Assembly: GCF_000725625.1 (NCBI RefSeq)
Contig: NZ_JOHS01000006.1
Span: 1-64,000 of the forward strand
DNA: 64,000 nucleotides
Reading direction: 5' to 3'
Origin: Streptomyces sp. NRRL F-6676
GTDB lineage: Bacteria > Actinomycetota > Actinomycetes > Streptomycetales > Streptomycetaceae
Shown here: in pieces, positions 1 through 64,000 of the stretch
Layout: every line of letters begins with the position of its first letter
Position numbering within the stretch: position 1 is the first letter of the stretch
Notes under the pieces: generated by a model
What the model was told of the DNA's origin: nothing
Seen by the model: the letters and a program-made list of their open reading frames with translations, nothing else
Databases searched by the model: none
Translations under genes and position numbers: made by a program

Positions 1-44
1 GGAGCCCCTTGAAGGGACGGGAAGGGTAGGGGCGGCGGGGGCGA

Positions 45-887
45 TCAACCCGCCCCGCCCCCACCCCCCGCACTCCAGTGGAACAACGCCATCCCCACAC
101 TGGTGGCGAGGTTGTAGCTCGACACCTGCGCCCGCATCGGCAACGCCACCAACCGGTCCGCCCGCCCCCGCACCTCCTCCGAGAGCCCGCTCCGCTCCGA
201 CCCGAACACCAGCAACGCGTCGTCCGGAACCCGCAGCCTCCGAATGTCCTCCCCCTCCGGGTCCAGCGCCCACACCGGCCCCTCGGGCAACTCCTCGACG
301 TCCACCCGCTCCACCGCCGTCGCGAAGTGCAGCCCCGCCCCGCCCCGCACCACCGCCGGATGCCAGGGATCGAGCGTGCCGGTCGTGACGACACCCGTCG
401 CCCCGAACCCCGCCGCGAGCCGGATGACGGCACCGGCGTTCCCCAGGTTGCGCGGATTGTCGAGCACGACGACCGGCGCACGCCGCGGCGCGTGCGCCAG
501 CGCCCGCAGGTTCGCCTCCCGCGCCGGCCGCTCCGCGAGGGCGGCCACCCCCGTGGGATGCGGCCGGGCGACGAGCGCCCGGTAGGCGGGCTCCGGGACC
601 TCGGTCAGCAGCGCCGCCAGCCCTTCCCGCACGTCCGGCGCCAGCTCGTCGGCGAGCGCGAGGGCCGCCGTCCGGTCGGCGGCGACCGCGACGGGCACGC
701 GGGCGCCGAAGCGCAGCGCGTGCTTGAGCGCGTGGAAGCCGTCGAGCAGCACGGCCCCGTCGGCACGACGGCGCCACAGCCGCACAGCGGCCTCAGCCCC
801 GGACGACGGACCCGCCGCCCCGGAGCCGGAGGACGAGGCAGCCGCCCCGGAACCGGACAACGAGGCCGCCGCCTCGGGATCGTTCAT
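45..887 (-). CDS. SpoU/TrmH-family RNA 2'-O-methyltransferase
   Basis: Predicted SAM-dependent 2'-O-ribose methyltransferase acting on rRNA or tRNA. The 280-residue protein starts with a low-complexity Ala/Ser/Gly segment (residues 6-34), followed by a substrate-binding part and a C-terminal SPOUT knot domain. The three SpoU motifs are visible: NPRNLGN near 144-150, LLVFGSERSGLS near 225-236 and PMRAQVSSYNLATS near 250-263. The start is the ATG at 885-887, which overlaps the stop of the upstream HTTM gene by four bases (ATGA), implying translational coupling. An upstream in-frame extension would run through the HTTM gene and is rejected. The family is clear; the target nucleotide cannot be read from the sequence. 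Confidence 0.92.
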   Translation of the reverse strand: MNDPEAAASLSGSGAAASSSGSGAAGPSSGAEAAVRLWRRRADGAVLLDGFHALKHALRFGARVPVAVAADRTAALALADELAPDVREGLAALLTEVPEPAYRALVARPHPTGVAALAERPAREANLRALAHAPRRAPVVVLDNPRNLGNAGAVIRLAAGFGATGVVTTGTLDPWHPAVVRGGAGLHFATAVERVDVEELPEGPVWALDPEGEDIRRLRVPDDALLVFGSERSGLSEEVRGRADRLVALPMRAQVSSYNLATSVGMALFHWSAGGGGGAG

Positions 888-2200
888 GCCGTGAAGCCTA
901 CGTGCGACTCCGCGGCCGGCTCCTCCGTCCGCGGCCCCGGCACGACCGCTCCGTCCCGGGCGGTACGGCCGAGGCGGGCGGACACCGCCCGCCGCCCCCG
1001 CAGCGCCCACCCGCCGACGCGCCGCAGGAAGGACGTCGGCAGGAACACCGCGTCCGCGGCGATCATCGCCAGCGAGAAGAACGGCAGTCCGAGCAGCAGG
1101 GCAATCGCCGCGTGCTCGGTCATCATGACCACGAGCAGCGCGTTCTTGACCCGCCGGTTGAGCAGCGTGAACGGGAACGCCACCTGGACGATCACCGTGC
1201 CGTAGGTCACCAGCAGGACCATCACCCCGCCGGCGCCCAGCAGTTGGGAGAGCGCGGGCCAGGGGGAGAAGTAGTCCAGGTGGAGCGGGTAGTAGACGGC
1301 GGTGCCGTCCTGCCAGCGCGAGCCCTGGATCTTGTACCAGCCGGCCGTCGAGTAGATCAGGCACGCCTCCGCCATGACGACGAGCAGCGCGGCGTTGTGC
1401 GCGAGGTTGGCGACGACGTCCAGCAGGAGGCGCGGCTCGCCGCCCGGCGCCCGGCGCCCGGCGTACCACCACAGGCCCTGCACCGCCCACAGCCCCCAGA
1501 ACACGACCGCCCAGCCCGCGGTGAGCTCCCCCGCACCGCTCGCCACGGCCAGCGCGGCGCCCAGCACGGCCCACAGGGCGGGGCCGGCGCGGTCCGGCGC
1601 GGGAGCGGAGCCCCACGCGCGTGCGGCGCGGGCCCGCCGCTCCCGGCGCTCGTCCAGGGACCACACCTGGGCGCACCGCGTGAACACCAGGTAGATCGAC
1701 ATCAGATGGATGACGTTGTCGCCGCCGTCGCCCATGAAGACGCTGCGGTTCTGGAGCGACAGCACACCCACCATGAACAGCACGGACGCGGCACGGGTGC
1801 GCCAGCCCAGCAGCAGCGCGACGCTGGAGAGCACGGCCAGCGCGTAGACGAGTTCGAACCAGACCCGACTGTCGGACCACATCAGCACGGTGAAGGCGTG
1901 GTTCTCCGCGATCAGCCGCTCGGCCAGGTGCCAGCTCCACGGCCCGTCGGGCCCGTACAGCTCCGCGCGGTGCGGGAACTCGCGCACCAGGAACATCAGC
2001 CAGGTCAGGGAGAACCCGATCCGGACGACCGCGCTCTGGTACGGGCCGAGCGCGACCGCGGTGGCCCGGGTGATCCCGCGCGCGAGGGAGGCGGAGAGGC
2101 GGCGCGGAGGGGTGAGGTCGGGAGCGGCGGGAGCGGGAGCGGCAGGGGCGGGGGCGGGAGCGTCGTTCGCGCTCCTGTCGGCCCCGTCCTCGCGGTGCAT
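884..2200 (-). CDS. HTTM domain integral membrane protein
   Basis: Polytopic membrane protein of 438 residues matching the HTTM family, distantly related to vitamin-K-dependent gamma-carboxylase. After a Pro/Ala-rich cytoplasmic start it has several hydrophobic segments, with family-like stretches such as RIGFSLTWLMFLVREFPHR and FMGDGGDNVIHLMSIYL. I chose the ATG at 2198-2200 because GAGGGA lies about ten bases upstream; a longer start at 2263 would run further into the DUF5819 gene. The stop overlaps the methyltransferase start by four bases. The partner DUF5819 gene lies just upstream, a common pairing in Streptomyces. Biochemical activity is unknown. Confidence 0.88.
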   Translation of the reverse strand: MHREDGADRSANDAPAPAPAAPAPAAPDLTPPRRLSASLARGITRATAVALGPYQSAVVRIGFSLTWLMFLVREFPHRAELYGPDGPWSWHLAERLIAENHAFTVLMWSDSRVWFELVYALAVLSSVALLLGWRTRAASVLFMVGVLSLQNRSVFMGDGGDNVIHLMSIYLVFTRCAQVWSLDERRERRARAARAWGSAPAPDRAGPALWAVLGAALAVASGAGELTAGWAVVFWGLWAVQGLWWYAGRRAPGGEPRLLLDVVANLAHNAALLVVMAEACLIYSTAGWYKIQGSRWQDGTAVYYPLHLDYFSPWPALSQLLGAGGVMVLLVTYGTVIVQVAFPFTLLNRRVKNALLVVMMTEHAAIALLLGLPFFSLAMIAADAVFLPTSFLRRVGGWALRGRRAVSARLGRTARDGAVVPGPRTEEPAAESHVGFTA

Positions 2201-2214
2201 GTCGTCGTGGTCCC

Positions 2215-2931
2215 TCACGCGTCCGTCCCCGTCCCGTCGTCGTTCTTCGACAGCGTCCACCACGGGAGCACCCGGTAGACCGGCTTGTCGGAGACCTTCT
2301 CCCCGCTCCAGTCGGGCGGCTGGACGTTGGTCGTGCTGGACCGCAGCTGGACCCGGGTCACGGTGTTCTCGCGGACGTCCGCCGACAGCCGGTCCAGGCG
2401 GCGCGCGACGATACGGCGCAGATAGCTCTCGGAGAGGTCACCGCGCGTGCCGGACGGGCGGCCCGCGTTGTCGTGCGAGGAGACGTAGAAGTCCCAGGCC
2501 CGGCGCAGCTCGTTCTGCTGGGTGTGGCTCGGCAGCGGATTGTGCAGGATGTCCGCCCCGTCGAGCGCGGACAGGTCGTACCAGCCGGTGGTGCGCACGG
2601 CACCGCCGTCGGTGCGGAGGTCGGCGCGGACCTGGACGTCGATGTTCTGCTGCAACGGGTTGGGCGCGAACAGCTTCCAGTTCTGCTCGAACTCGGGGTA
2701 GATCCAGTCGTCGACGGCCTGGCCATGCTGCTTGGTGAGCGCGTTGGCGGGCGCGACGTGCAGGAACACCATGCCCAGGTGCACGAGCGTGCCCACCGCG
2801 ACGACGGCGAGCGCGAGCGCGGCGGCTATCTGGTAGCGCGGCGACAGCGCGGTGATCCCGGCGGGGGCGCGGTCGGGGGGCGGGGCGTCCTCCGCCACGG
2901 TCGGTGCCCCGCCCTCGTCGTACCTGTCCAT
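2215..2931 (-). CDS. DUF5819 family membrane-anchored protein
   Basis: A 238-residue protein with one N-terminal membrane segment (about residues 34-57), then an extracytoplasmic domain containing the family-type stretch FEQNWKLFAPNPLQQN near residue 80. It matches DUF5819, whose function is not established. Its stop lies about 15 bases upstream of the HTTM start, so the two are almost certainly one operon and may form one membrane complex. The first ATG is used. Confidence 0.85.
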   Translation of the reverse strand: MDRYDEGGAPTVAEDAPPPDRAPAGITALSPRYQIAAALALAVVAVGTLVHLGMVFLHVAPANALTKQHGQAVDDWIYPEFEQNWKLFAPNPLQQNIDVQVRADLRTDGGAVRTTGWYDLSALDGADILHNPLPSHTQQNELRRAWDFYVSSHDNAGRPSGTRGDLSESYLRRIVARRLDRLSADVRENTVTRVQLRSSTTNVQPPDWSGEKVSDKPVYRVLPWWTLSKNDDGTGTDA

Positions 2932-3045
2932 TCCGCCCCGTCTCCCCAGCAGTCGTCCCGGTCACCGCGCGGTCGTGCGCACCGGAACGGTACTCAGCCC
3001 CACACGTCCCGCACAGCTCCGGGCACGACCGTGACCGTCGTCCTG

Positions 3046-3393
3046 CTAGAGCACGAACCCCGGCTCGCCCTTGTCGTCCACGACCGGGCGGCCCCCCGCC
3101 GCCCACGCCTGCATGCCGCCGTCGACGTTCACCGCGTCGACGCCCTGCTGCGCGAGGTACATGGTGACCTGGGCCGAACGCCCGCCCGAGCGGCAGATCA
3201 CATGGATCCGGCCGTCCTGCGGGGCGGCCTCGGTCAGTTCGCCGTAGCGGGCCACGAAGTCACTGAGGGGGATGTGCAGCGCCCCGGCGGCATGGCCCGC
3301 CTGCCACTCGTCGTCCTCGCGGACGTCCAGCAGGAAGTCGTCGTCCTTGAGGTCCGCGACCTCGACCGTGGGTACACCAGCTCCGAAAGGCAT
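3046..3393 (-). CDS. Rhodanese-like domain protein
   Basis: Single-domain rhodanese of 115 residues, a possible sulfur carrier or thiosulfate sulfurtransferase. The active-site loop is CRSGGRS with the nucleophilic Cys at residue 67, preceded by the usual LLDVRE and GHAAGALHIPL motifs, so catalysis looks intact. It is cytoplasmic, with no signal peptide. It sits alone between two leftward genes, and nothing nearby identifies a sulfur acceptor. Confidence 0.92.
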   Translation of the reverse strand: MPFGAGVPTVEVADLKDDDFLLDVREDDEWQAGHAAGALHIPLSDFVARYGELTEAAPQDGRIHVICRSGGRSAQVTMYLAQQGVDAVNVDGGMQAWAAGGRPVVDDKGEPGFVL

Positions 3394-3479
3394 GGCCCCG
3401 ACGCTACCGGACCGGGCCCCCGGGCGTGCGCCGTCCCCGAAGGGGCCGCGGGGGAGCCCCGTAAGGGGCCCGTGCGCGC

Positions 3480-4313
3480 TCAGTCGCGCCAGCGGGCCAG
3501 TTCGGCCTCGCGCTCGGCGACCTGGGCCAGGAGCTGCTCGGCGACCTCGTCCAGGAGGCGGTCGGGGTCGTCGGGCGCGATCTTCAGCATCGACCCGATC
3601 GCGCTCTCCTCCAGCTCACGGGCGACCACCGTGAGCAGTTCCTTGCGCCGGGCGAGCCATTCGAGGCGGGCGTACAGCTCCTCGCTGCGGCTCGGTCCGC
3701 GCTCCTCGGGGGCCGGGCCCGCGGCCCACTCCTCGGCGAGTTCGCGCAGCTGTGCCTCGTCGCCGCGGGCGTACGCGGCGTTGACCCGGGTGAGGAACTC
3801 CTCGCGGCGCTTGCGCTCGTCCTCGTCCTGGGCGAGGTCGGGGTGGGCCCGGCGGGCGAGTTCGCGGTACCGCTTGCGGGCCTCGTCGCTGGGGCGGACC
3901 CGCTCGGGCGGGCGTACGGGCTGGTCGGTGAGCATCGCGGCGGCCTCGGGGAAGAGGCCGTTCTCGTCCATCCAGCCGTGGAAGAGCTCCTCGACGCCGG
4001 GCATGGGCATGACGCGGGCGCGGGCCTCGTCGGCGGCGCGGCGGTCCTCGGGGTCGCCGGTGCGGGCCGCCTTGGCCTCGGCGATCTCGGCGTCGAGTTC
4101 GTCGAGGCGGGTGTACATCGGGCCGAGCTTCTGGTGGTGCAGGCGGGAGAAGTTCTCGACCTCGATACGGAAGGTGTCGACGGCGATCTCGAACTCGATC
4201 AGGGCGTCTTCGGCGGCCCTGACGGCCTGCTCGAGCCGGTCCTCCGGGCGCGGTTCGGACGAACCGTCCGCCGACGGTTCGGGTGCGGTGGGCTCGGCTT
4301 CGGGCGTCGTCAC
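3480..4313 (-). CDS. J-domain-like coiled-coil protein
   Basis: A 277-residue soluble protein. Residues 25-95 are helical and charged, and a J-domain-like segment follows with the diagnostic HPD at 157-159 inside KRYRELARRAHPDLAQDEDE. The C terminus is another long charged helix ending in REAELARWRD. J domains stimulate DnaK-type ATPases; here the HPD segment is internal and there is no zinc finger or G/F region, so it is not DnaJ itself. The start is the GTG at 4311-4313, because upstream codons run into repetitive intergenic DNA. The ribosome binding site is weak, so the start is moderately sure. Confidence 0.75.
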   Translation of the reverse strand: MTTPEAEPTAPEPSADGSSEPRPEDRLEQAVRAAEDALIEFEIAVDTFRIEVENFSRLHHQKLGPMYTRLDELDAEIAEAKAARTGDPEDRRAADEARARVMPMPGVEELFHGWMDENGLFPEAAAMLTDQPVRPPERVRPSDEARKRYRELARRAHPDLAQDEDERKRREEFLTRVNAAYARGDEAQLRELAEEWAAGPAPEERGPSRSEELYARLEWLARRKELLTVVARELEESAIGSMLKIAPDDPDRLLDEVAEQLLAQVAEREAELARWRD

Positions 4314-4359
4314 CCACCCAGCGTAAGACACGCCCGTCCCCGGCCCACCAAAAGATGCG

Positions 4360-4516
4360 CGCCCCTTCCCCAACAGGGGGCGCCCCCAATCTTTCAGGGG
4401 CGCGGGGAACTGCGCGACAAGCCACGACGCGCCCGCACTCGCCAACGGACCCGATCCCCCGCCCCATGACGCGTTCCGGGGCGCAGCCCCGAACCGGCGG
4501 CGAGGGGCGCAGCCCC
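4360..4516. repeat. Dispersed Streptomyces intergenic repeat with GGGGCGCAGCCCC hairpins
   Basis: The gap between the DUF2252 stop and the J-domain gene holds a GC-rich block with AGGGGGCGCCCCC, GGGGCGCGGGGAACTGCGCG (4396-4415) and two hairpins with the pattern GGGGCGCAGCCCC. From general knowledge this family of intergenic sequence recurs many times in Streptomyces chromosomes. Its role is unknown; the small palindromes could act as terminators or RNA-processing sites for the leftward transcript. Confidence 0.6.
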
Positions 4517-4517
4517 C

Positions 4518-5969
4518 TCAGACGCCCGTCTCCGCCGGCACCCTGCCGGCGGCCACCGCCGCCACCAGCGCCGCATGGTCCCGCTCGACACCCTCCGCGT
4601 ACGCCACGGCGAACGCGGACAGCGCCTCGTCCAGTTCCGCGTTCTTGCCGCAGTAGCCGGCGATCAGCCGCGGGTCCGCGCTGTGGGCGTGGGCGCGGGC
4701 GAGGAGCGCGCCGGTCATCCGCCCGTAGTCGTCGATCTGGTCCGCGGCGAGCGCCGCGGGATCCACGCTGCCCTTGCGATTGCGGAACTGCCGCACCTGG
4801 AACGGCCGCCCGGCCACCGTCGTCCAGCCCAGCAGGATGTCGCTGACGACCTGCATCCGCTTCTGCCCGAGCACCACCCGCCGCCCCTCGTGCGGCACCT
4901 CCGGCACGGCGTGCCCCGCCGTCGCGAGGTGCGGCAGGAGCGCCGAGGGGCGCGCCTCCTTCACCTGGAGCACCAGCGGCTCGCCCCGGTGGTCGAGGAG
5001 CAGCACGACGTACGACCGCGTGCCCACACTGCCCGTGCCGACGACCCGGAACGCCACGTCGTGCACCGCGTACCGGGCGAGCAGCGGCAGCCGGTCCTCC
5101 GGCAGCGTCGTCAGGTACTCCGCCAGGGACGCCGCCACGGCCGCCGCCTCCGCGTCCGGCACCCGGCGCAGTACGGGCGGCGCCTCGGTGAAGCGCCGGC
5201 CGCCCGCCCCGTCGTCCTCCGTGGACTTCGCGGCGAACCGTCCGCTGGTGTTGGCGCGGGCCTTCGCCGAGACCCGCTCCAGGGTGCCGAGCAGGTCGTG
5301 CGCGTCGGAGTGGGAGACGAGTTCCTCGTCGGCGATGGCGTTCCAGGCGTCCAGCACCGGCAGTTTGGCCAGCAGCCGCATGGTGCGCCGGTAGGCGCCC
5401 GCCGCGTCCCGCGCGGCCGCGGCGCACGCGTCCTCGTCGGCGCCGGCCTCGCGTCCGGCCAGCACCAGCGAGGTGACGAGCCGCTTGAGGTCCCACTCCC
5501 AGGGGCCGAACACGGTCTCGTCGAAGTCGTTGAGGTCGATGACGAGGCCGCCGCGCGCGTCGGCGTACAGGCCGAAGTTGGCCGCGTGGGCGTCACCGCA
5601 GATCTGAGCGCCGATGCCGGTGGCGGGGGTGCGGGCGAGGTCGTACGCCATCAGGCCCGCCGAACCGCGCAGGAAGGCGAACGGCGACGCGGCCATCCGG
5701 CCGACCCGTAGCGGCGTGAGCTCGGCCAGCCGACCGCGCCCCGACTCCTCCACGGCGCTGACCGCGTCCGGCCGCTCCGGGGCGGGCGTGTACGCGGCGT
5801 GCGCCTCGCGGGGCACCCGGTGGCGCAGCGCCTTGCCCTCCTTCTTCGGCGACCCCGGCGCGGCCCGCACGGCGAAGCCCTCCACATGCGGAATCCGCAC
5901 CGCCTCCGCGCCCGCTTCCACTCCGGTACCAGTCACCCCGACCGCCTCCCCCACACCCGTGACGCCCAT
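4518..5969 (-). CDS. DUF2252 family protein
   Basis: A 483-residue protein of the DUF2252 family, whose fold resembles aminoglycoside phosphotransferases and small-molecule kinases. Recognisable blocks are FLRGSAGLMAYDL, QICGDAHAANFGLYA and VIDLNDFDETVFGPWEWDL, where the GDAHAANFG and DFDE motifs look like catalytic and metal-binding loops of that fold. No substrate is established. The start is the ATG at 5967-5969; the reading frame continues upstream through the tRNA-Leu gene, which cannot be coding. It appears monocistronic, downstream of the tRNA-Leu terminator. Confidence 0.88.
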   Translation of the reverse strand: MGVTGVGEAVGVTGTGVEAGAEAVRIPHVEGFAVRAAPGSPKKEGKALRHRVPREAHAAYTPAPERPDAVSAVEESGRGRLAELTPLRVGRMAASPFAFLRGSAGLMAYDLARTPATGIGAQICGDAHAANFGLYADARGGLVIDLNDFDETVFGPWEWDLKRLVTSLVLAGREAGADEDACAAAARDAAGAYRRTMRLLAKLPVLDAWNAIADEELVSHSDAHDLLGTLERVSAKARANTSGRFAAKSTEDDGAGGRRFTEAPPVLRRVPDAEAAAVAASLAEYLTTLPEDRLPLLARYAVHDVAFRVVGTGSVGTRSYVVLLLDHRGEPLVLQVKEARPSALLPHLATAGHAVPEVPHEGRRVVLGQKRMQVVSDILLGWTTVAGRPFQVRQFRNRKGSVDPAALAADQIDDYGRMTGALLARAHAHSADPRLIAGYCGKNAELDEALSAFAVAYAEGVERDHAALVAAVAAGRVPAETGV

Positions 5970-6066
5970 CGATTGCGGCACGACCGTACAACCGCGCTCA
6001 CCGCCCCCGACGCCCGCCCCGTGAGATACCTCACGACCGCCCCCGCGCAGGTCCCCGGAACGCGGA

Positions 6067-6097
6067 AAGTCCCCCAGGTCCGAGACCTGGGGGACTT
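6067..6097 (-). terminator. Perfect hairpin downstream of tRNA-Leu
   Basis: A perfect 14-bp inverted repeat (arms 6067-6080 and 6084-6097, loop CGA) starts six bases past the tRNA-Leu 3' end on the leftward strand. It probably ends tRNA transcription before the DUF2252 gene. Confidence 0.8.
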
Positions 6098-6102
6098 CCG
6101 TG

Positions 6103-6189
6103 TGGTGCGCGAGGGGGGAGTTGAACCCCCACGCCCTTGCGGGCACTGGAACCTGAATCCAGCGCGTCTGCCTATTCCGCCACCCGCGC
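6103..6189 (-). tRNA. tRNA-Leu (anticodon CAG)
   Basis: An 87-nt class II tRNA. The acceptor stem pairs GCGCGGG (6183-6189 on the other strand) with CTCGCGC. The anticodon loop reads TTCAGGT between CTGGA and TCCAG, giving CAG. A long variable arm (GTGCCCGCAAGGGCGT) and a T arm with GGTTCAACT follow. Discriminator A and CCA are encoded (6103-6106). Confidence 0.97.
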
Positions 6190-6734
6190 ATTGGGTGTGT
6201 CCTCGGGTTCCGGCCGTTTTTTCGCCGCCGTCGCCCTCCGACATGCAGAAGATTAGCACGCTGCACAGGGTGGGTTCATCTCGCTTTCCCGGGCCCGGGG
6301 ACCCCGCTCCCCGGCACGTCCGCCGCCCCTCGCAACACCCCCGGCGCCCCCTGCCCCGCCCCGCGCCGGCGCCCGTACCGGCCCCTTCCGTATCAACGCG
6401 CCTCCCGTCACGTATCAACCTCGTACCGGTCCCGCCCGTCTCCCCGGAAGCCGGGCGGGACGCACAGCCGGGTGCGGGACACTGGTCTCCGGCCGCCTCT
6501 ACGATCCCCCCTGCGGGACACCGTCCCGGGAGGAGTTCGAAGCGGGGCCGTACCGGGAATCCGGACCACCGGGAGCCGGGACGTTCCGACACCCTTCGAC
6601 CGGGCCGACAGGGGGAACCAGCCGATTTCCCGGCGCGTGGATACGATCAGTAAGCAGTACGAGCAACACGGGCGGCGCGAACCGCTCGGGCGGTACGAGA
6701 CAGGGCAGAGCGGCAACGACGGAGGAGGTGCCCC
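6190..6734. other. Intergenic region, divergent tRNA-Leu and fhaA promoters
   Basis: No plausible gene here; reading frames through it lack a ribosome binding site and family features. It must hold the promoters for leftward tRNA-Leu and the rightward fhaA operon. A direct repeat CGTATCAAC occurs at about 6389 and 6411. A TATA-like TACGAT near 6646 could be a -10 element for the operon, but no convincing -35 was placed. Confidence 0.5.
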
Positions 6735-7583
6735 ATGGGAGTCCTGAAGAAGTTCGAGCAGCGTCTCGAAGGTCTGGTCAACGGCACCTTCGCCAAGGTG
6801 TTCAAGTCGGAGGTCCAGCCGGTCGAGATCGCGGGCGCGCTGCAACGCGAGTGCGACAACAACGCGACCATCTGGAACCGCGACCGCACGGTCGTCCCCA
6901 ACGACTTCATCGTGGAGCTGAGCGCACCGGACTACGAGCGCCTCAGCCCCTACTCGGGCCAGCTCGGCGACGAGCTGGCCGGCATGGTCCGCGACTACGC
7001 CAAGCAGCAGCGCTACACCTTCATGGGCCCGATCAAGGTCCACCTGGAGAAGGCGGAGGACCTGGACACCGGTCTGTACCGGGTCCGCAGCCGCACCCTC
7101 GCCTCCTCCACCGACCAGCAGGCCCCGGGCGGCCGGCCCGCCCCGGCCGCACGCCCCGGCGCCGCCCCCGGCGGCTACGGCTACCCGCCGGCCGCCGCGC
7201 CCGCCGGAGCGCCCCCCATGCCGTCCGCGCCGCCGCCCGGCGGCCGTCCCGGCGCCGCGCCCTACGGCTCCCGGCCGCCGTCCGCCCCCGCGGGCGGCGG
7301 ACGCACCCGCCACTGGATCGAGATCAACGGCACCCGCCATCAGATCTCCCGCCCGACGCTGGTGCTGGGCCGCAGCACCGACGCCGACGTGCGGATCGAC
7401 GACCCCGGCGTCTCCCGCCGGCACTGCGAGATCCGGACCGGAACGCCCTCGACGATCCAGGATCTCGGGTCCACCAACGGCATCGTGGTGGACGGACAGC
7501 ACACCACCCGCGCTACGCTCCGCGACGGCTCGCGGATCGTCGTGGGCAGCACCACCATCATTTACCGGCAAGCCGAAGGGTGA
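6735..7583 (+). CDS. fhaA: FhaA: DUF3662 and FHA domain protein
   Basis: First gene of the cell-growth signalling operon. The 282-residue protein has an N-terminal DUF3662 domain (1 to about 118), a Pro/Gly/Ala linker (125-190) and a C-terminal FHA domain with the phosphothreonine-binding residues Arg213-Ser214, the SRRH motif (227-230) and STNG (246-249). In mycobacteria FhaA binds phosphorylated MviN (MurJ) pseudokinase domain and restrains peptidoglycan synthesis; by analogy it should read PknB phosphorylation. GGAGGAGGTG sits just before the ATG. The downstream gene follows after ten bases. Confidence 0.95.
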   Translation: MGVLKKFEQRLEGLVNGTFAKVFKSEVQPVEIAGALQRECDNNATIWNRDRTVVPNDFIVELSAPDYERLSPYSGQLGDELAGMVRDYAKQQRYTFMGPIKVHLEKAEDLDTGLYRVRSRTLASSTDQQAPGGRPAPAARPGAAPGGYGYPPAAAPAGAPPMPSAPPPGGRPGAAPYGSRPPSAPAGGGRTRHWIEINGTRHQISRPTLVLGRSTDADVRIDDPGVSRRHCEIRTGTPSTIQDLGSTNGIVVDGQHTTRATLRDGSRIVVGSTTIIYRQAEG

Positions 7584-7593
7584 AGCGGGGGCA

Positions 7594-8118
7594 ATGTCAG
7601 AGCTGACCCTCACGGTCATGCGGCTGGGTTTCCTGGCCGTACTGTGGCTGTTCGTGATCGTGGCCGTGCAGGTCATCCGCAGCGACCTGTTCGGTACGCG
7701 CGTCACCCAGCGGGGGTCGCGCCGGGAGGCCGGGCGCCAGCCGCAGCAGCAGGCCCAGCGCCAGGCGGCGGCTCCCCCGCCGCAGCGCCAGCAGTCCGGC
7801 GGCGGCGGCCGGCAGCGCCGCGGCGCCCCGACCAAGCTGGTCGTCTCCGAGGGCACCCTCACGGGCACCACGGTCGCGCTCCAGGGGCAGACCATCACGC
7901 TCGGCCGGGCACACGACTCCACGATCGTGCTGGACGACGACTACGCCTCCAGCCGGCACGCGAGGATCTATCCGGACCGGGACGGCCAGTGGATCGTCGA
8001 GGACCTGGGCTCCACCAACGGCACCTATCTCGACCGGACCCGGCTGACGACCCCCACACCGATTCCGCTGGGCGCGCCGATCCGCATCGGCAAGACCGTC
8101 ATCGAGCTGCGGAAGTAG
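7594..8118 (+). CDS. fhaB: FhaB/FipA-type membrane-anchored FHA protein
   Basis: A 174-residue protein with one N-terminal transmembrane segment (about 8-28), a Gln/Arg-rich linker and a C-terminal FHA domain (about 80-174). FHA signature residues are present: GRAHDS (104-109), SSRHARI (119-125) and STNGTY (140-145). The family is FhaB/FipA, which links Ser/Thr kinase signalling to septation in mycobacteria. It is co-transcribed between fhaA and the phosphatase. Confidence 0.93.
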   Translation: MSELTLTVMRLGFLAVLWLFVIVAVQVIRSDLFGTRVTQRGSRREAGRQPQQQAQRQAAAPPPQRQQSGGGGRQRRGAPTKLVVSEGTLTGTTVALQGQTITLGRAHDSTIVLDDDYASSRHARIYPDRDGQWIVEDLGSTNGTYLDRTRLTTPTPIPLGAPIRIGKTVIELRK

Positions 8119-8210
8119 TGCTACGTCATGAATGAGCGCGAGCGGAGCGAGCATGCGGCGGCGGGCCGCGAACCGGCCCCCGGCGCGCTCCCGACCGGAG
8201 GGTGGGCACA

Positions 8211-9758
8211 GTGCGGATGTACCCGGAGCCGACGGGCGAGGTGCGCATGAGTCTGTCACTGCGCTTCGCCGCCGGATCGCACAAGGGCATGATCCGGGAG
8301 GGCAACGAGGACTCCGGATACGCCGGTCCCCGCCTGCTCGCCATCGCGGACGGCATGGGCGGCCAGGCCGCCGGTGAGGTCGCCTCCTCGGAGGTGATCT
8401 CCACCATCGTCGGGCTCGACGACGACATCCCCGGCTCGGACATCCTCACCTCGCTGGGCACCTATGTGCAGCGCGCCAACGACCAACTGCGCGCCATGGT
8501 CGAGGAGGACCCCCAGCTCGAGGGCATGGGCACCACGCTGACCGCGCTGCTGTGGACCGGGCAGCGGCTCGGCATGGTGCACGTCGGCGACTCGCGCGCG
8601 TATCTGCTGCGCGACGGCGTGCTGACCCAGATCACGCAGGACCACACCTGGGTGCAGCGCCTGGTCGACGAGGGCCGCATCACCGAGGAGGAGGCGACCA
8701 CGCACCCGCAGCGGTCGCTGCTGATGCGTGCCCTGGGCAGCGCCGAGCACGTCGAGCCCGATCTCTCCGTGCGCGAGGTCCGGGCCGGCGACCGCTATCT
8801 GATCTGCTCCGACGGGCTCTCCGGCGTCGTCTCCCACCAGACGATGGAGGACACCCTCGCCAGCTACCAGGGCCCCCAGGAGACCGTGCAGGAGCTGATC
8901 CAGCTCGCGCTGCGCGGCGGCGGCCCCGACAACATCACCGTGATCATCGCCGACGTCCTCGACCTGGACGCCGGGGACACCATGGCCGGGCAGCTCTCGG
9001 ACACGCCGGTCGTGGTCGGCGCCGTCGCCGAGAACCAGAACCACCCGCACGACAACGGCATCATGCAGACGCCCGCCGGCCGCGCCGCCGGCCTGGGCAG
9101 GCAGGGCAGGGGCCAGGGCGGCGGCGAGTTCGGCCCGCCCGGCAGCGGCGACACCACCGGCTACGTGCCCACGGGCAGCTTCGGCGACTACACCGACGAG
9201 GACTTCGTCAAGCCCGGCAAGGGCCGCAGGTGGGTCAAGCGGAGCCTCTACACCCTGCTGGTGCTCGCCGTGCTCGGCGGCGGCGGCTACGGCGGCTACC
9301 GCTGGACGCAGACGCAGTACTACGTCGGCGCCAACGGCGACCACGTGGCGCTCTACCGCGGCATCAGCCAGGACCTCGCCTGGGTGAACCTCTCCAAGGT
9401 GCACAAGGACCACCCCGAGATCGAACTCAAGTACCTGCCGTCCTACCAGCAGAAGCAGGTCAAGGCGACGATCGCCGAGGGCGGCCTGCCGGACGCCCGT
9501 TCGAAGATCGACGAACTCGCGGTGCAGGCCTCGGCGTGCGAGAAGCAGGCCGCCCGGGAGAAGGCCGAGAGCCAGAACAAGACCACGACCGGCAGCACCA
9601 AGGGAACCGACACCAGCACGTCGGCGTCCAAGGGGACGCCCGACCCGTCGAACACCAAGTCGCCGGACAAGTCCAAGACCGCACCCACTCCCAACCCCGG
9701 CCCCAGCCTCTCGGAGGAGGAGCAGAAGGTCGTCTCGCTGTGCGGTAAGCAGCAGTAG
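8211..9758 (+). CDS. pstP: PP2C-family Ser/Thr phosphatase PstP
   Basis: Metal-dependent phosphatase that opposes the PASTA kinase encoded downstream. The cytoplasmic PP2C domain (about 12-250) carries GNEDSGYAG, ADGMGG, HVGDSRAYLLR and GGGPDNIT, including the conserved metal-binding aspartates. A linker, one transmembrane segment (SLYTLLVLAVLGGGGYGGY) and an extracellular tail rich in Thr/Ser/Lys/Pro follow. The GTG at 8211 has GGAGGG eight bases away; ATG 8217, GTG 8202 and ATG 8247 are in-frame alternatives, and the conserved domain begins at MSLSLRFAAGSHKG from 8247. Start uncertain, identity sure. Confidence 0.94.
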   Translation: MRMYPEPTGEVRMSLSLRFAAGSHKGMIREGNEDSGYAGPRLLAIADGMGGQAAGEVASSEVISTIVGLDDDIPGSDILTSLGTYVQRANDQLRAMVEEDPQLEGMGTTLTALLWTGQRLGMVHVGDSRAYLLRDGVLTQITQDHTWVQRLVDEGRITEEEATTHPQRSLLMRALGSAEHVEPDLSVREVRAGDRYLICSDGLSGVVSHQTMEDTLASYQGPQETVQELIQLALRGGGPDNITVIIADVLDLDAGDTMAGQLSDTPVVVGAVAENQNHPHDNGIMQTPAGRAAGLGRQGRGQGGGEFGPPGSGDTTGYVPTGSFGDYTDEDFVKPGKGRRWVKRSLYTLLVLAVLGGGGYGGYRWTQTQYYVGANGDHVALYRGISQDLAWVNLSKVHKDHPEIELKYLPSYQQKQVKATIAEGGLPDARSKIDELAVQASACEKQAAREKAESQNKTTTGSTKGTDTSTSASKGTPDPSNTKSPDKSKTAPTPNPGPSLSEEEQKVVSLCGKQQ

Positions 9759-9785
9759 GCAAGCCGTGAGGGGCCCTGTCACACG

Positions 9786-11225
9786 ATGAGCAGTACTACC
9801 AACACGTCGACGCACCACACGTCCACGATCGGCTCGATCGGCACGCCGAGCCGCCGCAACACCGAGCTGGCGCTGCTGCTGTTCGCGGTCGCCATCCCGG
9901 TGTTCGCCTACGCCAACGTCGGTCTCGCCCTCAACGACCAGGTGCCGCCGGGGCTGCTCGGCTACGGTGTCGGGCTCGGTCTGCTGGCCGGCGTCGGCCA
10001 CCTCGTGGTGCGCAAGTTCGCCCCGTACGCGGACCCGCTGATGCTGCCGCTGGCCACGCTCCTCAACGGGCTCGGCCTGGTCGTCATCTGGCGTCTGGAC
10101 CAGTCCAAGCGGCTCCAGGCACTGCCCACCTTCGTGTCGGCCGCCCCCAGACAGCTGCTCTACACGGCCCTCGGCATCGCCCTGTTCGTGGCCGTCCTCG
10201 TCTTCCTCAAGGACCACCGCGTCCTCCAGCGCTACACGTACATCTCCATGGTCGTCGCGCTGGTCCTGCTCGTCCTGCCGCTCGTCCCGGGCCTCGGCGC
10301 CAACGTCTACGGCGCCAAGATCTGGATCTCCATCCCCGGCCTCGGCACCCTCCAGCCCGGTGAGTTCGCCAAGATCGTGCTGGCGATCTTCTTCGCCGGC
10401 TACCTGATGGTGAAGCGGGACGCGCTCGCCCTGGCCAGCCGCCGCTTCATGGGCCTGTACCTGCCCCGCGGCCGCGACCTCGGCCCGATCGTCGTCGTCT
10501 GGATCATCTCCATCCTGGTCCTGGTCTTCGAGACCGACCTCGGCAGCTCGCTGCTGTTCTTCGGCATGTTCGTCGTCATGCTGTACGTCGCCACCGAGCG
10601 CACCAGCTGGATCGTCTTCGGTCTGCTGATGTCCGCCGCCGGCGCGGTCGGCGTGGCCTCCTTCGAACCGCACGTCCAGCAGCGCGTCCAGGCCTGGCTC
10701 AACCCGCTGCACGAGTACAAGCTCAGCCAGCAGGGCGTGATCGGCCACTCCGAGCAGTCCATGGAGGCCCTGTGGGCCTTCGGCTCCGGCGGCACGCTGG
10801 GCACCGGGCTCGGCCAGGGCAACTCGGACCTGATCAAGTTCGCCGCCAACTCCGACTTCATCCTCGCCACCTTCGGCGAGGAACTGGGGCTCGCCGGACT
10901 CATGGCGATCCTGCTGCTCTACGGGCTCATCGTGGAGCGCGGCGTGCGCACCGCCCTGGCCGCCCGCGACCCGTTCGGCAAGCTGCTCGCCGTCGGCCTG
11001 TCCGGCGCCTTCGCGCTCCAGGTCTTCGTCGTCGCCGGCGGTGTCATGGGCCTCATCCCGCTGACCGGTATGACGATGCCCTTCCTGGCGTACGGAGGTT
11101 CCTCCGTCATCGCCAACTGGGCACTGATCGGCATCCTGCTGCGCATCAGCGACACCGCGCGCCGCCCGGCCCCGGCCCCCGCCCCCAACCCCGACGCCGA
11201 GATGACCCAGGTGGTCCGCCCGTGA
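9786..11225 (+). CDS. rodA: RodA/FtsW/SpoVE-family peptidoglycan glycosyltransferase
   Basis: SEDS-family glycan polymerase of 479 residues with about ten membrane segments. The family signature is visible in IWISIPGLGTLQPGEFAKI, ETDLGSSLLFFGMF, ATFGEELGLAG and the C-terminal FLAYGGSSVIANWALIGILL. SEDS proteins polymerise lipid II together with a class B PBP, and the next gene encodes one, overlapping by four bases. A His/Thr/Ser-rich cytoplasmic N terminus precedes the first helix. RodA rather than FtsW is inferred from the operon. Confidence 0.94.
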   Translation: MSSTTNTSTHHTSTIGSIGTPSRRNTELALLLFAVAIPVFAYANVGLALNDQVPPGLLGYGVGLGLLAGVGHLVVRKFAPYADPLMLPLATLLNGLGLVVIWRLDQSKRLQALPTFVSAAPRQLLYTALGIALFVAVLVFLKDHRVLQRYTYISMVVALVLLVLPLVPGLGANVYGAKIWISIPGLGTLQPGEFAKIVLAIFFAGYLMVKRDALALASRRFMGLYLPRGRDLGPIVVVWIISILVLVFETDLGSSLLFFGMFVVMLYVATERTSWIVFGLLMSAAGAVGVASFEPHVQQRVQAWLNPLHEYKLSQQGVIGHSEQSMEALWAFGSGGTLGTGLGQGNSDLIKFAANSDFILATFGEELGLAGLMAILLLYGLIVERGVRTALAARDPFGKLLAVGLSGAFALQVFVVAGGVMGLIPLTGMTMPFLAYGGSSVIANWALIGILLRISDTARRPAPAPAPNPDAEMTQVVRP

Positions 11226-12706
11226 ACAAGCCGCTGCGCCGCATCGCGATCTTCTGCGGGCTGCTGATCCTCACGCTGCTCATCCGCGACAACTGGCTCC
11301 AGTACGTCAAGGCCGACAGCCTCAAGGACGACACGCTCAACCGCCGGGTGGCCATAGCCCGCTACGCCACCCCCCGTGGCGACATCATCGTCGGGGGCAC
11401 CCCCATCACCGGGTCCGCCAAGACCTCCGGCGACAACTACAACGACTTCGCGTACAAGCGCACGTACAAGGACGGCGCCATGTGGTCGCCCGTCACCGGC
11501 TTCGCCTCGCAGGCCTTCGGCGCCACGCAGCTGGAGTCCATCGACGACGACTGGCTCACCGGCGACGACGACCGGCTCTTCTTCCGCAACACGCTCGACA
11601 TGATCACGGGCAAGAAGAAGCAGGGCGGCAACGTCGTCACGACGCTCAACGCCGCCGCGCAGAAGGCCGCCTACCAGGGCCTGTCGAAGGTCGGCGGCAA
11701 GGGCGCCGCCGTCGCCCTCGACCCCGAGACCGGCGCGATCCTCGCCCTGGCCTCCTACCCGTCGTACGACCCCTCGTCCTTCGCCGGCAACCGCGACTCC
11801 GACACCAAGGCGTGGAGCAAGCTGCTGAAAAAGAACGACCCGGCCGAGCCGATGCTCAACCGGGCGCTGCGCGAGACCTACCCGCCGGGCTCGACGTTCA
11901 AGGTGGTCACCGCCGCCGCCGCGCTGGAGAACGGGCTGTACGACTCCGCGGACCAGAAGACCGACTCCCCGCTGCCCTACACCCTGCCGGACACCACGAC
12001 CGAGCTGAAGAACGAGGGCAGCATCCCCTGCAAGGACGCGACCATGCGCGTCGCGCTCCAGTACTCCTGCAACACCGTCTTCGGCAAGATCGGCGTCGAC
12101 CTCGGCAAGGACAAGATGGCCGACGAGGCCGAGAAGTTCGGCTTCAACGAGGAGCAGTTCACGCCGACCCGCTCCAACGCCTCCGTCTTCCCCACCAAGA
12201 TGGACCGGCCGCAGACCGCGCTCAGCTCGATCGGCCAGTTCGAGACGGCCGCGACCCCGCTCCAGATGGCCATGGTCGCCTCGGCGGTCGCCAACGACGG
12301 CAAGCTGATGAAGCCGTACATGGTCGACAAGCTCCAGGCGCCCAACCTGGACGTGATGTCGCAGACCGACCCGGAGGAGCTGAGCCGGCCGCTCAGCGAG
12401 AAGAACGCCCAGGTCCTGCAATCGATGATGGAGACCGTCGTCGAGAAGGGCACCGGCACCAACGCCAAGATCGACGGCGCCACCGTCGGCGGCAAGACCG
12501 GTACCGCCCAGCACGGCGTCGACAACAGCGAGAAGCCGTACGCCTGGTTCATCTCGTACGCCAAGATGCCCGACGGCAGCAAGCCGGTCGCCGTGGCCGT
12601 GGTGGTCGAGGACGAGAACGCCAACCGTGACGACATCTCCGGTGGCGGTCTGGCCGCGCCGATCGCGAAGAACGTCATGCAGGCGGTCATCAACAGCAAG
12701 AAGTGA
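11222..12706 (+). CDS. pbpA: Class B penicillin-binding protein PbpA
   Basis: Peptidoglycan transpeptidase of 494 residues, membrane-anchored by one N-terminal helix (IAIFCGLLILTLL). The three penicillin-binding motifs are intact: STFK near residue 223, SCN near 282 and KTGT near 425. The GTG start overlaps the rodA stop (GTGA), coupling synthesis of the transpeptidase with its glycosyltransferase. The short N-terminal dimerisation region fits the actinobacterial PbpA type. Confidence 0.94.
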   Translation: MNKPLRRIAIFCGLLILTLLIRDNWLQYVKADSLKDDTLNRRVAIARYATPRGDIIVGGTPITGSAKTSGDNYNDFAYKRTYKDGAMWSPVTGFASQAFGATQLESIDDDWLTGDDDRLFFRNTLDMITGKKKQGGNVVTTLNAAAQKAAYQGLSKVGGKGAAVALDPETGAILALASYPSYDPSSFAGNRDSDTKAWSKLLKKNDPAEPMLNRALRETYPPGSTFKVVTAAAALENGLYDSADQKTDSPLPYTLPDTTTELKNEGSIPCKDATMRVALQYSCNTVFGKIGVDLGKDKMADEAEKFGFNEEQFTPTRSNASVFPTKMDRPQTALSSIGQFETAATPLQMAMVASAVANDGKLMKPYMVDKLQAPNLDVMSQTDPEELSRPLSEKNAQVLQSMMETVVEKGTGTNAKIDGATVGGKTGTAQHGVDNSEKPYAWFISYAKMPDGSKPVAVAVVVEDENANRDDISGGGLAAPIAKNVMQAVINSKK

Positions 12707-12875
12707 CCCCCGTCACGTCCCCTTCACATCGGTGCACGTTGCGATACCGGTCCTGTATCGGGTGCCGGGAGTGGCCAGGTCACGCAGAGCGAGCCGGGTA
12801 CCGTAGGCCCGGCAGCACACCGCCTCACCGCACGCGGGTGTGGTCGGGACCGACGGAGAGGGCTGGTAGGTAACC

Positions 12876-14891
12876 ATGGAAGAGCCGCGTCGCCTCGGCG
12901 GCCGGTACGAGCTGGGCCAGGTGCTCGGCCGTGGTGGCATGGCCGAGGTCTACCTCGCGCACGACACCCGGCTCGGCCGCACCGTGGCGGTGAAGACGCT
13001 GCGGGCGGACCTCGCGCGTGATCCGTCGTTCCAGGCCCGGTTCCGCCGGGAGGCCCAGTCGGCCGCCTCGCTCAACCATCCCGCGATCGTCGCGGTCTAC
13101 GACACGGGCGAGGACTACGTCGACCAGGTCTCGATCCCGTACATCGTCATGGAGTACGTCGACGGCTCCACCCTGCGTGAACTGCTGCACAGCGGGCGCA
13201 AGCTGCTGCCGGAGCGGTCCATGGAGATGACCATCGGCATCCTCCAGGGCCTGGAGTACGCCCACCGCAACGGCATCGTGCACCGCGACATCAAGCCCGC
13301 CAACGTCATGCTCACCCGGACCGGCCAGGTCAAGGTGATGGACTTCGGCATCGCCCGTGCGATGGGTGATTCCGGCATGACGATGACGCAGACCGCGGCC
13401 GTCATCGGCACCGCCCAGTACCTCTCCCCGGAGCAGGCCAAGGGCGAGCAGGTCGACGCGCGCTCGGACCTGTACTCCACCGGCTGCCTGCTCTACGAGC
13501 TGCTGACGGTCCGGCCGCCGTTCGTCGGCGACTCCCCGGTCGCCGTCGCCTACCAGCACGTGCGCGAGGAGCCGCAGCCGCCGAGCGTCTTCGACCCCGA
13601 GATCACGCCCGAGATGGACGCGATCGTGCTGCGGGCGCTGGTCAAGGACCCCGACTACCGCTACCAGTCGGCCGACGAGATGCGCGCCGACATCGAGGCC
13701 TGCCTCGACGGCCAGCCCGTCGCCGCCACCGCCGCCATGGGCGCGGTCGGCTACGCCGGCTACGGCGACGACCAGGCCACCACCGCCCTGCGCACGGACC
13801 AGGCCCCGCCGACCACGATGCTGCCGCCGGTCAACCCGGACGACGGCGGCTTCGGCTACGACGACCGCCCCGACCGGCGCCGCCAGAAGAAGTCGAACAC
13901 CTCGACGATCCTCCTGGTCGTGGCCGGTGTGCTGGTGCTGATCGGCGCGATCCTCATCGGCAAGTACCTGTTCACCGGTGACGGCGCGAACGACGGCAAG
14001 GTGACCGTCCCGAACTTCGTCGGACAGAGCCTCGACGACGCGCGACAACAGGCCGACAACGTCGACCTGAAGCTGTCCGCCACCAAGAAGCCCTGCGACG
14101 ACCAGCCCAAGGGCAACATCTGCTCGCAGACCCCGGACGCCAAGGGGGAGGCCGAGAAGGGCGACACCATCGACGTGGTCGTCTCCACGGGCGCGCCCAA
14201 GGTGGCGGTGCCGAGCGTGGTCGGCGACAGCCTCGACGACGCCACCTCGAAGCTCGAGGACGACAAGTACCAGTTCAACGTGAAGACGAAGACCAAGGAG
14301 TCCTCGGAGGAGCCGAACACCGTCCTCGACCAGGACCCGGCCCTCGGCAGCGAGGTCGAGAAGGGCTCCACGATCACCCTGACCATCGCCAAGGCGGAGT
14401 CGAAGTCCACGGTGCCGGACGTCACGGGCCAGGACTGCGACACGGCCAAGGCGCAGATGGAGCAGAACGACCTCACCGGCAACTGCACCGAGGTCGAGAC
14501 CGACGACGCCTCGAAGGTCGGCAAGGTCATCCAGACCTCGCCGCAGCAGGGCGCCCAGGTGGACAAGGGCTCGCAGGTCACCCTCCAGATCGGCAAGGCG
14601 AAGGATCAGGAGCAGGTCCAGGTGCCCAACGTCATGGGGCAGCGCCTGAAGGACGTGAAGGCGGCCCTCCAGAACGCCGGGCTGAACGTCGGGACGATCA
14701 ACGGCTCCCAGGACGACAACGCGTTCGTGACCGGCTCCGACCCCGGTCAGGGCAACACGGTCGCCAAGGGCACCGCGGTCAACCTGACCACCCTCGGCGG
14801 GAACAACGGCAACAACAACGGCGGCAACGGCAACGGTGGCGCCAACTTCTTCGGCGGGGTCACCGGCACGGCGTTCCGCACGGAGGACTGA
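12876..14891 (+). CDS. pknB: PASTA-domain Ser/Thr protein kinase PknB
   Basis: Transmembrane Hanks-type kinase of 671 residues. The kinase domain (1 to about 270) has the glycine loop GRGGMAEV, catalytic Lys40 in VAVK, HRDIKPAN near 136-143 and a DFG. A juxtamembrane linker and one membrane helix (about 343-366) lead to four extracellular PASTA repeats (about 374-438, 441-506, 510-573 and 580-645), which in homologues sense muropeptides or lipid II. The C terminus is Gly/Asn rich. It closes the operon that starts at fhaA, after a 169-base gap that may hold its own promoter. Confidence 0.96.
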   Translation: MEEPRRLGGRYELGQVLGRGGMAEVYLAHDTRLGRTVAVKTLRADLARDPSFQARFRREAQSAASLNHPAIVAVYDTGEDYVDQVSIPYIVMEYVDGSTLRELLHSGRKLLPERSMEMTIGILQGLEYAHRNGIVHRDIKPANVMLTRTGQVKVMDFGIARAMGDSGMTMTQTAAVIGTAQYLSPEQAKGEQVDARSDLYSTGCLLYELLTVRPPFVGDSPVAVAYQHVREEPQPPSVFDPEITPEMDAIVLRALVKDPDYRYQSADEMRADIEACLDGQPVAATAAMGAVGYAGYGDDQATTALRTDQAPPTTMLPPVNPDDGGFGYDDRPDRRRQKKSNTSTILLVVAGVLVLIGAILIGKYLFTGDGANDGKVTVPNFVGQSLDDARQQADNVDLKLSATKKPCDDQPKGNICSQTPDAKGEAEKGDTIDVVVSTGAPKVAVPSVVGDSLDDATSKLEDDKYQFNVKTKTKESSEEPNTVLDQDPALGSEVEKGSTITLTIAKAESKSTVPDVTGQDCDTAKAQMEQNDLTGNCTEVETDDASKVGKVIQTSPQQGAQVDKGSQVTLQIGKAKDQEQVQVPNVMGQRLKDVKAALQNAGLNVGTINGSQDDNAFVTGSDPGQGNTVAKGTAVNLTTLGGNNGNNNGGNGNGGANFFGGVTGTAFRTED

Positions 14892-14909
14892 GCCCCACGG
14901 GGCACGGCG

Positions 14910-14946
14910 AAGGCCCTGGCACCCGGGAACGGGTGGCCAGGGCCTT
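14910..14946. terminator. Bidirectional hairpin between pknB and sortase gene
   Basis: Inverted repeat AAGGCCCTGGC-ACCC / GGGT-GGCCAGGGCCTT with one bulged base, followed by TTT on the + strand. It lies between convergent genes. A direct copy of GGCCAGGGCCTT follows at about 14970, so a second partial arm exists. Confidence 0.75.
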
Positions 14947-15014
14947 TGCCGTCAGTGCGGGAGCGAGTGGCCAGGGCCTTCGCCGTCAGCGCGGGACCGG
15001 AGCGGTGCCCGGAC

Positions 15015-15857
15015 TCAGCCGAGTTCCTTCGGCGGGGTGCGGTCGGCGTCGACCTTGTCGACGCGGACCAGCTTGCCCCAGACCACGTAGCGGTACGTGG
15101 AGGTGTAGACCGGGGTGCAGGTGGTGAGCGTGATGTAGTGGCCGGGCTTCTTCACGCCCGCCTGCTCCGGCACCGCCCCCAGGACCTTGACGTTGTACTT
15201 CGAGGTCTCGGGGAGGATCGCGAAGACCTTGTAGACGTACCAGTCGTCCTTCGTCTCGAAGACGACCGGGTCGCCCTTCTCCACCTTGTCTATGTTGTGG
15301 AACTTCGCCCCGTGGCCGTCCCGGTGCGCGGCGAGCGCGAAGTTGCCGGTCTTGTCGGTGGTCGGCAGGGTCGCCTTGACGGGGTCCGTGTAGTAGCCGG
15401 CCACACCGCCGTTGAGGATCTTCGTGGACGTGCCCCTGCGGACCAGCACCTCGCCGTTCTTCATCGCCGGCACGTGCAGGAAACCGATGCCGTCCCCGGT
15501 GTCCAGGGCGCCGGGGCCCTTGCCGTTCTCCGAGGCGGCCCAGTTGTGGCGGACCTTGTCGGCACGCTTGTCGGCCTGACGGTCCGCTATGACGTTGGTC
15601 CACCACAGCGAGTAGACGACGAACAGGCCCAGTACCAGGCCGCCGGTGATGAGGAGCTCGCCGAAGACGCCGACCGCCGTGGCGACCGGTCCGCCGCGCC
15701 GGCGCCGGTCGGTGCGGCCGCCGCGGCCCGTACCGGCGTTCCCCGTAGCGGCGTTCCCCGTAGCGGCGTTCCCCGTACCGGCGTTCGCGTCCGGGGCCGG
15801 GTCCGGTCCGGTTGACGGCACGTCGGTCCCCTCGTCGCGGCCGGTCGTCGCTCCCAC
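15015..15857 (-). CDS. Class E sortase
   Basis: Membrane-bound transpeptidase of 280 residues that anchors LAXTG-type proteins to peptidoglycan in Actinobacteria. The catalytic triad is visible: His178 in AAHRDGHG, Cys247 in TTCTP and Arg256 in STYR. One membrane helix (about 60-84) follows a low-complexity N terminus with repeats of GTGNAATGN. The gene lies next to a second, longer class E sortase transcribed in the same direction; paired class E sortases occur in Streptomyces, where they process chaplins. No substrate gene is in the window. Confidence 0.93.
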   Translation of the reverse strand: MGATTGRDEGTDVPSTGPDPAPDANAGTGNAATGNAATGNAGTGRGGRTDRRRRGGPVATAVGVFGELLITGGLVLGLFVVYSLWWTNVIADRQADKRADKVRHNWAASENGKGPGALDTGDGIGFLHVPAMKNGEVLVRRGTSTKILNGGVAGYYTDPVKATLPTTDKTGNFALAAHRDGHGAKFHNIDKVEKGDPVVFETKDDWYVYKVFAILPETSKYNVKVLGAVPEQAGVKKPGHYITLTTCTPVYTSTYRYVVWGKLVRVDKVDADRTPPKELG

Positions 15858-15935
15858 TGCATCCGCCCCGTCTGTTCCGTCTGTTCCGTTGTCCGTACGT
15901 CCTGCTGGCGCGCCACGCTACTGGACGGGCTGCCG

Positions 15936-17540
15936 CTACTGGACGAGCGCGTCCGGCTTGCCCTTGCTGCGCGGCCGCTCCTCGACCATCTTCCCCCAGA
16001 CCACCAGGCGGTACTTGCTGGTGAACTCCGGTGTGCAGGTGGTCAGGGTGATGTAGCGGCCCGCCTTGGTGAAGCCGGAACCCGCCGGGACGGGGTCGAG
16101 GACCGCCGTGTTCGAGGGGGAGGTCACCGGAAGGACCGAGGCCATCTTGTACACGTAGTAGGTGTCCTGCGTCTCCACCACGATCGAGTCGCCCGCCTTG
16201 AGGCGGTTGATGTAGCGGAACGGCTCGCCGTGGGTGTTGCGGTGGGCGGCGAGCCCGAAGTTGCCCGTCCTGGCGTCGGGCATCGCGGTCTTCAGCGTGC
16301 CCTCGCCGTAGTGGCCGACCATGCCCTTGTCGAGCACCTTGGTCTTGCTGACGCCCTCGGCGATGGGGGCGACGACGTCCAGCTTGGGGATGTGCAGGAT
16401 GGCGAAGCCCTGGCCGGGCTCGAACACGCCGGGGGCGCGTTTGCCGCTGGCCCAGTCCTGCTGGAGGTGCTTGGCGGCGCTGCCGGCCTCCTGGTGCGCG
16501 CGGACGTTCGACCACCAGAGCTGGTAGGTGACGAACAGCAGCATCAGCACGCCGGCGGTGATGAACAGTTCCCCGACGGCCCGGCTCACGATCACGCCGG
16601 CCCCCGGCCGCCGGGACCGCGCGGCCCGCCGTGCCTCGACGCGGGAGAGCGGGGGTGCGGCGCCGTCGCGTCCAGCGGCCGGTTGTTCCGCGGGGCGGCG
16701 GCCGTGCCGCTTGGCGGCCCTGCGCCGCTCGGCCCTCCCGCCGACGGCCGCGCCCCCGGCCGCGGCGGCCCGCCGCTGCGCCTCGGCGACGGCGGAGGGT
16801 CCGAGCGCCATGGTCTCGTCGTCCCCGGCGGCAGCGGCGCGGGGGCCGTTCGCGGCCTCCGGGGTCTCGACCGGCGCCCGCTCGCCCACGGGCGACTCGG
16901 GCCCACCGTCCACCGGCCGCCCGTGCCGGGCCCGGGGGGCGCTCCCGGCCGCCGGGACGCCGGGCCGGACGGCACCGCGCGGAACCGCTCCGGAGGCTTC
17001 CTGGGGGGCGGGCATGGGCCCGCCGTACGCGGCAGACACACCGCCCCGGGCGGCGGCTCCGCCGGGGCCGGCCGCGTGACCGTGCACGGCCGCCGCAGGC
17101 GCCGTGGGCGGGGCGGGGCGGCCGTTCGCCGTGGGTCCGGCCGGGCGGCCGTACGGCGACGGGCCGGCCGGCGCGGGCGGTCCCGAGACCGGGGGCAGCG
17201 GCCCCCCGTACGGCGCCGCCCCGGGGCCCGGCGGCGTGCCGTACGGGGGCGTGCCATGCGGGGGCGTATCGGCGCCGTACGGGGGCGTATCGGCACCGTA
17301 CGGCGGCAGGAGCGCCGTTTCGTCGGCGCCGTACGGCGGGAACACGGCCGTACCGTCCTCGGCGTACGACGGCCGCATCGTCGTACCGTCGTCGGCGTAC
17401 GGCGGGAGGACCGCCGTCTCGTCGTACGTGGCCGGGGAGCCGTCCCCGTACCACCGCTGCTGCCCCGCCCCGTAAGGGGAACCCTGCGGGCCGGCGCCGC
17501 TCGCGGTGCCGGTGTCCCGCTCGGGGCGCAGCGCGGTCAC
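15936..17540 (-). CDS. Class E sortase with long Pro/Gly-rich cytoplasmic extension
   Basis: Second class E sortase, 534 residues. The catalytic domain (about 345-534) has His433 in AAHRNTHG, Cys502 in TTCTP and Arg511 in SKYR; one membrane helix lies at about 322-342. The first 300 residues are unusual: tandem PPYGAD-like units and Pro/Ala/Gly stretches with several Tyr residues, predicted disordered and cytoplasmic. The 3' neighbour is the shorter sortase. The stop of the upstream amidotransferase gene overlaps its start region by four bases, so translation may be coupled. Confidence 0.92.
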   Translation of the reverse strand: MTALRPERDTGTASGAGPQGSPYGAGQQRWYGDGSPATYDETAVLPPYADDGTTMRPSYAEDGTAVFPPYGADETALLPPYGADTPPYGADTPPHGTPPYGTPPGPGAAPYGGPLPPVSGPPAPAGPSPYGRPAGPTANGRPAPPTAPAAAVHGHAAGPGGAAARGGVSAAYGGPMPAPQEASGAVPRGAVRPGVPAAGSAPRARHGRPVDGGPESPVGERAPVETPEAANGPRAAAAGDDETMALGPSAVAEAQRRAAAAGGAAVGGRAERRRAAKRHGRRPAEQPAAGRDGAAPPLSRVEARRAARSRRPGAGVIVSRAVGELFITAGVLMLLFVTYQLWWSNVRAHQEAGSAAKHLQQDWASGKRAPGVFEPGQGFAILHIPKLDVVAPIAEGVSKTKVLDKGMVGHYGEGTLKTAMPDARTGNFGLAAHRNTHGEPFRYINRLKAGDSIVVETQDTYYVYKMASVLPVTSPSNTAVLDPVPAGSGFTKAGRYITLTTCTPEFTSKYRLVVWGKMVEERPRSKGKPDALVQ

Positions 17541-18175
17541 GCCGTGGCCCTGCCCACCACCGGGGCGAGCCCCGCCGACCTCGCCACGGCCTCCTCGTCA
17601 CCGCACTCGGCCAGCCAGTTGGCGAGCATCCGGTGGCCGTGCTCGGTGAGCACCGACTCGGGATGGAACTGCACGCCCTCGACCGGGAGTTCCCGGTGCC
17701 GCAGCCCCATCACGATGCCGTCCTCCGTGCGCGCGGTGACCTCCAGCGCGGCCGGGACCGTCGTCGGCTCGGCGGCCAGCGAGTGGTAGCGCGTCGCGGT
17801 GAACGGCGACGGCAGCCCCGCGAAGACGCCCGTGCCGCCGTGCACGACCGGCGAGGTCTTGCCGTGCAGCAGCTCGGGCGCCCGGTCGACCACCCCGCCG
17901 TACGCGACCTGCATCGACTGCATGCCGAGGCACACCCCGAAGACCGGCACGCCGGTCGCGGCACAGTGCCTGACCATGTCGACGCAGACGCCGGCCTCCT
18001 CGGGCTTGCCGGGTCCCGGCGAGAGGAGCACGCCGTCAAAACCGTCCTGGGCGTGCGCCGTCGACACCTCGTCGTTGCGCAGCACCTCGCACTCCGCGCC
18101 CAGCTGGTACAGGTACTGCACGAGGTTGAAGACGAAGCTGTCGTAGTTGTCGACGACGAGAATGCGCGCGCTCAC
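17537..18175 (-). CDS. pabA: Aminodeoxychorismate/anthranilate synthase component II (glutamine amidotransferase)
   Basis: Glutamine amidotransferase of 212 residues that supplies ammonia to a chorismate-utilising synthase. The class I triad is present: Cys82 in FGVCLGMQ, His171 and Glu173 in VQFHPES. Other family motifs are DNYDSFVFNLVQYL and LSPGPGKPEEAG. No component I gene lies nearby, so whether it serves folate (PabA) or tryptophan (TrpG) is open; the position between crgA and the sortases is typical of the PabA-like copy in Streptomyces. The GTG start at 18173-18175 overlaps the preceding stop by four bases. Confidence 0.9.
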   Translation of the reverse strand: MSARILVVDNYDSFVFNLVQYLYQLGAECEVLRNDEVSTAHAQDGFDGVLLSPGPGKPEEAGVCVDMVRHCAATGVPVFGVCLGMQSMQVAYGGVVDRAPELLHGKTSPVVHGGTGVFAGLPSPFTATRYHSLAAEPTTVPAALEVTARTEDGIVMGLRHRELPVEGVQFHPESVLTEHGHRMLANWLAECGDEEAVARSAGLAPVVGRATA

Positions 18176-18333
18176 TGGTTGTCCACCGTCACATCGTTGA
18201 AGGGCAGCAGCGGCTCCGCCCAGGGGAAGACGTACTGGAACAGGACGTAGACCACGGCCAGAATCAGTACGAGCGAGAGGAACGCCCGTACCCACGCGTT
18301 TCCCGGCAGATGCCGCCAGATCCAGCCGTACAT
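18172..18333 (-). CDS. Small single-pass membrane protein
   Basis: A 53-residue protein with one membrane helix (about 16-35, AFLSLVLILAVVYVLFQYVF) and a short tail LLPFNDVTVDNQ. The ATG at 18331-18333 is preceded by GAAGGGA. It is coupled to pabA through a GTGA overlap. Small proteins of this kind sit at this spot next to crgA in Streptomyces; no function is known. Confidence 0.8.
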   Translation of the reverse strand: MYGWIWRHLPGNAWVRAFLSLVLILAVVYVLFQYVFPWAEPLLPFNDVTVDNQ

Positions 18334-18462
18334 GCCGTCCCTTCCCTCGTACCACGGCACCTGACTCACGCCGCACGGCACCAGACTAACGGCGCGGGGC
18401 CCCGGGTTTCCGGGCCTCGGGACCACTTCACCGCCGCCGGGTGCGGTTTTACGGGGCCGGCG

Positions 18463-19320
18463 TCACTCCACGGGCTGGGCGTAGTGCAGGTCCACCGTGC
18501 CCGAGTAGCCGGGCAGGGTGACCGTTCCGTCCTCGGTGACCTTCCAGCCGAGTCCGTAGACGTTGACGTAGACCATGTAGTTCTGGATGGCGGGGGAGGC
18601 GGCGAGGGCGTCCTGGAGCTTCTCGGGGTCGCCGACCGCGGTGATCTTGTAGGGGGGCGAGTAGACGCGGCCCTGGAGGATCAGCGTGTTGCCCACGCAG
18701 CGCACCGCGCTGGTGCCGATCAGCCGCTGGTCCATGACCTTGATCCCCTTGGCCCCGCCCTTCCACAGCGCGTTGACGACGGCCTGGAGGTCCTGCTGGT
18801 GGATGACGAGGTAGTCGGGCTGCGGCTCGGGGTAACCGGGCAGCTTGGCCGTGGCGTTGGGCGGGGCGTCGTCGAGCGTGACGGTGACGGCGCCGCCCTT
18901 GAGCGGGCGAGTGCCGGCGTTCCTCTCCAGCGCGGAGAGCCGGGCGGAGTCCGCCTTGGAGTCGCCGCCGGCGGTGCGCTTGGCGAGGGACTCGACGTCG
19001 TCGCGCAGACTGCCGTTGGACTCGTCGAGCCGTCCGTTCTTCTGGCTGCGCTCCTGGATGAGGTCGGAGAGCTTCAGCAGCGAGGCGTCGGTGCGGAGGT
19101 TGGTGCCCTTGGCCGTGTTGAAGCTGGTGAAGAAGAGGAGCCCGGCGAGCGCGAAGACACCCACCGTGAGCACGCGGGCCGGGGGGAACCGGCGCGTCCG
19201 GCGGGCGGAGGAGGAGTCGCCGGAGCCGTCCGCGGGTGCGGCGGAGCCCGTCGCGGGCGTGCCGGGACCGGATTCGGGGGAGTCGGAACCGGATTCGGGG
19301 GAGTCGGCCGAATTGCTCAA
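18463..19320 (-). CDS. DUF881 family membrane-anchored protein
   Basis: A 285-residue protein: acidic Ser/Pro/Gly N terminus with repeats of DSPESG, one membrane helix (about 48-68), a coiled coil (about 80-130) and a C-terminal DUF881 domain with GTSAVRCVGNTLILQGRVYSPPY. DUF881 proteins are extracytoplasmic and occur next to division genes in Gram-positive bacteria. The neighbouring crgA diverges, so the two may share a control region. Function unproven. Confidence 0.9.
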   Translation of the reverse strand: MSNSADSPESGSDSPESGPGTPATGSAAPADGSGDSSSARRTRRFPPARVLTVGVFALAGLLFFTSFNTAKGTNLRTDASLLKLSDLIQERSQKNGRLDESNGSLRDDVESLAKRTAGGDSKADSARLSALERNAGTRPLKGGAVTVTLDDAPPNATAKLPGYPEPQPDYLVIHQQDLQAVVNALWKGGAKGIKVMDQRLIGTSAVRCVGNTLILQGRVYSPPYKITAVGDPEKLQDALAASPAIQNYMVYVNVYGLGWKVTEDGTVTLPGYSGTVDLHYAQPVE

Positions 19321-19473
19321 CGTACCCTTATCTCCTTGGACGCCATGGAAGCACTACGCTAACGGACGCCCGGGGGAGTGTTGAGGTGCCCTAGTCCGAC
19401 CCCTTGTACGCTGCTCCGGACCTGCCCCCGTTTCCCTGCGCGGCCACGCAGCGCATCGACAGGAGAGACCCTC

Positions 19474-19731
19474 GTGCCGAAGTCACGTATCCGCAAGAAG
19501 GCCGACTACACGCCGCCCCCGTCGTCGAGGCAGGCGGCCAGCATCAAGCTGACCAACCGCGGTTGGGTCGCGCCCGTCATGCTGGCGATGTTCGTCATCG
19601 GCCTGGCCTGGATCGTCGTCTTCTACGTCACCGACGGTTCACTCCCGATCGACGCGCTCGACAACTGGAACATCGTGGTCGGCTTCGGGTTCATCGCCGC
19701 CGGGTTCGGCGTCTCCACGCAGTGGAAATGA
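19474..19731 (+). CDS. crgA: Cell division protein CrgA
   Basis: An 85-residue protein with two membrane helices (about 31-50 and 66-82) and the conserved basic N terminus [15 protein letters not shown]. CrgA coordinates septum growth and in Streptomyces delays FtsZ ring formation. The GTG at 19474 has AGGAGAG upstream; the frame is open further left but lacks conservation-like features. It diverges from the DUF881 gene. Confidence 0.95.
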
Positions 19732-19733
19732 GG

Positions 19734-19944
19734 TTGTCCACAGAGTTTTCCACAGCCCCGGCGACCAGTGGAAAAAGAACGACGATCTGTGGATAACTCA
19801 TCGGCCGTTGACGCCGGTGTGACAGACACACCGGAAGCCGGAAACCTGTTCGCCCCCTGGCTCACCTGCGGAAACTCCGTTCGGTAACAGGGGGCGCGGT
19901 TGTTCTCCACGGACCGCACAGGATTCGCCACTCGCTGTGGACAA
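19734..19944. promoter_or_regulatory. DnaA-box cluster downstream of crgA
   Basis: Four DnaA-box-like 9-mers lie in 211 bases: TTGTCCACA at 19734-19742, TTTTCCACA at 19746-19754, TGTGGATAA (TTATCCACA on the other strand) at 19788-19796 and TGTGGACAA at 19936-19944. Two are perfect copies of the Streptomyces consensus TTGTCCACA, which I do not find intact even in oriC. Off-origin DnaA-box clusters that titrate DnaA are described in S. coelicolor; whether this is one of those cannot be told here. The gap to the rhomboid gene has no reading frame of note. Confidence 0.75.
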
Positions 19945-20015
19945 GGCTGGGTACAACCCGGCGCACGGCACCCCGTACGCGCCCCCTCCGTGTTCGAGCG
20001 CCGGGGGCCCGCGGC

Positions 20016-20927
20016 TCAGGTGAGCTGCGCGGTTCTGACCACCGTCATGACGATCACGGCGGCCAGCACCAGCGCGCACGTGCCGTACTGGATCAGCGCC
20101 CGGCGTTCACGCGGTGCGTGCACCATGGCGTAACCGATCACGACACCGGCGACCAGTCCGCCGATGTGCGCCTGCCAGGCGATGCCGCTCCAGCCGAACG
20201 TGAGGATCAGGTTGATCACCAGCAGGGCGATCACCGGACGCATGTCGTAGTTGAGCCGGCGGACGAGCACCGCGGTGGCGCCGAACAGCCCGAAGATCGC
20301 GCCGGAGGCCCCGAGCGAGGGCTGGTTGGGCGCGGCGACCAGATAACTGAGCGCACTGCCGGCCAGCCCCGAGACCAGGTAGAGCGCGAGGAAGCGGGCG
20401 CGGCCGAGGGCCTTCTCCAACGGGGCGCCGAGCCACCACAGGGACAGCATGTTGAAGATGATGTGCGGGTAACCGCCGTGCAGGAACATCGCGGTCAGCA
20501 GCCGGTAGTACTGGCCCTCCGCGACGCCCTCGATCGGGCTGTAACCGGTGTAGGAGGCCTGGCCGAGCAGTTCGAAGCGGTTGGTGAAGTCGTCGCCGAC
20601 GCTCTGCTGGACCAGGAAGAGGGCGAGGTTGAGCCCGATCAGGATCTTGGTGACCAGGTTCGGATCGGCGGTGACCGTGCCGCCCGCGAGGGTGCGGGGG
20701 CGGGTGACCGCGTGCGGGTGCCCGGCGCCGGAACCCTGGCGGACGCACTCGGGGCACTGGAAGCCGACGGAGGCGTCCACCATGCACTCGGGGCAGATGG
20801 GGCGCTCGCAGCGGGTGCAGCGGATTCCGGTCTCGCGGTCGGGATGCCGGTAGCAGACGGGCAGTTCCGAGGAGCCGTGCGGGTTCTCCTCGCGCGGCCC
20901 CCGCGGGCTGCCTGGCGCCTGGTCCAT
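20016..20927 (-). CDS. Rhomboid-family intramembrane serine protease with zinc-ribbon head
   Basis: Polytopic protease of 303 residues. Catalytic Ser208 lies in GASGAIFG and His254 in WQAHIGG; WWLGAPLEKALG is also family-typical. The cytoplasmic N terminus (25-61) holds a Cys/His array (Cys25, His28, Cys37, Cys40, Cys45, Cys48, Cys58, Cys61) resembling a B-box zinc finger, a common actinobacterial arrangement. ATG 20925-20927 is preceded by AAGGGGAG. It lies downstream of the cyclophilin gene in the same direction. Confidence 0.93.
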   Translation of the reverse strand: MDQAPGSPRGPREENPHGSSELPVCYRHPDRETGIRCTRCERPICPECMVDASVGFQCPECVRQGSGAGHPHAVTRPRTLAGGTVTADPNLVTKILIGLNLALFLVQQSVGDDFTNRFELLGQASYTGYSPIEGVAEGQYYRLLTAMFLHGGYPHIIFNMLSLWWLGAPLEKALGRARFLALYLVSGLAGSALSYLVAAPNQPSLGASGAIFGLFGATAVLVRRLNYDMRPVIALLVINLILTFGWSGIAWQAHIGGLVAGVVIGYAMVHAPRERRALIQYGTCALVLAAVIVMTVVRTAQLT

Positions 20928-20936
20928 GCCACTCCC

Positions 20937-21115
20937 CTTCTTCGTCCTCTTCGTCCTCCGTACGACGGCGTTCCCCGCCCCCGAGGTCCTACGGACTCTA
21001 CGGACGGAAGGGCCGCTTGGTTCCCTCTGGCCCCCCGGTTCCTCGGTCCTCCAGTCCCCGGTTCCCCGGTGTCCCAGTCCCCGGTCCCCCGGTTCCCCAG
21101 TCCCCGGTTCCGTCT
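20937..21115. repeat. Degenerate short tandem repeats between rhomboid and cyclophilin genes
   Basis: The gap carries CTTCGTCCTC-type repeats at about 20940-20960 and a run of CCCAGTCCCCGGTTCC-like units from about 21030 to 21113. No gene is supported. It probably arose by slippage and may still affect the leftward transcript. Confidence 0.55.
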
Positions 21116-21117
21116 CC

Positions 21118-21651
21118 TCAGGACTGCCGGGTCTCCACGACGACGGTCTCCAGGACCACGTCGTCGACCGGGCGGTTGGTGCGGGGGTTGACCGCAGTGA
21201 GGGCGATGGCGTCCACGACCTTCTGCCCGGCCGGGTCGACGACCTCACCGAAGATGGTGTGCTTGCGCGTCAGCCAGGTCGTCGGGGACACGGTGATGAA
21301 GAACTGGGAGCCGTTGGTGTTGGGCCCGGCGTTGGCCATGGCCAGCAGGTACGGCCTGTTGAAGGACAGGTCCGGGTGGAACTCGTCGTCGAACTGGTAG
21401 CCGGGGTCGCCGGTGCCGTTGCCCAGCGGGTCGCCGCCCTGGATCATGAAGCCGCTCATCACGCGGTGGAAGACCGTACCGTCGTAGAGCCGGGCGGTGG
21501 ACTTCTCGCCGGTGGCGGGGTTGGTCCACTCGCGCTCGCCCGTGGCGAGCTCGACGAAGTTCCTGACCGTCCGGGGCGCGTGGTGCGGCAGCAGCCGGAT
21601 CTCGATGTCGCCGAGGCTGGTCTTCAAGGTGGCGTAGAGCTGCTCGGCCAC
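21118..21651 (-). CDS. Cyclophilin-type peptidyl-prolyl cis-trans isomerase
   Basis: Cytoplasmic cyclophilin of 177 residues that catalyses proline isomerisation. Family motifs are FHRVMSGFMIQGGDP, with the catalytic Arg, MANAGPNTNGSQFFIT and HTIFGEV. No signal peptide is seen. The start is the GTG at 21649-21651 with GGAAGG nine bases upstream; the frame is open much further up but without cyclophilin features. Confidence 0.95.
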   Translation of the reverse strand: MAEQLYATLKTSLGDIEIRLLPHHAPRTVRNFVELATGEREWTNPATGEKSTARLYDGTVFHRVMSGFMIQGGDPLGNGTGDPGYQFDDEFHPDLSFNRPYLLAMANAGPNTNGSQFFITVSPTTWLTRKHTIFGEVVDPAGQKVVDAIALTAVNPRTNRPVDDVVLETVVVETRQS

Positions 21652-21839
21652 GATGTGCCTTCCGTTGTGTTCCTGTGCGTGTCCGATCCTCGCACGTCCG
21701 GCGCCCCGCGGCCGCCGCCCCGGCCCGTCTTCCGTGACCCGGATGCCCGTCCCCGCCATGCCCGGTGCCCCGTCCGCAGGCATGATCCGTAAAAGGGTGG
21801 AAAGTCGAAATACCGTACGCCACCGAGGAGGAGGAACCC

Positions 21840-22544
21840 GTGACCCGCATCGACAGCGTGCGCGCCGCGACCGGTTCGGCGAAGGACAGCGTGCTGCACG
21901 CCGCGGAAGTGGTGGCGCCCTACGCCGACACGGCCAAGGAGAAGGCCGCGCACTACGCGACCGAGGCTCGCGTACGGCTCGCGCCGAAGGTGTCGCAGGC
22001 CACCGAACAGGCCCGCGTCCAGTACAAGGCCCAGCTCGCGCCCCGTCTCGAACAGGCCCTCGCCCATGTACCACCGAAGGTCGACCAGGCCGCGCAGGAG
22101 GCCGCCGCGCGCACCCGCAAGGCCGCCCGGCAGGCAGCCGAGTACTCGCGGCCGCGGATCGAGCAGGCGGTGGCCGCGACGGGCCCCGTCCGCGTGGAGG
22201 CCGCCGCCCGCTCCGCCGCCGCGCTCGCCGCGCTGCGCGGCCAGGTGTCGCCGAAGGAGATCCGCCGGCTGGTCCGCAAGCAGCAGCGCCGGGCCCGCGC
22301 CGGACGGCTGGCCAAGGGCCTGCTGGTGGCGGGCGTCCTGGCCGGTGGTGCCGTCGCCGCCTGGAAGTGGTGGGACAAGCAGGCCAACCCGGACTGGCTG
22401 GTCGAGCCGCCGGCCGCGACCGAGGTTCCGGCCGGCGGGCCGCTGACGGCGGTCGACGGCAGCGGCAAGTCCGTGCTGGACCCGGAGGTCCAGGCCAAGC
22501 AGGCGGAGGAGGAAGCGGCGAAGGACCGCGACGACCGCCACTGA
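21840..22544 (+). CDS. DUF5324 family membrane-associated protein
   Basis: A 234-residue protein. The first 120 residues are Ala/Lys/Gln-rich amphipathic helix (KDSVLHAAEVVAPYADTAKE and later copies), then a basic region, one membrane helix (about 159-176) and an acidic C terminus. It matches DUF5324, found mainly in streptomycetes and of unknown function. GAGGAGGAGG precedes the GTG start. It diverges from the cyclophilin gene. Confidence 0.85.
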   Translation: MTRIDSVRAATGSAKDSVLHAAEVVAPYADTAKEKAAHYATEARVRLAPKVSQATEQARVQYKAQLAPRLEQALAHVPPKVDQAAQEAAARTRKAARQAAEYSRPRIEQAVAATGPVRVEAAARSAAALAALRGQVSPKEIRRLVRKQQRRARAGRLAKGLLVAGVLAGGAVAAWKWWDKQANPDWLVEPPAATEVPAGGPLTAVDGSGKSVLDPEVQAKQAEEEAAKDRDDRH

Positions 22545-22983
22545 ACCCGGACGAGCCCGAGCCCGGGTGTACCCGGGCCCGCCCGGGCCCACCCGGCTTC
22601 ATCCGGGCCCACCCGGCTTCGTCCGGTCCGGTTCTCGTGCAGGGGTGTGGACGGAAGACCTCCGGGTCTCCGCTCCGCACCCCTGCCGCCCGTTGTGTCG
22701 GCGTTTCACGTGAAACGACGCCCGCGCCGGCCCGTTTACGCCCCCGGTGTGCGATGACGTTTGCAACGCCCCAAGTGCGCGAGTTCCACAGGGAGACCAC
22801 TAACGGAGTGCTCTCTTCTGGTTACGCGCTCCACGTTGATCCAGCTCACACAGTGAGGGCCCGGCCCCGTCGAGGTGCCCGTACGCCGACGTGATCACCG
22901 GTCCGACCGGTCGGTCGCCGCTCACCGCGTTCCGTATTTGCGCAAAGAAAGCAAATAGTGATCGCGGAGCGCGGCCGCAGGGG
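22545..22983. other. Intergenic region with tandem repeat and parS
   Basis: Just past the DUF5324 stop is a Gly/Pro-codon-like repeat: CCCGGGTGTACCCGGG followed by two direct copies of GGGCCCACCCGGCTTC (about 22586-22622), possibly a terminator. The perfect parS at 22703-22716 follows. No gene is supported between there and the tRNA-Ala terminator. Confidence 0.5.
22703..22716. promoter_or_regulatory. parS: parS site (isolated, gyrase side of oriC)
   Basis: Perfect 14-bp palindrome GTTTCACGTGAAAC, the ParB-binding sequence. It is intergenic and about 20 kb to the left of oriC, away from the other six copies in the window. Confidence 0.95.
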
Positions 22984-23026
22984 CACAAAAGAACCGGCCG
23001 GCTGCCCGAAAGGGCACCCGGCCGGT
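22984..23026 (-). terminator. Terminator of tRNA-Ala
   Basis: On the leftward strand a 15-position stem with one mismatch (arms 23012-23026 and 22993-23007, loop TTTC) is followed by TTCTTTT, a classic intrinsic terminator just past the tRNA-Ala 3' end. Confidence 0.85.
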
Positions 23027-23034
23027 CGCGTGCG

Positions 23035-23107
23035 TGGAGCCTAGGGGAGTCGAACCCCTGACATCTGCCATGCAAAGACAGCGCTCTACCAACTGAGCTA
23101 AGGCCCC
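23035..23107 (-). tRNA. tRNA-Ala (anticodon TGC)
   Basis: A 73-nt tRNA. The acceptor pairs GGGGCCT with AGGCTCC. The D arm has AGCTCAGTTGGTAGAGC, the anticodon loop TTTGCAT gives TGC and the T arm has GGTTCGACT. CCA is not encoded. Confidence 0.97.
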
Positions 23108-23291
23108 GGAGGGGTGGCGTCCGGCCGCCGGAATGCACCTGCCGACGGGCGCCGGGGACCAGAGTACCGGGTCACCCCGGGTATCTCGCAAAAAGATGGG
23201 GGTCCCCGGAAACGACCACGCTCCGTAAGATGCTCGGCGTGGTTCGCTGTAGCGAACCGCAGTCCTTGGGGAAGCGCGATGGGGAGACGCA

Positions 23292-23840
23292 ATGGACGCC
23301 GCACAACAAGAAGCCACCGCAAGAGCGCGGGAGCTTCAGCGGAACTGGTACGGAGAGCCGTTGGGGGCGCTCTTCCGTAGGCTCATCGACGATCTCGGTC
23401 TCAACCAGGCACGGCTCGCGGGCGTACTGGGGCTGTCCGCACCGATGCTGTCGCAGCTGATGAGCGGTCAGCGGGCCAAGATCGGCAATCCGGCGGTGGT
23501 CCAGCGGGTGCAGCTGCTCCAGGACCTGTCGGGACAGGTCGTCGACGGCAGTGTCAGCGCCGCGGAGGCGACCGAGCGGATGGAGGAGATCAAGAAGTCG
23601 CAGGGGGGCTCGGTGCTCAGCAACACCACGCAGTCGACGAACAGTTCGGGTGCGCCCACGGTCAAGCGGGTGGTGCGCGAGATCCAGTCGCTGCTGCGCT
23701 CGGTGGCCGCCGCGGGCGACATCATCGAAGCGGCCGACACCCTCGCCCCGACCCACCCCGAGCTGGCAGAGTTCCTCCGGGTGTACGGCGCCGGACGCAC
23801 CTCCGACGCGGTCGCCCACTACCAGTCCCATCAGAACTGA
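23292..23840 (+). CDS. Helix-turn-helix DNA-binding protein
   Basis: A 182-residue cytoplasmic protein with an N-terminal Cro/C1-like HTH (about 30-62, LIDDLGLNQARLAGVLGLSAPMLSQLMSGQRAKIGNP without the gap), then a helical region and a C-terminal domain ending in AGRTSDAVAHYQSHQN. It resembles a conserved actinobacterial regulator of unassigned role. The kinase gene follows about 60 bases downstream in the same direction, so the two may be co-transcribed. Confidence 0.85.
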   Translation: MDAAQQEATARARELQRNWYGEPLGALFRRLIDDLGLNQARLAGVLGLSAPMLSQLMSGQRAKIGNPAVVQRVQLLQDLSGQVVDGSVSAAEATERMEEIKKSQGGSVLSNTTQSTNSSGAPTVKRVVREIQSLLRSVAAAGDIIEAADTLAPTHPELAEFLRVYGAGRTSDAVAHYQSHQN

Positions 23841-23902
23841 CGCCGCCGGCCCGGCCGCCACGCCGACGGCGGGCCGGGCCGAAGGGAGCGCGTCGCACAG
23901 TC

Positions 23903-25582
23903 ATGGGTGAGGTCTTCGCCGGACGGTACGAACTGGCCGACCCGATCGGCCACGGGGGAGTCGGTGCGGTCTGGCGCGCCTGGGACCACCGGCGGCGCCG
24001 GTACGTGGCCGCCAAGGTGCTGCAACAACGCGACGCCCACGCCCTGCTGCGCTTCGTGCGCGAGCAGGCGGTGCGCATCGACCACCCGCATGTGCTGGCG
24101 CCGGCGAGCTGGGCTGCGGACGACGACAAGGTCCTGTTCACCATGGACCTCGTCGCCGGCGGTTCCCTGGTCCATCTCGTCAACGACTACGGGCCGCTGC
24201 CGCCCGCGTTCGTCCGCACGCTCCTGGACCAGCTGCTGTCCGGGCTCGCCGCGGTGCACGACGAGGGCGTCATCCACCGGGACATCAAACCCGCCAACAT
24301 ACTGATGGAGGCGACCGGCACCGGCCCTCCCCGGCTGCGGCTGTCCGACTTCGGCATCGCGATGCGGCTCGGCGAGCCCCGGCTGACGGAGACGGACTAC
24401 GTCGTCGGGACGCCGGGCTATCTCGCTCCCGAACAGGTGCTCGGCAGCGAGCCGGACTTCCCCGCCGACCTGTTCGCCGTGGGCCTGGTCGCGTTGTACC
24501 TGCTCCAGGGCGCCAAACCCGACGCCCGGGCGCTCGTGGAGCACTTCGTGGCGCACGGCACGCCGAGCGCCCCCCGGGGCGTCCCCGACCCGCTGTGGCA
24601 GGTCGTGGCGAGCCTCCTCCAGCCGGACCCCGCGGCACGGTTCCGCACGGCCACGGGGGCGCGCAGGGCGCTCGCGGCGGCAGCGGAGCTGCTGCCCGCG
24701 CCGGGCGACGACGGCCCCGACGAACAGATCGAGATCTTCGACCAACTCGGGCCGCTGCCGGAGGGGTTCGGCCCGCGGGGGCCACTGGGGCGGGCGGGGC
24801 GGCCCGCCGCGGGGACACCGACCGGCGGGGGCGTACACCCTGCCGGGGGCATACACCCTGCCGGCGGCGCGCACCCTACCGGGGGCGTACCGACGGACGG
24901 CGGCAGCGGTGCGACGGCGGACGGGGCGAGTGGGCCGGTGCCCGCGCGGCCGCTCGTACCCCCGTTGCCGCCACTGCCGCCGCCGCGGCTGCCGGCCCCG
25001 GGGGCGGCGGAGGCGGTCGGCCCGCCGTCCGCGACACCGCCCGTCACGCCGCCCGTCACACCGTCCATCACGCCGCCCGTCACACCGTCCGTGACGCCGT
25101 CCATCACGCCGTCCGCACTGCCGGACGCGGTGGCGCGGCAGGTTCCGCCGCCGCCCGCCGAGGCACCGGACCCGACTCCCCCGCCACAGCCGTCACCGCC
25201 GTCGACGCCATCGCCTTCACCGTCGCCGGACGGCATGTCGGACACCGGCAGCTTCCACCTCCCTCCCCCGCAGCCCCGGCCCGAGCCCGCACCCGTGCCG
25301 CAACCGACGCCCCCGCCCCCGTCCTCCCCTCTGCACCTCGCACACACATACGTCCCGACGGCCGGCGTACGGACCGTGCACCAGGCTTACGGTGTCGCGG
25401 TCGGTGCCCCGGGCGCCGTCCTGGTGCCGACGGCCGAGCGGCCTCCGGTGGACCGGGGGCCCGGGCGGCACGGCCGGCGCGCGGCCCGCCGGCCCGGTCC
25501 ACCGGCCCGGATCGCCGTGCCGGTGCTGCTCCTCGCGCTCGTCTGCTACGCGGTCGGGTTCTGGGCCCTGACCCGAATCTGA
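23903..25582 (+). CDS. Ser/Thr protein kinase with repetitive linker and C-terminal membrane helix
   Basis: Hanks-type kinase of 559 residues. The kinase domain (1 to about 265) has GHGGVGAVW, Lys38, HRDIKPANIL near 125-134 and DFGIA, so it should be active. Residues 300-540 are low complexity: GGVHPAGGIHPAGGAHPTGG units (about 308-330), Pro runs and a TPPVTPSITPPVTPS tract rich in Thr/Ser that could itself be phosphorylated. A single membrane helix (about 540-558) ends the protein with almost no outside domain, unlike PknB. No sensor domain is visible. Confidence 0.92.
   Translation: MGEVFAGRYELADPIGHGGVGAVWRAWDHRRRRYVAAKVLQQRDAHALLRFVREQAVRIDHPHVLAPASWAADDDKVLFTMDLVAGGSLVHLVNDYGPLPPAFVRTLLDQLLSGLAAVHDEGVIHRDIKPANILMEATGTGPPRLRLSDFGIAMRLGEPRLTETDYVVGTPGYLAPEQVLGSEPDFPADLFAVGLVALYLLQGAKPDARALVEHFVAHGTPSAPRGVPDPLWQVVASLLQPDPAARFRTATGARRALAAAAELLPAPGDDGPDEQIEIFDQLGPLPEGFGPRGPLGRAGRPAAGTPTGGGVHPAGGIHPAGGAHPTGGVPTDGGSGATADGASGPVPARPLVPPLPPLPPPRLPAPGAAEAVGPPSATPPVTPPVTPSITPPVTPSVTPSITPSALPDAVARQVPPPPAEAPDPTPPPQPSPPSTPSPSPSPDGMSDTGSFHLPPPQPRPEPAPVPQPTPPPPSSPLHLAHTYVPTAGVRTVHQAYGVAVGAPGAVLVPTAERPPVDRGPGRHGRRAARRPGPPARIAVPVLLLALVCYAVGFWALTRI
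24820..25112 (+). repeat. In-frame tandem repeats in the second kinase gene
   Basis: Two coding tandem arrays: about 21-base units of the type GGGGGCGTACACCCTGCC from 24820 to 24895, and 9- to 15-base units based on CCCGTCACGCCG and CCGTCCATCACG from about 25035 to 25112. They encode Gly-His-Pro-Ala-Gly and Thr-Pro-rich segments and are expected to vary in length between strains. Confidence 0.8.
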
Positions 25583-25599
25583 CGGCTCGGCCCCGTCCG

Positions 25600-25665
25600 G
25601 GCGCCAGGCGCCGGGCGTTGGACGCCGGGCATTGGGCATTGGATGTTGGGCGCCCGGCGCCGAAG
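25600..25665. repeat. Short degenerate direct repeats after the kinase gene
   Basis: The gap between the convergent kinase and exported-protein genes contains GGCGTTGGACGCC, GGGCATTGGGCATTGG and TTGGGCGCCCGGCGCC. These octamer-like repeats include GGGCGCC palindromes that may act as a weak bidirectional terminator. Confidence 0.45.
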
Positions 25666-25673
25666 CCTCTCGC

Positions 25674-27056
25674 TCAGCCCGCCCCGTACGGCCGCCGCCT
25701 GCGGCTCAGCAGGGTCCACAGCGCGAGCCACAGCACCAGCAGGCTGCCCATGCCCAGGCCCCCCGCGGCGACCAGCCGCATCGTGCCGTTCCCCCCACCA
25801 CCGGAACCGGAACCTCCGCCCGCTCCGGCCGCCGTCGCCTCCCGGGCCCCGCCGGTGACCTCGAAGACGCCGGCCGGCGCCGAGCGCCCCACGTACGCGG
25901 GCCCCGGGCGTGCGCTCCCGCTCACCCGTATCCGCAGCGTCAGCCCGAACGGCCCGTCGCCGAACCGGTCCGCGACCGGGGTGCCGAGATGCACCGCCAG
26001 GTAGTACCAGCCCGCGAACCGCATCGCGCCGACCCGGTCCACGGAGGCGTACCGGTTCTCGTACGCCACCGGCGGCAGCGGGCGCAGGGCGGCCGTGATC
26101 TGCTCGCCGCCGTACCCGGCCTCCGCGTCGTCGGCCCGGCCGCGCACGGGGTTGTACAGGGACATCGTGAGGGCCGTGCCGACAAAGCCCCCGCTGCCGC
26201 CGCCGTCCGTGCGGCTGCCGAGTTCGGCGGTGGCGTAGAGCTGCTGCCCCCAGTCGACGGGCACCTTGTAGAAGAGCGTCTGTCCGGGCCGTACGCCGTC
26301 CTTCCAGACGCCCTGGCCCAGGGCGCGGGCCTTGGCGAACCCGGCGCCGCCCGCCCGCCGTACCGGGTCGCCGAGCACGGGTTCGGGGGAGGCGGAGTTC
26401 CAGCTCTCGGGCGCGGTGTCGCCGGCCCCCCGGGGCGCGGGTTCGCTCACGTAGTCGAGTTCGAGGTCCCAGTCGTCGGGGGAGGACGAGGCACCGGCGG
26501 CCCCGGAGGCCCCGCGCCGCTCGACGACCGCGTAGTACGCCCCGGCGCCCCGGCACAGGTACGCGCCGCCCTCGCCGGTCAGCCGCGCGGCCCAGGCGGC
26601 GACGGGGTGGGCGCTGCGGGTGGGGCCGAAGTGGACGGTGTTCGTGGAGCAGACGTGCCCGTCGGCGTCCTGCACGGAGACCCGCAGACCGTCCGCGGCC
26701 GAGACGCGGGCGCCGGGGCGGGGGACGGCGGTGGCGGAGACGTAGGCGTTGGTGGTGGCGTCGAGGTCGAGGCGGTAGGAGAGTGTGGCGTCGTCGGGGA
26801 GGGTGCTGCGGTAGGTGCGGCCGGGGTCCAGCCGGACGGCGTCCCCGGTACTGGTGGCGCCCCTGACCCCCTGGTCGTCGTCCCCGAAAGCGTACGGGTA
26901 CGAGGCGTCCGCCGGGGCTGCCGCCGCGTACGGACCCACCGCGCACAGCGTGGCGGTCAGGGCGGTGGTCAGGGCGGCGCACACGGCGGCCGGCGCACCG
27001 CGGCGCCGGCGGGCCGGGGGCGCCACGGGCAGGCCCCTCTCCGTACGCCGCCGCAT
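25674..27056 (-). CDS. Exported protein with C-terminal membrane anchor
   Basis: A 460-residue predicted cell-surface protein. It has an N-terminal signal sequence (Arg-rich start, hydrophobic core AAVCAALTTALTATLCAVG, probable cleavage after AAAA-A near 48), a large extracytoplasmic domain with two Cys (CSTNTV and LCRGAG) that may pair, a Gly/Ser linker and a final membrane helix (LVAAGGLGMGSLLVLWLALWTLL) followed by RRRR. I do not recognise a catalytic domain. It is convergent with the kinase gene. Confidence 0.75.
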   Translation of the reverse strand: MRRRTERGLPVAPPARRRRGAPAAVCAALTTALTATLCAVGPYAAAAPADASYPYAFGDDDQGVRGATSTGDAVRLDPGRTYRSTLPDDATLSYRLDLDATTNAYVSATAVPRPGARVSAADGLRVSVQDADGHVCSTNTVHFGPTRSAHPVAAWAARLTGEGGAYLCRGAGAYYAVVERRGASGAAGASSSPDDWDLELDYVSEPAPRGAGDTAPESWNSASPEPVLGDPVRRAGGAGFAKARALGQGVWKDGVRPGQTLFYKVPVDWGQQLYATAELGSRTDGGGSGGFVGTALTMSLYNPVRGRADDAEAGYGGEQITAALRPLPPVAYENRYASVDRVGAMRFAGWYYLAVHLGTPVADRFGDGPFGLTLRIRVSGSARPGPAYVGRSAPAGVFEVTGGAREATAAGAGGGSGSGGGGNGTMRLVAAGGLGMGSLLVLWLALWTLLSRRRRPYGAG

Positions 27057-27261
27057 TCCACGCTCCCTCGTCGTCGCGCCCCGCCGCGGGCCCCGTCGTG
27101 CGCCTCACCGTGGCTCCGGCGCCGCACCGTGACGCCGGACCGCCGCCCATCCTGCCCCGCACGGCCGCCGGTCACCCCCGCATTTCGCACAGGCGGCCGA
27201 AACCGTTTCCCGGGACCCGCGCCGGTTCTCCCGGGCCGCCGTCCCTCCGGACAGCACAAAA

Positions 27262-27285
27262 CCCCGACCGCGTCGGCGGTCGGGG
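27262..27285. terminator. Hairpin downstream of DLW-39 gene
   Basis: Perfect 9-bp stem CCCCGACCG / CGGTCGGGG with loop CGTCGG, about 60 bases past the leftward DLW-39 stop. AAAA lies on its left, i.e. a T-run on the leftward transcript, fitting intrinsic termination. Confidence 0.75.
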
Positions 27286-27343
27286 CCTGTTCACGACTGC
27301 TGTCCGTCGTACGACTGCTGTCAGTCGGTACTGGTACTGCTCC

Positions 27344-27472
27344 TCACGAACCCGTGGGCACGGAGTCGGTCGCCTCCGTCCACAGATCCTGCTCGGCGCG
27401 ATCCGCCTGGATCTGGCGGTACACGAGGAGCCCGCCGATGGCGGCCAGTGCGACCAGGAGAAGCTTCTTCAC
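27344..27472 (-). CDS. DLW-39 family small membrane protein
   Basis: A 42-residue protein that starts VKKLLLVALAAIGGLLVYRQ and contains the family DLW triplet at residues 29-31. It has one membrane helix (4-18). The GTG at 27470-27472 has GAGGT at good spacing. The family is conserved near gyrase genes and tRNAs in Streptomyces; function unknown. Confidence 0.85.
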   Translation of the reverse strand: MKKLLLVALAAIGGLLVYRQIQADRAEQDLWTEATDSVPTGS

Positions 27473-27733
27473 CGCGCGACCTCGTCTTTCCTTGACGTAG
27501 GGGACCTCTGGCGCCCGACTATACACACCGACCGATATCGATCGGTGACCTGCATCGGCCGCCCACATCTGCCTGTTTTTCGGCCTCTTGGGCAAGTTCC
27601 CGGTCCTTCTGCCGCCAACCGGGTGGTGTTCATCCGACGATCGACGCGCCACGGGCGTCGGTCCCCCACTTCGGGATCCGCATACACATCATGAGCAAAG
27701 TACGCAAATCACCCGACCCGAAAGTGAGGGGCC

Positions 27734-28159
27734 ATGGCCCGCACCACGGTCAGCAAACTGTGGACCGCCGTCGTCACCGCCTTCCTGGCGCTGTGCACGA
27801 CCCTCGGACTGATCACGACGACCGCCGCCGCGGACGTACCGCGGAGCGAGCCGGCGCGCAACACCGGCGCCACGACGACGGTCGCGACGGTGCCACAGCA
27901 GGCGCGTCCGGCCAGGCCCTGGAACAGTTCACTGCCCCCCACGATGAAACAACGCATCCGCGCCGAGGCACACGGTTCCTCCCCGTCCTGCCGCCACCGC
28001 AGCCCCGCCGACGCCACTGCTTCCGACGCCACCGCCTGCGACACCACCGGTGCCGACGCCCCGACCGCCCTGCGCTCCGCGGAGTCCCCCGCCGCACACG
28101 CGGCAGCGCCGGAAGCCGCCGTCCCTCCCGCCCGCCCCCGCCACCCTCTGCAACGCTGA
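27734..28159 (+). CDS. Small exported or membrane-anchored Ala/Thr-rich protein (DUF6344-like)
   Basis: A 141-residue protein with a clear signal-like helix (about 10-32, AVVTAFLALCTTLGLITTT) followed by an Ala/Pro/Thr-rich tail with three Cys residues. GAGGGG precedes the ATG. The N terminus matches what I recall of DUF6344 proteins in Streptomyces, an uncertain recollection. A strong terminator follows, which supports a real transcript. The tail looks disordered. Confidence 0.65.
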   Translation: MARTTVSKLWTAVVTAFLALCTTLGLITTTAAADVPRSEPARNTGATTTVATVPQQARPARPWNSSLPPTMKQRIRAEAHGSSPSCRHRSPADATASDATACDTTGADAPTALRSAESPAAHAAAPEAAVPPARPRHPLQR

Positions 28160-28222
28160 GCGTCGAGCCCGGCCGCTTCCCCACCCAGGACCCGACAGCA
28201 CCGCCCACGAACCGCACAGCCC

Positions 28223-28260
28223 CGCGAAGACCCCGACCACCCCGGTCGGGGGTCTTCGCG
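28223..28260 (+). terminator. Strong hairpin terminator
   Basis: Arms CGCGAAGACCCCGACC (28223-28238) and its complement with one extra G (28244-28260), then TTCCGTTTT on the + strand. It ends the transcript of the small exported protein and faces the leftward lipoprotein gene. Confidence 0.85.
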
Positions 28261-28342
28261 TTCCGTTTTCCGCCCAGCCCCGGACGACCGACTGGCCCTG
28301 GACGACCGACTGGCCCTGGACGGCCGACTTCGTGCCGTCCGC

Positions 28343-28885
28343 TCAGGTGCCCACGGCGTCGGCGGCGGCCGGCAGCAGCGCGGCCAGTTCGGCGTCGTCC
28401 GGACGGTGGACCGCCTCGGCCGCCTTCCGCAGGACGGCGCGGTCGACCTTGTCGGCGTCGGCGATCAGGTGAATCACCACGCCGCCGTCGGACGCCGCGT
28501 ACTCATGGCTGTCACCTGCCGTGCGGTACCAGGCGTCGCCGTCGCGCTCACAGACGACCGGCTTGTCCGCCACCTCGCCGAGCGGCTCCTTGGCGCAGTT
28601 CTCCGCCGTCAGCGTGCCGCGACCCGCGAAGAGGCCGAACTTCGTGCCCGTCTCGGACCGATACGCAGCGACGAACTCGTCCTCGTACCCGCCGACCGAC
28701 GCCTGGAACACGGTGTAGCCGGAGACCTCGGTGACCTGGACGAGTTCCGGTGCGACGCCCCAGTCGCGAGCGGCGGCACCGAGGTCGGCCCCCTCGGTAG
28801 CCGTTCCGCCGTCGTCCGCACCGCATCCGGCGAGGACAACCGGCAACAGAAGAAGGGGGAACAGCGCACGCACGGGTCGCATCAT
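28343..28885 (-). CDS. Predicted lipoprotein
   Basis: A 180-residue protein with a lipoprotein signal (RPVRALFPLLLLPVVLAGCG; lipobox LAGC with Cys21 counted from this start). The mature part is acidic and mixed alpha/beta with two further Cys (ENCAKEP and VVCERDG), a possible disulfide. No family is recognised. The start is uncertain: ATGs at 28882, 28885, 28891 and 28903 are all in frame and none has a good ribosome binding site. Confidence 0.7.
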   Translation of the reverse strand: MMRPVRALFPLLLLPVVLAGCGADDGGTATEGADLGAAARDWGVAPELVQVTEVSGYTVFQASVGGYEDEFVAAYRSETGTKFGLFAGRGTLTAENCAKEPLGEVADKPVVCERDGDAWYRTAGDSHEYAASDGGVVIHLIADADKVDRAVLRKAAEAVHRPDDAELAALLPAAADAVGT

Positions 28886-28952
28886 GGGCATCACATTCCA
28901 CATGGTCATGCCACAGACGCAAACGACATCCAGATGTCCCGTTGATGTCAAA

Positions 28953-28981
28953 AGACCCCCGGTCCAGTGGACCGGGGGTCT
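28953..28981. terminator. Original terminator of the tRNA-Ile locus (left of the element)
   Basis: Perfect 13-bp stem AGACCCCCGGTCC / GGACCGGGGGTCT with loop AGT. It stands next to the tRNA-Ile remnant exactly as the terminator at 32223-32256 stands next to the intact tRNA, so it is probably the tRNA's native terminator, stranded by insertion. Confidence 0.7.
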
Positions 28982-28989
28982 CCTCGTCG

Positions 28990-29032
28990 GTGGGGCTAAC
29001 AGATGCGAACCTGTGGCCTCATCCTTATCAGG
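28990..29032. repeat. attL-like copy of the tRNA-Ile 3' half
   Basis: A stretch matching the 3' half of tRNA-Ile. Positions 29007-29032 are identical over 26 bases to 32281-32306, covering anticodon loop to T arm. The outer part GTGGGGCTAACAG also matches, with a one-base deletion and changed bases in the T loop between them, so this copy cannot be a working tRNA. It marks the left junction of an integrated element. Confidence 0.85.
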
Positions 29033-29196
29033 CCGATCATGGGAGGTCTTCTGATGTCGCAGACCTCTTGCAGCGCCTCGACCAGCGATCCGCTGAGGTT
29101 CAGCGCGGAACGCTCCTGTTCGCGCCTGTTGGTGTCAGCCGCTGATGTCAGCCCCCGCATGTGGTCTTGACAACATGACCTCGCCTACTCCTAGGG
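29033..29196. other. Element left end, noncoding
   Basis: No gene is supported. A small hairpin GAGGTCT/AGACCTC lies at 29043-29067, and TGATGTCAGC-type motifs at about 29142 recur near the right end at about 32203 and 32217. Confidence 0.45.
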
Positions 29197-29454
29197 CTAG
29201 ATACCTTCAGGTGGGATGGCATCGTGAAGCGTCTGCAAGACGGTGCGTATTTGATCGCGCGTGAATCCACTCCGCAGTTCCAACTCTCGGTCTGACATGT
29301 TGTAACCGTTGCACAGCTCGTTCAACGCGTTGTTGATGATCACGGCTTCCCCTGCACTGAGTCGCACCGTGACGTGTTCGGTCGAACTGTCGATGATCTC
29401 CACCGGTCCAGCATGGCGCTTCGTGCGGTACTTTCGATCCCTTCCCGCACCCAC
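29197..29454 (-). CDS. Small conserved-looking protein of unknown function
   Basis: An 85-residue soluble protein with a helical middle (SAGEAVIINNALNELCNGYN) and a C terminus LRSGFTRDQIRTVLQTLHD, without a recognised domain. The GTG at 29452-29454 has GGGAG upstream; an internal GTG at 29401-29403 is possible. Regular codon bias and lack of an opposing frame suggest it is real cargo of the element. Confidence 0.6.
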   Translation of the reverse strand: MGAGRDRKYRTKRHAGPVEIIDSSTEHVTVRLSAGEAVIINNALNELCNGYNMSDRELELRSGFTRDQIRTVLQTLHDAIPPEGI

Positions 29455-29903
29455 TACCTATCAGCTCCCATCCCGTCCGCCGTCGACCCACACCCCGTGG
29501 AGCGGGCGTGGTTCAGGGCGTCCAGGTGGAGCGCGCCACTGTACGAACGACCTGGACGCCCTGGGCCGCGTCTGCTCGGCTCTGCCTGGGTCGGCGGTGG
29601 ACGGGATGGGAACTCCCCGCGCACGCCCCAACGTGCTCGCGGTCGGCGACGGCACCCCCTCCATCCCGGAGCCGGCCGATCCCCCGCCGGAGGCATCGTC
29701 CTTGACCGCGCCCCGTTCTGTCCGGTGGTCGACTCATGGTCTCCGGCCCTACCCAATAGTGAGCGCGCGTCGGCGCAGCGCGGGCGGAGCGGGCCGAAGG
29801 CAGGAGCGGCGCCCGGCGCGGAGCCGGGAGCGCGCCCGGCGGAGCGGAGCGCAGCCGCTTGATGAGGAAGAGAAACCTGTAACAGCTCCCGCCCTTGCCG
29901 GGG
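29455..29903. other. Noncoding stretch of the element
   Basis: About 450 bases without a credible gene; reading frames here are Arg/Pro/Gly-rich and lack start signals. It holds the 146-nt inverted repeat (29466-29611) and, at about 29764-29860, a very GC-rich block with direct copies of GGCGGAGCGG and a CCCGGCGCGGAGCCGGG hairpin. Confidence 0.55.
29466..29611 (+). ncRNA. Candidate structured RNA: 62-nt inverted repeat with 22-nt loop
   Basis: Arms 29466-29527 and 29550-29611 are equal in length. Pairing base by base gives 48 Watson-Crick pairs, 8 G-T pairs and 6 mismatches, the latter clustered at 29491-29499 as an internal loop. All eight G-T pairs are G-U in a + strand RNA and would be A-C clashes in the opposite strand. 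The innermost 14 bp (29514-29527 with 29550-29563) are perfect. No promoter was placed and no known family is recognised. It could also be a palindromic insertion. Confidence 0.45.
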
Positions 29904-30569
29904 TCAAGCCGAAGGCACACCGGTGGTCACGAGTCGGCTCGTGAAGCCTGCTTGGCGTAGGCGTTCGTACGCCTCGATGACATCGGCGGGTACTGGCTGG
30001 CTGATCATGAATCCCTGATCCGGGTAGATCATCAGTCGTTGCAGTGCGCCGACAAGCATGTCGATCACCAAGCGGGCGTCACCGATGGAGTCGACGTACT
30101 CCCCGAACGTCATCGGGGCGGAAGCGCTGATGACCTCGACTTCGGGCCAGAGCTTGCGGGCGGTGGCGTACGCTCTGCGCTCCTCGTACGGCTTGCTGAT
30201 CAGGAGCACCGAGGACACCTCGACGCCGGACTCCTCCAACAGCTCTCGCGAGAACCGGATGTTCTCGCCCGTGTTGCGGGCGCGCGGCTCCACGAGAATG
30301 GCCGTGCTCGGGACACCGAGTTCGAGCGCTCGTTCCCGGTAGTGGACGGCTTCCCCGCGGGGCATGCGTTCCCGCGTCGTGGGGCTGGTGGCGCCGGTGA
30401 ACAGGAGCAGGGGCGCCATCCCGCGTTTGTAGAAGTCCACTGCGGTATCGGCCACGCCCAGGTCGTGGCTGCCGAGCCCGATGGCAACCGAGCACGGCCT
30501 GGGTGAGTGGCCCATCTGGTGGTAGTCCCACACGCGTCGGGCGTCTGCCCAATCCTGTGTCGAGATCAC
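29904..30569 (-). CDS. YdcF/ElyC/SanA-family protein
   Basis: A 221-residue cytoplasmic protein of the YdcF (DUF218) family. Family features are SVAIGLGSHDLGVADTAVDF, LLLFTGATSPTTRERMPRGEAVHYRERALELGVP, the acidic-basic ARNTGENIRFSRELL and SKPYEERRAYATARKLWP. No signal peptide or membrane helix is present. Substrates are unknown, possibly nucleotide-like. The GTG start overlaps the stop of the GntR remnant (GTGA), so the two were an operon. It is the only intact larger gene of the element. Confidence 0.85.
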   Translation of the reverse strand: MISTQDWADARRVWDYHQMGHSPRPCSVAIGLGSHDLGVADTAVDFYKRGMAPLLLFTGATSPTTRERMPRGEAVHYRERALELGVPSTAILVEPRARNTGENIRFSRELLEESGVEVSSVLLISKPYEERRAYATARKLWPEVEVISASAPMTFGEYVDSIGDARLVIDMLVGALQRLMIYPDQGFMISQPVPADVIEAYERLRQAGFTSRLVTTGVPSA

Positions 30570-31013
30570 TGCCGGCCTTCCTTGTCCTTCGCCGAGTCGG
30601 GCACCTTGAAGTCGTACTCCCACGCGAAGCGCGATGCCACGTGCACTCCGATGGCGAACTCCACCACAGTGCCGGTCGCCGTGTAAGTCGTCCGGTGCAG
30701 CTCGACGACGGGTTCCCCCCGGCGGTAGCTGGAGCTGCTTCACCACGTCCGGTGTAGCGACACGGGCAAACAGCCGCTCCTTCATGTGATCGATCTCGTA
30801 ACCCGCGTCGTACAGCACGCGAAATCCGCCGCCCCGGCCGGCGGGTCCCGGCGTGGGGTCGACCAGTCGGGTGCCTTCGACGTGCTCGGGCCGGTAGTAG
30901 CTCGTCAGCATGTGGGTCGGCTGGTCGCCTTCCTTCACCAGCCGTGCGCGAGCGTAGACCGGAGCGCCCGTGGAGAGTCCGTGGGCCGCTGCGACCTCGG
31001 GTGTCGCTTCCAC
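30566..31013 (-). pseudogene. GntR-family regulator, truncated and frameshifted (KorSA-like)
   Basis: The remaining part is a UTRA ligand-binding domain: EATPEVAAAHGLSTGAPVYARARLV, then SYYRPEHVEGTRLVDPTPG, then KERLFARVATPDVVKQLQLPPG (gaps mine). At the C6 run at 30715-30720 the frame breaks; removing one C restores EPVVELHRTTYTATGTVVEF to the stop GRQ. The N-terminal winged-helix is absent because the sequence changes at about 31013 to integrase sequence. In AICEs this type of regulator controls transfer. One indel could be a sequencing error, but the lost DNA-binding domain is not. Confidence 0.8.
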
Positions 31014-32153
31014 ACGGCGGCGGCACGATCACCAAGCGGTCCGATGGCCGGTACCAGGGCGCTGCCTACGTCACCGATACGGACGGCAACCGCGTGCGGA
31101 AGTACGTGTACGGCCGGAGCTGGGACGAGACGAACGAAAAGCTCGGCAAGCTGCAAGATCAGGAGCGCAACGGCATCCCCGTGCCCTCGCGGTCCTGGAC
31201 GCTCGGCGAGTGGCTGGCCTACTGGCTGGAGCACATCGTCAAGCCGGAGCGCGAGCACAACACCTACGTCAAGTACGAGTCCAAGGTGCGGCTCTACCTG
31301 GTGCCGCATCTCGGGAAGAAGTCGCTGGTCAAGCTCACCCCGGCACAGATCCGGACCTTCATGGCGGCGCTGCGTCGGGAGAAGGTCGGCGCGTCCGCGC
31401 GGTTCGAGGTGCTGCGGGTTCTGCGCAACGCCCTCAACCGGGCCATGCGCGAGGAACTGGTCACCCGGAATGTCGCGCTGCTGGTCGACATGCCCAAGGT
31501 CAGCAAGGACAGGGGTACGGCGTGGAACGCCCGGGAGGCCATCGCGTTCCTGCGGTCGGTCCGCGCCCACCGGCTTTACGCGGCCTGCGTCCTCGTTCCT
31601 GGTCCTCGGCCTCCGGCGCAGTGAGGTGCTCGGCCTGCGCTGGCAGGACATCGACTTCGAGGCCGGCCAGTTCACCCCGGTCAAGCAGGTGCAGCGTGAG
31701 AAGGGGGTCGGCCTGGTCCTCAAGGATCTCAAGACGGAGTCCTCACAGGCGGTGCTTCCGCTCCCGGAGTTCTGCGCCCGTGCCCTGGGCGAGCGTCGGG
31801 AGCTCCAAGAACTGGAACGGAAGATCGCCGGTGAGCACTGGTCGCAGGAGCCGGACCATGACCTGATCTTCTCCTCGGAGCACGGCGGCATGATCGACCC
31901 GGTGGGCTTCTCCCGCACCTTCGATCGGCTTGTCAAGCGGGCCGGCGTCCGCCGGATCACGGTCCGCCTCGCCCGGCACACGTGCGGGACGCTGCTCGCC
32001 TTCCTCAAGGTGCATCCCAAGGTCGCTCAAGCGATCCTCCGGCACAGTCAGATCAGCATGACCATGGACGTGTACACGCACGTCGTGGGCGACAGTGAGC
32101 GCGAAGCGGTGGGCATGCTCGCCGAGCTGCTGGAAGATCCGCTCATCGGCTGA
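31014..32153 (+). pseudogene. int: Tyrosine site-specific integrase, inactivated
   Basis: Sequence begins mid-domain at GGTITKRSDGRYQGAAYV (arm-binding domain) without its own start, continues through a SAM-like core-binding domain (LGEWLAYWLEHIV) and then shifts frame at about 31595-31597, where one extra T splits LYAACVLV from LVLGLRRSEVLGLRW. In the catalytic domain Arg (LRRSEV), the later His (LRHSQI) and Tyr (MDVYTHV) remain, but the expected HDARHT box reads LARHT: a six-base in-frame loss near 31970 removes the catalytic His. The enzyme should be dead. Confidence 0.85.
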
Positions 32154-32222
32154 CAGCCTCGGCGGGGTAATCCTGGGGTAACTCGGGAGTAGCTTCCCCT
32201 GTTGATGTCAGCCGTGGATGTC

Positions 32223-32256
32223 AAAGACCCCCAACCATGATCGGTTGGGGGTCTTT
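32223..32256. terminator. Terminator between integrase remnant and tRNA-Ile
   Basis: Perfect 14-bp stem AAAGACCCCCAACC / GGTTGGGGGTCTTT with loop ATGATC, followed by T on the + strand and usable in both directions. It mimics the native tRNA terminator at 28953-28981, as att-carrying elements often do. Confidence 0.85.
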
Positions 32257-32260
32257 TCGC

Positions 32261-32337
32261 TGGTGGGGCTAACAGGATTTGAACCTGTGGCCTCATCCTT
32301 ATCAGGGATGCGCTCTAACCAACTGAGCTATAGCCCC
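32261..32337 (-). tRNA. tRNA-Ile (anticodon GAT), attR side
   Basis: A 77-nt tRNA with encoded CCA. The acceptor pairs GGGGCTA with TAGCCCC, the anticodon loop CTGATAA gives GAT, and the T arm ACAGG-TTCAAAT-CCTGT is intact. Its 3' half (32281-32306 and outwards) is the copy brought by the element, which keeps the tRNA functional after insertion. Confidence 0.97.
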
Positions 32338-32456
32338 GCCGCGCTCTGCGGTGGTGTGCCGCGCGCTGACTCCTGAAGATTAGCGCACGACGTGGGCAGT
32401 CCCAAAATCGATTGCCCGGGACCGCCCCGCACCGCGGACGTGGGCCTGCGCCCCGC

Positions 32457-33215
32457 CTACTCGTCCTCCGCCAGCGTCAGCTCGATGCCGCCGACGAAGC
32501 CCGCCGAGAGGTTGTAGATGAACGCGCCCAGCGTGGCCAGCGCCGTCGCGAGGACGACGTCGATGACCGCGATGATCGCCGCGAACAGCAGGACGTGCGG
32601 CAGCGACAGATAGGCCTGGAGGTCGAAGCCGTTCGACTCGTTCGAACCGGTGGCCTCGGAGATCGTGCCGCCGACCGTGGAGAAGACACCCATCGCGTCC
32701 ATGACCATCCACAGCACCGCCGAGGCGACGATCGTGCAGACGCCGAGCGCGATGGAGAGCAGGAAGCTGACCTTCATCACCGACCAGGGGTCGGCCTTCG
32801 ACACGCGCAGGCGCGCCTTGCGGGTGCGCGGTGCCGTGGTCGCGCCGGTGCGCGGGCGGCGCACGGCGCCCGCAGGGGGCGTCTGGTAGGCCTGCGGGGG
32901 GTGGTAGGGGCCCCCGGTGCCCTGCTGCGGCTGCCGTTCGCCCGGCAGCGGCGAGCCGGCCGGAGCGGGCTGTTCCGCACCGCCGGCGGGCCGGCCCTTG
33001 CCCTTCTTCTTGCCGGCGGCGCCGGCGGGCTGTCCGGCCCGGCCGCCCGTCGCGTACGGCTGGGTCCCCGGACCCCGGGTCTCCGTCACAGTTCCCCCCT
33101 GAGGTCCATGAGGTTCATGGGAGTCGGCCGCATCCGCGGCGGAGCCACGGCCGCCGCCGTCCGTTTCCGTACCCGTGGGGGTACCGGTCGATCCGGCGCC
33201 CGTGGCTCCGCTCAC
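32457..33215 (-). CDS. DUF3566 membrane protein
   Basis: A 252-residue protein: Gly/Pro/Thr-rich disordered N terminus (1-128), then the DUF3566 region with two membrane helices (about 150-172 and 210-238) separated by TISEATGSNESNGFD. Conserved stretches include RKARLRVSKADPWSVMKVSFLLS. The family sits beside gyrA throughout Actinobacteria; its function is unproven. The start is about 20 bases past the gyrA stop, so it is likely co-transcribed with gyrA and gyrB. Confidence 0.9.
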   Translation of the reverse strand: MSGATGAGSTGTPTGTETDGGGRGSAADAADSHEPHGPQGGTVTETRGPGTQPYATGGRAGQPAGAAGKKKGKGRPAGGAEQPAPAGSPLPGERQPQQGTGGPYHPPQAYQTPPAGAVRRPRTGATTAPRTRKARLRVSKADPWSVMKVSFLLSIALGVCTIVASAVLWMVMDAMGVFSTVGGTISEATGSNESNGFDLQAYLSLPHVLLFAAIIAVIDVVLATALATLGAFIYNLSAGFVGGIELTLAEDE

Positions 33216-33233
33216 GATGACTCACTCCTCGTG

Positions 33234-35828
<2,595 letters not shown>

Positions 35829-35870
35829 TGCTGGTGAAGATCCTTCCCTGTGCGGTCAGCTGAGACCGAC

Positions 35871-38473
<2,603 letters not shown>

Positions 38474-39070
38474 TCACCCGTAGGTGTCACCGGGACCGGT
38501 GCTCCCGGGGGCGCGCAGCGGCCCGTAACGGCGGACGGGACCGCCGGGACCCTGCACCTTGATCAGCCGGACGGTGCCCTGGCCGAGGTCCTGGTTGAGG
38601 CGGGCCAGCAGCTGCGGGGCGAGCAGCCGCAGATTGGTCGCCCACGCCGTGGAGTCGCAGCGCACGGTCAGCACCCGCTCGTCCTCGTCGTACCGCTCCG
38701 GGACGCAGTGCCTGGCCAGCTCCTCGCCGACGATCGCAGGCCAGCGGCCCATCACGCCGCCGACCGCGGCGGGCGCCTCCCAGCCGCGTTCGGTGATCAG
38801 CCGGTTGATGGCGGCGCCGAGCGCCAGGGGGTCGCGGCCGTCCCGCCGCGCGCCGGAGCGCGCGCCGCCCTGGCGCCGGCCGCCCCGCCGCTGTTGCGCC
38901 GCCGCCTCGCCGCGCGCGCGGGCCTGCTCCTTGGCGGCGCGCAGGGCGACGCGGGCGAGGTCGACGCCGGAGGGTTCGGGGGACGTGCCAGGAGTCTCAG
39001 GGGTACTGCCCGGCCGTGCACCGGGCTGTGTGCCCGGCTGGGTGCCGGGGGCGGGCTCGTCCGTCGTCAT
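38474..39070 (-). CDS. DUF721/DciA-family protein
   Basis: A 198-residue protein. A Pro/Gly/Thr-rich start and an Arg-rich region (about 55-82) lead to the DUF721 domain (about 85-180) with [23 protein letters not shown] and [29 protein letters not shown]721 includes DciA, the ancestral loader of the replicative helicase in bacteria without DnaC. Its position next to recF and near dnaA and dnaN fits that role. It overlaps the recF stop by four bases. Confidence 0.85.
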
Positions 39071-40188
39071 GTGCGCTCCACCGTTCCCCCGGACACGGCG
39101 TACCGCGCCCCCGCCAGCGCCTGCGGTACGTCGTCGTCGACCGCGGCGGTCACCAGTACCTGTTCGCCGGGCGCGACGAGTTCGGCCAGCCGCTCGCGGC
39201 GCCGGACGTCCAGCTCGGCGAAGACGTCGTCGAGGACGAGCACCGGTTCGTTGCCCTCGGCCCGCAGCAGGTCGTACGAGGCCAGCCGCAGCGCCAGCGC
39301 GTACGACCAGGACTCGCCGTGCGAGGCGTACCCCTTGGCGGGCAGCTGCCCGAGCTTGAGCAGGAGGTCGTCGCGGTGCGGGCCGACGAGCGTCACGCCC
39401 CGCTCGATCTCCTGCTTGCGGGCCTCGGCGAGCGCCGCGAGCAACTGTTCGTGCAGGTCCTCGCGGGTGTGCGCCTCACCGGGCGCGGACGGCTTGTACT
39501 CCAGCCCGACCGGGCCGCCGCCGGGCGCGAGCTGTTCGTACGCCTTGTCGGTGAGCGGGCGCAGCGCGGCGATCAGGTCCAGCCGGTGGGCGAGCAGTTC
39601 GGCGCCCACGCGGGCCAGGTGCTGGTCCCACACGTCGAGCGTGGACAGGTCCAGGGAGCGGCCGCCGTGCCGCCGGGCCAGCGCTGCCGACTTCAGCAGG
39701 GTGTTGCGCTGCTTGAGCACCCGGTCGTAGTCGGAGCGCACCCCGGCCATGCGCGGGGAGCGGGCGGTGATCAGCTCGTCCAGGAACCGCCGGCGCTCCC
39801 CGGGGTCGCCCTTGACCAGGGCCAGATCCTCGGGCGCGAACAGCACGGTCCGTACGATGCCGAGCACGTCGCGCGGTCTGACCTGCGAGGACCGGTTGAT
39901 GCGGGCGCGGTTGGCCCGGCCCGGGTTGAGCTCCAGCTCGACCAGCTGCTGCCGTTCGCCCTGCCGGACCTGGGCGCGCACGATCGCCCGCTCGGCGCCC
40001 ATGCGCACCAGGGGCGCGTCGGAGGAGACGCGGTGGGAGCCGAGCGTGGCGAGGTAGCCGACGGCCTCGACCAGGTTGGTCTTGCCCTGGCCGTTGGGAC
40101 CGACGAAGGCCGTGACGCCCGGGTCGAGCGGGACCTCCACGTGCGCGTAGGAGCGGAAGTCGGCCAGCGACAGATGCGTGACGTGCAT
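39067..40188 (-). CDS. recF: DNA replication and repair protein RecF
   Basis: SMC-like ATPase of 373 residues that helps load RecA at gaps. Walker A is GPNGQGKTN near 30-38; the Walker B is [12 protein letters not shown] near 320. The ATG at 40186-40188 starts the conserved [14 protein letters not shown]; an upstream extension lacks family sequence. It forms an operon with the DciA-like gene. Confidence 0.96.
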
Positions 40189-40256
40189 GGTCGTTCGCCG
40201 ACCTCCCCAGCCTTCGGGTCCTGCTTGCTTCGTGTCCGACGCCTGTGGCGGCGGGG

Positions 40257-41132
40257 TTACTTCTTCGCCACCGCGTGGCCACCGAACTGGTTGCGCAGCG
40301 CGGCGATCATCTTCATCTGCGGCGAGTCCTCCTGCCGGGAGGAGAACCGCGCGAACAGCGAGGCCGTGATCGCGGGCAGCGGCACGGCGTGGTCGATGGC
40401 GGCCTCCACGGTCCACCGGCCCTCGCCGGAGTCCTGCGCGTACCCCTTCAGCTCCGCCAGATGCTCGTCCTCGTCGAGTGCGTTGACCGCGAGGTCGAGC
40501 AGCCAGGAGCGGATGACGGTGCCCTCCTGCCAGGAGCGGAAGACCTCGCGCACGTCCGTGACCGAGTCCGCCTTCTCCAGCAGCTCCCAGCCCTCGGCGT
40601 AGGCCTGCATCATCGCGTACTCGATGCCGTTGTGGACCATCTTCGCGAAGTGACCGGCGCCGACCTTGCCGGCGTGCACGGCGCCGAAGTCGCCCTCCGG
40701 CTTGAGCGCGTCGAAGACCGGCTGGACCCGGGCGACGTGCTCCGCGTCGCCGCCGTACATCAACGCGTAGCCGTTCTCCAGGCCCCAGACCCCGCCGGAG
40801 ACGCCGCAGTCGACGAAGCCGATGCCCTTGGCGGCCAGTTCCTCGGCGTGCTTCTCGTCGTCCGTCCAGCGGGAGTTGCCGCCGTCCACGACGATGTCGC
40901 CGGGATCGAGCAGTTCGGCCAGCTCGTCGACCGTGGACTGGGTGGGGGCTCCGGCCGGAACCATCACCCAGACCACGCGCGGGGCCTGGAGCTTGCCCAC
41001 AAGCTCCGGGAGGCTGTGGACATCGGCGAGGTCCGGGTTGCGGTCGTAACCGATGACGGTGTGACCGGCGCGGCGTATGCGCTCGCGCATGTTGCCGCCC
41101 ATCTTGCCGAGGCCGACGAGACCGAGCTCCAT
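40257..41132 (-). CDS. gnd: 6-phosphogluconate dehydrogenase, decarboxylating (short type)
   Basis: Oxidative pentose phosphate enzyme of 291 residues. The Rossmann motif is GLGKMGGNM at residues 6-14, and the catalytic Lys-His-Asn lies in KMVHNGIEY near 166-174. It belongs to the short, about 300-residue form found between dnaN and recF in many Streptomyces, probably NAD-linked as in other short forms (inference). The ATG is preceded by AAGGAAAA. Confidence 0.94.
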
Positions 41133-41312
41133 CAGTTGTTTTCCTTAGGTTGCGACGTGGCAGGGAGGCACTCGCGTGCCGCGCCCGAGCCTAAACCCGG
41201 ACGTGCCCGCACATCCGTGGGCATACGCGCTCATACGTACGCCGTCACCTGGGGTTTCGCCGGTGGAGACCGGAGCCGATCGCGCGGGGAGGTGGGCGGC
41301 GGGCCGGGCCGC

Positions 41313-41331
41313 CGGGCCGGGTGCGGCCCGG
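41313..41331 (-). terminator. GC hairpin past dnaN
   Basis: Stem GGCCGGG / CCCGGCC with a five-base loop, 16 bases beyond the dnaN stop. There is no clear T run. Confidence 0.45.
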
Positions 41332-41346
41332 CCTAGCCCGGGAGCC

Positions 41347-42477
41347 TCAGCCGCTCAGCCGCACCGGCATGATCAGGTACTTGTACGCCTCGTCCGCCTC
41401 CGCGTCCAGCGCCGGCTTGCCGCTGAGCAGCGCCGGCTTCGTGGACGTCGTGAACGACAGCTGGGCGACCGGGGAGTCGATCGCGCTCAGGCCGTCCAGC
41501 AGGAACGTCGGGTTGAAGGCGATCGAGATGTCGTCGCCCTCCAGCTGGGCGTCGACCCTTTCCACAGCCTGTGCGTCGTCGCTGGAGCCGGCCTCCAGGA
41601 TCAGCACGCCCTGCTCGAAGCTCAGCCGCACCGGGGTGTTGCGCTCGGCGACCAGGGCCACGCGCTTGACGGCCTCCACGAAGGGGGCGGTCTCGATCAC
41701 GGCGATGCTGTTGAACTCCGTCGGGAACAGCGTCTTGTACTTCGGGAGGTCGCCCTCGAGGAGCCGCGTGGTCGTACGGCGGCCCGCACCCTCGAAGCCG
41801 ATCAGGCCCTCGCCCGCGCCCGAGCCGGACAGCGCCAGGATGACCTGGTCGCCGCTGGTGAGCGCCTTGGCGGTGTCCTGGAGCGTCTTGGCGGGCACCA
41901 GGGCGACCGCGGAGATGTCGGGGTTCTCCGGCTTCCACAGGAACTCGCGGACCGCGAAGCGGTAGCGGTCGGTGGAGGCCAGCGTCACCGAGTCGCCCTC
42001 GATCTCGATGCGCACGCCGGTGAGGACCGGCAGTGTGTCGTCGCGGCCGGCCGCGGTGGCCACCTGCTGCACGGCGGAGGCGAAGACCTCGCCCGGGACC
42101 GTGCCCGTGGCGTTGGGCATCTGGGGCAGCGAGGGGTACTCCTCCACGGGCAGGGTGTGGAGGGTGAAGCGCGAGGAGCCGCACACCACCGTCGCCCGTA
42201 CACCGTCTGTGGAAATCTCCACCGGCCGGTTGGGCAGCGCGCGCGAGATGTCCGCGAGCAGCCGGCCCGAGACGAGGACCGTGCCCTCCTCCTCGACCTC
42301 CGCCTCCACCGACACCCGTGCGGAGACCTCGTAGTCGAAGCTGGACAGGCTCAGTGCCCCGTCCTCCGCCTTCAGCAGCAGGCCCGCGAGGACCGGCGCC
42401 GGCGGACGGGCCGGGAGGCTGCGCGCCGCCCAGGCCACTGCCTCCGCGAGTACGTCGCGTTCCACCCGGATCTTCAC
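41347..42477 (-). CDS. dnaN: DNA polymerase III beta subunit (sliding clamp)
   Basis: Ring-shaped processivity clamp of 376 residues with three similar domains. The start is the GTG at 42475-42477, which gives the conserved VKIRVERDVLAEAVAWAARSL. The C terminus YKYLIMPVRLSG is the usual clamp ending. An upstream in-frame extension lies in oriC and is rejected. The gene is co-directional with dnaA across oriC. Confidence 0.97.
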   Translation of the reverse strand: MKIRVERDVLAEAVAWAARSLPARPPAPVLAGLLLKAEDGALSLSSFDYEVSARVSVEAEVEEEGTVLVSGRLLADISRALPNRPVEISTDGVRATVVCGSSRFTLHTLPVEEYPSLPQMPNATGTVPGEVFASAVQQVATAAGRDDTLPVLTGVRIEIEGDSVTLASTDRYRFAVREFLWKPENPDISAVALVPAKTLQDTAKALTSGDQVILALSGSGAGEGLIGFEGAGRRTTTRLLEGDLPKYKTLFPTEFNSIAVIETAPFVEAVKRVALVAERNTPVRLSFEQGVLILEAGSSDDAQAVERVDAQLEGDDISIAFNPTFLLDGLSAIDSPVAQLSFTTSTKPALLSGKPALDAEADEAYKYLIMPVRLSG

Positions 42478-42599
42478 CGTTGCCGCCTCCTGCTGTTGCC
42501 GGCGTCTGTCGCCCTGCTGGCCGTCGTCTGGTCGCGGTGTCGTCGGCCCCTGCCGGGGGAAGAGCACCGGGGAACAGTCTGACGCACGGCACTGACAGT

Positions 42600-43240
42600 A
42601 GGTGCCCCTCGGGGTCAAGTCGTGACGAGGGGCGGTCGGGCAGCCGAGGGGCAGTTGTGCACAGGACCCGCTTCGAAACGGATTCCCCGCTCTAACTGGT
42701 TGGGAGTAGTAGTAGGGCCTGTGGATACCGTGGATAACCTCGTTTTCCCAGCTCAGAGCGGGAATTTTGTCCACTGCCCCTGTGGGTGGCGCCCGTGGAA
42801 AACCGGGGGTCTCTGTGGAGAACAGAAAGTTCTGCACACACCGTGCACAGGGAGGGCCGACTTCTCCCCAGGTGCGTCCCCAGTTTTACCCGGGTTTCCC
42901 ACAGCCCAACCCGGCAGCTTCCTGTGACCTGTTTCACTCGACACGGTGAGAGGCGCCGTCGGCTTGCCGAACAGTGGACAGAGATGTGGAGAAACCGCCG
43001 TTCGCTGGGGACAACGGGCCTGTTCCTGTGGGTTGCCCGTGGACAACCGTGTCCCCAGCCTGTGGATCCCCGCTCTGTCCACAGCCTGTGGAGATCCTTC
43101 GTCCACGAATCCACAAGGTACTGACCTGCGGTGATCCACTTCGGGCCGGGGTGCCTGTGGACACAGTAGGGACAACTTCGCGGTCCCCAGGGTGTGGACG
43201 CGAAAAACCCGCCGAATCTGTGGAGGAAGGCCGTAACCCC
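42600..43240. other. oriC: Chromosomal origin oriC with about 19 DnaA-box-like sites
   Basis: The dnaA-dnaN gap (42478-43432) is noncoding and packed with variants of TTGTCCACA on both strands. Examples: 42720, 42729, 42767 (TTGTCCACT), 42794, 42814, 42895, 42973, 42985, 43006, 43038 (CGTGGACAA), 43061, 43075 (CTGTCCACA), 43087, 43099, 43107, 43132, 43156 (TGTGGACAC), 43193 and 43219. They fall in two groups around a poorer segment at 42823-42972. Streptomyces oriC regions are known to hold about 19 boxes. None here is a perfect consensus. Confidence 0.95.
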
Positions 43241-43257
43241 GGGGCCGATTCGAACAC

Positions 43258-43322
43258 CGCGAACGCGGGTGCGGGTGCGGGTACGGGCGGGGGTGCGGGC
43301 GGAGGTGGGGGTGCGGGAAACG
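43258..43322. repeat. GCGGGT-type tandem repeat between oriC and dnaA
   Basis: Imperfect hexamer array (GCGGGT, GCGGGA, GTACGGGC and similar) of about 60 bases, G-rich on the + strand, directly between the last DnaA boxes and the dnaA terminator. It is likely slippage-prone; the G runs could form a quadruplex. Confidence 0.6.
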
Positions 43323-43380
43323 GTGCGGGGAGCCGGGATGTGCCCCGGGCCGCGCGGCGGGGAACGGCGTGGCACGACGA

Positions 43381-43419
43381 CGAGGGCGCCCCCGGGACCG
43401 GTTCCCGGGGGCGCCCTCG
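43381..43419 (-). terminator. dnaA terminator
   Basis: Perfect 17-bp stem (43381-43397 with 43403-43419, loop CCGGT) starting 14 bases past the dnaA stop, with CGAGGGCGCCCCCGGGA as left arm. It would shield oriC from dnaA read-through. Confidence 0.85.
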
Positions 43420-43432
43420 TCGTCGGCCGGCG

Positions 43433-45739
43433 TCAGTCGCCGTTCTTGATGCGGTTGGTCAGCTCGGTGACCTGGTTGTAGATCGAGCGGCGCTCGGCCA
43501 TCAGCGCGCGGATCTTGCGGTCGGCGTGCATCACGGTCGTGTGGTCCCGGCCGCCGAACTGGGCGCCGATCTTCGGCAGGGAGAGGTCCGTCAGCTCCCG
43601 GCACAGGTACATCGCGATCTGCCGGGCGGTGACCAGCGCGCGGCCGCGCGAGGTGCCGCACAGGTCCTCCACGGTGAGGCCGAAGTAGGCCGCCGTCGCC
43701 GCCATGATGGCCGGGGCCGTGATCTCCGGGGCCGTGTCCTCGCCGCCCGGGATCAGGTCCTTGAGGACGATCTCGGTCAGCCCCAGGTCGACCGGCTGCC
43801 GGTTGAGGGACGCGAACGCCGTCACGCGGATCAGCGCGCCCTCCAGCTCGCGGATGTTGCGCGAGATGCGGGAGGCGATGAACTCCAGGACCTCCGGCGG
43901 GGCGTTGAGCTGCTCCTGCACGGCCTTCTTGCGCAGGATCGCGATGCGCGTCTCCAGCTCCGGCGGCTGGACGTCGGTGATCAGGCCCCACTCGAAGCGG
44001 TTGCGCAGCCGGTCCTCCAGGGTGACCAGCTGCTTGGGCGGCCGGTCGGAGGAGAGCACGATCTGCTTGTTGGCGTTGTGGAGCGTGTTGAAGGTGTGGA
44101 AGAACTCCTCCTGCGTCGACTCCTTGTCCGCGAGGAACTGGATGTCGTCGACGAGCAGGATGTCCATCTCGCGGTACCGCTTGCGGAAGCTGTCGCCCTT
44201 GCCGTCGCGGATCGAGTTGATGAACTCGTTGGTGAACTCCTCCGAGCTCACGTACCGCACCCGCGTGCCCGGGTACAGGCTGCGCGCGTAGTGCCCGATG
44301 GCGTGCAGCAGGTGCGTCTTGCCGAGCCCCGACTCCCCGTAGATGAAGAGGGGGTTGTACGCCTTCGCCGGTGCCTCGGCGACGGCGACCGCGGCCGCGT
44401 GCGCGAAGCGGTTGGAGGCGCCGATGACGAAGGTGTCGAACAGGTATTTGGGGTTCAGGCGCGCGGTGGGCTCGCCCGGGCCGGTCGCCGGGGCCGGCTG
44501 CGCCGCGAGCGGGCCGGGGGCGCCGGTGGTGGGCAGATGGGGGCCGACCGGTCCGCCGCGGTGCACATGGCCGGTGCCGGCCGGCTGCTCGGGCAGCTCG
44601 CGGCGCTGGCCGTAGTCGGGGCGCTGCTGCTCGTGGTCGGGGCGGCCCTGGTCGTAGTCCCCGCGCGGGGCGTCGTACTCCGGGCGTTGCTGCTCGTAGG
44701 ACGGGCGGTCGAGCGACGGGGTGCGGTAGTCCGGGGCCGGTGAGGCGTACGGGTCGCGCTCGGGGAAGCCGAGCCGCTGCTGCTGCCAGCCGTAGTCGTC
44801 CTGCGGGCGTGGCCAGGCGCCGGGCTCGGGGCGCTGGTACTCGGCGGGGTAGGCGGGGCGTGCGGTCGGCAACTGGTCACCGGGGCCGCCGGGTCCCCCG
44901 GGTCCGCCGGTGAGGTGCTCGGGGCGGGGAGCCGTCCGGTGGTCGTCGGCGCGGTGGCGGCCGTAACCGCCGTCGTATTCATTACGGGAGTCGCGGGAGT
45001 CGCGGGAGTCGCGCGGGTCCCGGGGCTCGCGCGTGTCACGTCCGTCACGTGTGTCGCGGGTGTCCCGCGCATCCCTGACGTCACGGGCGTCCCGGGAGTG
45101 CGGCTCGTAGCCCTCGCGGTTCTCGTACGCGTCCCGGTTCTCGTATCCCTCGTGGCTCTCGCGGGCGTGCGCGTCGTAGCCTTCGCGGCCATCGCGGCCG
45201 TCCCGGCCTCGGCCCTCGTAGGACTCCCGGCCGCCGCGCCCGTCATAGGCGCCGCGCCCCGACGTGTCGTAGTCGTACGGCTCCCGGCCGGCGCCTTCGT
45301 ACGGCTTCTGGCCGCCGCGCTCCTCGTAGCCGTCGCGGCCCCGGTCCTCGTAGGACTCCCGGCCGCCGCGGTCGTCGTACCCCTCGCGGCCCTGGGGCGC
45401 GGGGAGCTCGGGCTCCTCGTAGCGCGCCGGGGCGGCGGTCGGCTGCGGGGCCGCGGGCTCGGCGGAGGAGGTGTCCACCGTGATCGCGATCCGGATCGGG
45501 CGGCCGCACTCGCGGCTCAGCGTCTCGCTGACGACGGGCGCGAGCCGGCCCTCCAGGACGTTCTTCGCGAATTCGTTCGGCACCGCGAGCAGGGCCGTGT
45601 CGGCGACCAGCGCCAGCGGCTGGCAGCGCCGGATCCAGTGCTCGTCCTTCGTCTCGACACCCTGACCGCGGTCCTCGCCGAGGAGCTGCTCCAGTACTCG
45701 TGGCCACACTGCGGCAAGATCAGCAGGTACGTCAGCCAC
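43433..45739 (-). CDS. dnaA: Replication initiator DnaA with expanded charged linker
   Basis: AAA+ initiator of 768 residues from the GTG at 45737-45739. Domain I begins [20 protein letters not shown]. Domain III has Walker [10 protein letters not shown] near 468 and Walker [14 protein letters not shown]. Domain IV carries the DnaA signature [14 protein letters not shown] near the C terminus. Domain II (about 100-420) is very long and repetitive, with Gly-Arg-Glu-Ser-Tyr-Glu and Arg-Asp units such as [20 protein letters not shown]. Other Streptomyces DnaA proteins are about 620-660 residues, so this linker looks expanded. DnaA boxes in the upstream region suggest autoregulation. Confidence 0.97.
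44985..45300 (-). repeat. Coding tandem repeats of the DnaA linker
   Basis: The segment encodes serial [24 protein letters not shown] and [12 protein letters not shown] units built from 9- and 6-base DNA repeats (for example GAGTCGCGG three times near 44996-45020). Length is expected to vary between strains. Confidence 0.8.
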
Positions 45740-46168
45740 AGGGCACGCTCTCTCACGGGTCCCACGAACGTGTGGTTCGGGAGACGGATCGGTTTGCGAC
45801 TCGGGTCGGCCGGGGCGGCCGCGGGACCACGCCGGGTGAACGGCGGGAGAAGGGAACGAATCGACAGTCCAGTCACGGTAGTCAGCGCGGCCCGTACGGT
45901 TCAAGTTGTTGTCCCCAGCCTGTGGACAGTGTCCCCGAGGGCAGCCGGGTTTGACCCGATGGCGCCGCCGCGCGTACCGTAACCAGGTCGAGTTGTCGAT
46001 GGCTGCTGCCGCCTGCCTCCGATGGGCATAGATCATCCGCACTGCTCCCACCAGGGCATATGCGGTGGTCGGGAGCGGTGCACTCGGGCGTAATGCGAGC
46101 TACTCGTGGGCGCACGGTGACAGCCAGGCGACACCCGCCATCCATCGATTCATTACTGGAGCCCCCGA
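45740..46168. promoter_or_regulatory. dnaA-rpmH divergent promoter region with DnaA boxes
   Basis: No gene. Two opposed DnaA-box-like sites lie close together: TTGTCCCCA at 45910-45918 and TGTGGACAG at 45922-45930, matching the known Streptomyces arrangement for dnaA autoregulation. The rightward half must carry the rpmH promoter. I could not place -10 and -35 elements with confidence. Confidence 0.7.
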
Positions 46169-46306
46169 GTGAGCAAGCGCACCTTCCAGCCGAACAACCG
46201 TCGTCGCGCGAAGACCCACGGCTTCCGGCTGCGTATGCGCACCCGTGCCGGCCGCGCCATCCTGGCGTCCCGCCGCAGCAAGGGTCGCGCCCGACTGTCC
46301 GCCTGA
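46169..46306 (+). CDS. rpmH: 50S ribosomal protein L34
   Basis: The 45-residue basic protein [18 protein letters not shown], continuing to RARLSA, is L34 of the large ribosomal subunit. The GTG start at 46169 has GGAG upstream (46158-46161). It heads the rightward block with rnpA 18 bases downstream, the usual arrangement. Confidence 0.98.
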
Positions 46307-46324
46307 TCGCATACAGGTCATGAC

Positions 46325-46696
46325 GTGCTGCCCACCGAGAACCGGCTGAGGCGGCGCGAGGACTTCGCGACCGCGGTACGCCGAGGACGTCGGGCCGGAC
46401 GCCCGCTACTCGTCGTCCATCTACGCAGCGGTGTCACGGACCCGCACGCGCCTGGGGAGAGCGCTCCTCCGACGCGTGCGGGTTTCGTCGTGAGCAAGGC
46501 AGTCGGCGGAGCGGTCGTACGGAACAAGGTGAAGCGCAGACTTCGCCATCTGATGCGCGACCGGGTCGACCTCGTGCCCACCGGTAGCCTGGTAGTCGTA
46601 CGAGCGTTGCCCGGTGCGGGCGACGCCGACCACTCACAGCTGGCCCGAGACCTGGATGCCGCTCTGGGACGGCTCCTGGGAGGGGGCGCGCGATGA
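46325..46696 (+). CDS. rnpA: Ribonuclease P protein component
   Basis: Protein subunit of RNase P (tRNA 5' processing), 123 residues. Family motifs are [41 protein letters not shown] and VVRALPGAG, including the conserved RNR-type basic helix. The GTG start at 46325 is used. It overlaps yidD by four bases. Confidence 0.96.
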
Positions 46697-47049
46697 AGTA
46701 TCCGCTGCTGGCACTGATCAAGCTGTACCAGTGGACGATCAGTCCGCTGCTCGGCCCGGTCTGCAAGTACTACCCGTCGTGCTCGCACTATGGCTACACG
46801 GCCGTCGACCGGCACGGTGCCCTCAAAGGGACGGCGCTGACCGCCTGGCGCATCCTGCGGTGCAACCCGTGGTCGCTCGGCGGTGTGGACCACGTCCCCG
46901 AACGCAAGCGTCCGCGGTGGCACCAGATGCTGCGCAACGCATGGCGCGCACGCAAGGGCGGGACCTCCGCCGCCGAACCGGCCCTCGAGGGACACCTCGT
47001 CTCCTCGAGCCCGGCCGCGAAGACCTCGTCCCATGCCCAAGGAGCATGA
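46693..47049 (+). CDS. yidD: Membrane protein insertion efficiency factor YidD
   Basis: A 118-residue YidD-family protein that aids YidC-dependent membrane insertion. It contains [24 protein letters not shown] (split here: the YYPSCSHYG motif with its conserved Cys) and [15 protein letters not shown]. The C-terminal tail after 90 is longer and more polar than in E. coli. The ATGA overlap with rnpA suggests coupling. Confidence 0.95.
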
Positions 47050-47052
47050 TTA

Positions 47053-48399
47053 GTGGACACGATTGCCAGCTTCTTCAGCTTTATCACGACACCCGTCTCC
47101 TGGGTCATCGTCCAGTTCCACACGGTGTACGGCGCCCTCTTCGGTGCCGACACGGGCTGGGCCTGGGGCCTGTCCATCGTGTCTCTGGTGGTGCTGATCC
47201 GCATCTGCCTGATCCCGCTCTTCGTGAAGCAGATCAAGGCGACCCGGGCCATGCAGACGCTGCAACCCGAGATGAAGAAGATCCAGGAGCGCTACAAGAA
47301 CGACAAGCAGCGTCAGTCCGAAGAGATGATGAAGCTGTACAAGGAGACGGGTACCAACCCGCTCTCCTCGTGCCTTCCCATCCTGGCGCAGTCGCCGTTC
47401 TTCTTCGCCCTCTACCACGTGCTCAACGGCATCGCGACGGGCAAGACGATCGGCGTCATCGACGGCGACCTGCTCGACAGTGCCCGTAAGGCGCACATCT
47501 TCGGCGCCCCGCTCGCGGCGAAGTTCATGGACAGCTCGGACAAGGTCGAGGCGCTCGGCGCCACGCTGACCGACGTCCGCGTCGTCACGGCGATCATGAT
47601 CGTCCTGATGTCGTTCTCGCAGTTCTACACGCAGCGCCAGCTGATGACGAAGAACGTCGACACGACGGTCAAGACGCCGTTCATGCAGCAGCAGAAGATG
47701 CTGATGTACGTCTTCCCCGTGATGTTCGCCGTCTTCGGCATCAACTTCCCGGTCGGTGTCCTCGTCTACTGGCTGACCACCAACGTGTGGACCATGGGTC
47801 AGCAGATGTACGTCATCCGCAACAACCCCACCCCGGGTTCCAAGGCCCAGGCGGCCTACCTGGAGCGGCTGCACAAGCACGTCACGAACCACGGCAAGAC
47901 CCGCAACCGCCGTGAGCGCACCATCGTCAAGGCGATCGTCGCCAAGGGCCGCGACCGCAACGAGTTCGAGCGCAAGTTCATCAACGGCCTGACCAAGGCC
48001 GGCCTCGCGGCCCAGCCCGACGGCAATGTGGTCAAGAGCGAGGGCGCGGTCGCCACCCTCACCGCCGAGGACGGCACGACGACGACGACCGCCGCTCCCA
48101 AGCGCCAGCAGCCCAAGCGGCAGTCCAAGTCGCAGCGTCAGTCGGGCGCCGGTGCGAAGGCGGCCGGCGACTCGACCGTGTCCGGTTCCTCGGACTCCGG
48201 GTCCTCGGACTCCGACTCGACGGACTCCGGCTCGTCGGGGTCGACCTCGCTGAGCAAGTCCGACCGGCCGCAGGACGCGTCCCAGCCCGCAGCCCGGAAG
48301 GCGGCCACCTCGAAGTCCGGCTCCGGCGCCCGCAGCAAGGCGCAGTCCGGGCAGCGCAAGGGCGGCCCACAGCGGCCCAAGTCCCCGTCCAAGAAGTAA
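47053..48399 (+). CDS. yidC: Membrane protein insertase YidC
   Basis: YidC/Oxa1 insertase of 448 residues with about five membrane segments in the first 280 residues and the substrate groove region [29 protein letters not shown] and [13 protein letters not shown] are family-typical. The C terminus is long, basic and Ser/Asp/Gly-rich (for example [20 protein letters not shown]), probably ribosome- or RNA-contacting. It starts with GTG four bases after yidD. Confidence 0.96.
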
Positions 48400-48414
48400 G
48401 AAGGAGTCCATCCC

Positions 48415-48927
48415 GTGACGGAAGGCACCACCTCCGCCGCTGCCGAGGGCGCAGACACCATGACCCGCCTGGAGCAGGAGGGTGAGATCGCCGCGGACTA
48501 CCTCGAGGGCCTGCTCGACATCGCCGACCTCGACGGTGACATCGACATGGACGTCGAGGCCGACCGCGCCGCTGTCTCGATCATCAGTGACACCGCGAGC
48601 CGCGATCTGCAAAAGCTGGTCGGCCGGGACGGTGAGGTGCTGGAGGCGTTGCAGGAGCTCACGCGCCTGGCCGTGCACCGGGAGACCGGTGACCGCAGCC
48701 GGCTGATGCTGGACATCGCCGGCTACCGCGCCCGCAAGCGCGCCGAGCTCTCCGAGCTGGGTGCCAAGGCCGCGGCCGAGGTGAAGAGCAGCGGCGAGGC
48801 CGTGAAGATGAAGCCGATGACCCCCTTCGAGCGCAAGGTGGTGCACGACGCGGTCAAGGCCGCCGGACTGCGCAGCGAGTCCGAGGGCGAGGAGCCGCAG
48901 CGCTTCGTCGTCGTGCTGCCCGCCTGA
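48415..48927 (+). CDS. jag: Jag/KhpB-family KH-R3H RNA-binding protein
   Basis: A 170-residue protein with a KH-like domain (about 40-90, LQKLVGRDGEVLEALQELTRL) and a C-terminal R3H domain (about 95-165, RSRLMLDIAGYRARKRAEL and MTPFERKVVHDAV). Jag proteins bind RNA and affect envelope and division genes. AAGGAG precedes the GTG. It always follows yidC in this region in Gram-positive bacteria. Confidence 0.95.
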   Translation: MTEGTTSAAAEGADTMTRLEQEGEIAADYLEGLLDIADLDGDIDMDVEADRAAVSIISDTASRDLQKLVGRDGEVLEALQELTRLAVHRETGDRSRLMLDIAGYRARKRAELSELGAKAAAEVKSSGEAVKMKPMTPFERKVVHDAVKAAGLRSESEGEEPQRFVVVLPA

Positions 48928-48947
48928 TCCGGTACGTACGTCCCTCC

Positions 48948-48974
48948 GGCCCCGTCTGTTGCGCAGACGGGGCC
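48948..48974 (+). terminator. Terminator after jag
   Basis: Perfect 11-bp stem GGCCCCGTCTG / CAGACGGGGCC with loop TTGCG, then GGATTTTGT. Confidence 0.85.
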
Positions 48975-49044
48975 GGATTTTGTCAGCCTGACACCCCTGA
49001 TGTCAGCGCCCGGCGCGCTGAAGCGGTACGGAAGGACGGTTCCC

Positions 49045-49761
49045 GTGACGGAGGCAGCGGAGCTCCCCCCGGCGCCCGAGGAGGCGCGCGCGGTCTTCGG
49101 CGACCGCTTCGCGGACGCGGTGCGCTATGCGGAACTGCTCGCCGAGGCGGGCGTGCAGCGCGGTCTCATCGGCCCCCGCGAGGTTCCCCGTCTGTGGGAG
49201 CGGCATCTGCTGAACTGCGCCGTGCTCTCGGAGGTCGTGCCGGAGTCGGTGACCGTGTGCGACGTCGGCTCCGGCGCCGGTCTGCCCGGCATCCCCCTGG
49301 CGCTGGTCCGCGAGGACCTGAAGATCACGCTGCTCGAGCCGCTGCTGCGGCGCACCAACTTCCTCACCGAAGTCGTCGAACTGCTGGGCCTGGACCATGT
49401 CACGGTCGTGCGCGGCCGTGCAGAGGAGGTCATGGGCCAGCTGCCGCCGGTGCATGTGGTGACCGCGCGGGCGGTGGCGCCGCTGGACCGCCTCGCCACC
49501 TGGGGCATTCCGCTGCTACGTCCCTACGGGGAGATGCTGGCGCTCAAGGGTGACGCGGCCGAGGAGGAACTGAAGAGCGCGGCCGTGGCACTGACCAAGC
49601 TGGGCGCCGTGGAGACTTCCATCCTGCATGTCGGCGAGGGCGTGGTGGAGCCGCGGTCCACCGTTGTGCGGGTCGAGGTGGGGGAGAGCCCCGGCGGGGT
49701 CCGCTTCGCGGCCAAGCGCGCCAAGGCGGCGCGGACAGGAAGGGCGCGTCGGCGTCGCTGA
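49045..49761 (+). CDS. rsmG: 16S rRNA (guanine(527)-N7)-methyltransferase RsmG
   Basis: SAM-dependent methyltransferase of 238 residues; loss gives low-level streptomycin resistance and antibiotic overproduction in Streptomyces. The SAM motif is [15 protein letters not shown] near 73-87; [11 protein letters not shown] and MLALKG are also conserved. The GTG at 49045 has GGAAGGAC seven bases upstream; an ATG at 49000 would add 15 unconserved residues. The C terminus is basic. Confidence 0.95.
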
Positions 49762-50143
49762 CGCATGACCGCAGCGTCAGTGGCGCGGACGGTGTGACGG
49801 CCATCTGGTGTCTGGCTTCTGGTGACGGGCGAGTGGTGGCGTACTCCACACAAGCAGGCATAGCGTCGCGATTCGGAGTGTCGCGGGGATCTGCCTGCGG
49901 CCGCTGTGCATCGTGTTTCACGTGAAACATCGCTCACTGCTGCACGGCATCATCGGCCGCAACCGGGCTGCGGCAGCGCCCCGGGACCGTCGGCCCCTCG
50001 GATCCCTGGAGAAAGGCACCCCATCGAGCGGTGCCTCGTCGCGTGTCGACGGTGCTGCATCCCCCGGAAGGGGCACGGAGTTTTCCACAAAGGTGGATTT
50101 CTCCACAGAACACCAGGCCTCACTGGTTCATGACCCCGAAGGC
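49762..50143. other. rsmG-parA intergenic region
   Basis: Holds the parA promoter(s), the parS at 49915-49928 and two DnaA-box-like sites, TTTTCCACA (50081-50089) and TTCTCCACA (50099-50107). The parA frame is open to 49913, but translation from there would read through parS and lacks ParA-like sequence. Confidence 0.6.
49915..49928. promoter_or_regulatory. parS: parS site upstream of parA
   Basis: Perfect GTTTCACGTGAAAC, extended by T and A on either side to a 16-bp palindrome, between rsmG and parA. Confidence 0.96.
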
Positions 50144-51217
50144 ATGGCAGGCTCTGTTCATCGCGAGTCTGAAGTCGAGGAGAGTGAATCCTTGCGGTCC
50201 GACGCCAACATCGCGGGACCGATGGCCGATCCGGTCCCCGGTCCCCGTACCGAGTCGCTCGGGGAGGATGTTTCACGTGAAACACCGCCCCCGATGGACG
50301 ACACACCCATCGGCCGTGCTGCCCAACTCGCGGTGGAGGCACTGGGACGTGCCGGCGAAGGCCTGCCACGGCCGGAGCAAACCCGCGTCATGGTGGTCGC
50401 CAACCAGAAGGGCGGCGTGGGGAAGACCACGACCACGGTCAATCTCGCCGCGTCGCTGGCCCTGCACGGCGCCCGTGTCCTCGTGGTCGACCTCGACCCC
50501 CAGGGCAATGCGTCCACCGCGTTGGGCATCGACCACCACGCAGAGGTCCCGTCCATCTACGACGTCCTGGTGGAGAGCAAACCGCTCGCCGAGGTCGTCC
50601 AGCCCGTCCCGGATGTGGAGGGTCTCTTCTGTGCCCCCGCCACGATCGATCTCGCCGGTGCCGAGATCGAGCTGGTCTCCCTGGTGGCCCGGGAAAGCCG
50701 GCTCCAGCGGGCCATCCAGGCGTACGAGCAGCCGCTGGACTACATCCTCATCGACTGCCCGCCCTCGCTCGGACTGCTGACGGTCAACGCACTCGTCGCC
50801 GGTGCGGAGGTCCTCATCCCGATCCAGTGCGAGTACTACGCGCTGGAGGGACTGGGCCAACTGCTGCGCAACGTCGACCTGGTGCGCGGGCACCTCAACC
50901 CCACGCTGCACGTCTCGACGATCCTGCTCACCATGTACGACGGGCGGACCCGGTTGGCGTCCCAGGTGGCGGACGAGGTGCGCAGCCACTTCGGCAACGA
51001 GGTGCTGCGGACCAGCATCCCGCGCTCCGTCCGCATCTCCGAGGCGCCGAGCTACGGGCAGACGGTGCTGACCTACGATCCGGGATCGAGCGGAGCCCTC
51101 TCCTACTTCGAGGCGGCACGCGAGATCGCACTGCGCGGCGTCGGAGTGAACTACGACGGCGAGCACGCCCACTTGGGCACAGAGAACAACCAGAACATGG
51201 TGGAGGGAATCCAGTGA
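50144..51217 (+). CDS. parA: Chromosome partitioning ATPase ParA
   Basis: Deviant Walker ATPase of 357 residues that organises ParB-parS complexes at hyphal tips. The motif KGGVGKTTTTVNLAAS lies near 89-104; DLDPQGNAS and DCPPSLGLLT follow. The first 75 residues are a polar, variable leader containing VSRET where the gene reads through parS. ATG 50144 is the chosen start; others (50222, 49913) are possible. GTGA overlap joins it to parB. Confidence 0.95.
   Translation: MAGSVHRESEVEESESLRSDANIAGPMADPVPGPRTESLGEDVSRETPPPMDDTPIGRAAQLAVEALGRAGEGLPRPEQTRVMVVANQKGGVGKTTTTVNLAASLALHGARVLVVDLDPQGNASTALGIDHHAEVPSIYDVLVESKPLAEVVQPVPDVEGLFCAPATIDLAGAEIELVSLVARESRLQRAIQAYEQPLDYILIDCPPSLGLLTVNALVAGAEVLIPIQCEYYALEGLGQLLRNVDLVRGHLNPTLHVSTILLTMYDGRTRLASQVADEVRSHFGNEVLRTSIPRSVRISEAPSYGQTVLTYDPGSSGALSYFEAAREIALRGVGVNYDGEHAHLGTENNQNMVEGIQ
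50270..50283. promoter_or_regulatory. parS: parS site inside parA
   Basis: Perfect GTTTCACGTGAAAC within the parA leader, translated there as part of DVSRET. Confidence 0.96.
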
Positions 51218-52227
51218 GCGAGCGACGGAGGGGGTTGGGGAAGGGACTGGGGGCGCTCATTCCGCCCCCGAGCGGGGGACTGGGAACCCTGCCGCATGTT
51301 TCACGTGAAACAGAGGAGCCGCCCGTCCCGGCGATCCCCGGACCGCCGTTTGGCGCCCACTTCGCGGAGCTGCCTCTGGACACCATCGTCCCGAACCCGC
51401 AGCAGCCTCGCAGTGTGTTCGACGAGGATGCGCTCGCCGAGTTGATCACCTCGATCAAGGAGGTGGGGCTGCTTCAGCCCGTGGTCGTGCGGCGCGTCGG
51501 TCCTGGGGTGTACGAGGCTCCCGCTGAGTACGAACTCATCATGGGCGAGCGTCGCTGGCGAGCCTGCCAGAAGGCGGGGCTGACAGCCATTCCGGCGATC
51601 GTCCGGGCCACGGACGACGAGAAGCTCCTCCTGGACGCCCTCCTGGAGAACCTGCACCGTGCGCAGTTGAACCCGCTGGAAGAGGCCGCCGCCTACGACC
51701 AGTTGCTGAAGGACTTCAACTGCACGCACGACCAGTTGGCGGACCGCATCGGGCGATCCCGCTCGCAGGTCTCCAACACGCTGCGTCTGCTGCGGCTTTC
51801 GACCAAGGTCCAGAGCAAGGTGGCTGCCGGGGTGCTCTCCGCCGGTCACGCGCGGGCGCTGATTCCCGTAGAGGACTTGGAGGAGCAGGAGAGGCTCGCC
51901 GACCGAATCGTGGCCGAGGGGCTCTCGGTTCGGTCCATCGAGGAGATCGTCCACCTCATGACGGGCTCCGGGACCAAGCGCGCCGCGCGTGCCAAGAAAC
52001 CTCGCGCGGGCGCACGTGTCTCTCCGGCGCTGGGCGAACTCGCCACCAGGCTCTCGGACCGTTTCGAGACCCGGGTGAAGGTGGACCTGGGACAGAACAA
52101 GGGCAAGATCACCGTCGAGTTCGCCTCGATGGAAGACCTCGAGCGGATCCTAGACAGTCTCGCTCCGGGCGAGGGCCCGGTTCTCCAGAGGAGCCTGCAC
52201 GACGACGAGAAGCAGCCGCAGGACTGA
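51214..52227 (+). CDS. parB: Chromosome partitioning protein ParB
   Basis: CTP-dependent parS-binding clamp of 337 residues. The N terminus RRGLGKGLGALIP is the ParA-stimulating peptide. The CTPase domain has GERRWRA near 111-117 and ENLHRAQLNPLEEA, and the HTH (about 172-195) reads HDQLADRIGRSRSQVSNTL. The C-terminal dimerisation domain ends near 325. It starts with GTG overlapping parA. Confidence 0.97.
   Translation: MSERRRGLGKGLGALIPPPSGGLGTLPHVSRETEEPPVPAIPGPPFGAHFAELPLDTIVPNPQQPRSVFDEDALAELITSIKEVGLLQPVVVRRVGPGVYEAPAEYELIMGERRWRACQKAGLTAIPAIVRATDDEKLLLDALLENLHRAQLNPLEEAAAYDQLLKDFNCTHDQLADRIGRSRSQVSNTLRLLRLSTKVQSKVAAGVLSAGHARALIPVEDLEEQERLADRIVAEGLSVRSIEEIVHLMTGSGTKRAARAKKPRAGARVSPALGELATRLSDRFETRVKVDLGQNKGKITVEFASMEDLERILDSLAPGEGPVLQRSLHDDEKQPQD
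51298..51311. promoter_or_regulatory. parS: parS site inside parB
   Basis: Perfect GTTTCACGTGAAAC in the parB linker, translated as HVSRET near residue 30. Confidence 0.96.
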
Positions 52228-52275
52228 GCGGGCCGGTGACGGAGGGGCGTTCCGTTCCACCGTCACCCGGCTTGG

Positions 52276-52312
52276 GCGGACCGTGTCCGGTGCATACCGG
52301 AACACGGTCCGC
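52276..52312 (+). terminator. parB terminator
   Basis: Stem GCGGACCGTGT-CCGGT / ACCGG-AACACGGTCCGC with small bulge and loop GCAT, followed by TCTTTGCTTTG. Confidence 0.85.
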
Positions 52313-52427
52313 TCTTTGCTTTGCGGCGGTACTGAGGGAATCGCATCGTGGTTACGATGCGAAGAGGGTATGCGCATCCACTGGCCGCCCGTGGCGCAAC
52401 GGGCTGGGGAAGCGAGGAACGGCTTTC

Positions 52428-53045
52428 ATGGGGCGTCGGCTCGTACCGCTCACGCTGGACAATCTGAAGGATCTCCCCCAGCGCTGCCGCGCCTGTGTCT
52501 TCTGGGAGCTGGACCCTGTCAGCGGTGAGGCCGCGATACAGGGGGGCACGTCCGCCCTGGAGAAGGAGAGCTGGATCTCCGCCGTCCTCCTGGACTGGGG
52601 GTCCTGCGGTCGCGTCGTCTACGTGGACGACGTCCCGGTGGGGTTCGTGCTGTACGCGCCTCCCGCCTACGTGCCCCGCTCCGCGGCGTTCCCCACCAGT
52701 CCGGTCTCACCGGACGCCATTCAGTTGATCACCGGCTTCGTACTGCCGGCGTACCAGGGGCAGGGGCTGGGACGGGTGATGGTGCAGACGGTCGCCAAGG
52801 ATCTGCTGCGCCGGGGGTTCAAGGCGATCGAGGCGTTCGGCGACGCGCGCTGGAAGGAGCCGGCGTGTCTGCTGCCCGTCGACCATCTGCTGGCGGTCGG
52901 CTTCAAGACGGTGCGGCCCCACCCCAGTCACCCACGGCTCCGGCTGGAGCTGCGCTCCACACTCTCCTGGAAGGAGGACGTGGAGATGGCCCTGGACCGG
53001 CTCCTCGGCGCCGTGCAGAAGGAACCGGTGCTGCGACCTCTGTGA
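52428..53045 (+). CDS. GNAT-family N-acetyltransferase
   Basis: A 205-residue acetyltransferase. The acetyl-CoA loop reads LPAYQGQGLGRVMVQ near 104-118, with DDVPVGFVLYAPP before it. The N terminus has RCRACVFWE with two Cys. The ATG at 52428 has GAGGAA upstream. The gene is conserved beside parB in Streptomyces; substrate unknown. Confidence 0.88.
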   Translation: MGRRLVPLTLDNLKDLPQRCRACVFWELDPVSGEAAIQGGTSALEKESWISAVLLDWGSCGRVVYVDDVPVGFVLYAPPAYVPRSAAFPTSPVSPDAIQLITGFVLPAYQGQGLGRVMVQTVAKDLLRRGFKAIEAFGDARWKEPACLLPVDHLLAVGFKTVRPHPSHPRLRLELRSTLSWKEDVEMALDRLLGAVQKEPVLRPL

Positions 53046-53064
53046 GCGCCGTTCCCGGCAAGCG

Positions 53065-53098
53065 CGAAGGGGCCGACCCGTGTGGGTCGGCCCCTTCG
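53065..53098. terminator. Bidirectional terminator between GNAT gene and trxA
   Basis: Perfect 15-bp stem CGAAGGGGCCGACCC / GGGTCGGCCCCTTCG with loop GTGT between convergent genes. Confidence 0.88.
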
Positions 53099-53100
53099 AT

Positions 53101-53114
53101 GTTTCACGTGAAAC
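53101..53114. promoter_or_regulatory. parS: parS site between GNAT gene and trxA
   Basis: Perfect GTTTCACGTGAAAC directly next to the bidirectional terminator. Confidence 0.96.
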
Positions 53115-53145
53115 ATTGCGCCGGTACGGTCACCGGCGTTGCCGC

Positions 53146-53478
53146 CTATTCGGCGATGAAGTCCGAGAGGTCCTTGACGATCGCGCCCTTCGGCTTGGCG
53201 CCGACGATGGTCTTGGCGACCTCACCACCCTGGTACACGTTCAGGGTCGGGATCGACATGACACCGTACTTGGCGGCCGTGGCGGGGTTCTCGTCGATGT
53301 TGAGCTTGACGATCTCGATCTTGTCTCCGTATTCCGCGGCGATCGCCTCGAGCGAGGGGGCGATCTGGCGGCACGGGCCGCACCAGGCGGCCCAGAAGTC
53401 CACCAGGACAGGCTTGTCGCTCTTGAGGACGTCCTGCTCAAAAGTATCGTCGGTCACGTGCTTCAGGGTGCCGGCCAC
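53146..53478 (-). CDS. trxA: Thioredoxin
   Basis: Cytoplasmic disulfide reductase of 110 residues with the active site WCGPC (Cys33 and Cys36) and the cis-Pro loop MSIPTL. It lies 42 bases past trxB, its reductase, in the same operon. In Streptomyces the trxBA operon is under SigR control; I did not place the promoter. Confidence 0.97.
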   Translation of the reverse strand: MAGTLKHVTDDTFEQDVLKSDKPVLVDFWAAWCGPCRQIAPSLEAIAAEYGDKIEIVKLNIDENPATAAKYGVMSIPTLNVYQGGEVAKTIVGAKPKGAIVKDLSDFIAE

Positions 53479-53520
53479 GGCGGGCTCCTAACTGGTTGGT
53501 GCGGTGGGGTTGGGACGGGG

Positions 53521-54492
53521 TCAGACAGCGGTCTTCTCGGGCTCGGCCTGCTGCTCGTTGTCAGCGAGGGCCGCGAGGAAGCGCTCGGCGTCCAGCGCGG
53601 CGGAACAGCCGGTGCCGGCCGCCGTGATCGCCTGGCGATAGGTGTGGTCGACGACGTCACCGGCGCCGAAGACGCCCGTCTGGTTGGTGCGGGTCGAGGG
53701 GGCGTCGACCTTGAGGTAACCCTCCTCGTCCAGGTCGAGCTGGCCCTTGAAGAGCTCGGTGCGCGGGTCGTGGCCGATCGCGATGAACAGGCCCGTCACC
53801 GGCAGCTCCGATGTCTCGCCGGTCTTCAGGTTGCGCAGCGTCAGACCGGCCAGCTTCGGGTCGCCCTTGATCTCGGCGACCTCGCTGTCCCAGACGAACT
53901 TGATCTTCGGGTCGGCGAAGGCACGCTCCTGCATGGCCTTGGAGGCGCGCAGCGTGTCACGGCGGTGGACGATCGTCACGGACTTGGCGAACCGGGAGAG
54001 GAAGGTCGCCTCCTCCATGGCGGTGTCGCCACCACCGATCACGGCGATGTCGTGGTCCTTGAAGAAGAAGCCGTCACAGGTGGCGCACCACGAGACACCG
54101 CGCCCGGAGAGGGCGTCCTCGTTGGGCAGCCCGAGCTTGCGGTGCTGGGAGCCGGTGGTGACGATGACCGCCTTGGCCCGGTGGACGGTGCCGGAGGTGT
54201 CCGTGACGGTCTTGATCTCACCGGTGAGGTCGACGGAGACGATGTCGTCCGGGACCAGCTCGGCACCGAAGCGCTCGGCCTGGGCACGCATGTTGTCCAT
54301 GAGCTCGGGGCCCATGATGCCGTCCTGGAAGCCGGGGAAGTTCTCCACCTCGGTGGTGTTCATGAGCGCACCACCCGCGGTGACAGCGCCCTCGAACACC
54401 AGCGGCTTCAGCGACGCGCGCGCGGTGTAGAGCGCCGCCGTGTAGCCGGCGGGCCCGGAGCCGATGATGATCACGTTACGGACGTCGCTCAC
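53521..54492 (-). CDS. trxB: Thioredoxin-disulfide reductase
   Basis: NADPH-dependent flavoenzyme of 323 residues. FAD motif [10 protein letters not shown] at 11-20, redox CATC at Cys136 and Cys139, NADPH motif [10 protein letters not shown] and the second FAD motif GVFGAGDV are all visible. The GTG at 54490-54492 has GAGGAA nine bases upstream. It is co-transcribed with trxA. Confidence 0.97.
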
Positions 54493-54703
54493 GGCTTCAT
54501 TCCTCGTCTCTGGAGACTGCAGCTGCGTTGGTTCGGTGGGAGCCTCAGTCCGAGCTCTCACCCCACCCAACGGATCCTAGGCGGCACGCATTCCCGGTGC
54601 GTCGGGGCACTCCGGCCCGGCCCCGTGGTGCGGGGACGCACGGTGCCTCGGCAAGCTCTCGCCCCCCGGATACCCGGGAAACAGCGGTCCATGGAAGGGC
54701 TGC

Positions 54704-55693
54704 TCAGGAGCGCGCGTAGGTCCGCGTGAGGAGCACCTTGCCGGTGCCGGTGGAGGCCGACCGCGTGGTGCAGGAGGCGTCCACGAGGTAGGCCGCGACG
54801 CGTGAGCTGTCGGTGGCATCCGGCGTCACCACGAGGTAGACGCGCGCGCCCTTGTAGACGCCCTTGTCGGCGGCGAGGACCGCCTGGTGGCCGTCCACCG
54901 CCCGCTCGATGCACACGGGGATGTTGACGGTCGTGCCTCGCAGGGTGGTGTTCGGCTGCATCTCCGTCCCCTGGGACTCGGCCGAGGAGCCCGTGCCGGG
55001 ATCGGCCTTCCAAGGCTTCGCGCTGTTGCTCGCGGTGTCGCCCTGTCCCCTGCCGAGCAGGGTGGTCACCTGGTCCCGCAGCGATCCTTCGGAGTAGGTG
55101 TGGGCCGCGTCGGTGTGCGGGGCCGTCGCCGACGCCACGTCCTTCGCGCCGCCGTCGTCCAGCGCCTGCGTGAGCAGTGCGCCCAGCCCGAGGGCGGCGG
55201 CGGTGACCACGCCGCTCAGAACGACCGTCCTGCGACGCCGGGAGGCGCGGCTCGTCCGGCCGGGACCGGTCGCCGCACGACCATGCCCGGCGGGACGCGC
55301 GGGGGACGCTGGGGCGGAGAGGGCGGACTGGGTCGTCGATGTTTCACGTGAAACAGAGGAGGGCGGCGCCTCGGTCGGTGTCGATGTTTCACGTGAAACA
55401 TCGACACCCTCCCCTGACGGGGAGGCGCCGCCGGTCGCGTCCAGCAGAGCCTCCGCGGCGAGTGCCGCGTCGATCCGCGTGGCGACGTCGTCGGGCATGT
55501 GCGCGGGGCCCGGCAGGGTGCCGAGCAGACCGCGGATCTCACTGAGTGAGGCGTGGACATCGGCGCACAGGGCGCAGCCGTCCAGATGCCGCCGTACGTC
55601 TGCGGCGCGGGACGGCGGGAGCAGGCCCTCGGTGAGGTCGGAGAGCTCGTCGACGTCCGGGTGCCCGGCCGTGTCGTCGGTCGTGGTTGTCAC
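54704..55693 (-). CDS. Putative zinc-finger anti-sigma factor of SigM
   Basis: A 329-residue membrane protein. The N-terminal zf-HC2-like motif has His36, Cys40 and Cys43 in RRHLDGCALCADV. A linker holds two VSRET pentapeptides (99-103 and 114-118) encoded by parS sites. One membrane helix (about 156-177) precedes an extracytoplasmic domain with two Cys. It overlaps the sigma gene by four bases (GTGA), the classic sigma/anti-sigma layout. The GTG start has GGAGGTG upstream. Confidence 0.87.
   Translation of the reverse strand: MTTTTDDTAGHPDVDELSDLTEGLLPPSRAADVRRHLDGCALCADVHASLSEIRGLLGTLPGPAHMPDDVATRIDAALAAEALLDATGGASPSGEGVDVSRETSTPTEAPPSSVSRETSTTQSALSAPASPARPAGHGRAATGPGRTSRASRRRRTVVLSGVVTAAALGLGALLTQALDDGGAKDVASATAPHTDAAHTYSEGSLRDQVTTLLGRGQGDTASNSAKPWKADPGTGSSAESQGTEMQPNTTLRGTTVNIPVCIERAVDGHQAVLAADKGVYKGARVYLVVTPDATDSSRVAAYLVDASCTTRSASTGTGKVLLTRTYARS
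55341..55354. promoter_or_regulatory. parS: parS site inside anti-sigma gene (first)
   Basis: Perfect GTTTCACGTGAAAC, coding for VSRET in the anti-sigma linker. Confidence 0.96.
55386..55399. promoter_or_regulatory. parS: parS site inside anti-sigma gene (second)
   Basis: Perfect GTTTCACGTGAAAC 45 bases (15 codons) from the previous one, so both keep the same frame and encode the same VSRET. Flanked by TCGAT and ATCGA, which extend the palindrome. Confidence 0.96.
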
Positions 55694-56442
55694 GCTCGCC
55701 CACCTCCGTTCCGTACAGCGGCTGAATCGCTTGGTCCCGTGTCGTGTGGTTTCGCTGCGGGTGGGACGGACGGTCCCTGCGTCCGGTTCCTTTCCGGTCC
55801 GGACTTTTTCGTGGGTCCGGTGTCGGGCCCGCCGTCGTCCGCGCGGAGGGCGCCGGTTCCGCCGCCGTCCGCACGGAGGTGGGTGAGCAGGGGCAGGAGT
55901 CTTGCTCTGCCCCGTGCGCAGCGGCTCTTCACCGTGCCGGTGGGCACGTCGAGGATGCGGGCGGCCTCTGCCACGGGATACCCCTGCATGTCCACCAGGA
56001 CCAGGGCGGCCCGCTGGTCCGCGGGCAGGGTGGCGAGCGCCTGGAGGAGTTCCCGGTTCAGATCGTTGCGCTCGGCCGGTGCCGACGCCGGCTCGTGCGG
56101 TTCCAGCAGCTGCTCCAGCCGCTCGGTGTCCTCCACGGGGGAGGTCCTGCGGGAGGCGGCCTTGCGGGCGCGGTCCAGGCAGGCGTTGACCGTGATGCGG
56201 TGCAGCCAGGTGGTGACGGCGGAGCGGCCGCGGAAGGTGTGCGCGGCACGGTAGGCGGAGACGAGGGCGTCCTGGACGGCGTCGGCGGCCTCCTCGCGGT
56301 CCCCCAGCGTCCGCAGCGCCACCGCCCACAACCGGTCGCGGTGGCGGCGCACGAGTTCCCCGAACGCCTCGTGGTCGCCGCCGACATGACGGGCGAGGAG
56401 GTCCTGATCGCTCACGCCGCCGTACCCGGCCTCGTCCGCCAT
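55690..56442 (-). CDS. sigM: ECF RNA polymerase sigma factor SigM
   Basis: Group 4 sigma factor of 250 residues. Region 2 includes LWAVALRTLGDREEAADAVQDALVSAYRAAHTF (shown in part: DREEAADAVQDALVSAY), and region 4 has LPADQRAALVLVDMQGYPVAEAA. A polar tail of about 65 residues follows region 4, longer than usual. The ATG at 56440-56442 has GGGAGG upstream. SigM is named from synteny next to trxBA and murJ. Confidence 0.93.
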   Translation of the reverse strand: MADEAGYGGVSDQDLLARHVGGDHEAFGELVRRHRDRLWAVALRTLGDREEAADAVQDALVSAYRAAHTFRGRSAVTTWLHRITVNACLDRARKAASRRTSPVEDTERLEQLLEPHEPASAPAERNDLNRELLQALATLPADQRAALVLVDMQGYPVAEAARILDVPTGTVKSRCARGRARLLPLLTHLRADGGGTGALRADDGGPDTGPTKKSGPERNRTQGPSVPPAAKPHDTGPSDSAAVRNGGGRA

Positions 56443-56476
56443 CCGACCCCCTCCCACGCCGGCGTGTGCCTGGACC

Positions 56477-58192
56477 CTAGCCCGTGAACGTCACGTCGGT
56501 GATGGCCTGCTTGTAGCCGGAACCGCTGTAGTTGTCCCCCGACGCGTAGGGCACGTCCGTGATCCACAGCAGCACGTACTGGGTCTTCACGCTCTTCTTG
56601 CCCTTCAGGCTGACCTTCTTGTCGCTGGTGGTGGCGGAGCCGATCTCCTTCATGGAGCTGACGGAGGCGGAGGGCGAGAGCGAGTCGGCGGCGTACAGAT
56701 GGACCGTCGTGTGGTTGCCCGGGTACAGAAGCGCGACCGAGGCCGTTGACACCGACTTGGCCGACCCGAGGTCGTAGACGATGCCCACGCCCGGCTTGTA
56801 CGGGGCGAGCTGCGGTCCATCGGTGTAGCTCTTGGTGCGCCAGTACGAGGAAGGGTCGTCGTCGTAGGTCTTGCCGACGTCCGCGGCTGCCTGGGCGGAT
56901 CCCTCGACGACGTACTCCCGGGCGGCCGCGATCGTGAGCGGCTTGACGGGCTTGTGCGCCTCGCTGTTCTTGTCGTTGCTGTCCGTCGTATGGGTCGTGC
57001 CGGTGTCGTCGGACTTTCCGCCCCGGTCCATGAGGGCGTCGGCCAGCTGCCAGCTGCCGAGCCCCAGGGCGACGATGAGCAGTGCCGAGACGGCCCACTT
57101 GAGAGCCTTGCCGGTACGGCTCTGCAACGCGGGCGGGGGCGCGGGCACCGGCTGGGTGACACCGGGGTGCGGGGCCGGGCGGCCGTAGCCCTGCTGGAAG
57201 GCGGTGCGCTGGTACTCGGGCGGGGCGGTGAACGCCGGCTCCGGCGGCCGGATGCGGGGCATCTCGCCGATCGCCTTGACCAGTTCCTCCGGCGTGGTGC
57301 ACGGCGACTCGTGCCGGGAGGCGGTGGCGCCGTCGTTGGCGAGGGCGCGCATCGCCAGTTCGGACAGACCGCGGTGGACACCGGCCCGTACCTGGTCGGG
57401 TGCGATCAGACCGACGCCCTTGGGCAGCCCGGACAGCCCGTAGGCGTCCTCCTCATAGGGCCAGCGCTGGGTCAGCGAGGCGTACAGCAGTGCGCCGATC
57501 GCCTCCGTGTCGGTGCGCTGCGGGGTGTCGGAACCGATGCCGCGCAGCGCGGCGTTGACCGCGAGCCCACGGATGCGCCACTGCCCGGAGGAGGTGCGCA
57601 GCACCGCACCCGGGGTGAGCCGCAGATGGGCCAGGCCCTCGCGGTGCGCGGCGGCCATCGCCTGGGACACCTGGGTGACCATCTGGTAGGCGTCGTGCAC
57701 CTCCAGCGGGCCGGCGGCCAGCAGCGCCGTCAGCTCGGTGGCGTCCGGCAGCCATTCGTGGACGACGTAGACGAGGTCGTTCTCGTCGACGGCGTCGAGG
57801 ACCTGGACGAAGCGGGGGTCACCGAGGAGCGCGGCGGAGCGGGCGGCGGCCAGCACCGACCGGGCCCGCGCATGGTCCGCCGGCAGGATGTGCACGCCGA
57901 CGGCGCGGCGGAGCTTCTCGTCCACCGCGCGCCAGCTGCTGAATCCGTCCAGACGGGTGACGCACTCCTCGAGACGGTAGCGTCTGGCGAGTTTGTGGCC
58001 GCTGTGGAGTTCGGGCGGCGAGGCCGCACCGGAACCGTCGGTCCTGCCGCTGCCCTGTGCCTCTTCGCCGTCCGTCTCCCGCTCCCGCTTCTGGGCCACC
58101 TCGTCGGACGTGGACTGGTCCGCCTTGGCGGTCAGCGGCTCGTCACCGCTGTTGTCTGCCACGTCGACGGCAGACGTGCTCCGTTCCGCCAC
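56477..58192 (-). CDS. Membrane pseudokinase with discoidin-like domain (MurJ partner)
   Basis: A 571-residue protein. The cytoplasmic kinase-like domain (about 70-340) lacks the catalytic elements: the HRD region reads AHLRLTPGAVL and DFG is replaced by RIRGLAV, so it should not phosphorylate. One membrane helix (about 360-385) leads to an extracytoplasmic beta-rich domain with SYWRTKSYTDG resembling F5/8C (discoidin) folds. It ends just before sigM and begins after murJ; in mycobacteria the same pseudokinase is fused to MurJ (MviN) and binds FhaA after PknB phosphorylation. Confidence 0.87.
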   Translation of the reverse strand: MAERSTSAVDVADNSGDEPLTAKADQSTSDEVAQKRERETDGEEAQGSGRTDGSGAASPPELHSGHKLARRYRLEECVTRLDGFSSWRAVDEKLRRAVGVHILPADHARARSVLAAARSAALLGDPRFVQVLDAVDENDLVYVVHEWLPDATELTALLAAGPLEVHDAYQMVTQVSQAMAAAHREGLAHLRLTPGAVLRTSSGQWRIRGLAVNAALRGIGSDTPQRTDTEAIGALLYASLTQRWPYEEDAYGLSGLPKGVGLIAPDQVRAGVHRGLSELAMRALANDGATASRHESPCTTPEELVKAIGEMPRIRPPEPAFTAPPEYQRTAFQQGYGRPAPHPGVTQPVPAPPPALQSRTGKALKWAVSALLIVALGLGSWQLADALMDRGGKSDDTGTTHTTDSNDKNSEAHKPVKPLTIAAAREYVVEGSAQAAADVGKTYDDDPSSYWRTKSYTDGPQLAPYKPGVGIVYDLGSAKSVSTASVALLYPGNHTTVHLYAADSLSPSASVSSMKEIGSATTSDKKVSLKGKKSVKTQYVLLWITDVPYASGDNYSGSGYKQAITDVTFTG

Positions 58193-58310
58193 CGTCGTCC
58201 CTGCCTCCCCATCCGATGCGCACTGTCCGACGCAGAAACCAATTGTGCCCACAGTCCGTCGCTGTGCACGACACGCGGCGGCGGACGATGGTTGTGCGGT
58301 TACCCCGGCC

Positions 58311-60416
58311 TCAGCGCCCCAGGCGCCCGCGGACCATGCCGACCATCGAGTTGAGTTCCTCGATGCGCATCTTCCGCGCGGCGACATAGAAGACACCGAG
58401 CAGCAGGGCGCCACCGCCGAGCAGGGCGGCGAACGAGCCGCCGACGCCCTGACCCAGCGTGTGGCCGATCGCGTAGCAGGCCGCCCCGCTGAGCAGCGCC
58501 GCGGGCACCGAGGCGATGCCGAGGCGTGCGTAGGTCCGCAGCACGCGGGAGCCGTCGAGGTCGCCGCCGAGCCGCTTGCGCAGCCGGTTCCAGGCGACAC
58601 CGACGCCGATCGCGTACGCGAGACCGTACGAGGCGGCCATGCCGACCACGGCCCAGCGGGCCGGGAGTACGAAGTAGCAGATCGCCGAGGCGCCGGCGTT
58701 GACGGCGGCGACGATGACCGTGTTGTAGAAGGGCGTCCGGGTGTCCTCGTAGGCGTAGAAGGCCCGGAGCACGACGTACTGCACGGAGTACGGAATGAGG
58801 CCGAGGCCGAATGCCATCAGCATGTAGCCCATGTTGGTCGCCGCGCCGGTGCCGGAGGTGCCGAACATGAGCGTGCACATCGGGATGCCGAGTGCGACGA
58901 AGCCGAAGGCGACGGGGACGATGGCGACGGCCGTGGTGCGCAGCCCCTGCGAGATGTCGTCGCGGACGGCCCCGCCGTCGTTCTCGGCGGCCGAGCGGGA
59001 GATCCGCGGCAGCAGCGCGGCCATCAGCGACACCGTGATGATGGCCTGCGGGAGGCCCCAGATGAGCTGGGCGTTGGCGTAGGCGGCGAGGCCGGTGCCC
59101 TTCGCGGGTGAGTGGTCCCCGGCGGAGGTGGAGAGCTGGGAGACGACCAGGGCGCCCGCCTGGTTGGCGAGGACGAAGAGGACGGTCCACTTGGCCAGCA
59201 TCGCGGCCTTGCCCAGGCCGTGTCCCTTCCAGTCGAACCGCAGCCGCAGCCGGAAGCCGGTCTCCCGCAGGTAGGGAATCATCGCCAGCGCCTGGACGAC
59301 GAGTCCGAGCAGGATCCCGACGCCGAGTAGCCGCTGTCCCTCCGGCGGGATGTTCTCCACCGCCATGTGGGAATGGCCGGCGGTCCCGTAGACCCAGATG
59401 AACATGCCCAGAGTGACGATGATGACGATGTTGTTGAGGACCGGGGTCCACATCATCGCGCCGAACTTGCCGCGGGCGTTGAGTACCTGACCCATCACCA
59501 CGTGGATGCCCATGAAGAAGATGGAGGGCAGGAAGTACCGGGTAAAGGTGATGGCCACGTCGTTGGCGGCCGGGTCGGTGGCCACGGAGTTGGACAGCAC
59601 ACGGACCAGAAGGGGCGCGGCGAACATCGCCAGCCCGGTGAGCACCCCGAGGGCCACCATCACCAGGGTCAGCAGCCGGTTGGCGAAGGCCTCGCCGCCG
59701 TCGTCGTCCTCTTTCATCGCGCGCACCAGCTGGGGCACGAAGACGGAGTTGAGGCCACCGCCGACGGTCAGGATGTAGATCATCGTCGGGAGCTGGTAGG
59801 CGACCTGGAAGGAGTCGCCGAGGACACCGAGACCCAGCGCCGACACGATCAGCGCCGACCGTACGAACCCCGTCAAGCGGGACACCATCGTGCCCGCCGC
59901 CATCACCGCGCTGGACTTCAGCAGCCCCGAGGCGCGGCCGCCCTTCTTCGCCGGGGCCGCCGGCTGCGGCTCCGCCGCGGGCGGCTGCTGCACGGGGCCG
60001 GAAGCGGCGACGGGCGCCGGGACCGCGCCGAGGTCCATCGTGGGCGGATCGGCCTGCTGCTGGTCCCGGAAGAGGTGGGCGAAGGCGTCCCGCTGCCCCT
60101 CCCCGGCCCGGTCGGCCGGACCGGCCGCGCCCGCGAACTGCACGGTGCGGGTGTCCTCGCCGTACGGCTGGTGCTGCGGCTGCCCGCCGTAGGCGTCCTG
60201 GCCGTAGACCTCCTGACCGTAAGGCGTCTGGCCGTAGGGGTCCTGACCGTGGGGCTCCTGACCGTAAGGCGTCTGGCCGTAAGGGTCCTGACCATAGGGG
60301 TCCTGGCCGTAGCCGTCGTGCGCGTACATGTCCGCACCAGGTCCGGGCGGTGGGCCCTCGGGGCGACCCGAGTGACCCGCGGCCCGGCCGCGGTCACCGT
60401 CGTACGGCGCGTTCAT
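58311..60416 (-). CDS. murJ: Lipid II flippase MurJ (MviN)
   Basis: Polytopic MOP-family flippase of 701 residues with about 14 membrane segments after residue 165. Family-typical stretches are [33 protein letters not shown] and [17 protein letters not shown]. The cytoplasmic N terminus (30-75) is made of repeats of [14 protein letters not shown], Gln/Tyr-rich and unusual. The Mycobacterium version carries a C-terminal pseudokinase, which here is a separate downstream gene. Confidence 0.95.
60180..60330 (-). repeat. Coding repeats of the MurJ N terminus
   Basis: Seven or eight 12- to 15-base units of the type CTGGCCGTAGGGGTC (read on the other strand) encode the YGQxPYGQ tract. Confidence 0.8.
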
Positions 60417-60462
60417 GGTCTACCCCACCTCATCGTCCCCGGCCCACCGGCCACGACATCGC

Positions 60463-62940
60463 TCAACGGTCCACTCTCTCACCCGTGGCGGACGGGCCGG
60501 CGTTCCCGGAAGCGGTGTCCGGTGCCGGTTCGCTCGGGTGCTCCGGGCCGCCGCCGGAGTCCTCCGGGGTTTCCGCGTCTGGCCCCGTGTCGCGTTCCGT
60601 GTGCGTGCTGTCGTCCGTGCTGCCTGTGGTGCCTGTGGTGCCCTCAGTGTCTACGGCCCCCGAACCGTCGGCGTTCAGCTCGTCACCGGCGGACTCCTCA
60701 CCGGCGGACTCCTCATCGGCCGAGTCCGCACCGGCCTCTTCCGCCTGCCGGGCGGCGGCCCGCTTGCGCTGGGTGTACATGCGGAACCCGGCGAGCACCA
60801 GGAGGAGCACGCCGCCGGCGATGACCAGCAGCACCGTCGGCGTGAGTTCGTTGACCTTCACGTCGAAGGTGACCGCGGGACCGTATGCCTGACCGTCCTC
60901 GGTGTAGAGCTGCGCGACCACCGCCGCCCGGCCGTTCGCCTTGGCCGAGGTGGTGAACTTCACCGACTGGCTGTGGCCGGCGGCGACCGTGACGCGCTGC
61001 TCCTCGAAGGCGCCGTCCCCGATCTGCATACGGGTGGGGTTGGCCGAGGTCAGCCGCAGCACCAGATGGTCGACGCCCTGGAGCAGGCGGTTCTGCACGG
61101 TGACCGGGATGGTGGCGCTGCGCCCGGAGAGGCTGGCGTCGGACTTCTCGATCAGCCGGACCTGCTGGACCAGTACGTTGAGCGAGGAGGCCACTCCGTC
61201 GCGGAAATCTTCGGCCTGCGCGGCCTTGCCGCGCCAGGAGGTCGAGACGCCGCGGTCCAGGGCGCGGCCGAAGGGGGTCGCCACCCGCTCCGGGAAGGTG
61301 AGGATCGTCGTGAACTTGTCCAGCCTGCTCTGGGTGGTCTCCACGTCCTCGAACGACGACTTCGGCAGTTCCTTCTTCCGCAGGGAGGAGGGGTACGCGG
61401 AGGCAGCCGGGACACGGGTGGTGGCGGCCGGGTCGGCCTTGGCGCCGGCGGCCTCGGAGAGGTCCTGCGACTGGGACCAGGTGCCTTCCTGGAGCTCGGT
61501 CAGCGCCTGCGCCATCGTCGCCGCCTGGCTCGCCGTGGGCATGCGCTGGGGCGCGACGACGATGCTGCGCTGCTTTCCGGGGTCCTGGAGGCCGATCATC
61601 AGGCTCTGCGCCAGGAACTTCTGCACGGCCAGGGTGGATTTCCCGGCGTGCGACATGTCTCCCTGGAACGCCGTGGAGAGCGTGGCGTCCGTGACGACCG
61701 CCGTGGTGCCGCCTCCGATGGGGCGAGCCGCGGAGGGCGTGTAGGTGAGGTTGCCGCGCTCCCGGAAGGTGTCGCTGCGGGCGATCACCTTGTCGGCGCC
61801 CGCGGAGGTCGCGACCTTGACGATCGACGGGTCGAGCGCGCCCTCCACGGGCCAGGCGAAGTCGGTGTCGGGGGTGACGTGGAGGACGGTCTCCACGGTG
61901 CTGGCCGCCACGTCCGTGGCGTCCTTGAGGTGGCTGAGCGTGCCGGCCACGTTCTTGCCGTTGTGGGCGAGTGAGGCCAGGTCGGGGTCGGCGAAGGGGA
62001 GGGCGACGACCTCCTTGTCCTGCACCGCCTCCTCCAGCGCGGCCAGCCACCGCTTGGCCGCGTTCTGCCCGCGGCCGGTGGTGGGCGTGCCGTCGGCGCC
62101 CTCGACCTCGTAGCCGCCGGCCATCGCGTCGACGCCGGCCAGCAGGTCGGGATCGATCACCCAGGTGACGTCGAGGTCCTTGCCGAGCGAGACCAGCTGG
62201 TCGAGTCGGCCGCCCGGGGAGATCTCCTTGAGCAGCTCGTCGTCGCGGAAGACGGGCGTCTGCTGCTCGTTGGAGGCGGTCTCGGCGGTGAGGTGCACGG
62301 AGGAGATGAGCGGCCACAGGTACGTGGTCTTCGTCCTGGCGCCGGCCTCGTCCGGCTGCCACGGCAGGAAGGTCCGCTCGATGCCCAGCACCTGTTCCCA
62401 GGGCGCGGCAGCGGTCTGACCCGAGAGCGAGACGCCGAGCTGGTAGACGCCGTCGGAGCCGAGGTTCAGCTTCGAGACCGGGAGGGAGAGCGTGAAACGC
62501 TGGGCGACCCCGGGGGTCAGCTTGGCGAACTCCTCCTCGTAGGAGCCGGTGATCTCCGTGCCGTCCGTGCCCGGCTGGTAGCCGGTGGTCCTGGCGGCGG
62601 CCTCGATCGCCGTACGGCTGCCCAGGGCGGCGCCCACGCGCAGCCCGACATGGGCGTCCGTGACGGCCTGCTTGCCGTTGTTGACGACCGTGCCGGAGAC
62701 GGTGAGGGTGTCGCCGTCGGTGGGCACGGAGGGGGCGAGCGAGTCCAGCGAGACGTCCACCGTGCGCGAGCCGCTCGCCTGGACGGGGGCGGCCTTCTGG
62801 TCGGCCTGAGCGATCCCCTGGGCGGGCAGCAGGCAGGCGCCGGCCAGCAGGGGCGCCCCGGTGACCAGCGCCAGGACGCGCCGCAGGCGGCGGCGGGCAG
62901 GTGAGGGAGGTGTCCCCGGGAAGTCTGCCGCCTCGGCCAC
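60463..62940 (-). CDS. DUF6049 family large exported protein
   Basis: An 825-residue surface protein: signal sequence (Arg-rich, then VLALVTGAPLLAGACLLPAQG), a long extracytoplasmic part with beta-rich domains, and a C-terminal membrane helix (TVLLVIAGGVLLLVLAGF, about 705-722) before an acidic tail with repeats of DEESAGEESAGDE. It matches the DUF6049 family next to murJ in actinobacteria. Function unknown; a role in envelope synthesis is inferred from position only. Confidence 0.85.
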   Translation of the reverse strand: MAEAADFPGTPPSPARRRLRRVLALVTGAPLLAGACLLPAQGIAQADQKAAPVQASGSRTVDVSLDSLAPSVPTDGDTLTVSGTVVNNGKQAVTDAHVGLRVGAALGSRTAIEAAARTTGYQPGTDGTEITGSYEEEFAKLTPGVAQRFTLSLPVSKLNLGSDGVYQLGVSLSGQTAAAPWEQVLGIERTFLPWQPDEAGARTKTTYLWPLISSVHLTAETASNEQQTPVFRDDELLKEISPGGRLDQLVSLGKDLDVTWVIDPDLLAGVDAMAGGYEVEGADGTPTTGRGQNAAKRWLAALEEAVQDKEVVALPFADPDLASLAHNGKNVAGTLSHLKDATDVAASTVETVLHVTPDTDFAWPVEGALDPSIVKVATSAGADKVIARSDTFRERGNLTYTPSAARPIGGGTTAVVTDATLSTAFQGDMSHAGKSTLAVQKFLAQSLMIGLQDPGKQRSIVVAPQRMPTASQAATMAQALTELQEGTWSQSQDLSEAAGAKADPAATTRVPAASAYPSSLRKKELPKSSFEDVETTQSRLDKFTTILTFPERVATPFGRALDRGVSTSWRGKAAQAEDFRDGVASSLNVLVQQVRLIEKSDASLSGRSATIPVTVQNRLLQGVDHLVLRLTSANPTRMQIGDGAFEEQRVTVAAGHSQSVKFTTSAKANGRAAVVAQLYTEDGQAYGPAVTFDVKVNELTPTVLLVIAGGVLLLVLAGFRMYTQRKRAAARQAEEAGADSADEESAGEESAGDELNADGSGAVDTEGTTGTTGSTDDSTHTERDTGPDAETPEDSGGGPEHPSEPAPDTASGNAGPSATGERVDR

Positions 62941-63183
62941 GCGCTCGCCCGTCCCTCGTCATCGTCAGTGGTCGTCGGATTGTGCGTCCACGCATGGTAA
63001 CGATGCTCGCGGAGCGGAAGTGCCGCGGACCGGTCGGCAAGATCGGCCGGGAGAGCCCCGCCGGCCCGAATGAGCGGGTATGCGAGTGGCTCGCGCGAAG
63101 TGGGTGCTGTGCGCGGTTCGGCCGGTCTGTGCGGGTTGTGCGGAGGAGCAGTGGAGACGCCGGGACACGTACTCTTTGCTGTT
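62941..63183. other. Divergent promoter region of DUF6049 and cca genes
   Basis: About 240 bases, no gene supported. It must carry promoters in both directions; none was placed with confidence. Confidence 0.45.
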
Positions 63184-64000
63184 GTGCCGAACGCCAACAC
63201 AGACAGTCCCAGTGCCCTGAGTCAGGTGCAGCGCCGCGCGGTGAGCGAACTGCTGCGGGTCTCCCCTGCCGCCGACGACCTCGCCCGCCGGTTCCGGGAG
63301 GCCGGGTTCTCCCTGGCCCTGGTCGGCGGTTCGGTACGGGACGCCCTGCTCGGCCGGCTCGGCAACGATCTGGACTTCACGACCGACGCGCGCCCCGAGG
63401 ACGTGCTCAGGATCGTCCGGCCCTGGGCGGACGCGGTATGGGACGTCGGGATCGCCTTCGGGACGGTCGGGGTGCAGAAGGACGCCCGGGTCGGGGACAC
63501 CGTGCAGCGCTTCCAGATCGAGGTCACCACCTACCGCTCGGAGGCCTACGACCGCACCTCGCGCAAGCCCGAGGTGTCCTACGGCGACTCCATCGAGGAG
63601 GATCTCGTCCGGCGTGACTTCACGGTCAACGCGATGGCGGTCGCGTTGCCCGAGAAGGAGTTCGTCGACCCGCACCACGGTCTCGACGACCTCGCCGCCA
63701 GGGTGCTGCGCACCCCCGGCACCCCCGAGGAGTCCTTCTCCGACGACCCGCTGCGCATGATGCGTGCCGCGCGCTTCGCCGCGCAGCTCGACTTCGAGGT
63801 GGCGCCGGAGGTCGTGGCGGCCATGACGGAGATGGCCGGCCGGATCGAGATCGTGTCGGCGGAGCGGGTCCGGGACGAGCTGAACAAGCTGCTCCTCTCC
63901 GCGCACCCGCGCAAGGGTCTGACCCTCCTCGTCGAGACCGGGCTCGCCCAGTACGTCCTGCCCGAGCTCCCGGCGCTGCGGCTGGAGCGGGACGAGCACC
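63184..64000 (+). CDS. cca: CCA tRNA nucleotidyltransferase (partial, runs off the window)
   Basis: First 272 residues of a PcnB/CCA-adding family enzyme that adds or repairs the tRNA 3' CCA end. The class II nucleotidyltransferase motif LVGGSVRDALLGRLGNDLDF lies near 45-64, and RRDFTVNAMAVAL and DPLRMMRAARFA follow. The GTG at 63184 starts VPNANTDSPSA; no strong ribosome binding site is seen. The 3' end is outside the window. Confidence 0.93.
   Translation, partial: MPNANTDSPSALSQVQRRAVSELLRVSPAADDLARRFREAGFSLALVGGSVRDALLGRLGNDLDFTTDARPEDVLRIVRPWADAVWDVGIAFGTVGVQKDARVGDTVQRFQIEVTTYRSEAYDRTSRKPEVSYGDSIEEDLVRRDFTVNAMAVALPEKEFVDPHHGLDDLAARVLRTPGTPEESFSDDPLRMMRAARFAAQLDFEVAPEVVAAMTEMAGRIEIVSAERVRDELNKLLLSAHPRKGLTLLVETGLAQYVLPELPALRLERDEH

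Follow-up and report, generated by a model that had tools for sequence, protein, structure and literature searches.

The window analysed here is a stretch of 64,000 nucleotides from contig NZ_JOHS01000006.1 of Streptomyces sp. NRRL F-6676. It contains an integrated element in which attL is followed by a hairpin, the remnants of a ydcF/gntR region, a frameshifted int gene and a tRNA-Ile gene (Table 1). The element shows tRNA integration with att repeats, as 26 nt of attL (29007-29032) are identical to positions 32281-32306 of the tRNA gene; longer exact att copies of the same kind were found in two other loci, L046 and L048. An integrase is present but frameshifted. When its two pieces were searched apart, the first matched PF14659 (1.2e-10) and the second PF00589 (1.7e-19). 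The pair of replication initiator and TraB is absent from the element: tblastn with the Rep or FtsK of pMR2 found no match between the att sites of the window, and the nearest RepSA on the contig lies 136 kb away. Because initiator and TraB are missing, we regard the element as the remnant of an actinomycete integrative and conjugative element (AICE), which agrees with the initial annotation, where the hairpin had been placed beside a ydcF gene in a decayed element. Since rep and tra are gone, this copy of the hairpin is probably out of use by now. An open reading frame of 85 aa without a Pfam match lies between attL and the hairpin (29197-29454, - strand).

Relatives with a full set of genes (L046, L048 and L049) carry the hairpin, gntR, a 115-aa ORF, an FtsK-like traB, a DUF2637 gene, repSA, int and tRNA-Ile. 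This order was read from Pfam matches of the L048 proteins and from tblastn in L046 and L049; the labels TraB, SpdB and NUDIX-like are our own, as Pfam gave FtsK_SpoIIIE and DUF2637, and NUDIX was assigned by eye. AICEs of the pSAM2/pMR2 type likewise have a tRNA attachment site, Int, RepSA, a DUF2637 gene, an FtsK-like TraB and a GntR regulator in a fixed order, and pMR2 carries the hairpin itself. In the window copy, by comparison, rep and tra have been lost, and int and gntR are frameshifted. The slot for cargo beside the hairpin cassette, seen in the window and in L044, L046 and L052, holds a YdcF-like, a glycosyltransferase-like, a NERD or a NUDIX-like (by eye) gene. A second copy of the hairpin in the source genome (G000:C5:174067-174221, equal to L041:10067-10221, - strand) sits in a fuller AICE with an FtsK-like TraB, a DUF2637 gene, an integrase and a RepSA split over two frames.

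Table 1. Features of the decayed element, with the second hairpin class for comparison. Positions refer to the window unless a locus is given.
Feature	Position	Strand	Basis or remark
attL, imperfect copy of the 3' half of the tRNA-Ile gene	28987-29032, left end approximate	.	
Conserved non-coding cassette (hairpin and downstream module)	29438-29884, ends approximate	+	homologue alignment
Class I hairpin, proposed single-strand origin	29462-29620	+	folding, covariation, arm pairing
Hairpin arms	29466-29527 and 29550-29611		
Hairpin loop	29528-29549		
Internal loop	about 29491-29499		
GC-rich stem region of the shared module	29765-29857, ends approximate	+	similar block in other AICEs, pIJ101, pJV1 and pTSC2
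CTTGATGAGGAAGAGAAACCTGTAAC, proposed rolling-circle nick region or sso start region	29858-29883	+	
YdcF-like gene (DUF218), cargo slot adjoining the cassette	29904-30500	-	PF02698, E 3.1e-18
gntR-type regulator remnant, broken frames	30400-31035	-	two-piece match to the gntR regions of L050, L051, L055 and L056
Tyrosine integrase pseudogene, two frames (30944-31624; frame ending at 32153)	30944-32153	+	
tRNA-Ile (GAT), integration site, attR side	32261-32337	-	
Class II hairpin family	L064, oriented, 10556-10740, and 16 other loci		covarying

Folding and covariation of the hairpin

The initial annotation had described two arms of 62 bases with 48 Watson-Crick pairs, 8 G-T pairs and 6 mismatches, and an ungapped recount of the 62 positions gave exactly these numbers. 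The mismatches are at 29491, 29492, 29494, 29495, 29496 and 29499, and one of the six is an A-C. The hairpin folds beyond chance on both strands, and the + strand is clearly stronger. Folded as RNA (166 nt), the + strand reached -126.2 kcal/mol (z -11.1) and the - strand -105.1 kcal/mol (z -6.3); in both cases, none of 200 shuffles was equally good. DNA energies for the 159-nt core were -63.6 on the + strand and -55.3 on the - strand.

We then looked at the distribution of this hairpin, here called class I. Matches with an E value of 0.001 or better were obtained in 258 of 392 genomes of the same genus. By count from the table, 224 of these 258 matched at 1e-10 or better; the remaining 34, which are weak or short, may be due to chance. 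The source genome has four hairpin places, one of them partial. Of 394 genomes drawn from the class, a covariance model (R1) matched 45, comprising 22 of the same genus and 23 of other genera, the latter including some short or weak matches. An exact core pattern occurred in at least 119 stretches, and the 80 matches listed all name Streptomyces. Among 72,556 plasmid records 19 matched, including pMR2 of Micromonospora rosaria. None of 50,697 phage records did, and a phage origin was set aside on this count. The hairpin belongs to self-copying mobile elements of soil actinobacteria. In a literature search covering titles and the opening lines of abstracts, the class I hairpin was not named. 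Some copies lie close to each other on the same strand (G013:C1:3817572 and 3819793; G040:C1:3413618 and 3418862), and L144 has two copies on one strand whose core matches begin 70 nt apart.

In 64 distinct copies, standard pairs are formed in 98.9% of the cells, double changes occur at 19 of 58 pairs, and the covariation score exceeded that of all 500 shuffles; the signal was lost when the partners were slid by one to three columns. The strand-specific, single-stranded structure that had been suggested is therefore kept by compensatory change, and we consider the hairpin a non-coding sequence with extensive stem-loop structure under selection, as is characteristic of an sso (single-strand origin).

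The bias in the direction of the G-T pairs, previously noticed in the window copy, extends to the homologues, where 506 G-U cells stand against 10 A-C cells, counted on a structure predicted for the + strand, which itself favours G-U over A-C. The + strand gave the more stable fold in all 17 copies folded and in 16 of the 20 copies fetched from other genera. In the other four loci (L248, L260, L261 and L263), the - strand folds equally well or better. Most likely, the molecule that matters is the + strand in single-stranded form.

Such a molecule could be RNA, namely a transcribed structured RNA of the AICE (for example a regulator of rep, tra or excision) that is read rightward through the hairpin. 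The preference for + strand G-U pairs, the very strong RNA folding and the covariation would all agree with it. However, rolling-circle replication, in which only one DNA strand ever becomes single-stranded, would lead to the same bias. In an ungapped profile of 63 copies, conservation begins only about 20-30 nt 5' of the stem. This leaves little space for a conserved promoter and makes a transcribed RNA less likely, and a scan of 29100-30100 for one promoter type revealed no sigma-70-like promoter. Rfam returned no family at its gathering score (the best model, mir-4776, reached 34.3 bits where 97 are needed), and membership in an Rfam family was rejected, as all matching models were below threshold. 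Moreover, the site is taken by an unrelated hairpin in other RepSA elements (see below), which would be odd for an RNA acting in trans. On balance, we consider a transcribed RNA unlikely.

RepSA and the CTTGAT module

The intact relatives encode RepSA, a rolling-circle initiator, and we examined how its gene lies relative to the hairpin. Thirty genomes chosen for having the hairpin gave 65 places, full and partial, with E values down to 3.1e-17; reverse-strand self-matches and weaker short fragments were left out. RepSA was found within 20 kb of 27 of these copies, in every case on the strand of the hairpin and 1.5-10.7 kb downstream of it, a count that includes partial hairpins as well as G109, where 4.15 kb separate the hairpin from the module described below. 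The other 38 copies have no RepSA within 20 kb. For RepSA itself, 65 of 70 rows were used; the five excluded are the second halves of two split genes and three short fragments. Among these fragments, one in G380 (33.3 bits, below threshold) lies about 6.7 kb from a hairpin copy on the opposite strand.

In other genera, a RepSA-type gene was in view at 9 of the 20 fetched loci. Eight of the nine are on the strand of the hairpin, seven being of the MR2 type and one of the SAM2 type; at the ninth locus, the Rep is on the opposite strand and belongs to a complete neighbouring element. Class I occurs with the very distant RepSA of pMR2 and in seven loci with MR2-type RepSA. With the displaced strand taken as the rep strand, the orientation of the hairpin is fixed, as in an sso. 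Where replication genes can be seen nearby, the strand of the hairpin is linked to that of the rolling-circle initiator of the AICE, which speaks against the stand-alone structured RNA of the initial annotation; what stands of that interpretation is a + strand, single-stranded structure under selection. The constant strand and place of the hairpin could also reflect shared descent of the gene order.

The intact relatives also have TraB on the same strand, as would suit a clt, the site at which the FtsK-like TraB recognizes DNA for double-stranded transfer, and PMC9513070 notes that for pSAM2 no such motif has been described. A site bound as double strand is, however, not expected to show a one-strand G-U bias, and the clt of pWTY27, as outlined in an excerpt of PMC3583192, consists of short repeats. 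A clt at this position is very unlikely.

Conservation is not confined to the hairpin. Homologues align from about 20-30 nt 5' of it through a CTTGAT motif, and in the window the module containing this motif follows the hairpin at a distance of about 240 nt. CTTGATGAGGAAGAGAAACCTGTAAC has one mismatch to the commonest form of the motif. CTTG/AT is the nick motif of pC194 and phiX174. We scanned 50 class I rows with four typed motif forms and used one mononucleotide shuffle per row as a rough control. The module was found with at most 7 mismatches in 30 rows, compared to 9-14 for the best matches in shuffles; it lies 199-298 nt past the hairpin end in 29 of them and 65 nt past it in the truncated copy L043. 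The other 20 rows scored 11-13 mismatches, like shuffles, and lack the module.

The extent of this cassette also bears on a palindromic insertion element (MITE), the alternative offered in the initial annotation, or a terminator, either of them without a role in replication. Copies are many and dispersed, and a good part of them have no AICE genes in view. Nevertheless, the repeat does not end at the arms, since the conserved block extends about 270 nt past the 3' arm, and we rejected a MITE for this reason. A terminator was rejected because there is no terminator-like match at the hairpin. The fixed strand relative to RepSA and the covariation argue against both, and we regard an explanation of this kind as extremely improbable.

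We infer that the module is the nick region of RepSA. Plasmids with a similar module allow another assignment. It was recognized in pIJ101, pJV1 and pTSC2, and pSN22 gave a BLAST match to it; in all four, the module follows rep on the same strand. In pIJ101, an spdA2 motif separates rep from the module. An excerpt of PMC4170104 gives the plasmid order as rep-spdA2-sso, and the module beyond spdA2 is therefore located where the sso is placed, a reading of pIJ101 that rests on gene order in that excerpt and not on mapped sequence. The nick site of pJV1, CCTAGGTAAA, is given in a passage of PMC13346255 as lying upstream of rep, that is, elsewhere. In plasmids of the pIJ101 type, the module and the reported nick site thus do not coincide, and the module may be part of the sso and not of the dso (double-strand origin). 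In a rolling-circle replicon, the sso is located a short way 5' of the dso and becomes single-stranded late; the CTTGAT motif 3' of the hairpin, however, may not be the nick site. A search for shared 9-mers upstream of repSA revealed no clear dso. L101:72-1415 (+) of pIJ101, at first mistaken for rep, is an antisense frame; rep itself lies on the - strand. A 0.53-kb SacII fragment for sti was not confirmed.

A distinct motif of the type CTTGATC...AATTCGGC was seen 3' of the hairpin in L244, L248, L263 and pMR2 (L037), and is a candidate nick site for MR2-type RepSA. L244 is one of the seven loci with an MR2-type Rep, and L248 and L263 have no Rep in view. In the other six MR2-type loci, no CTTGATC was present within 600 nt.

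An unrelated hairpin class in other RepSA elements

In the same set of genomes, a class I hairpin is absent within 20 kb of 39 of the 65 RepSA matches, and 19 of these loci were fetched. At the equivalent place, 17 of them have a second, unrelated hairpin, here called class II. All 17 fold better on the rep strand. Over 61 pairs, again counted on a structure predicted for the + strand, G-U cells outnumber A-C cells by 113 to 3, and 26 pairs show double changes. Three of the copies have no more than 70-73% similarity to the query but still fold strongly. The class I model found no convincing match in the 19 loci (best E 0.042), and class II was therefore not taken as a diverged class I. One locus, L080, has a degenerate class II row and also holds class I. 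Neither class was found in L067 and L068. L068 and pIJ101 (L101, about 7700-7292, - strand) have sequence in common 5' of the module, as seen by eye, which suggests a third hairpin class in these two.

Downstream of both classes come a GC-rich stem and CTTGAT or CTTGAA with a GTAGRGAAA core; by a strict pattern, the motif lies 121-224 nt 3' of the class II hairpin in 12 of 17 loci. To determine whether hairpin and motif follow the Rep, their distances were compared in Mantel tests on 29 of 34 loci, leaving out L041 and L079, whose Rep is incomplete, L067 and L068, which have neither class, and L071, whose motif has 9 mismatches, and counting L080 as class II. Motif distance correlated strongly with Rep distance (r 0.77, p 0.0002), whereas hairpin class was weakly tied to it (r 0.15, p 0.014). 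The Reps of L062 and L052 are 94.8% identical, and their hairpins are of different classes. At least seven changes of hairpin class were counted on a Rep tree of 31 rows, a count made without shuffled control. The hairpin is thus independent of the Rep type, as expected of an sso; this concerns independence from Rep and not recognition by the host.

A module linked to Rep next to a hairpin that is not Rep-specific is the pattern expected of a dso beside an sso. Plain linkage of the module to the backbone of the element predicts the same pattern, and the nick site is thus unproven. The hairpin could instead be part of the dso, as a structure that is bound by RepSA and positions the nick at the CTTGAT downstream. 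It does adjoin a motif that co-varies with Rep, and the nick site of pSAM2 has led to its placement in the pC194 family (te Poele et al., cited in PMC3218068). Its class, however, barely tracks Rep: close Reps have different classes, and distant types of RepSA share class I. A part in the dso therefore seems quite improbable to us.

The hairpin as a putative single-strand origin

We propose that the hairpin is probably the sso of a RepSA-type AICE, or the structured part of it, left behind in a decayed copy. An sso fits best because the hairpin is a non-coding fold of one strand, has a fixed orientation, lies beside a replication module, is replaceable and does not depend on the type of Rep. 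In an intact element, Int and Xis would excise a circle, and RepSA would nick one of its strands at the dso. Leading-strand synthesis would then displace the nicked strand as single-stranded DNA. The hairpin would fold on this displaced strand and could be recognized by the host as the site for priming the second strand. By definition, an sso turns single-stranded into double-stranded DNA, and its loss leads to a build-up of the single-stranded form. Our confidence in an sso that acts as single-stranded DNA is tempered by the four of 20 loci in other genera that show no + strand preference and by the MR2-type loci, most of which lack the CTTGAT motif.

The two classes allow a broader proposal, for which we see an about even chance. 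In actinobacterial rolling-circle elements, at least two unrelated hairpin families would share a single position 5' of the common module and replace one another there as cassettes. The priming machinery of the host would treat all of them alike, as folds of one DNA strand, and they would make up a portable, host-recognized origin of the second strand that is found across subfamilies of RepSA and families of bacteria. The sso types of Gram-positive plasmids (ssoA, ssoU, ssoT and ssoW) are unrelated structured sequences that serve one role and are swapped between replicons; ssoA is marked by RSB and CS-6. By role, we liken the hairpin classes to these types.

Few cis-acting sites have been mapped well in the integrative elements of actinobacteria; according to PMC9513070, even pSAM2 lacks a described clt motif. 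A widespread hairpin with a rival class at one site offers a handle on lagging-strand priming in Streptomyces, which in pSN22 reportedly proceeds without RNA polymerase (PMC4170104, in an excerpt citing Suzuki 2004). The hairpin also marks AICE remnants whose genes are lost, and it is a possible part for vectors that have no sso, such as those of the pIJ702 type (PMC4170104).

The closest known counterparts are sti of pIJ101 and the sso of pSN22, which like the hairpin are non-coding, structured and on the same strand as rep, and plasmids of the pIJ101 type carry the downstream module as well. In contrast to them, class I sits in integrative elements, and its role as an sso is one that we infer. 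The class I model found no convincing match in pIJ101, pSN22, pJV1 and pTSC2 (best E 0.056). A 5.2-kb plasmid record assigned to Pseudomonas sp. SK2 (NZ_CP061946.1) is 99% identical to the rep region of pIJ101; this is odd for Pseudomonas, and the record is perhaps a contaminant or a vector.
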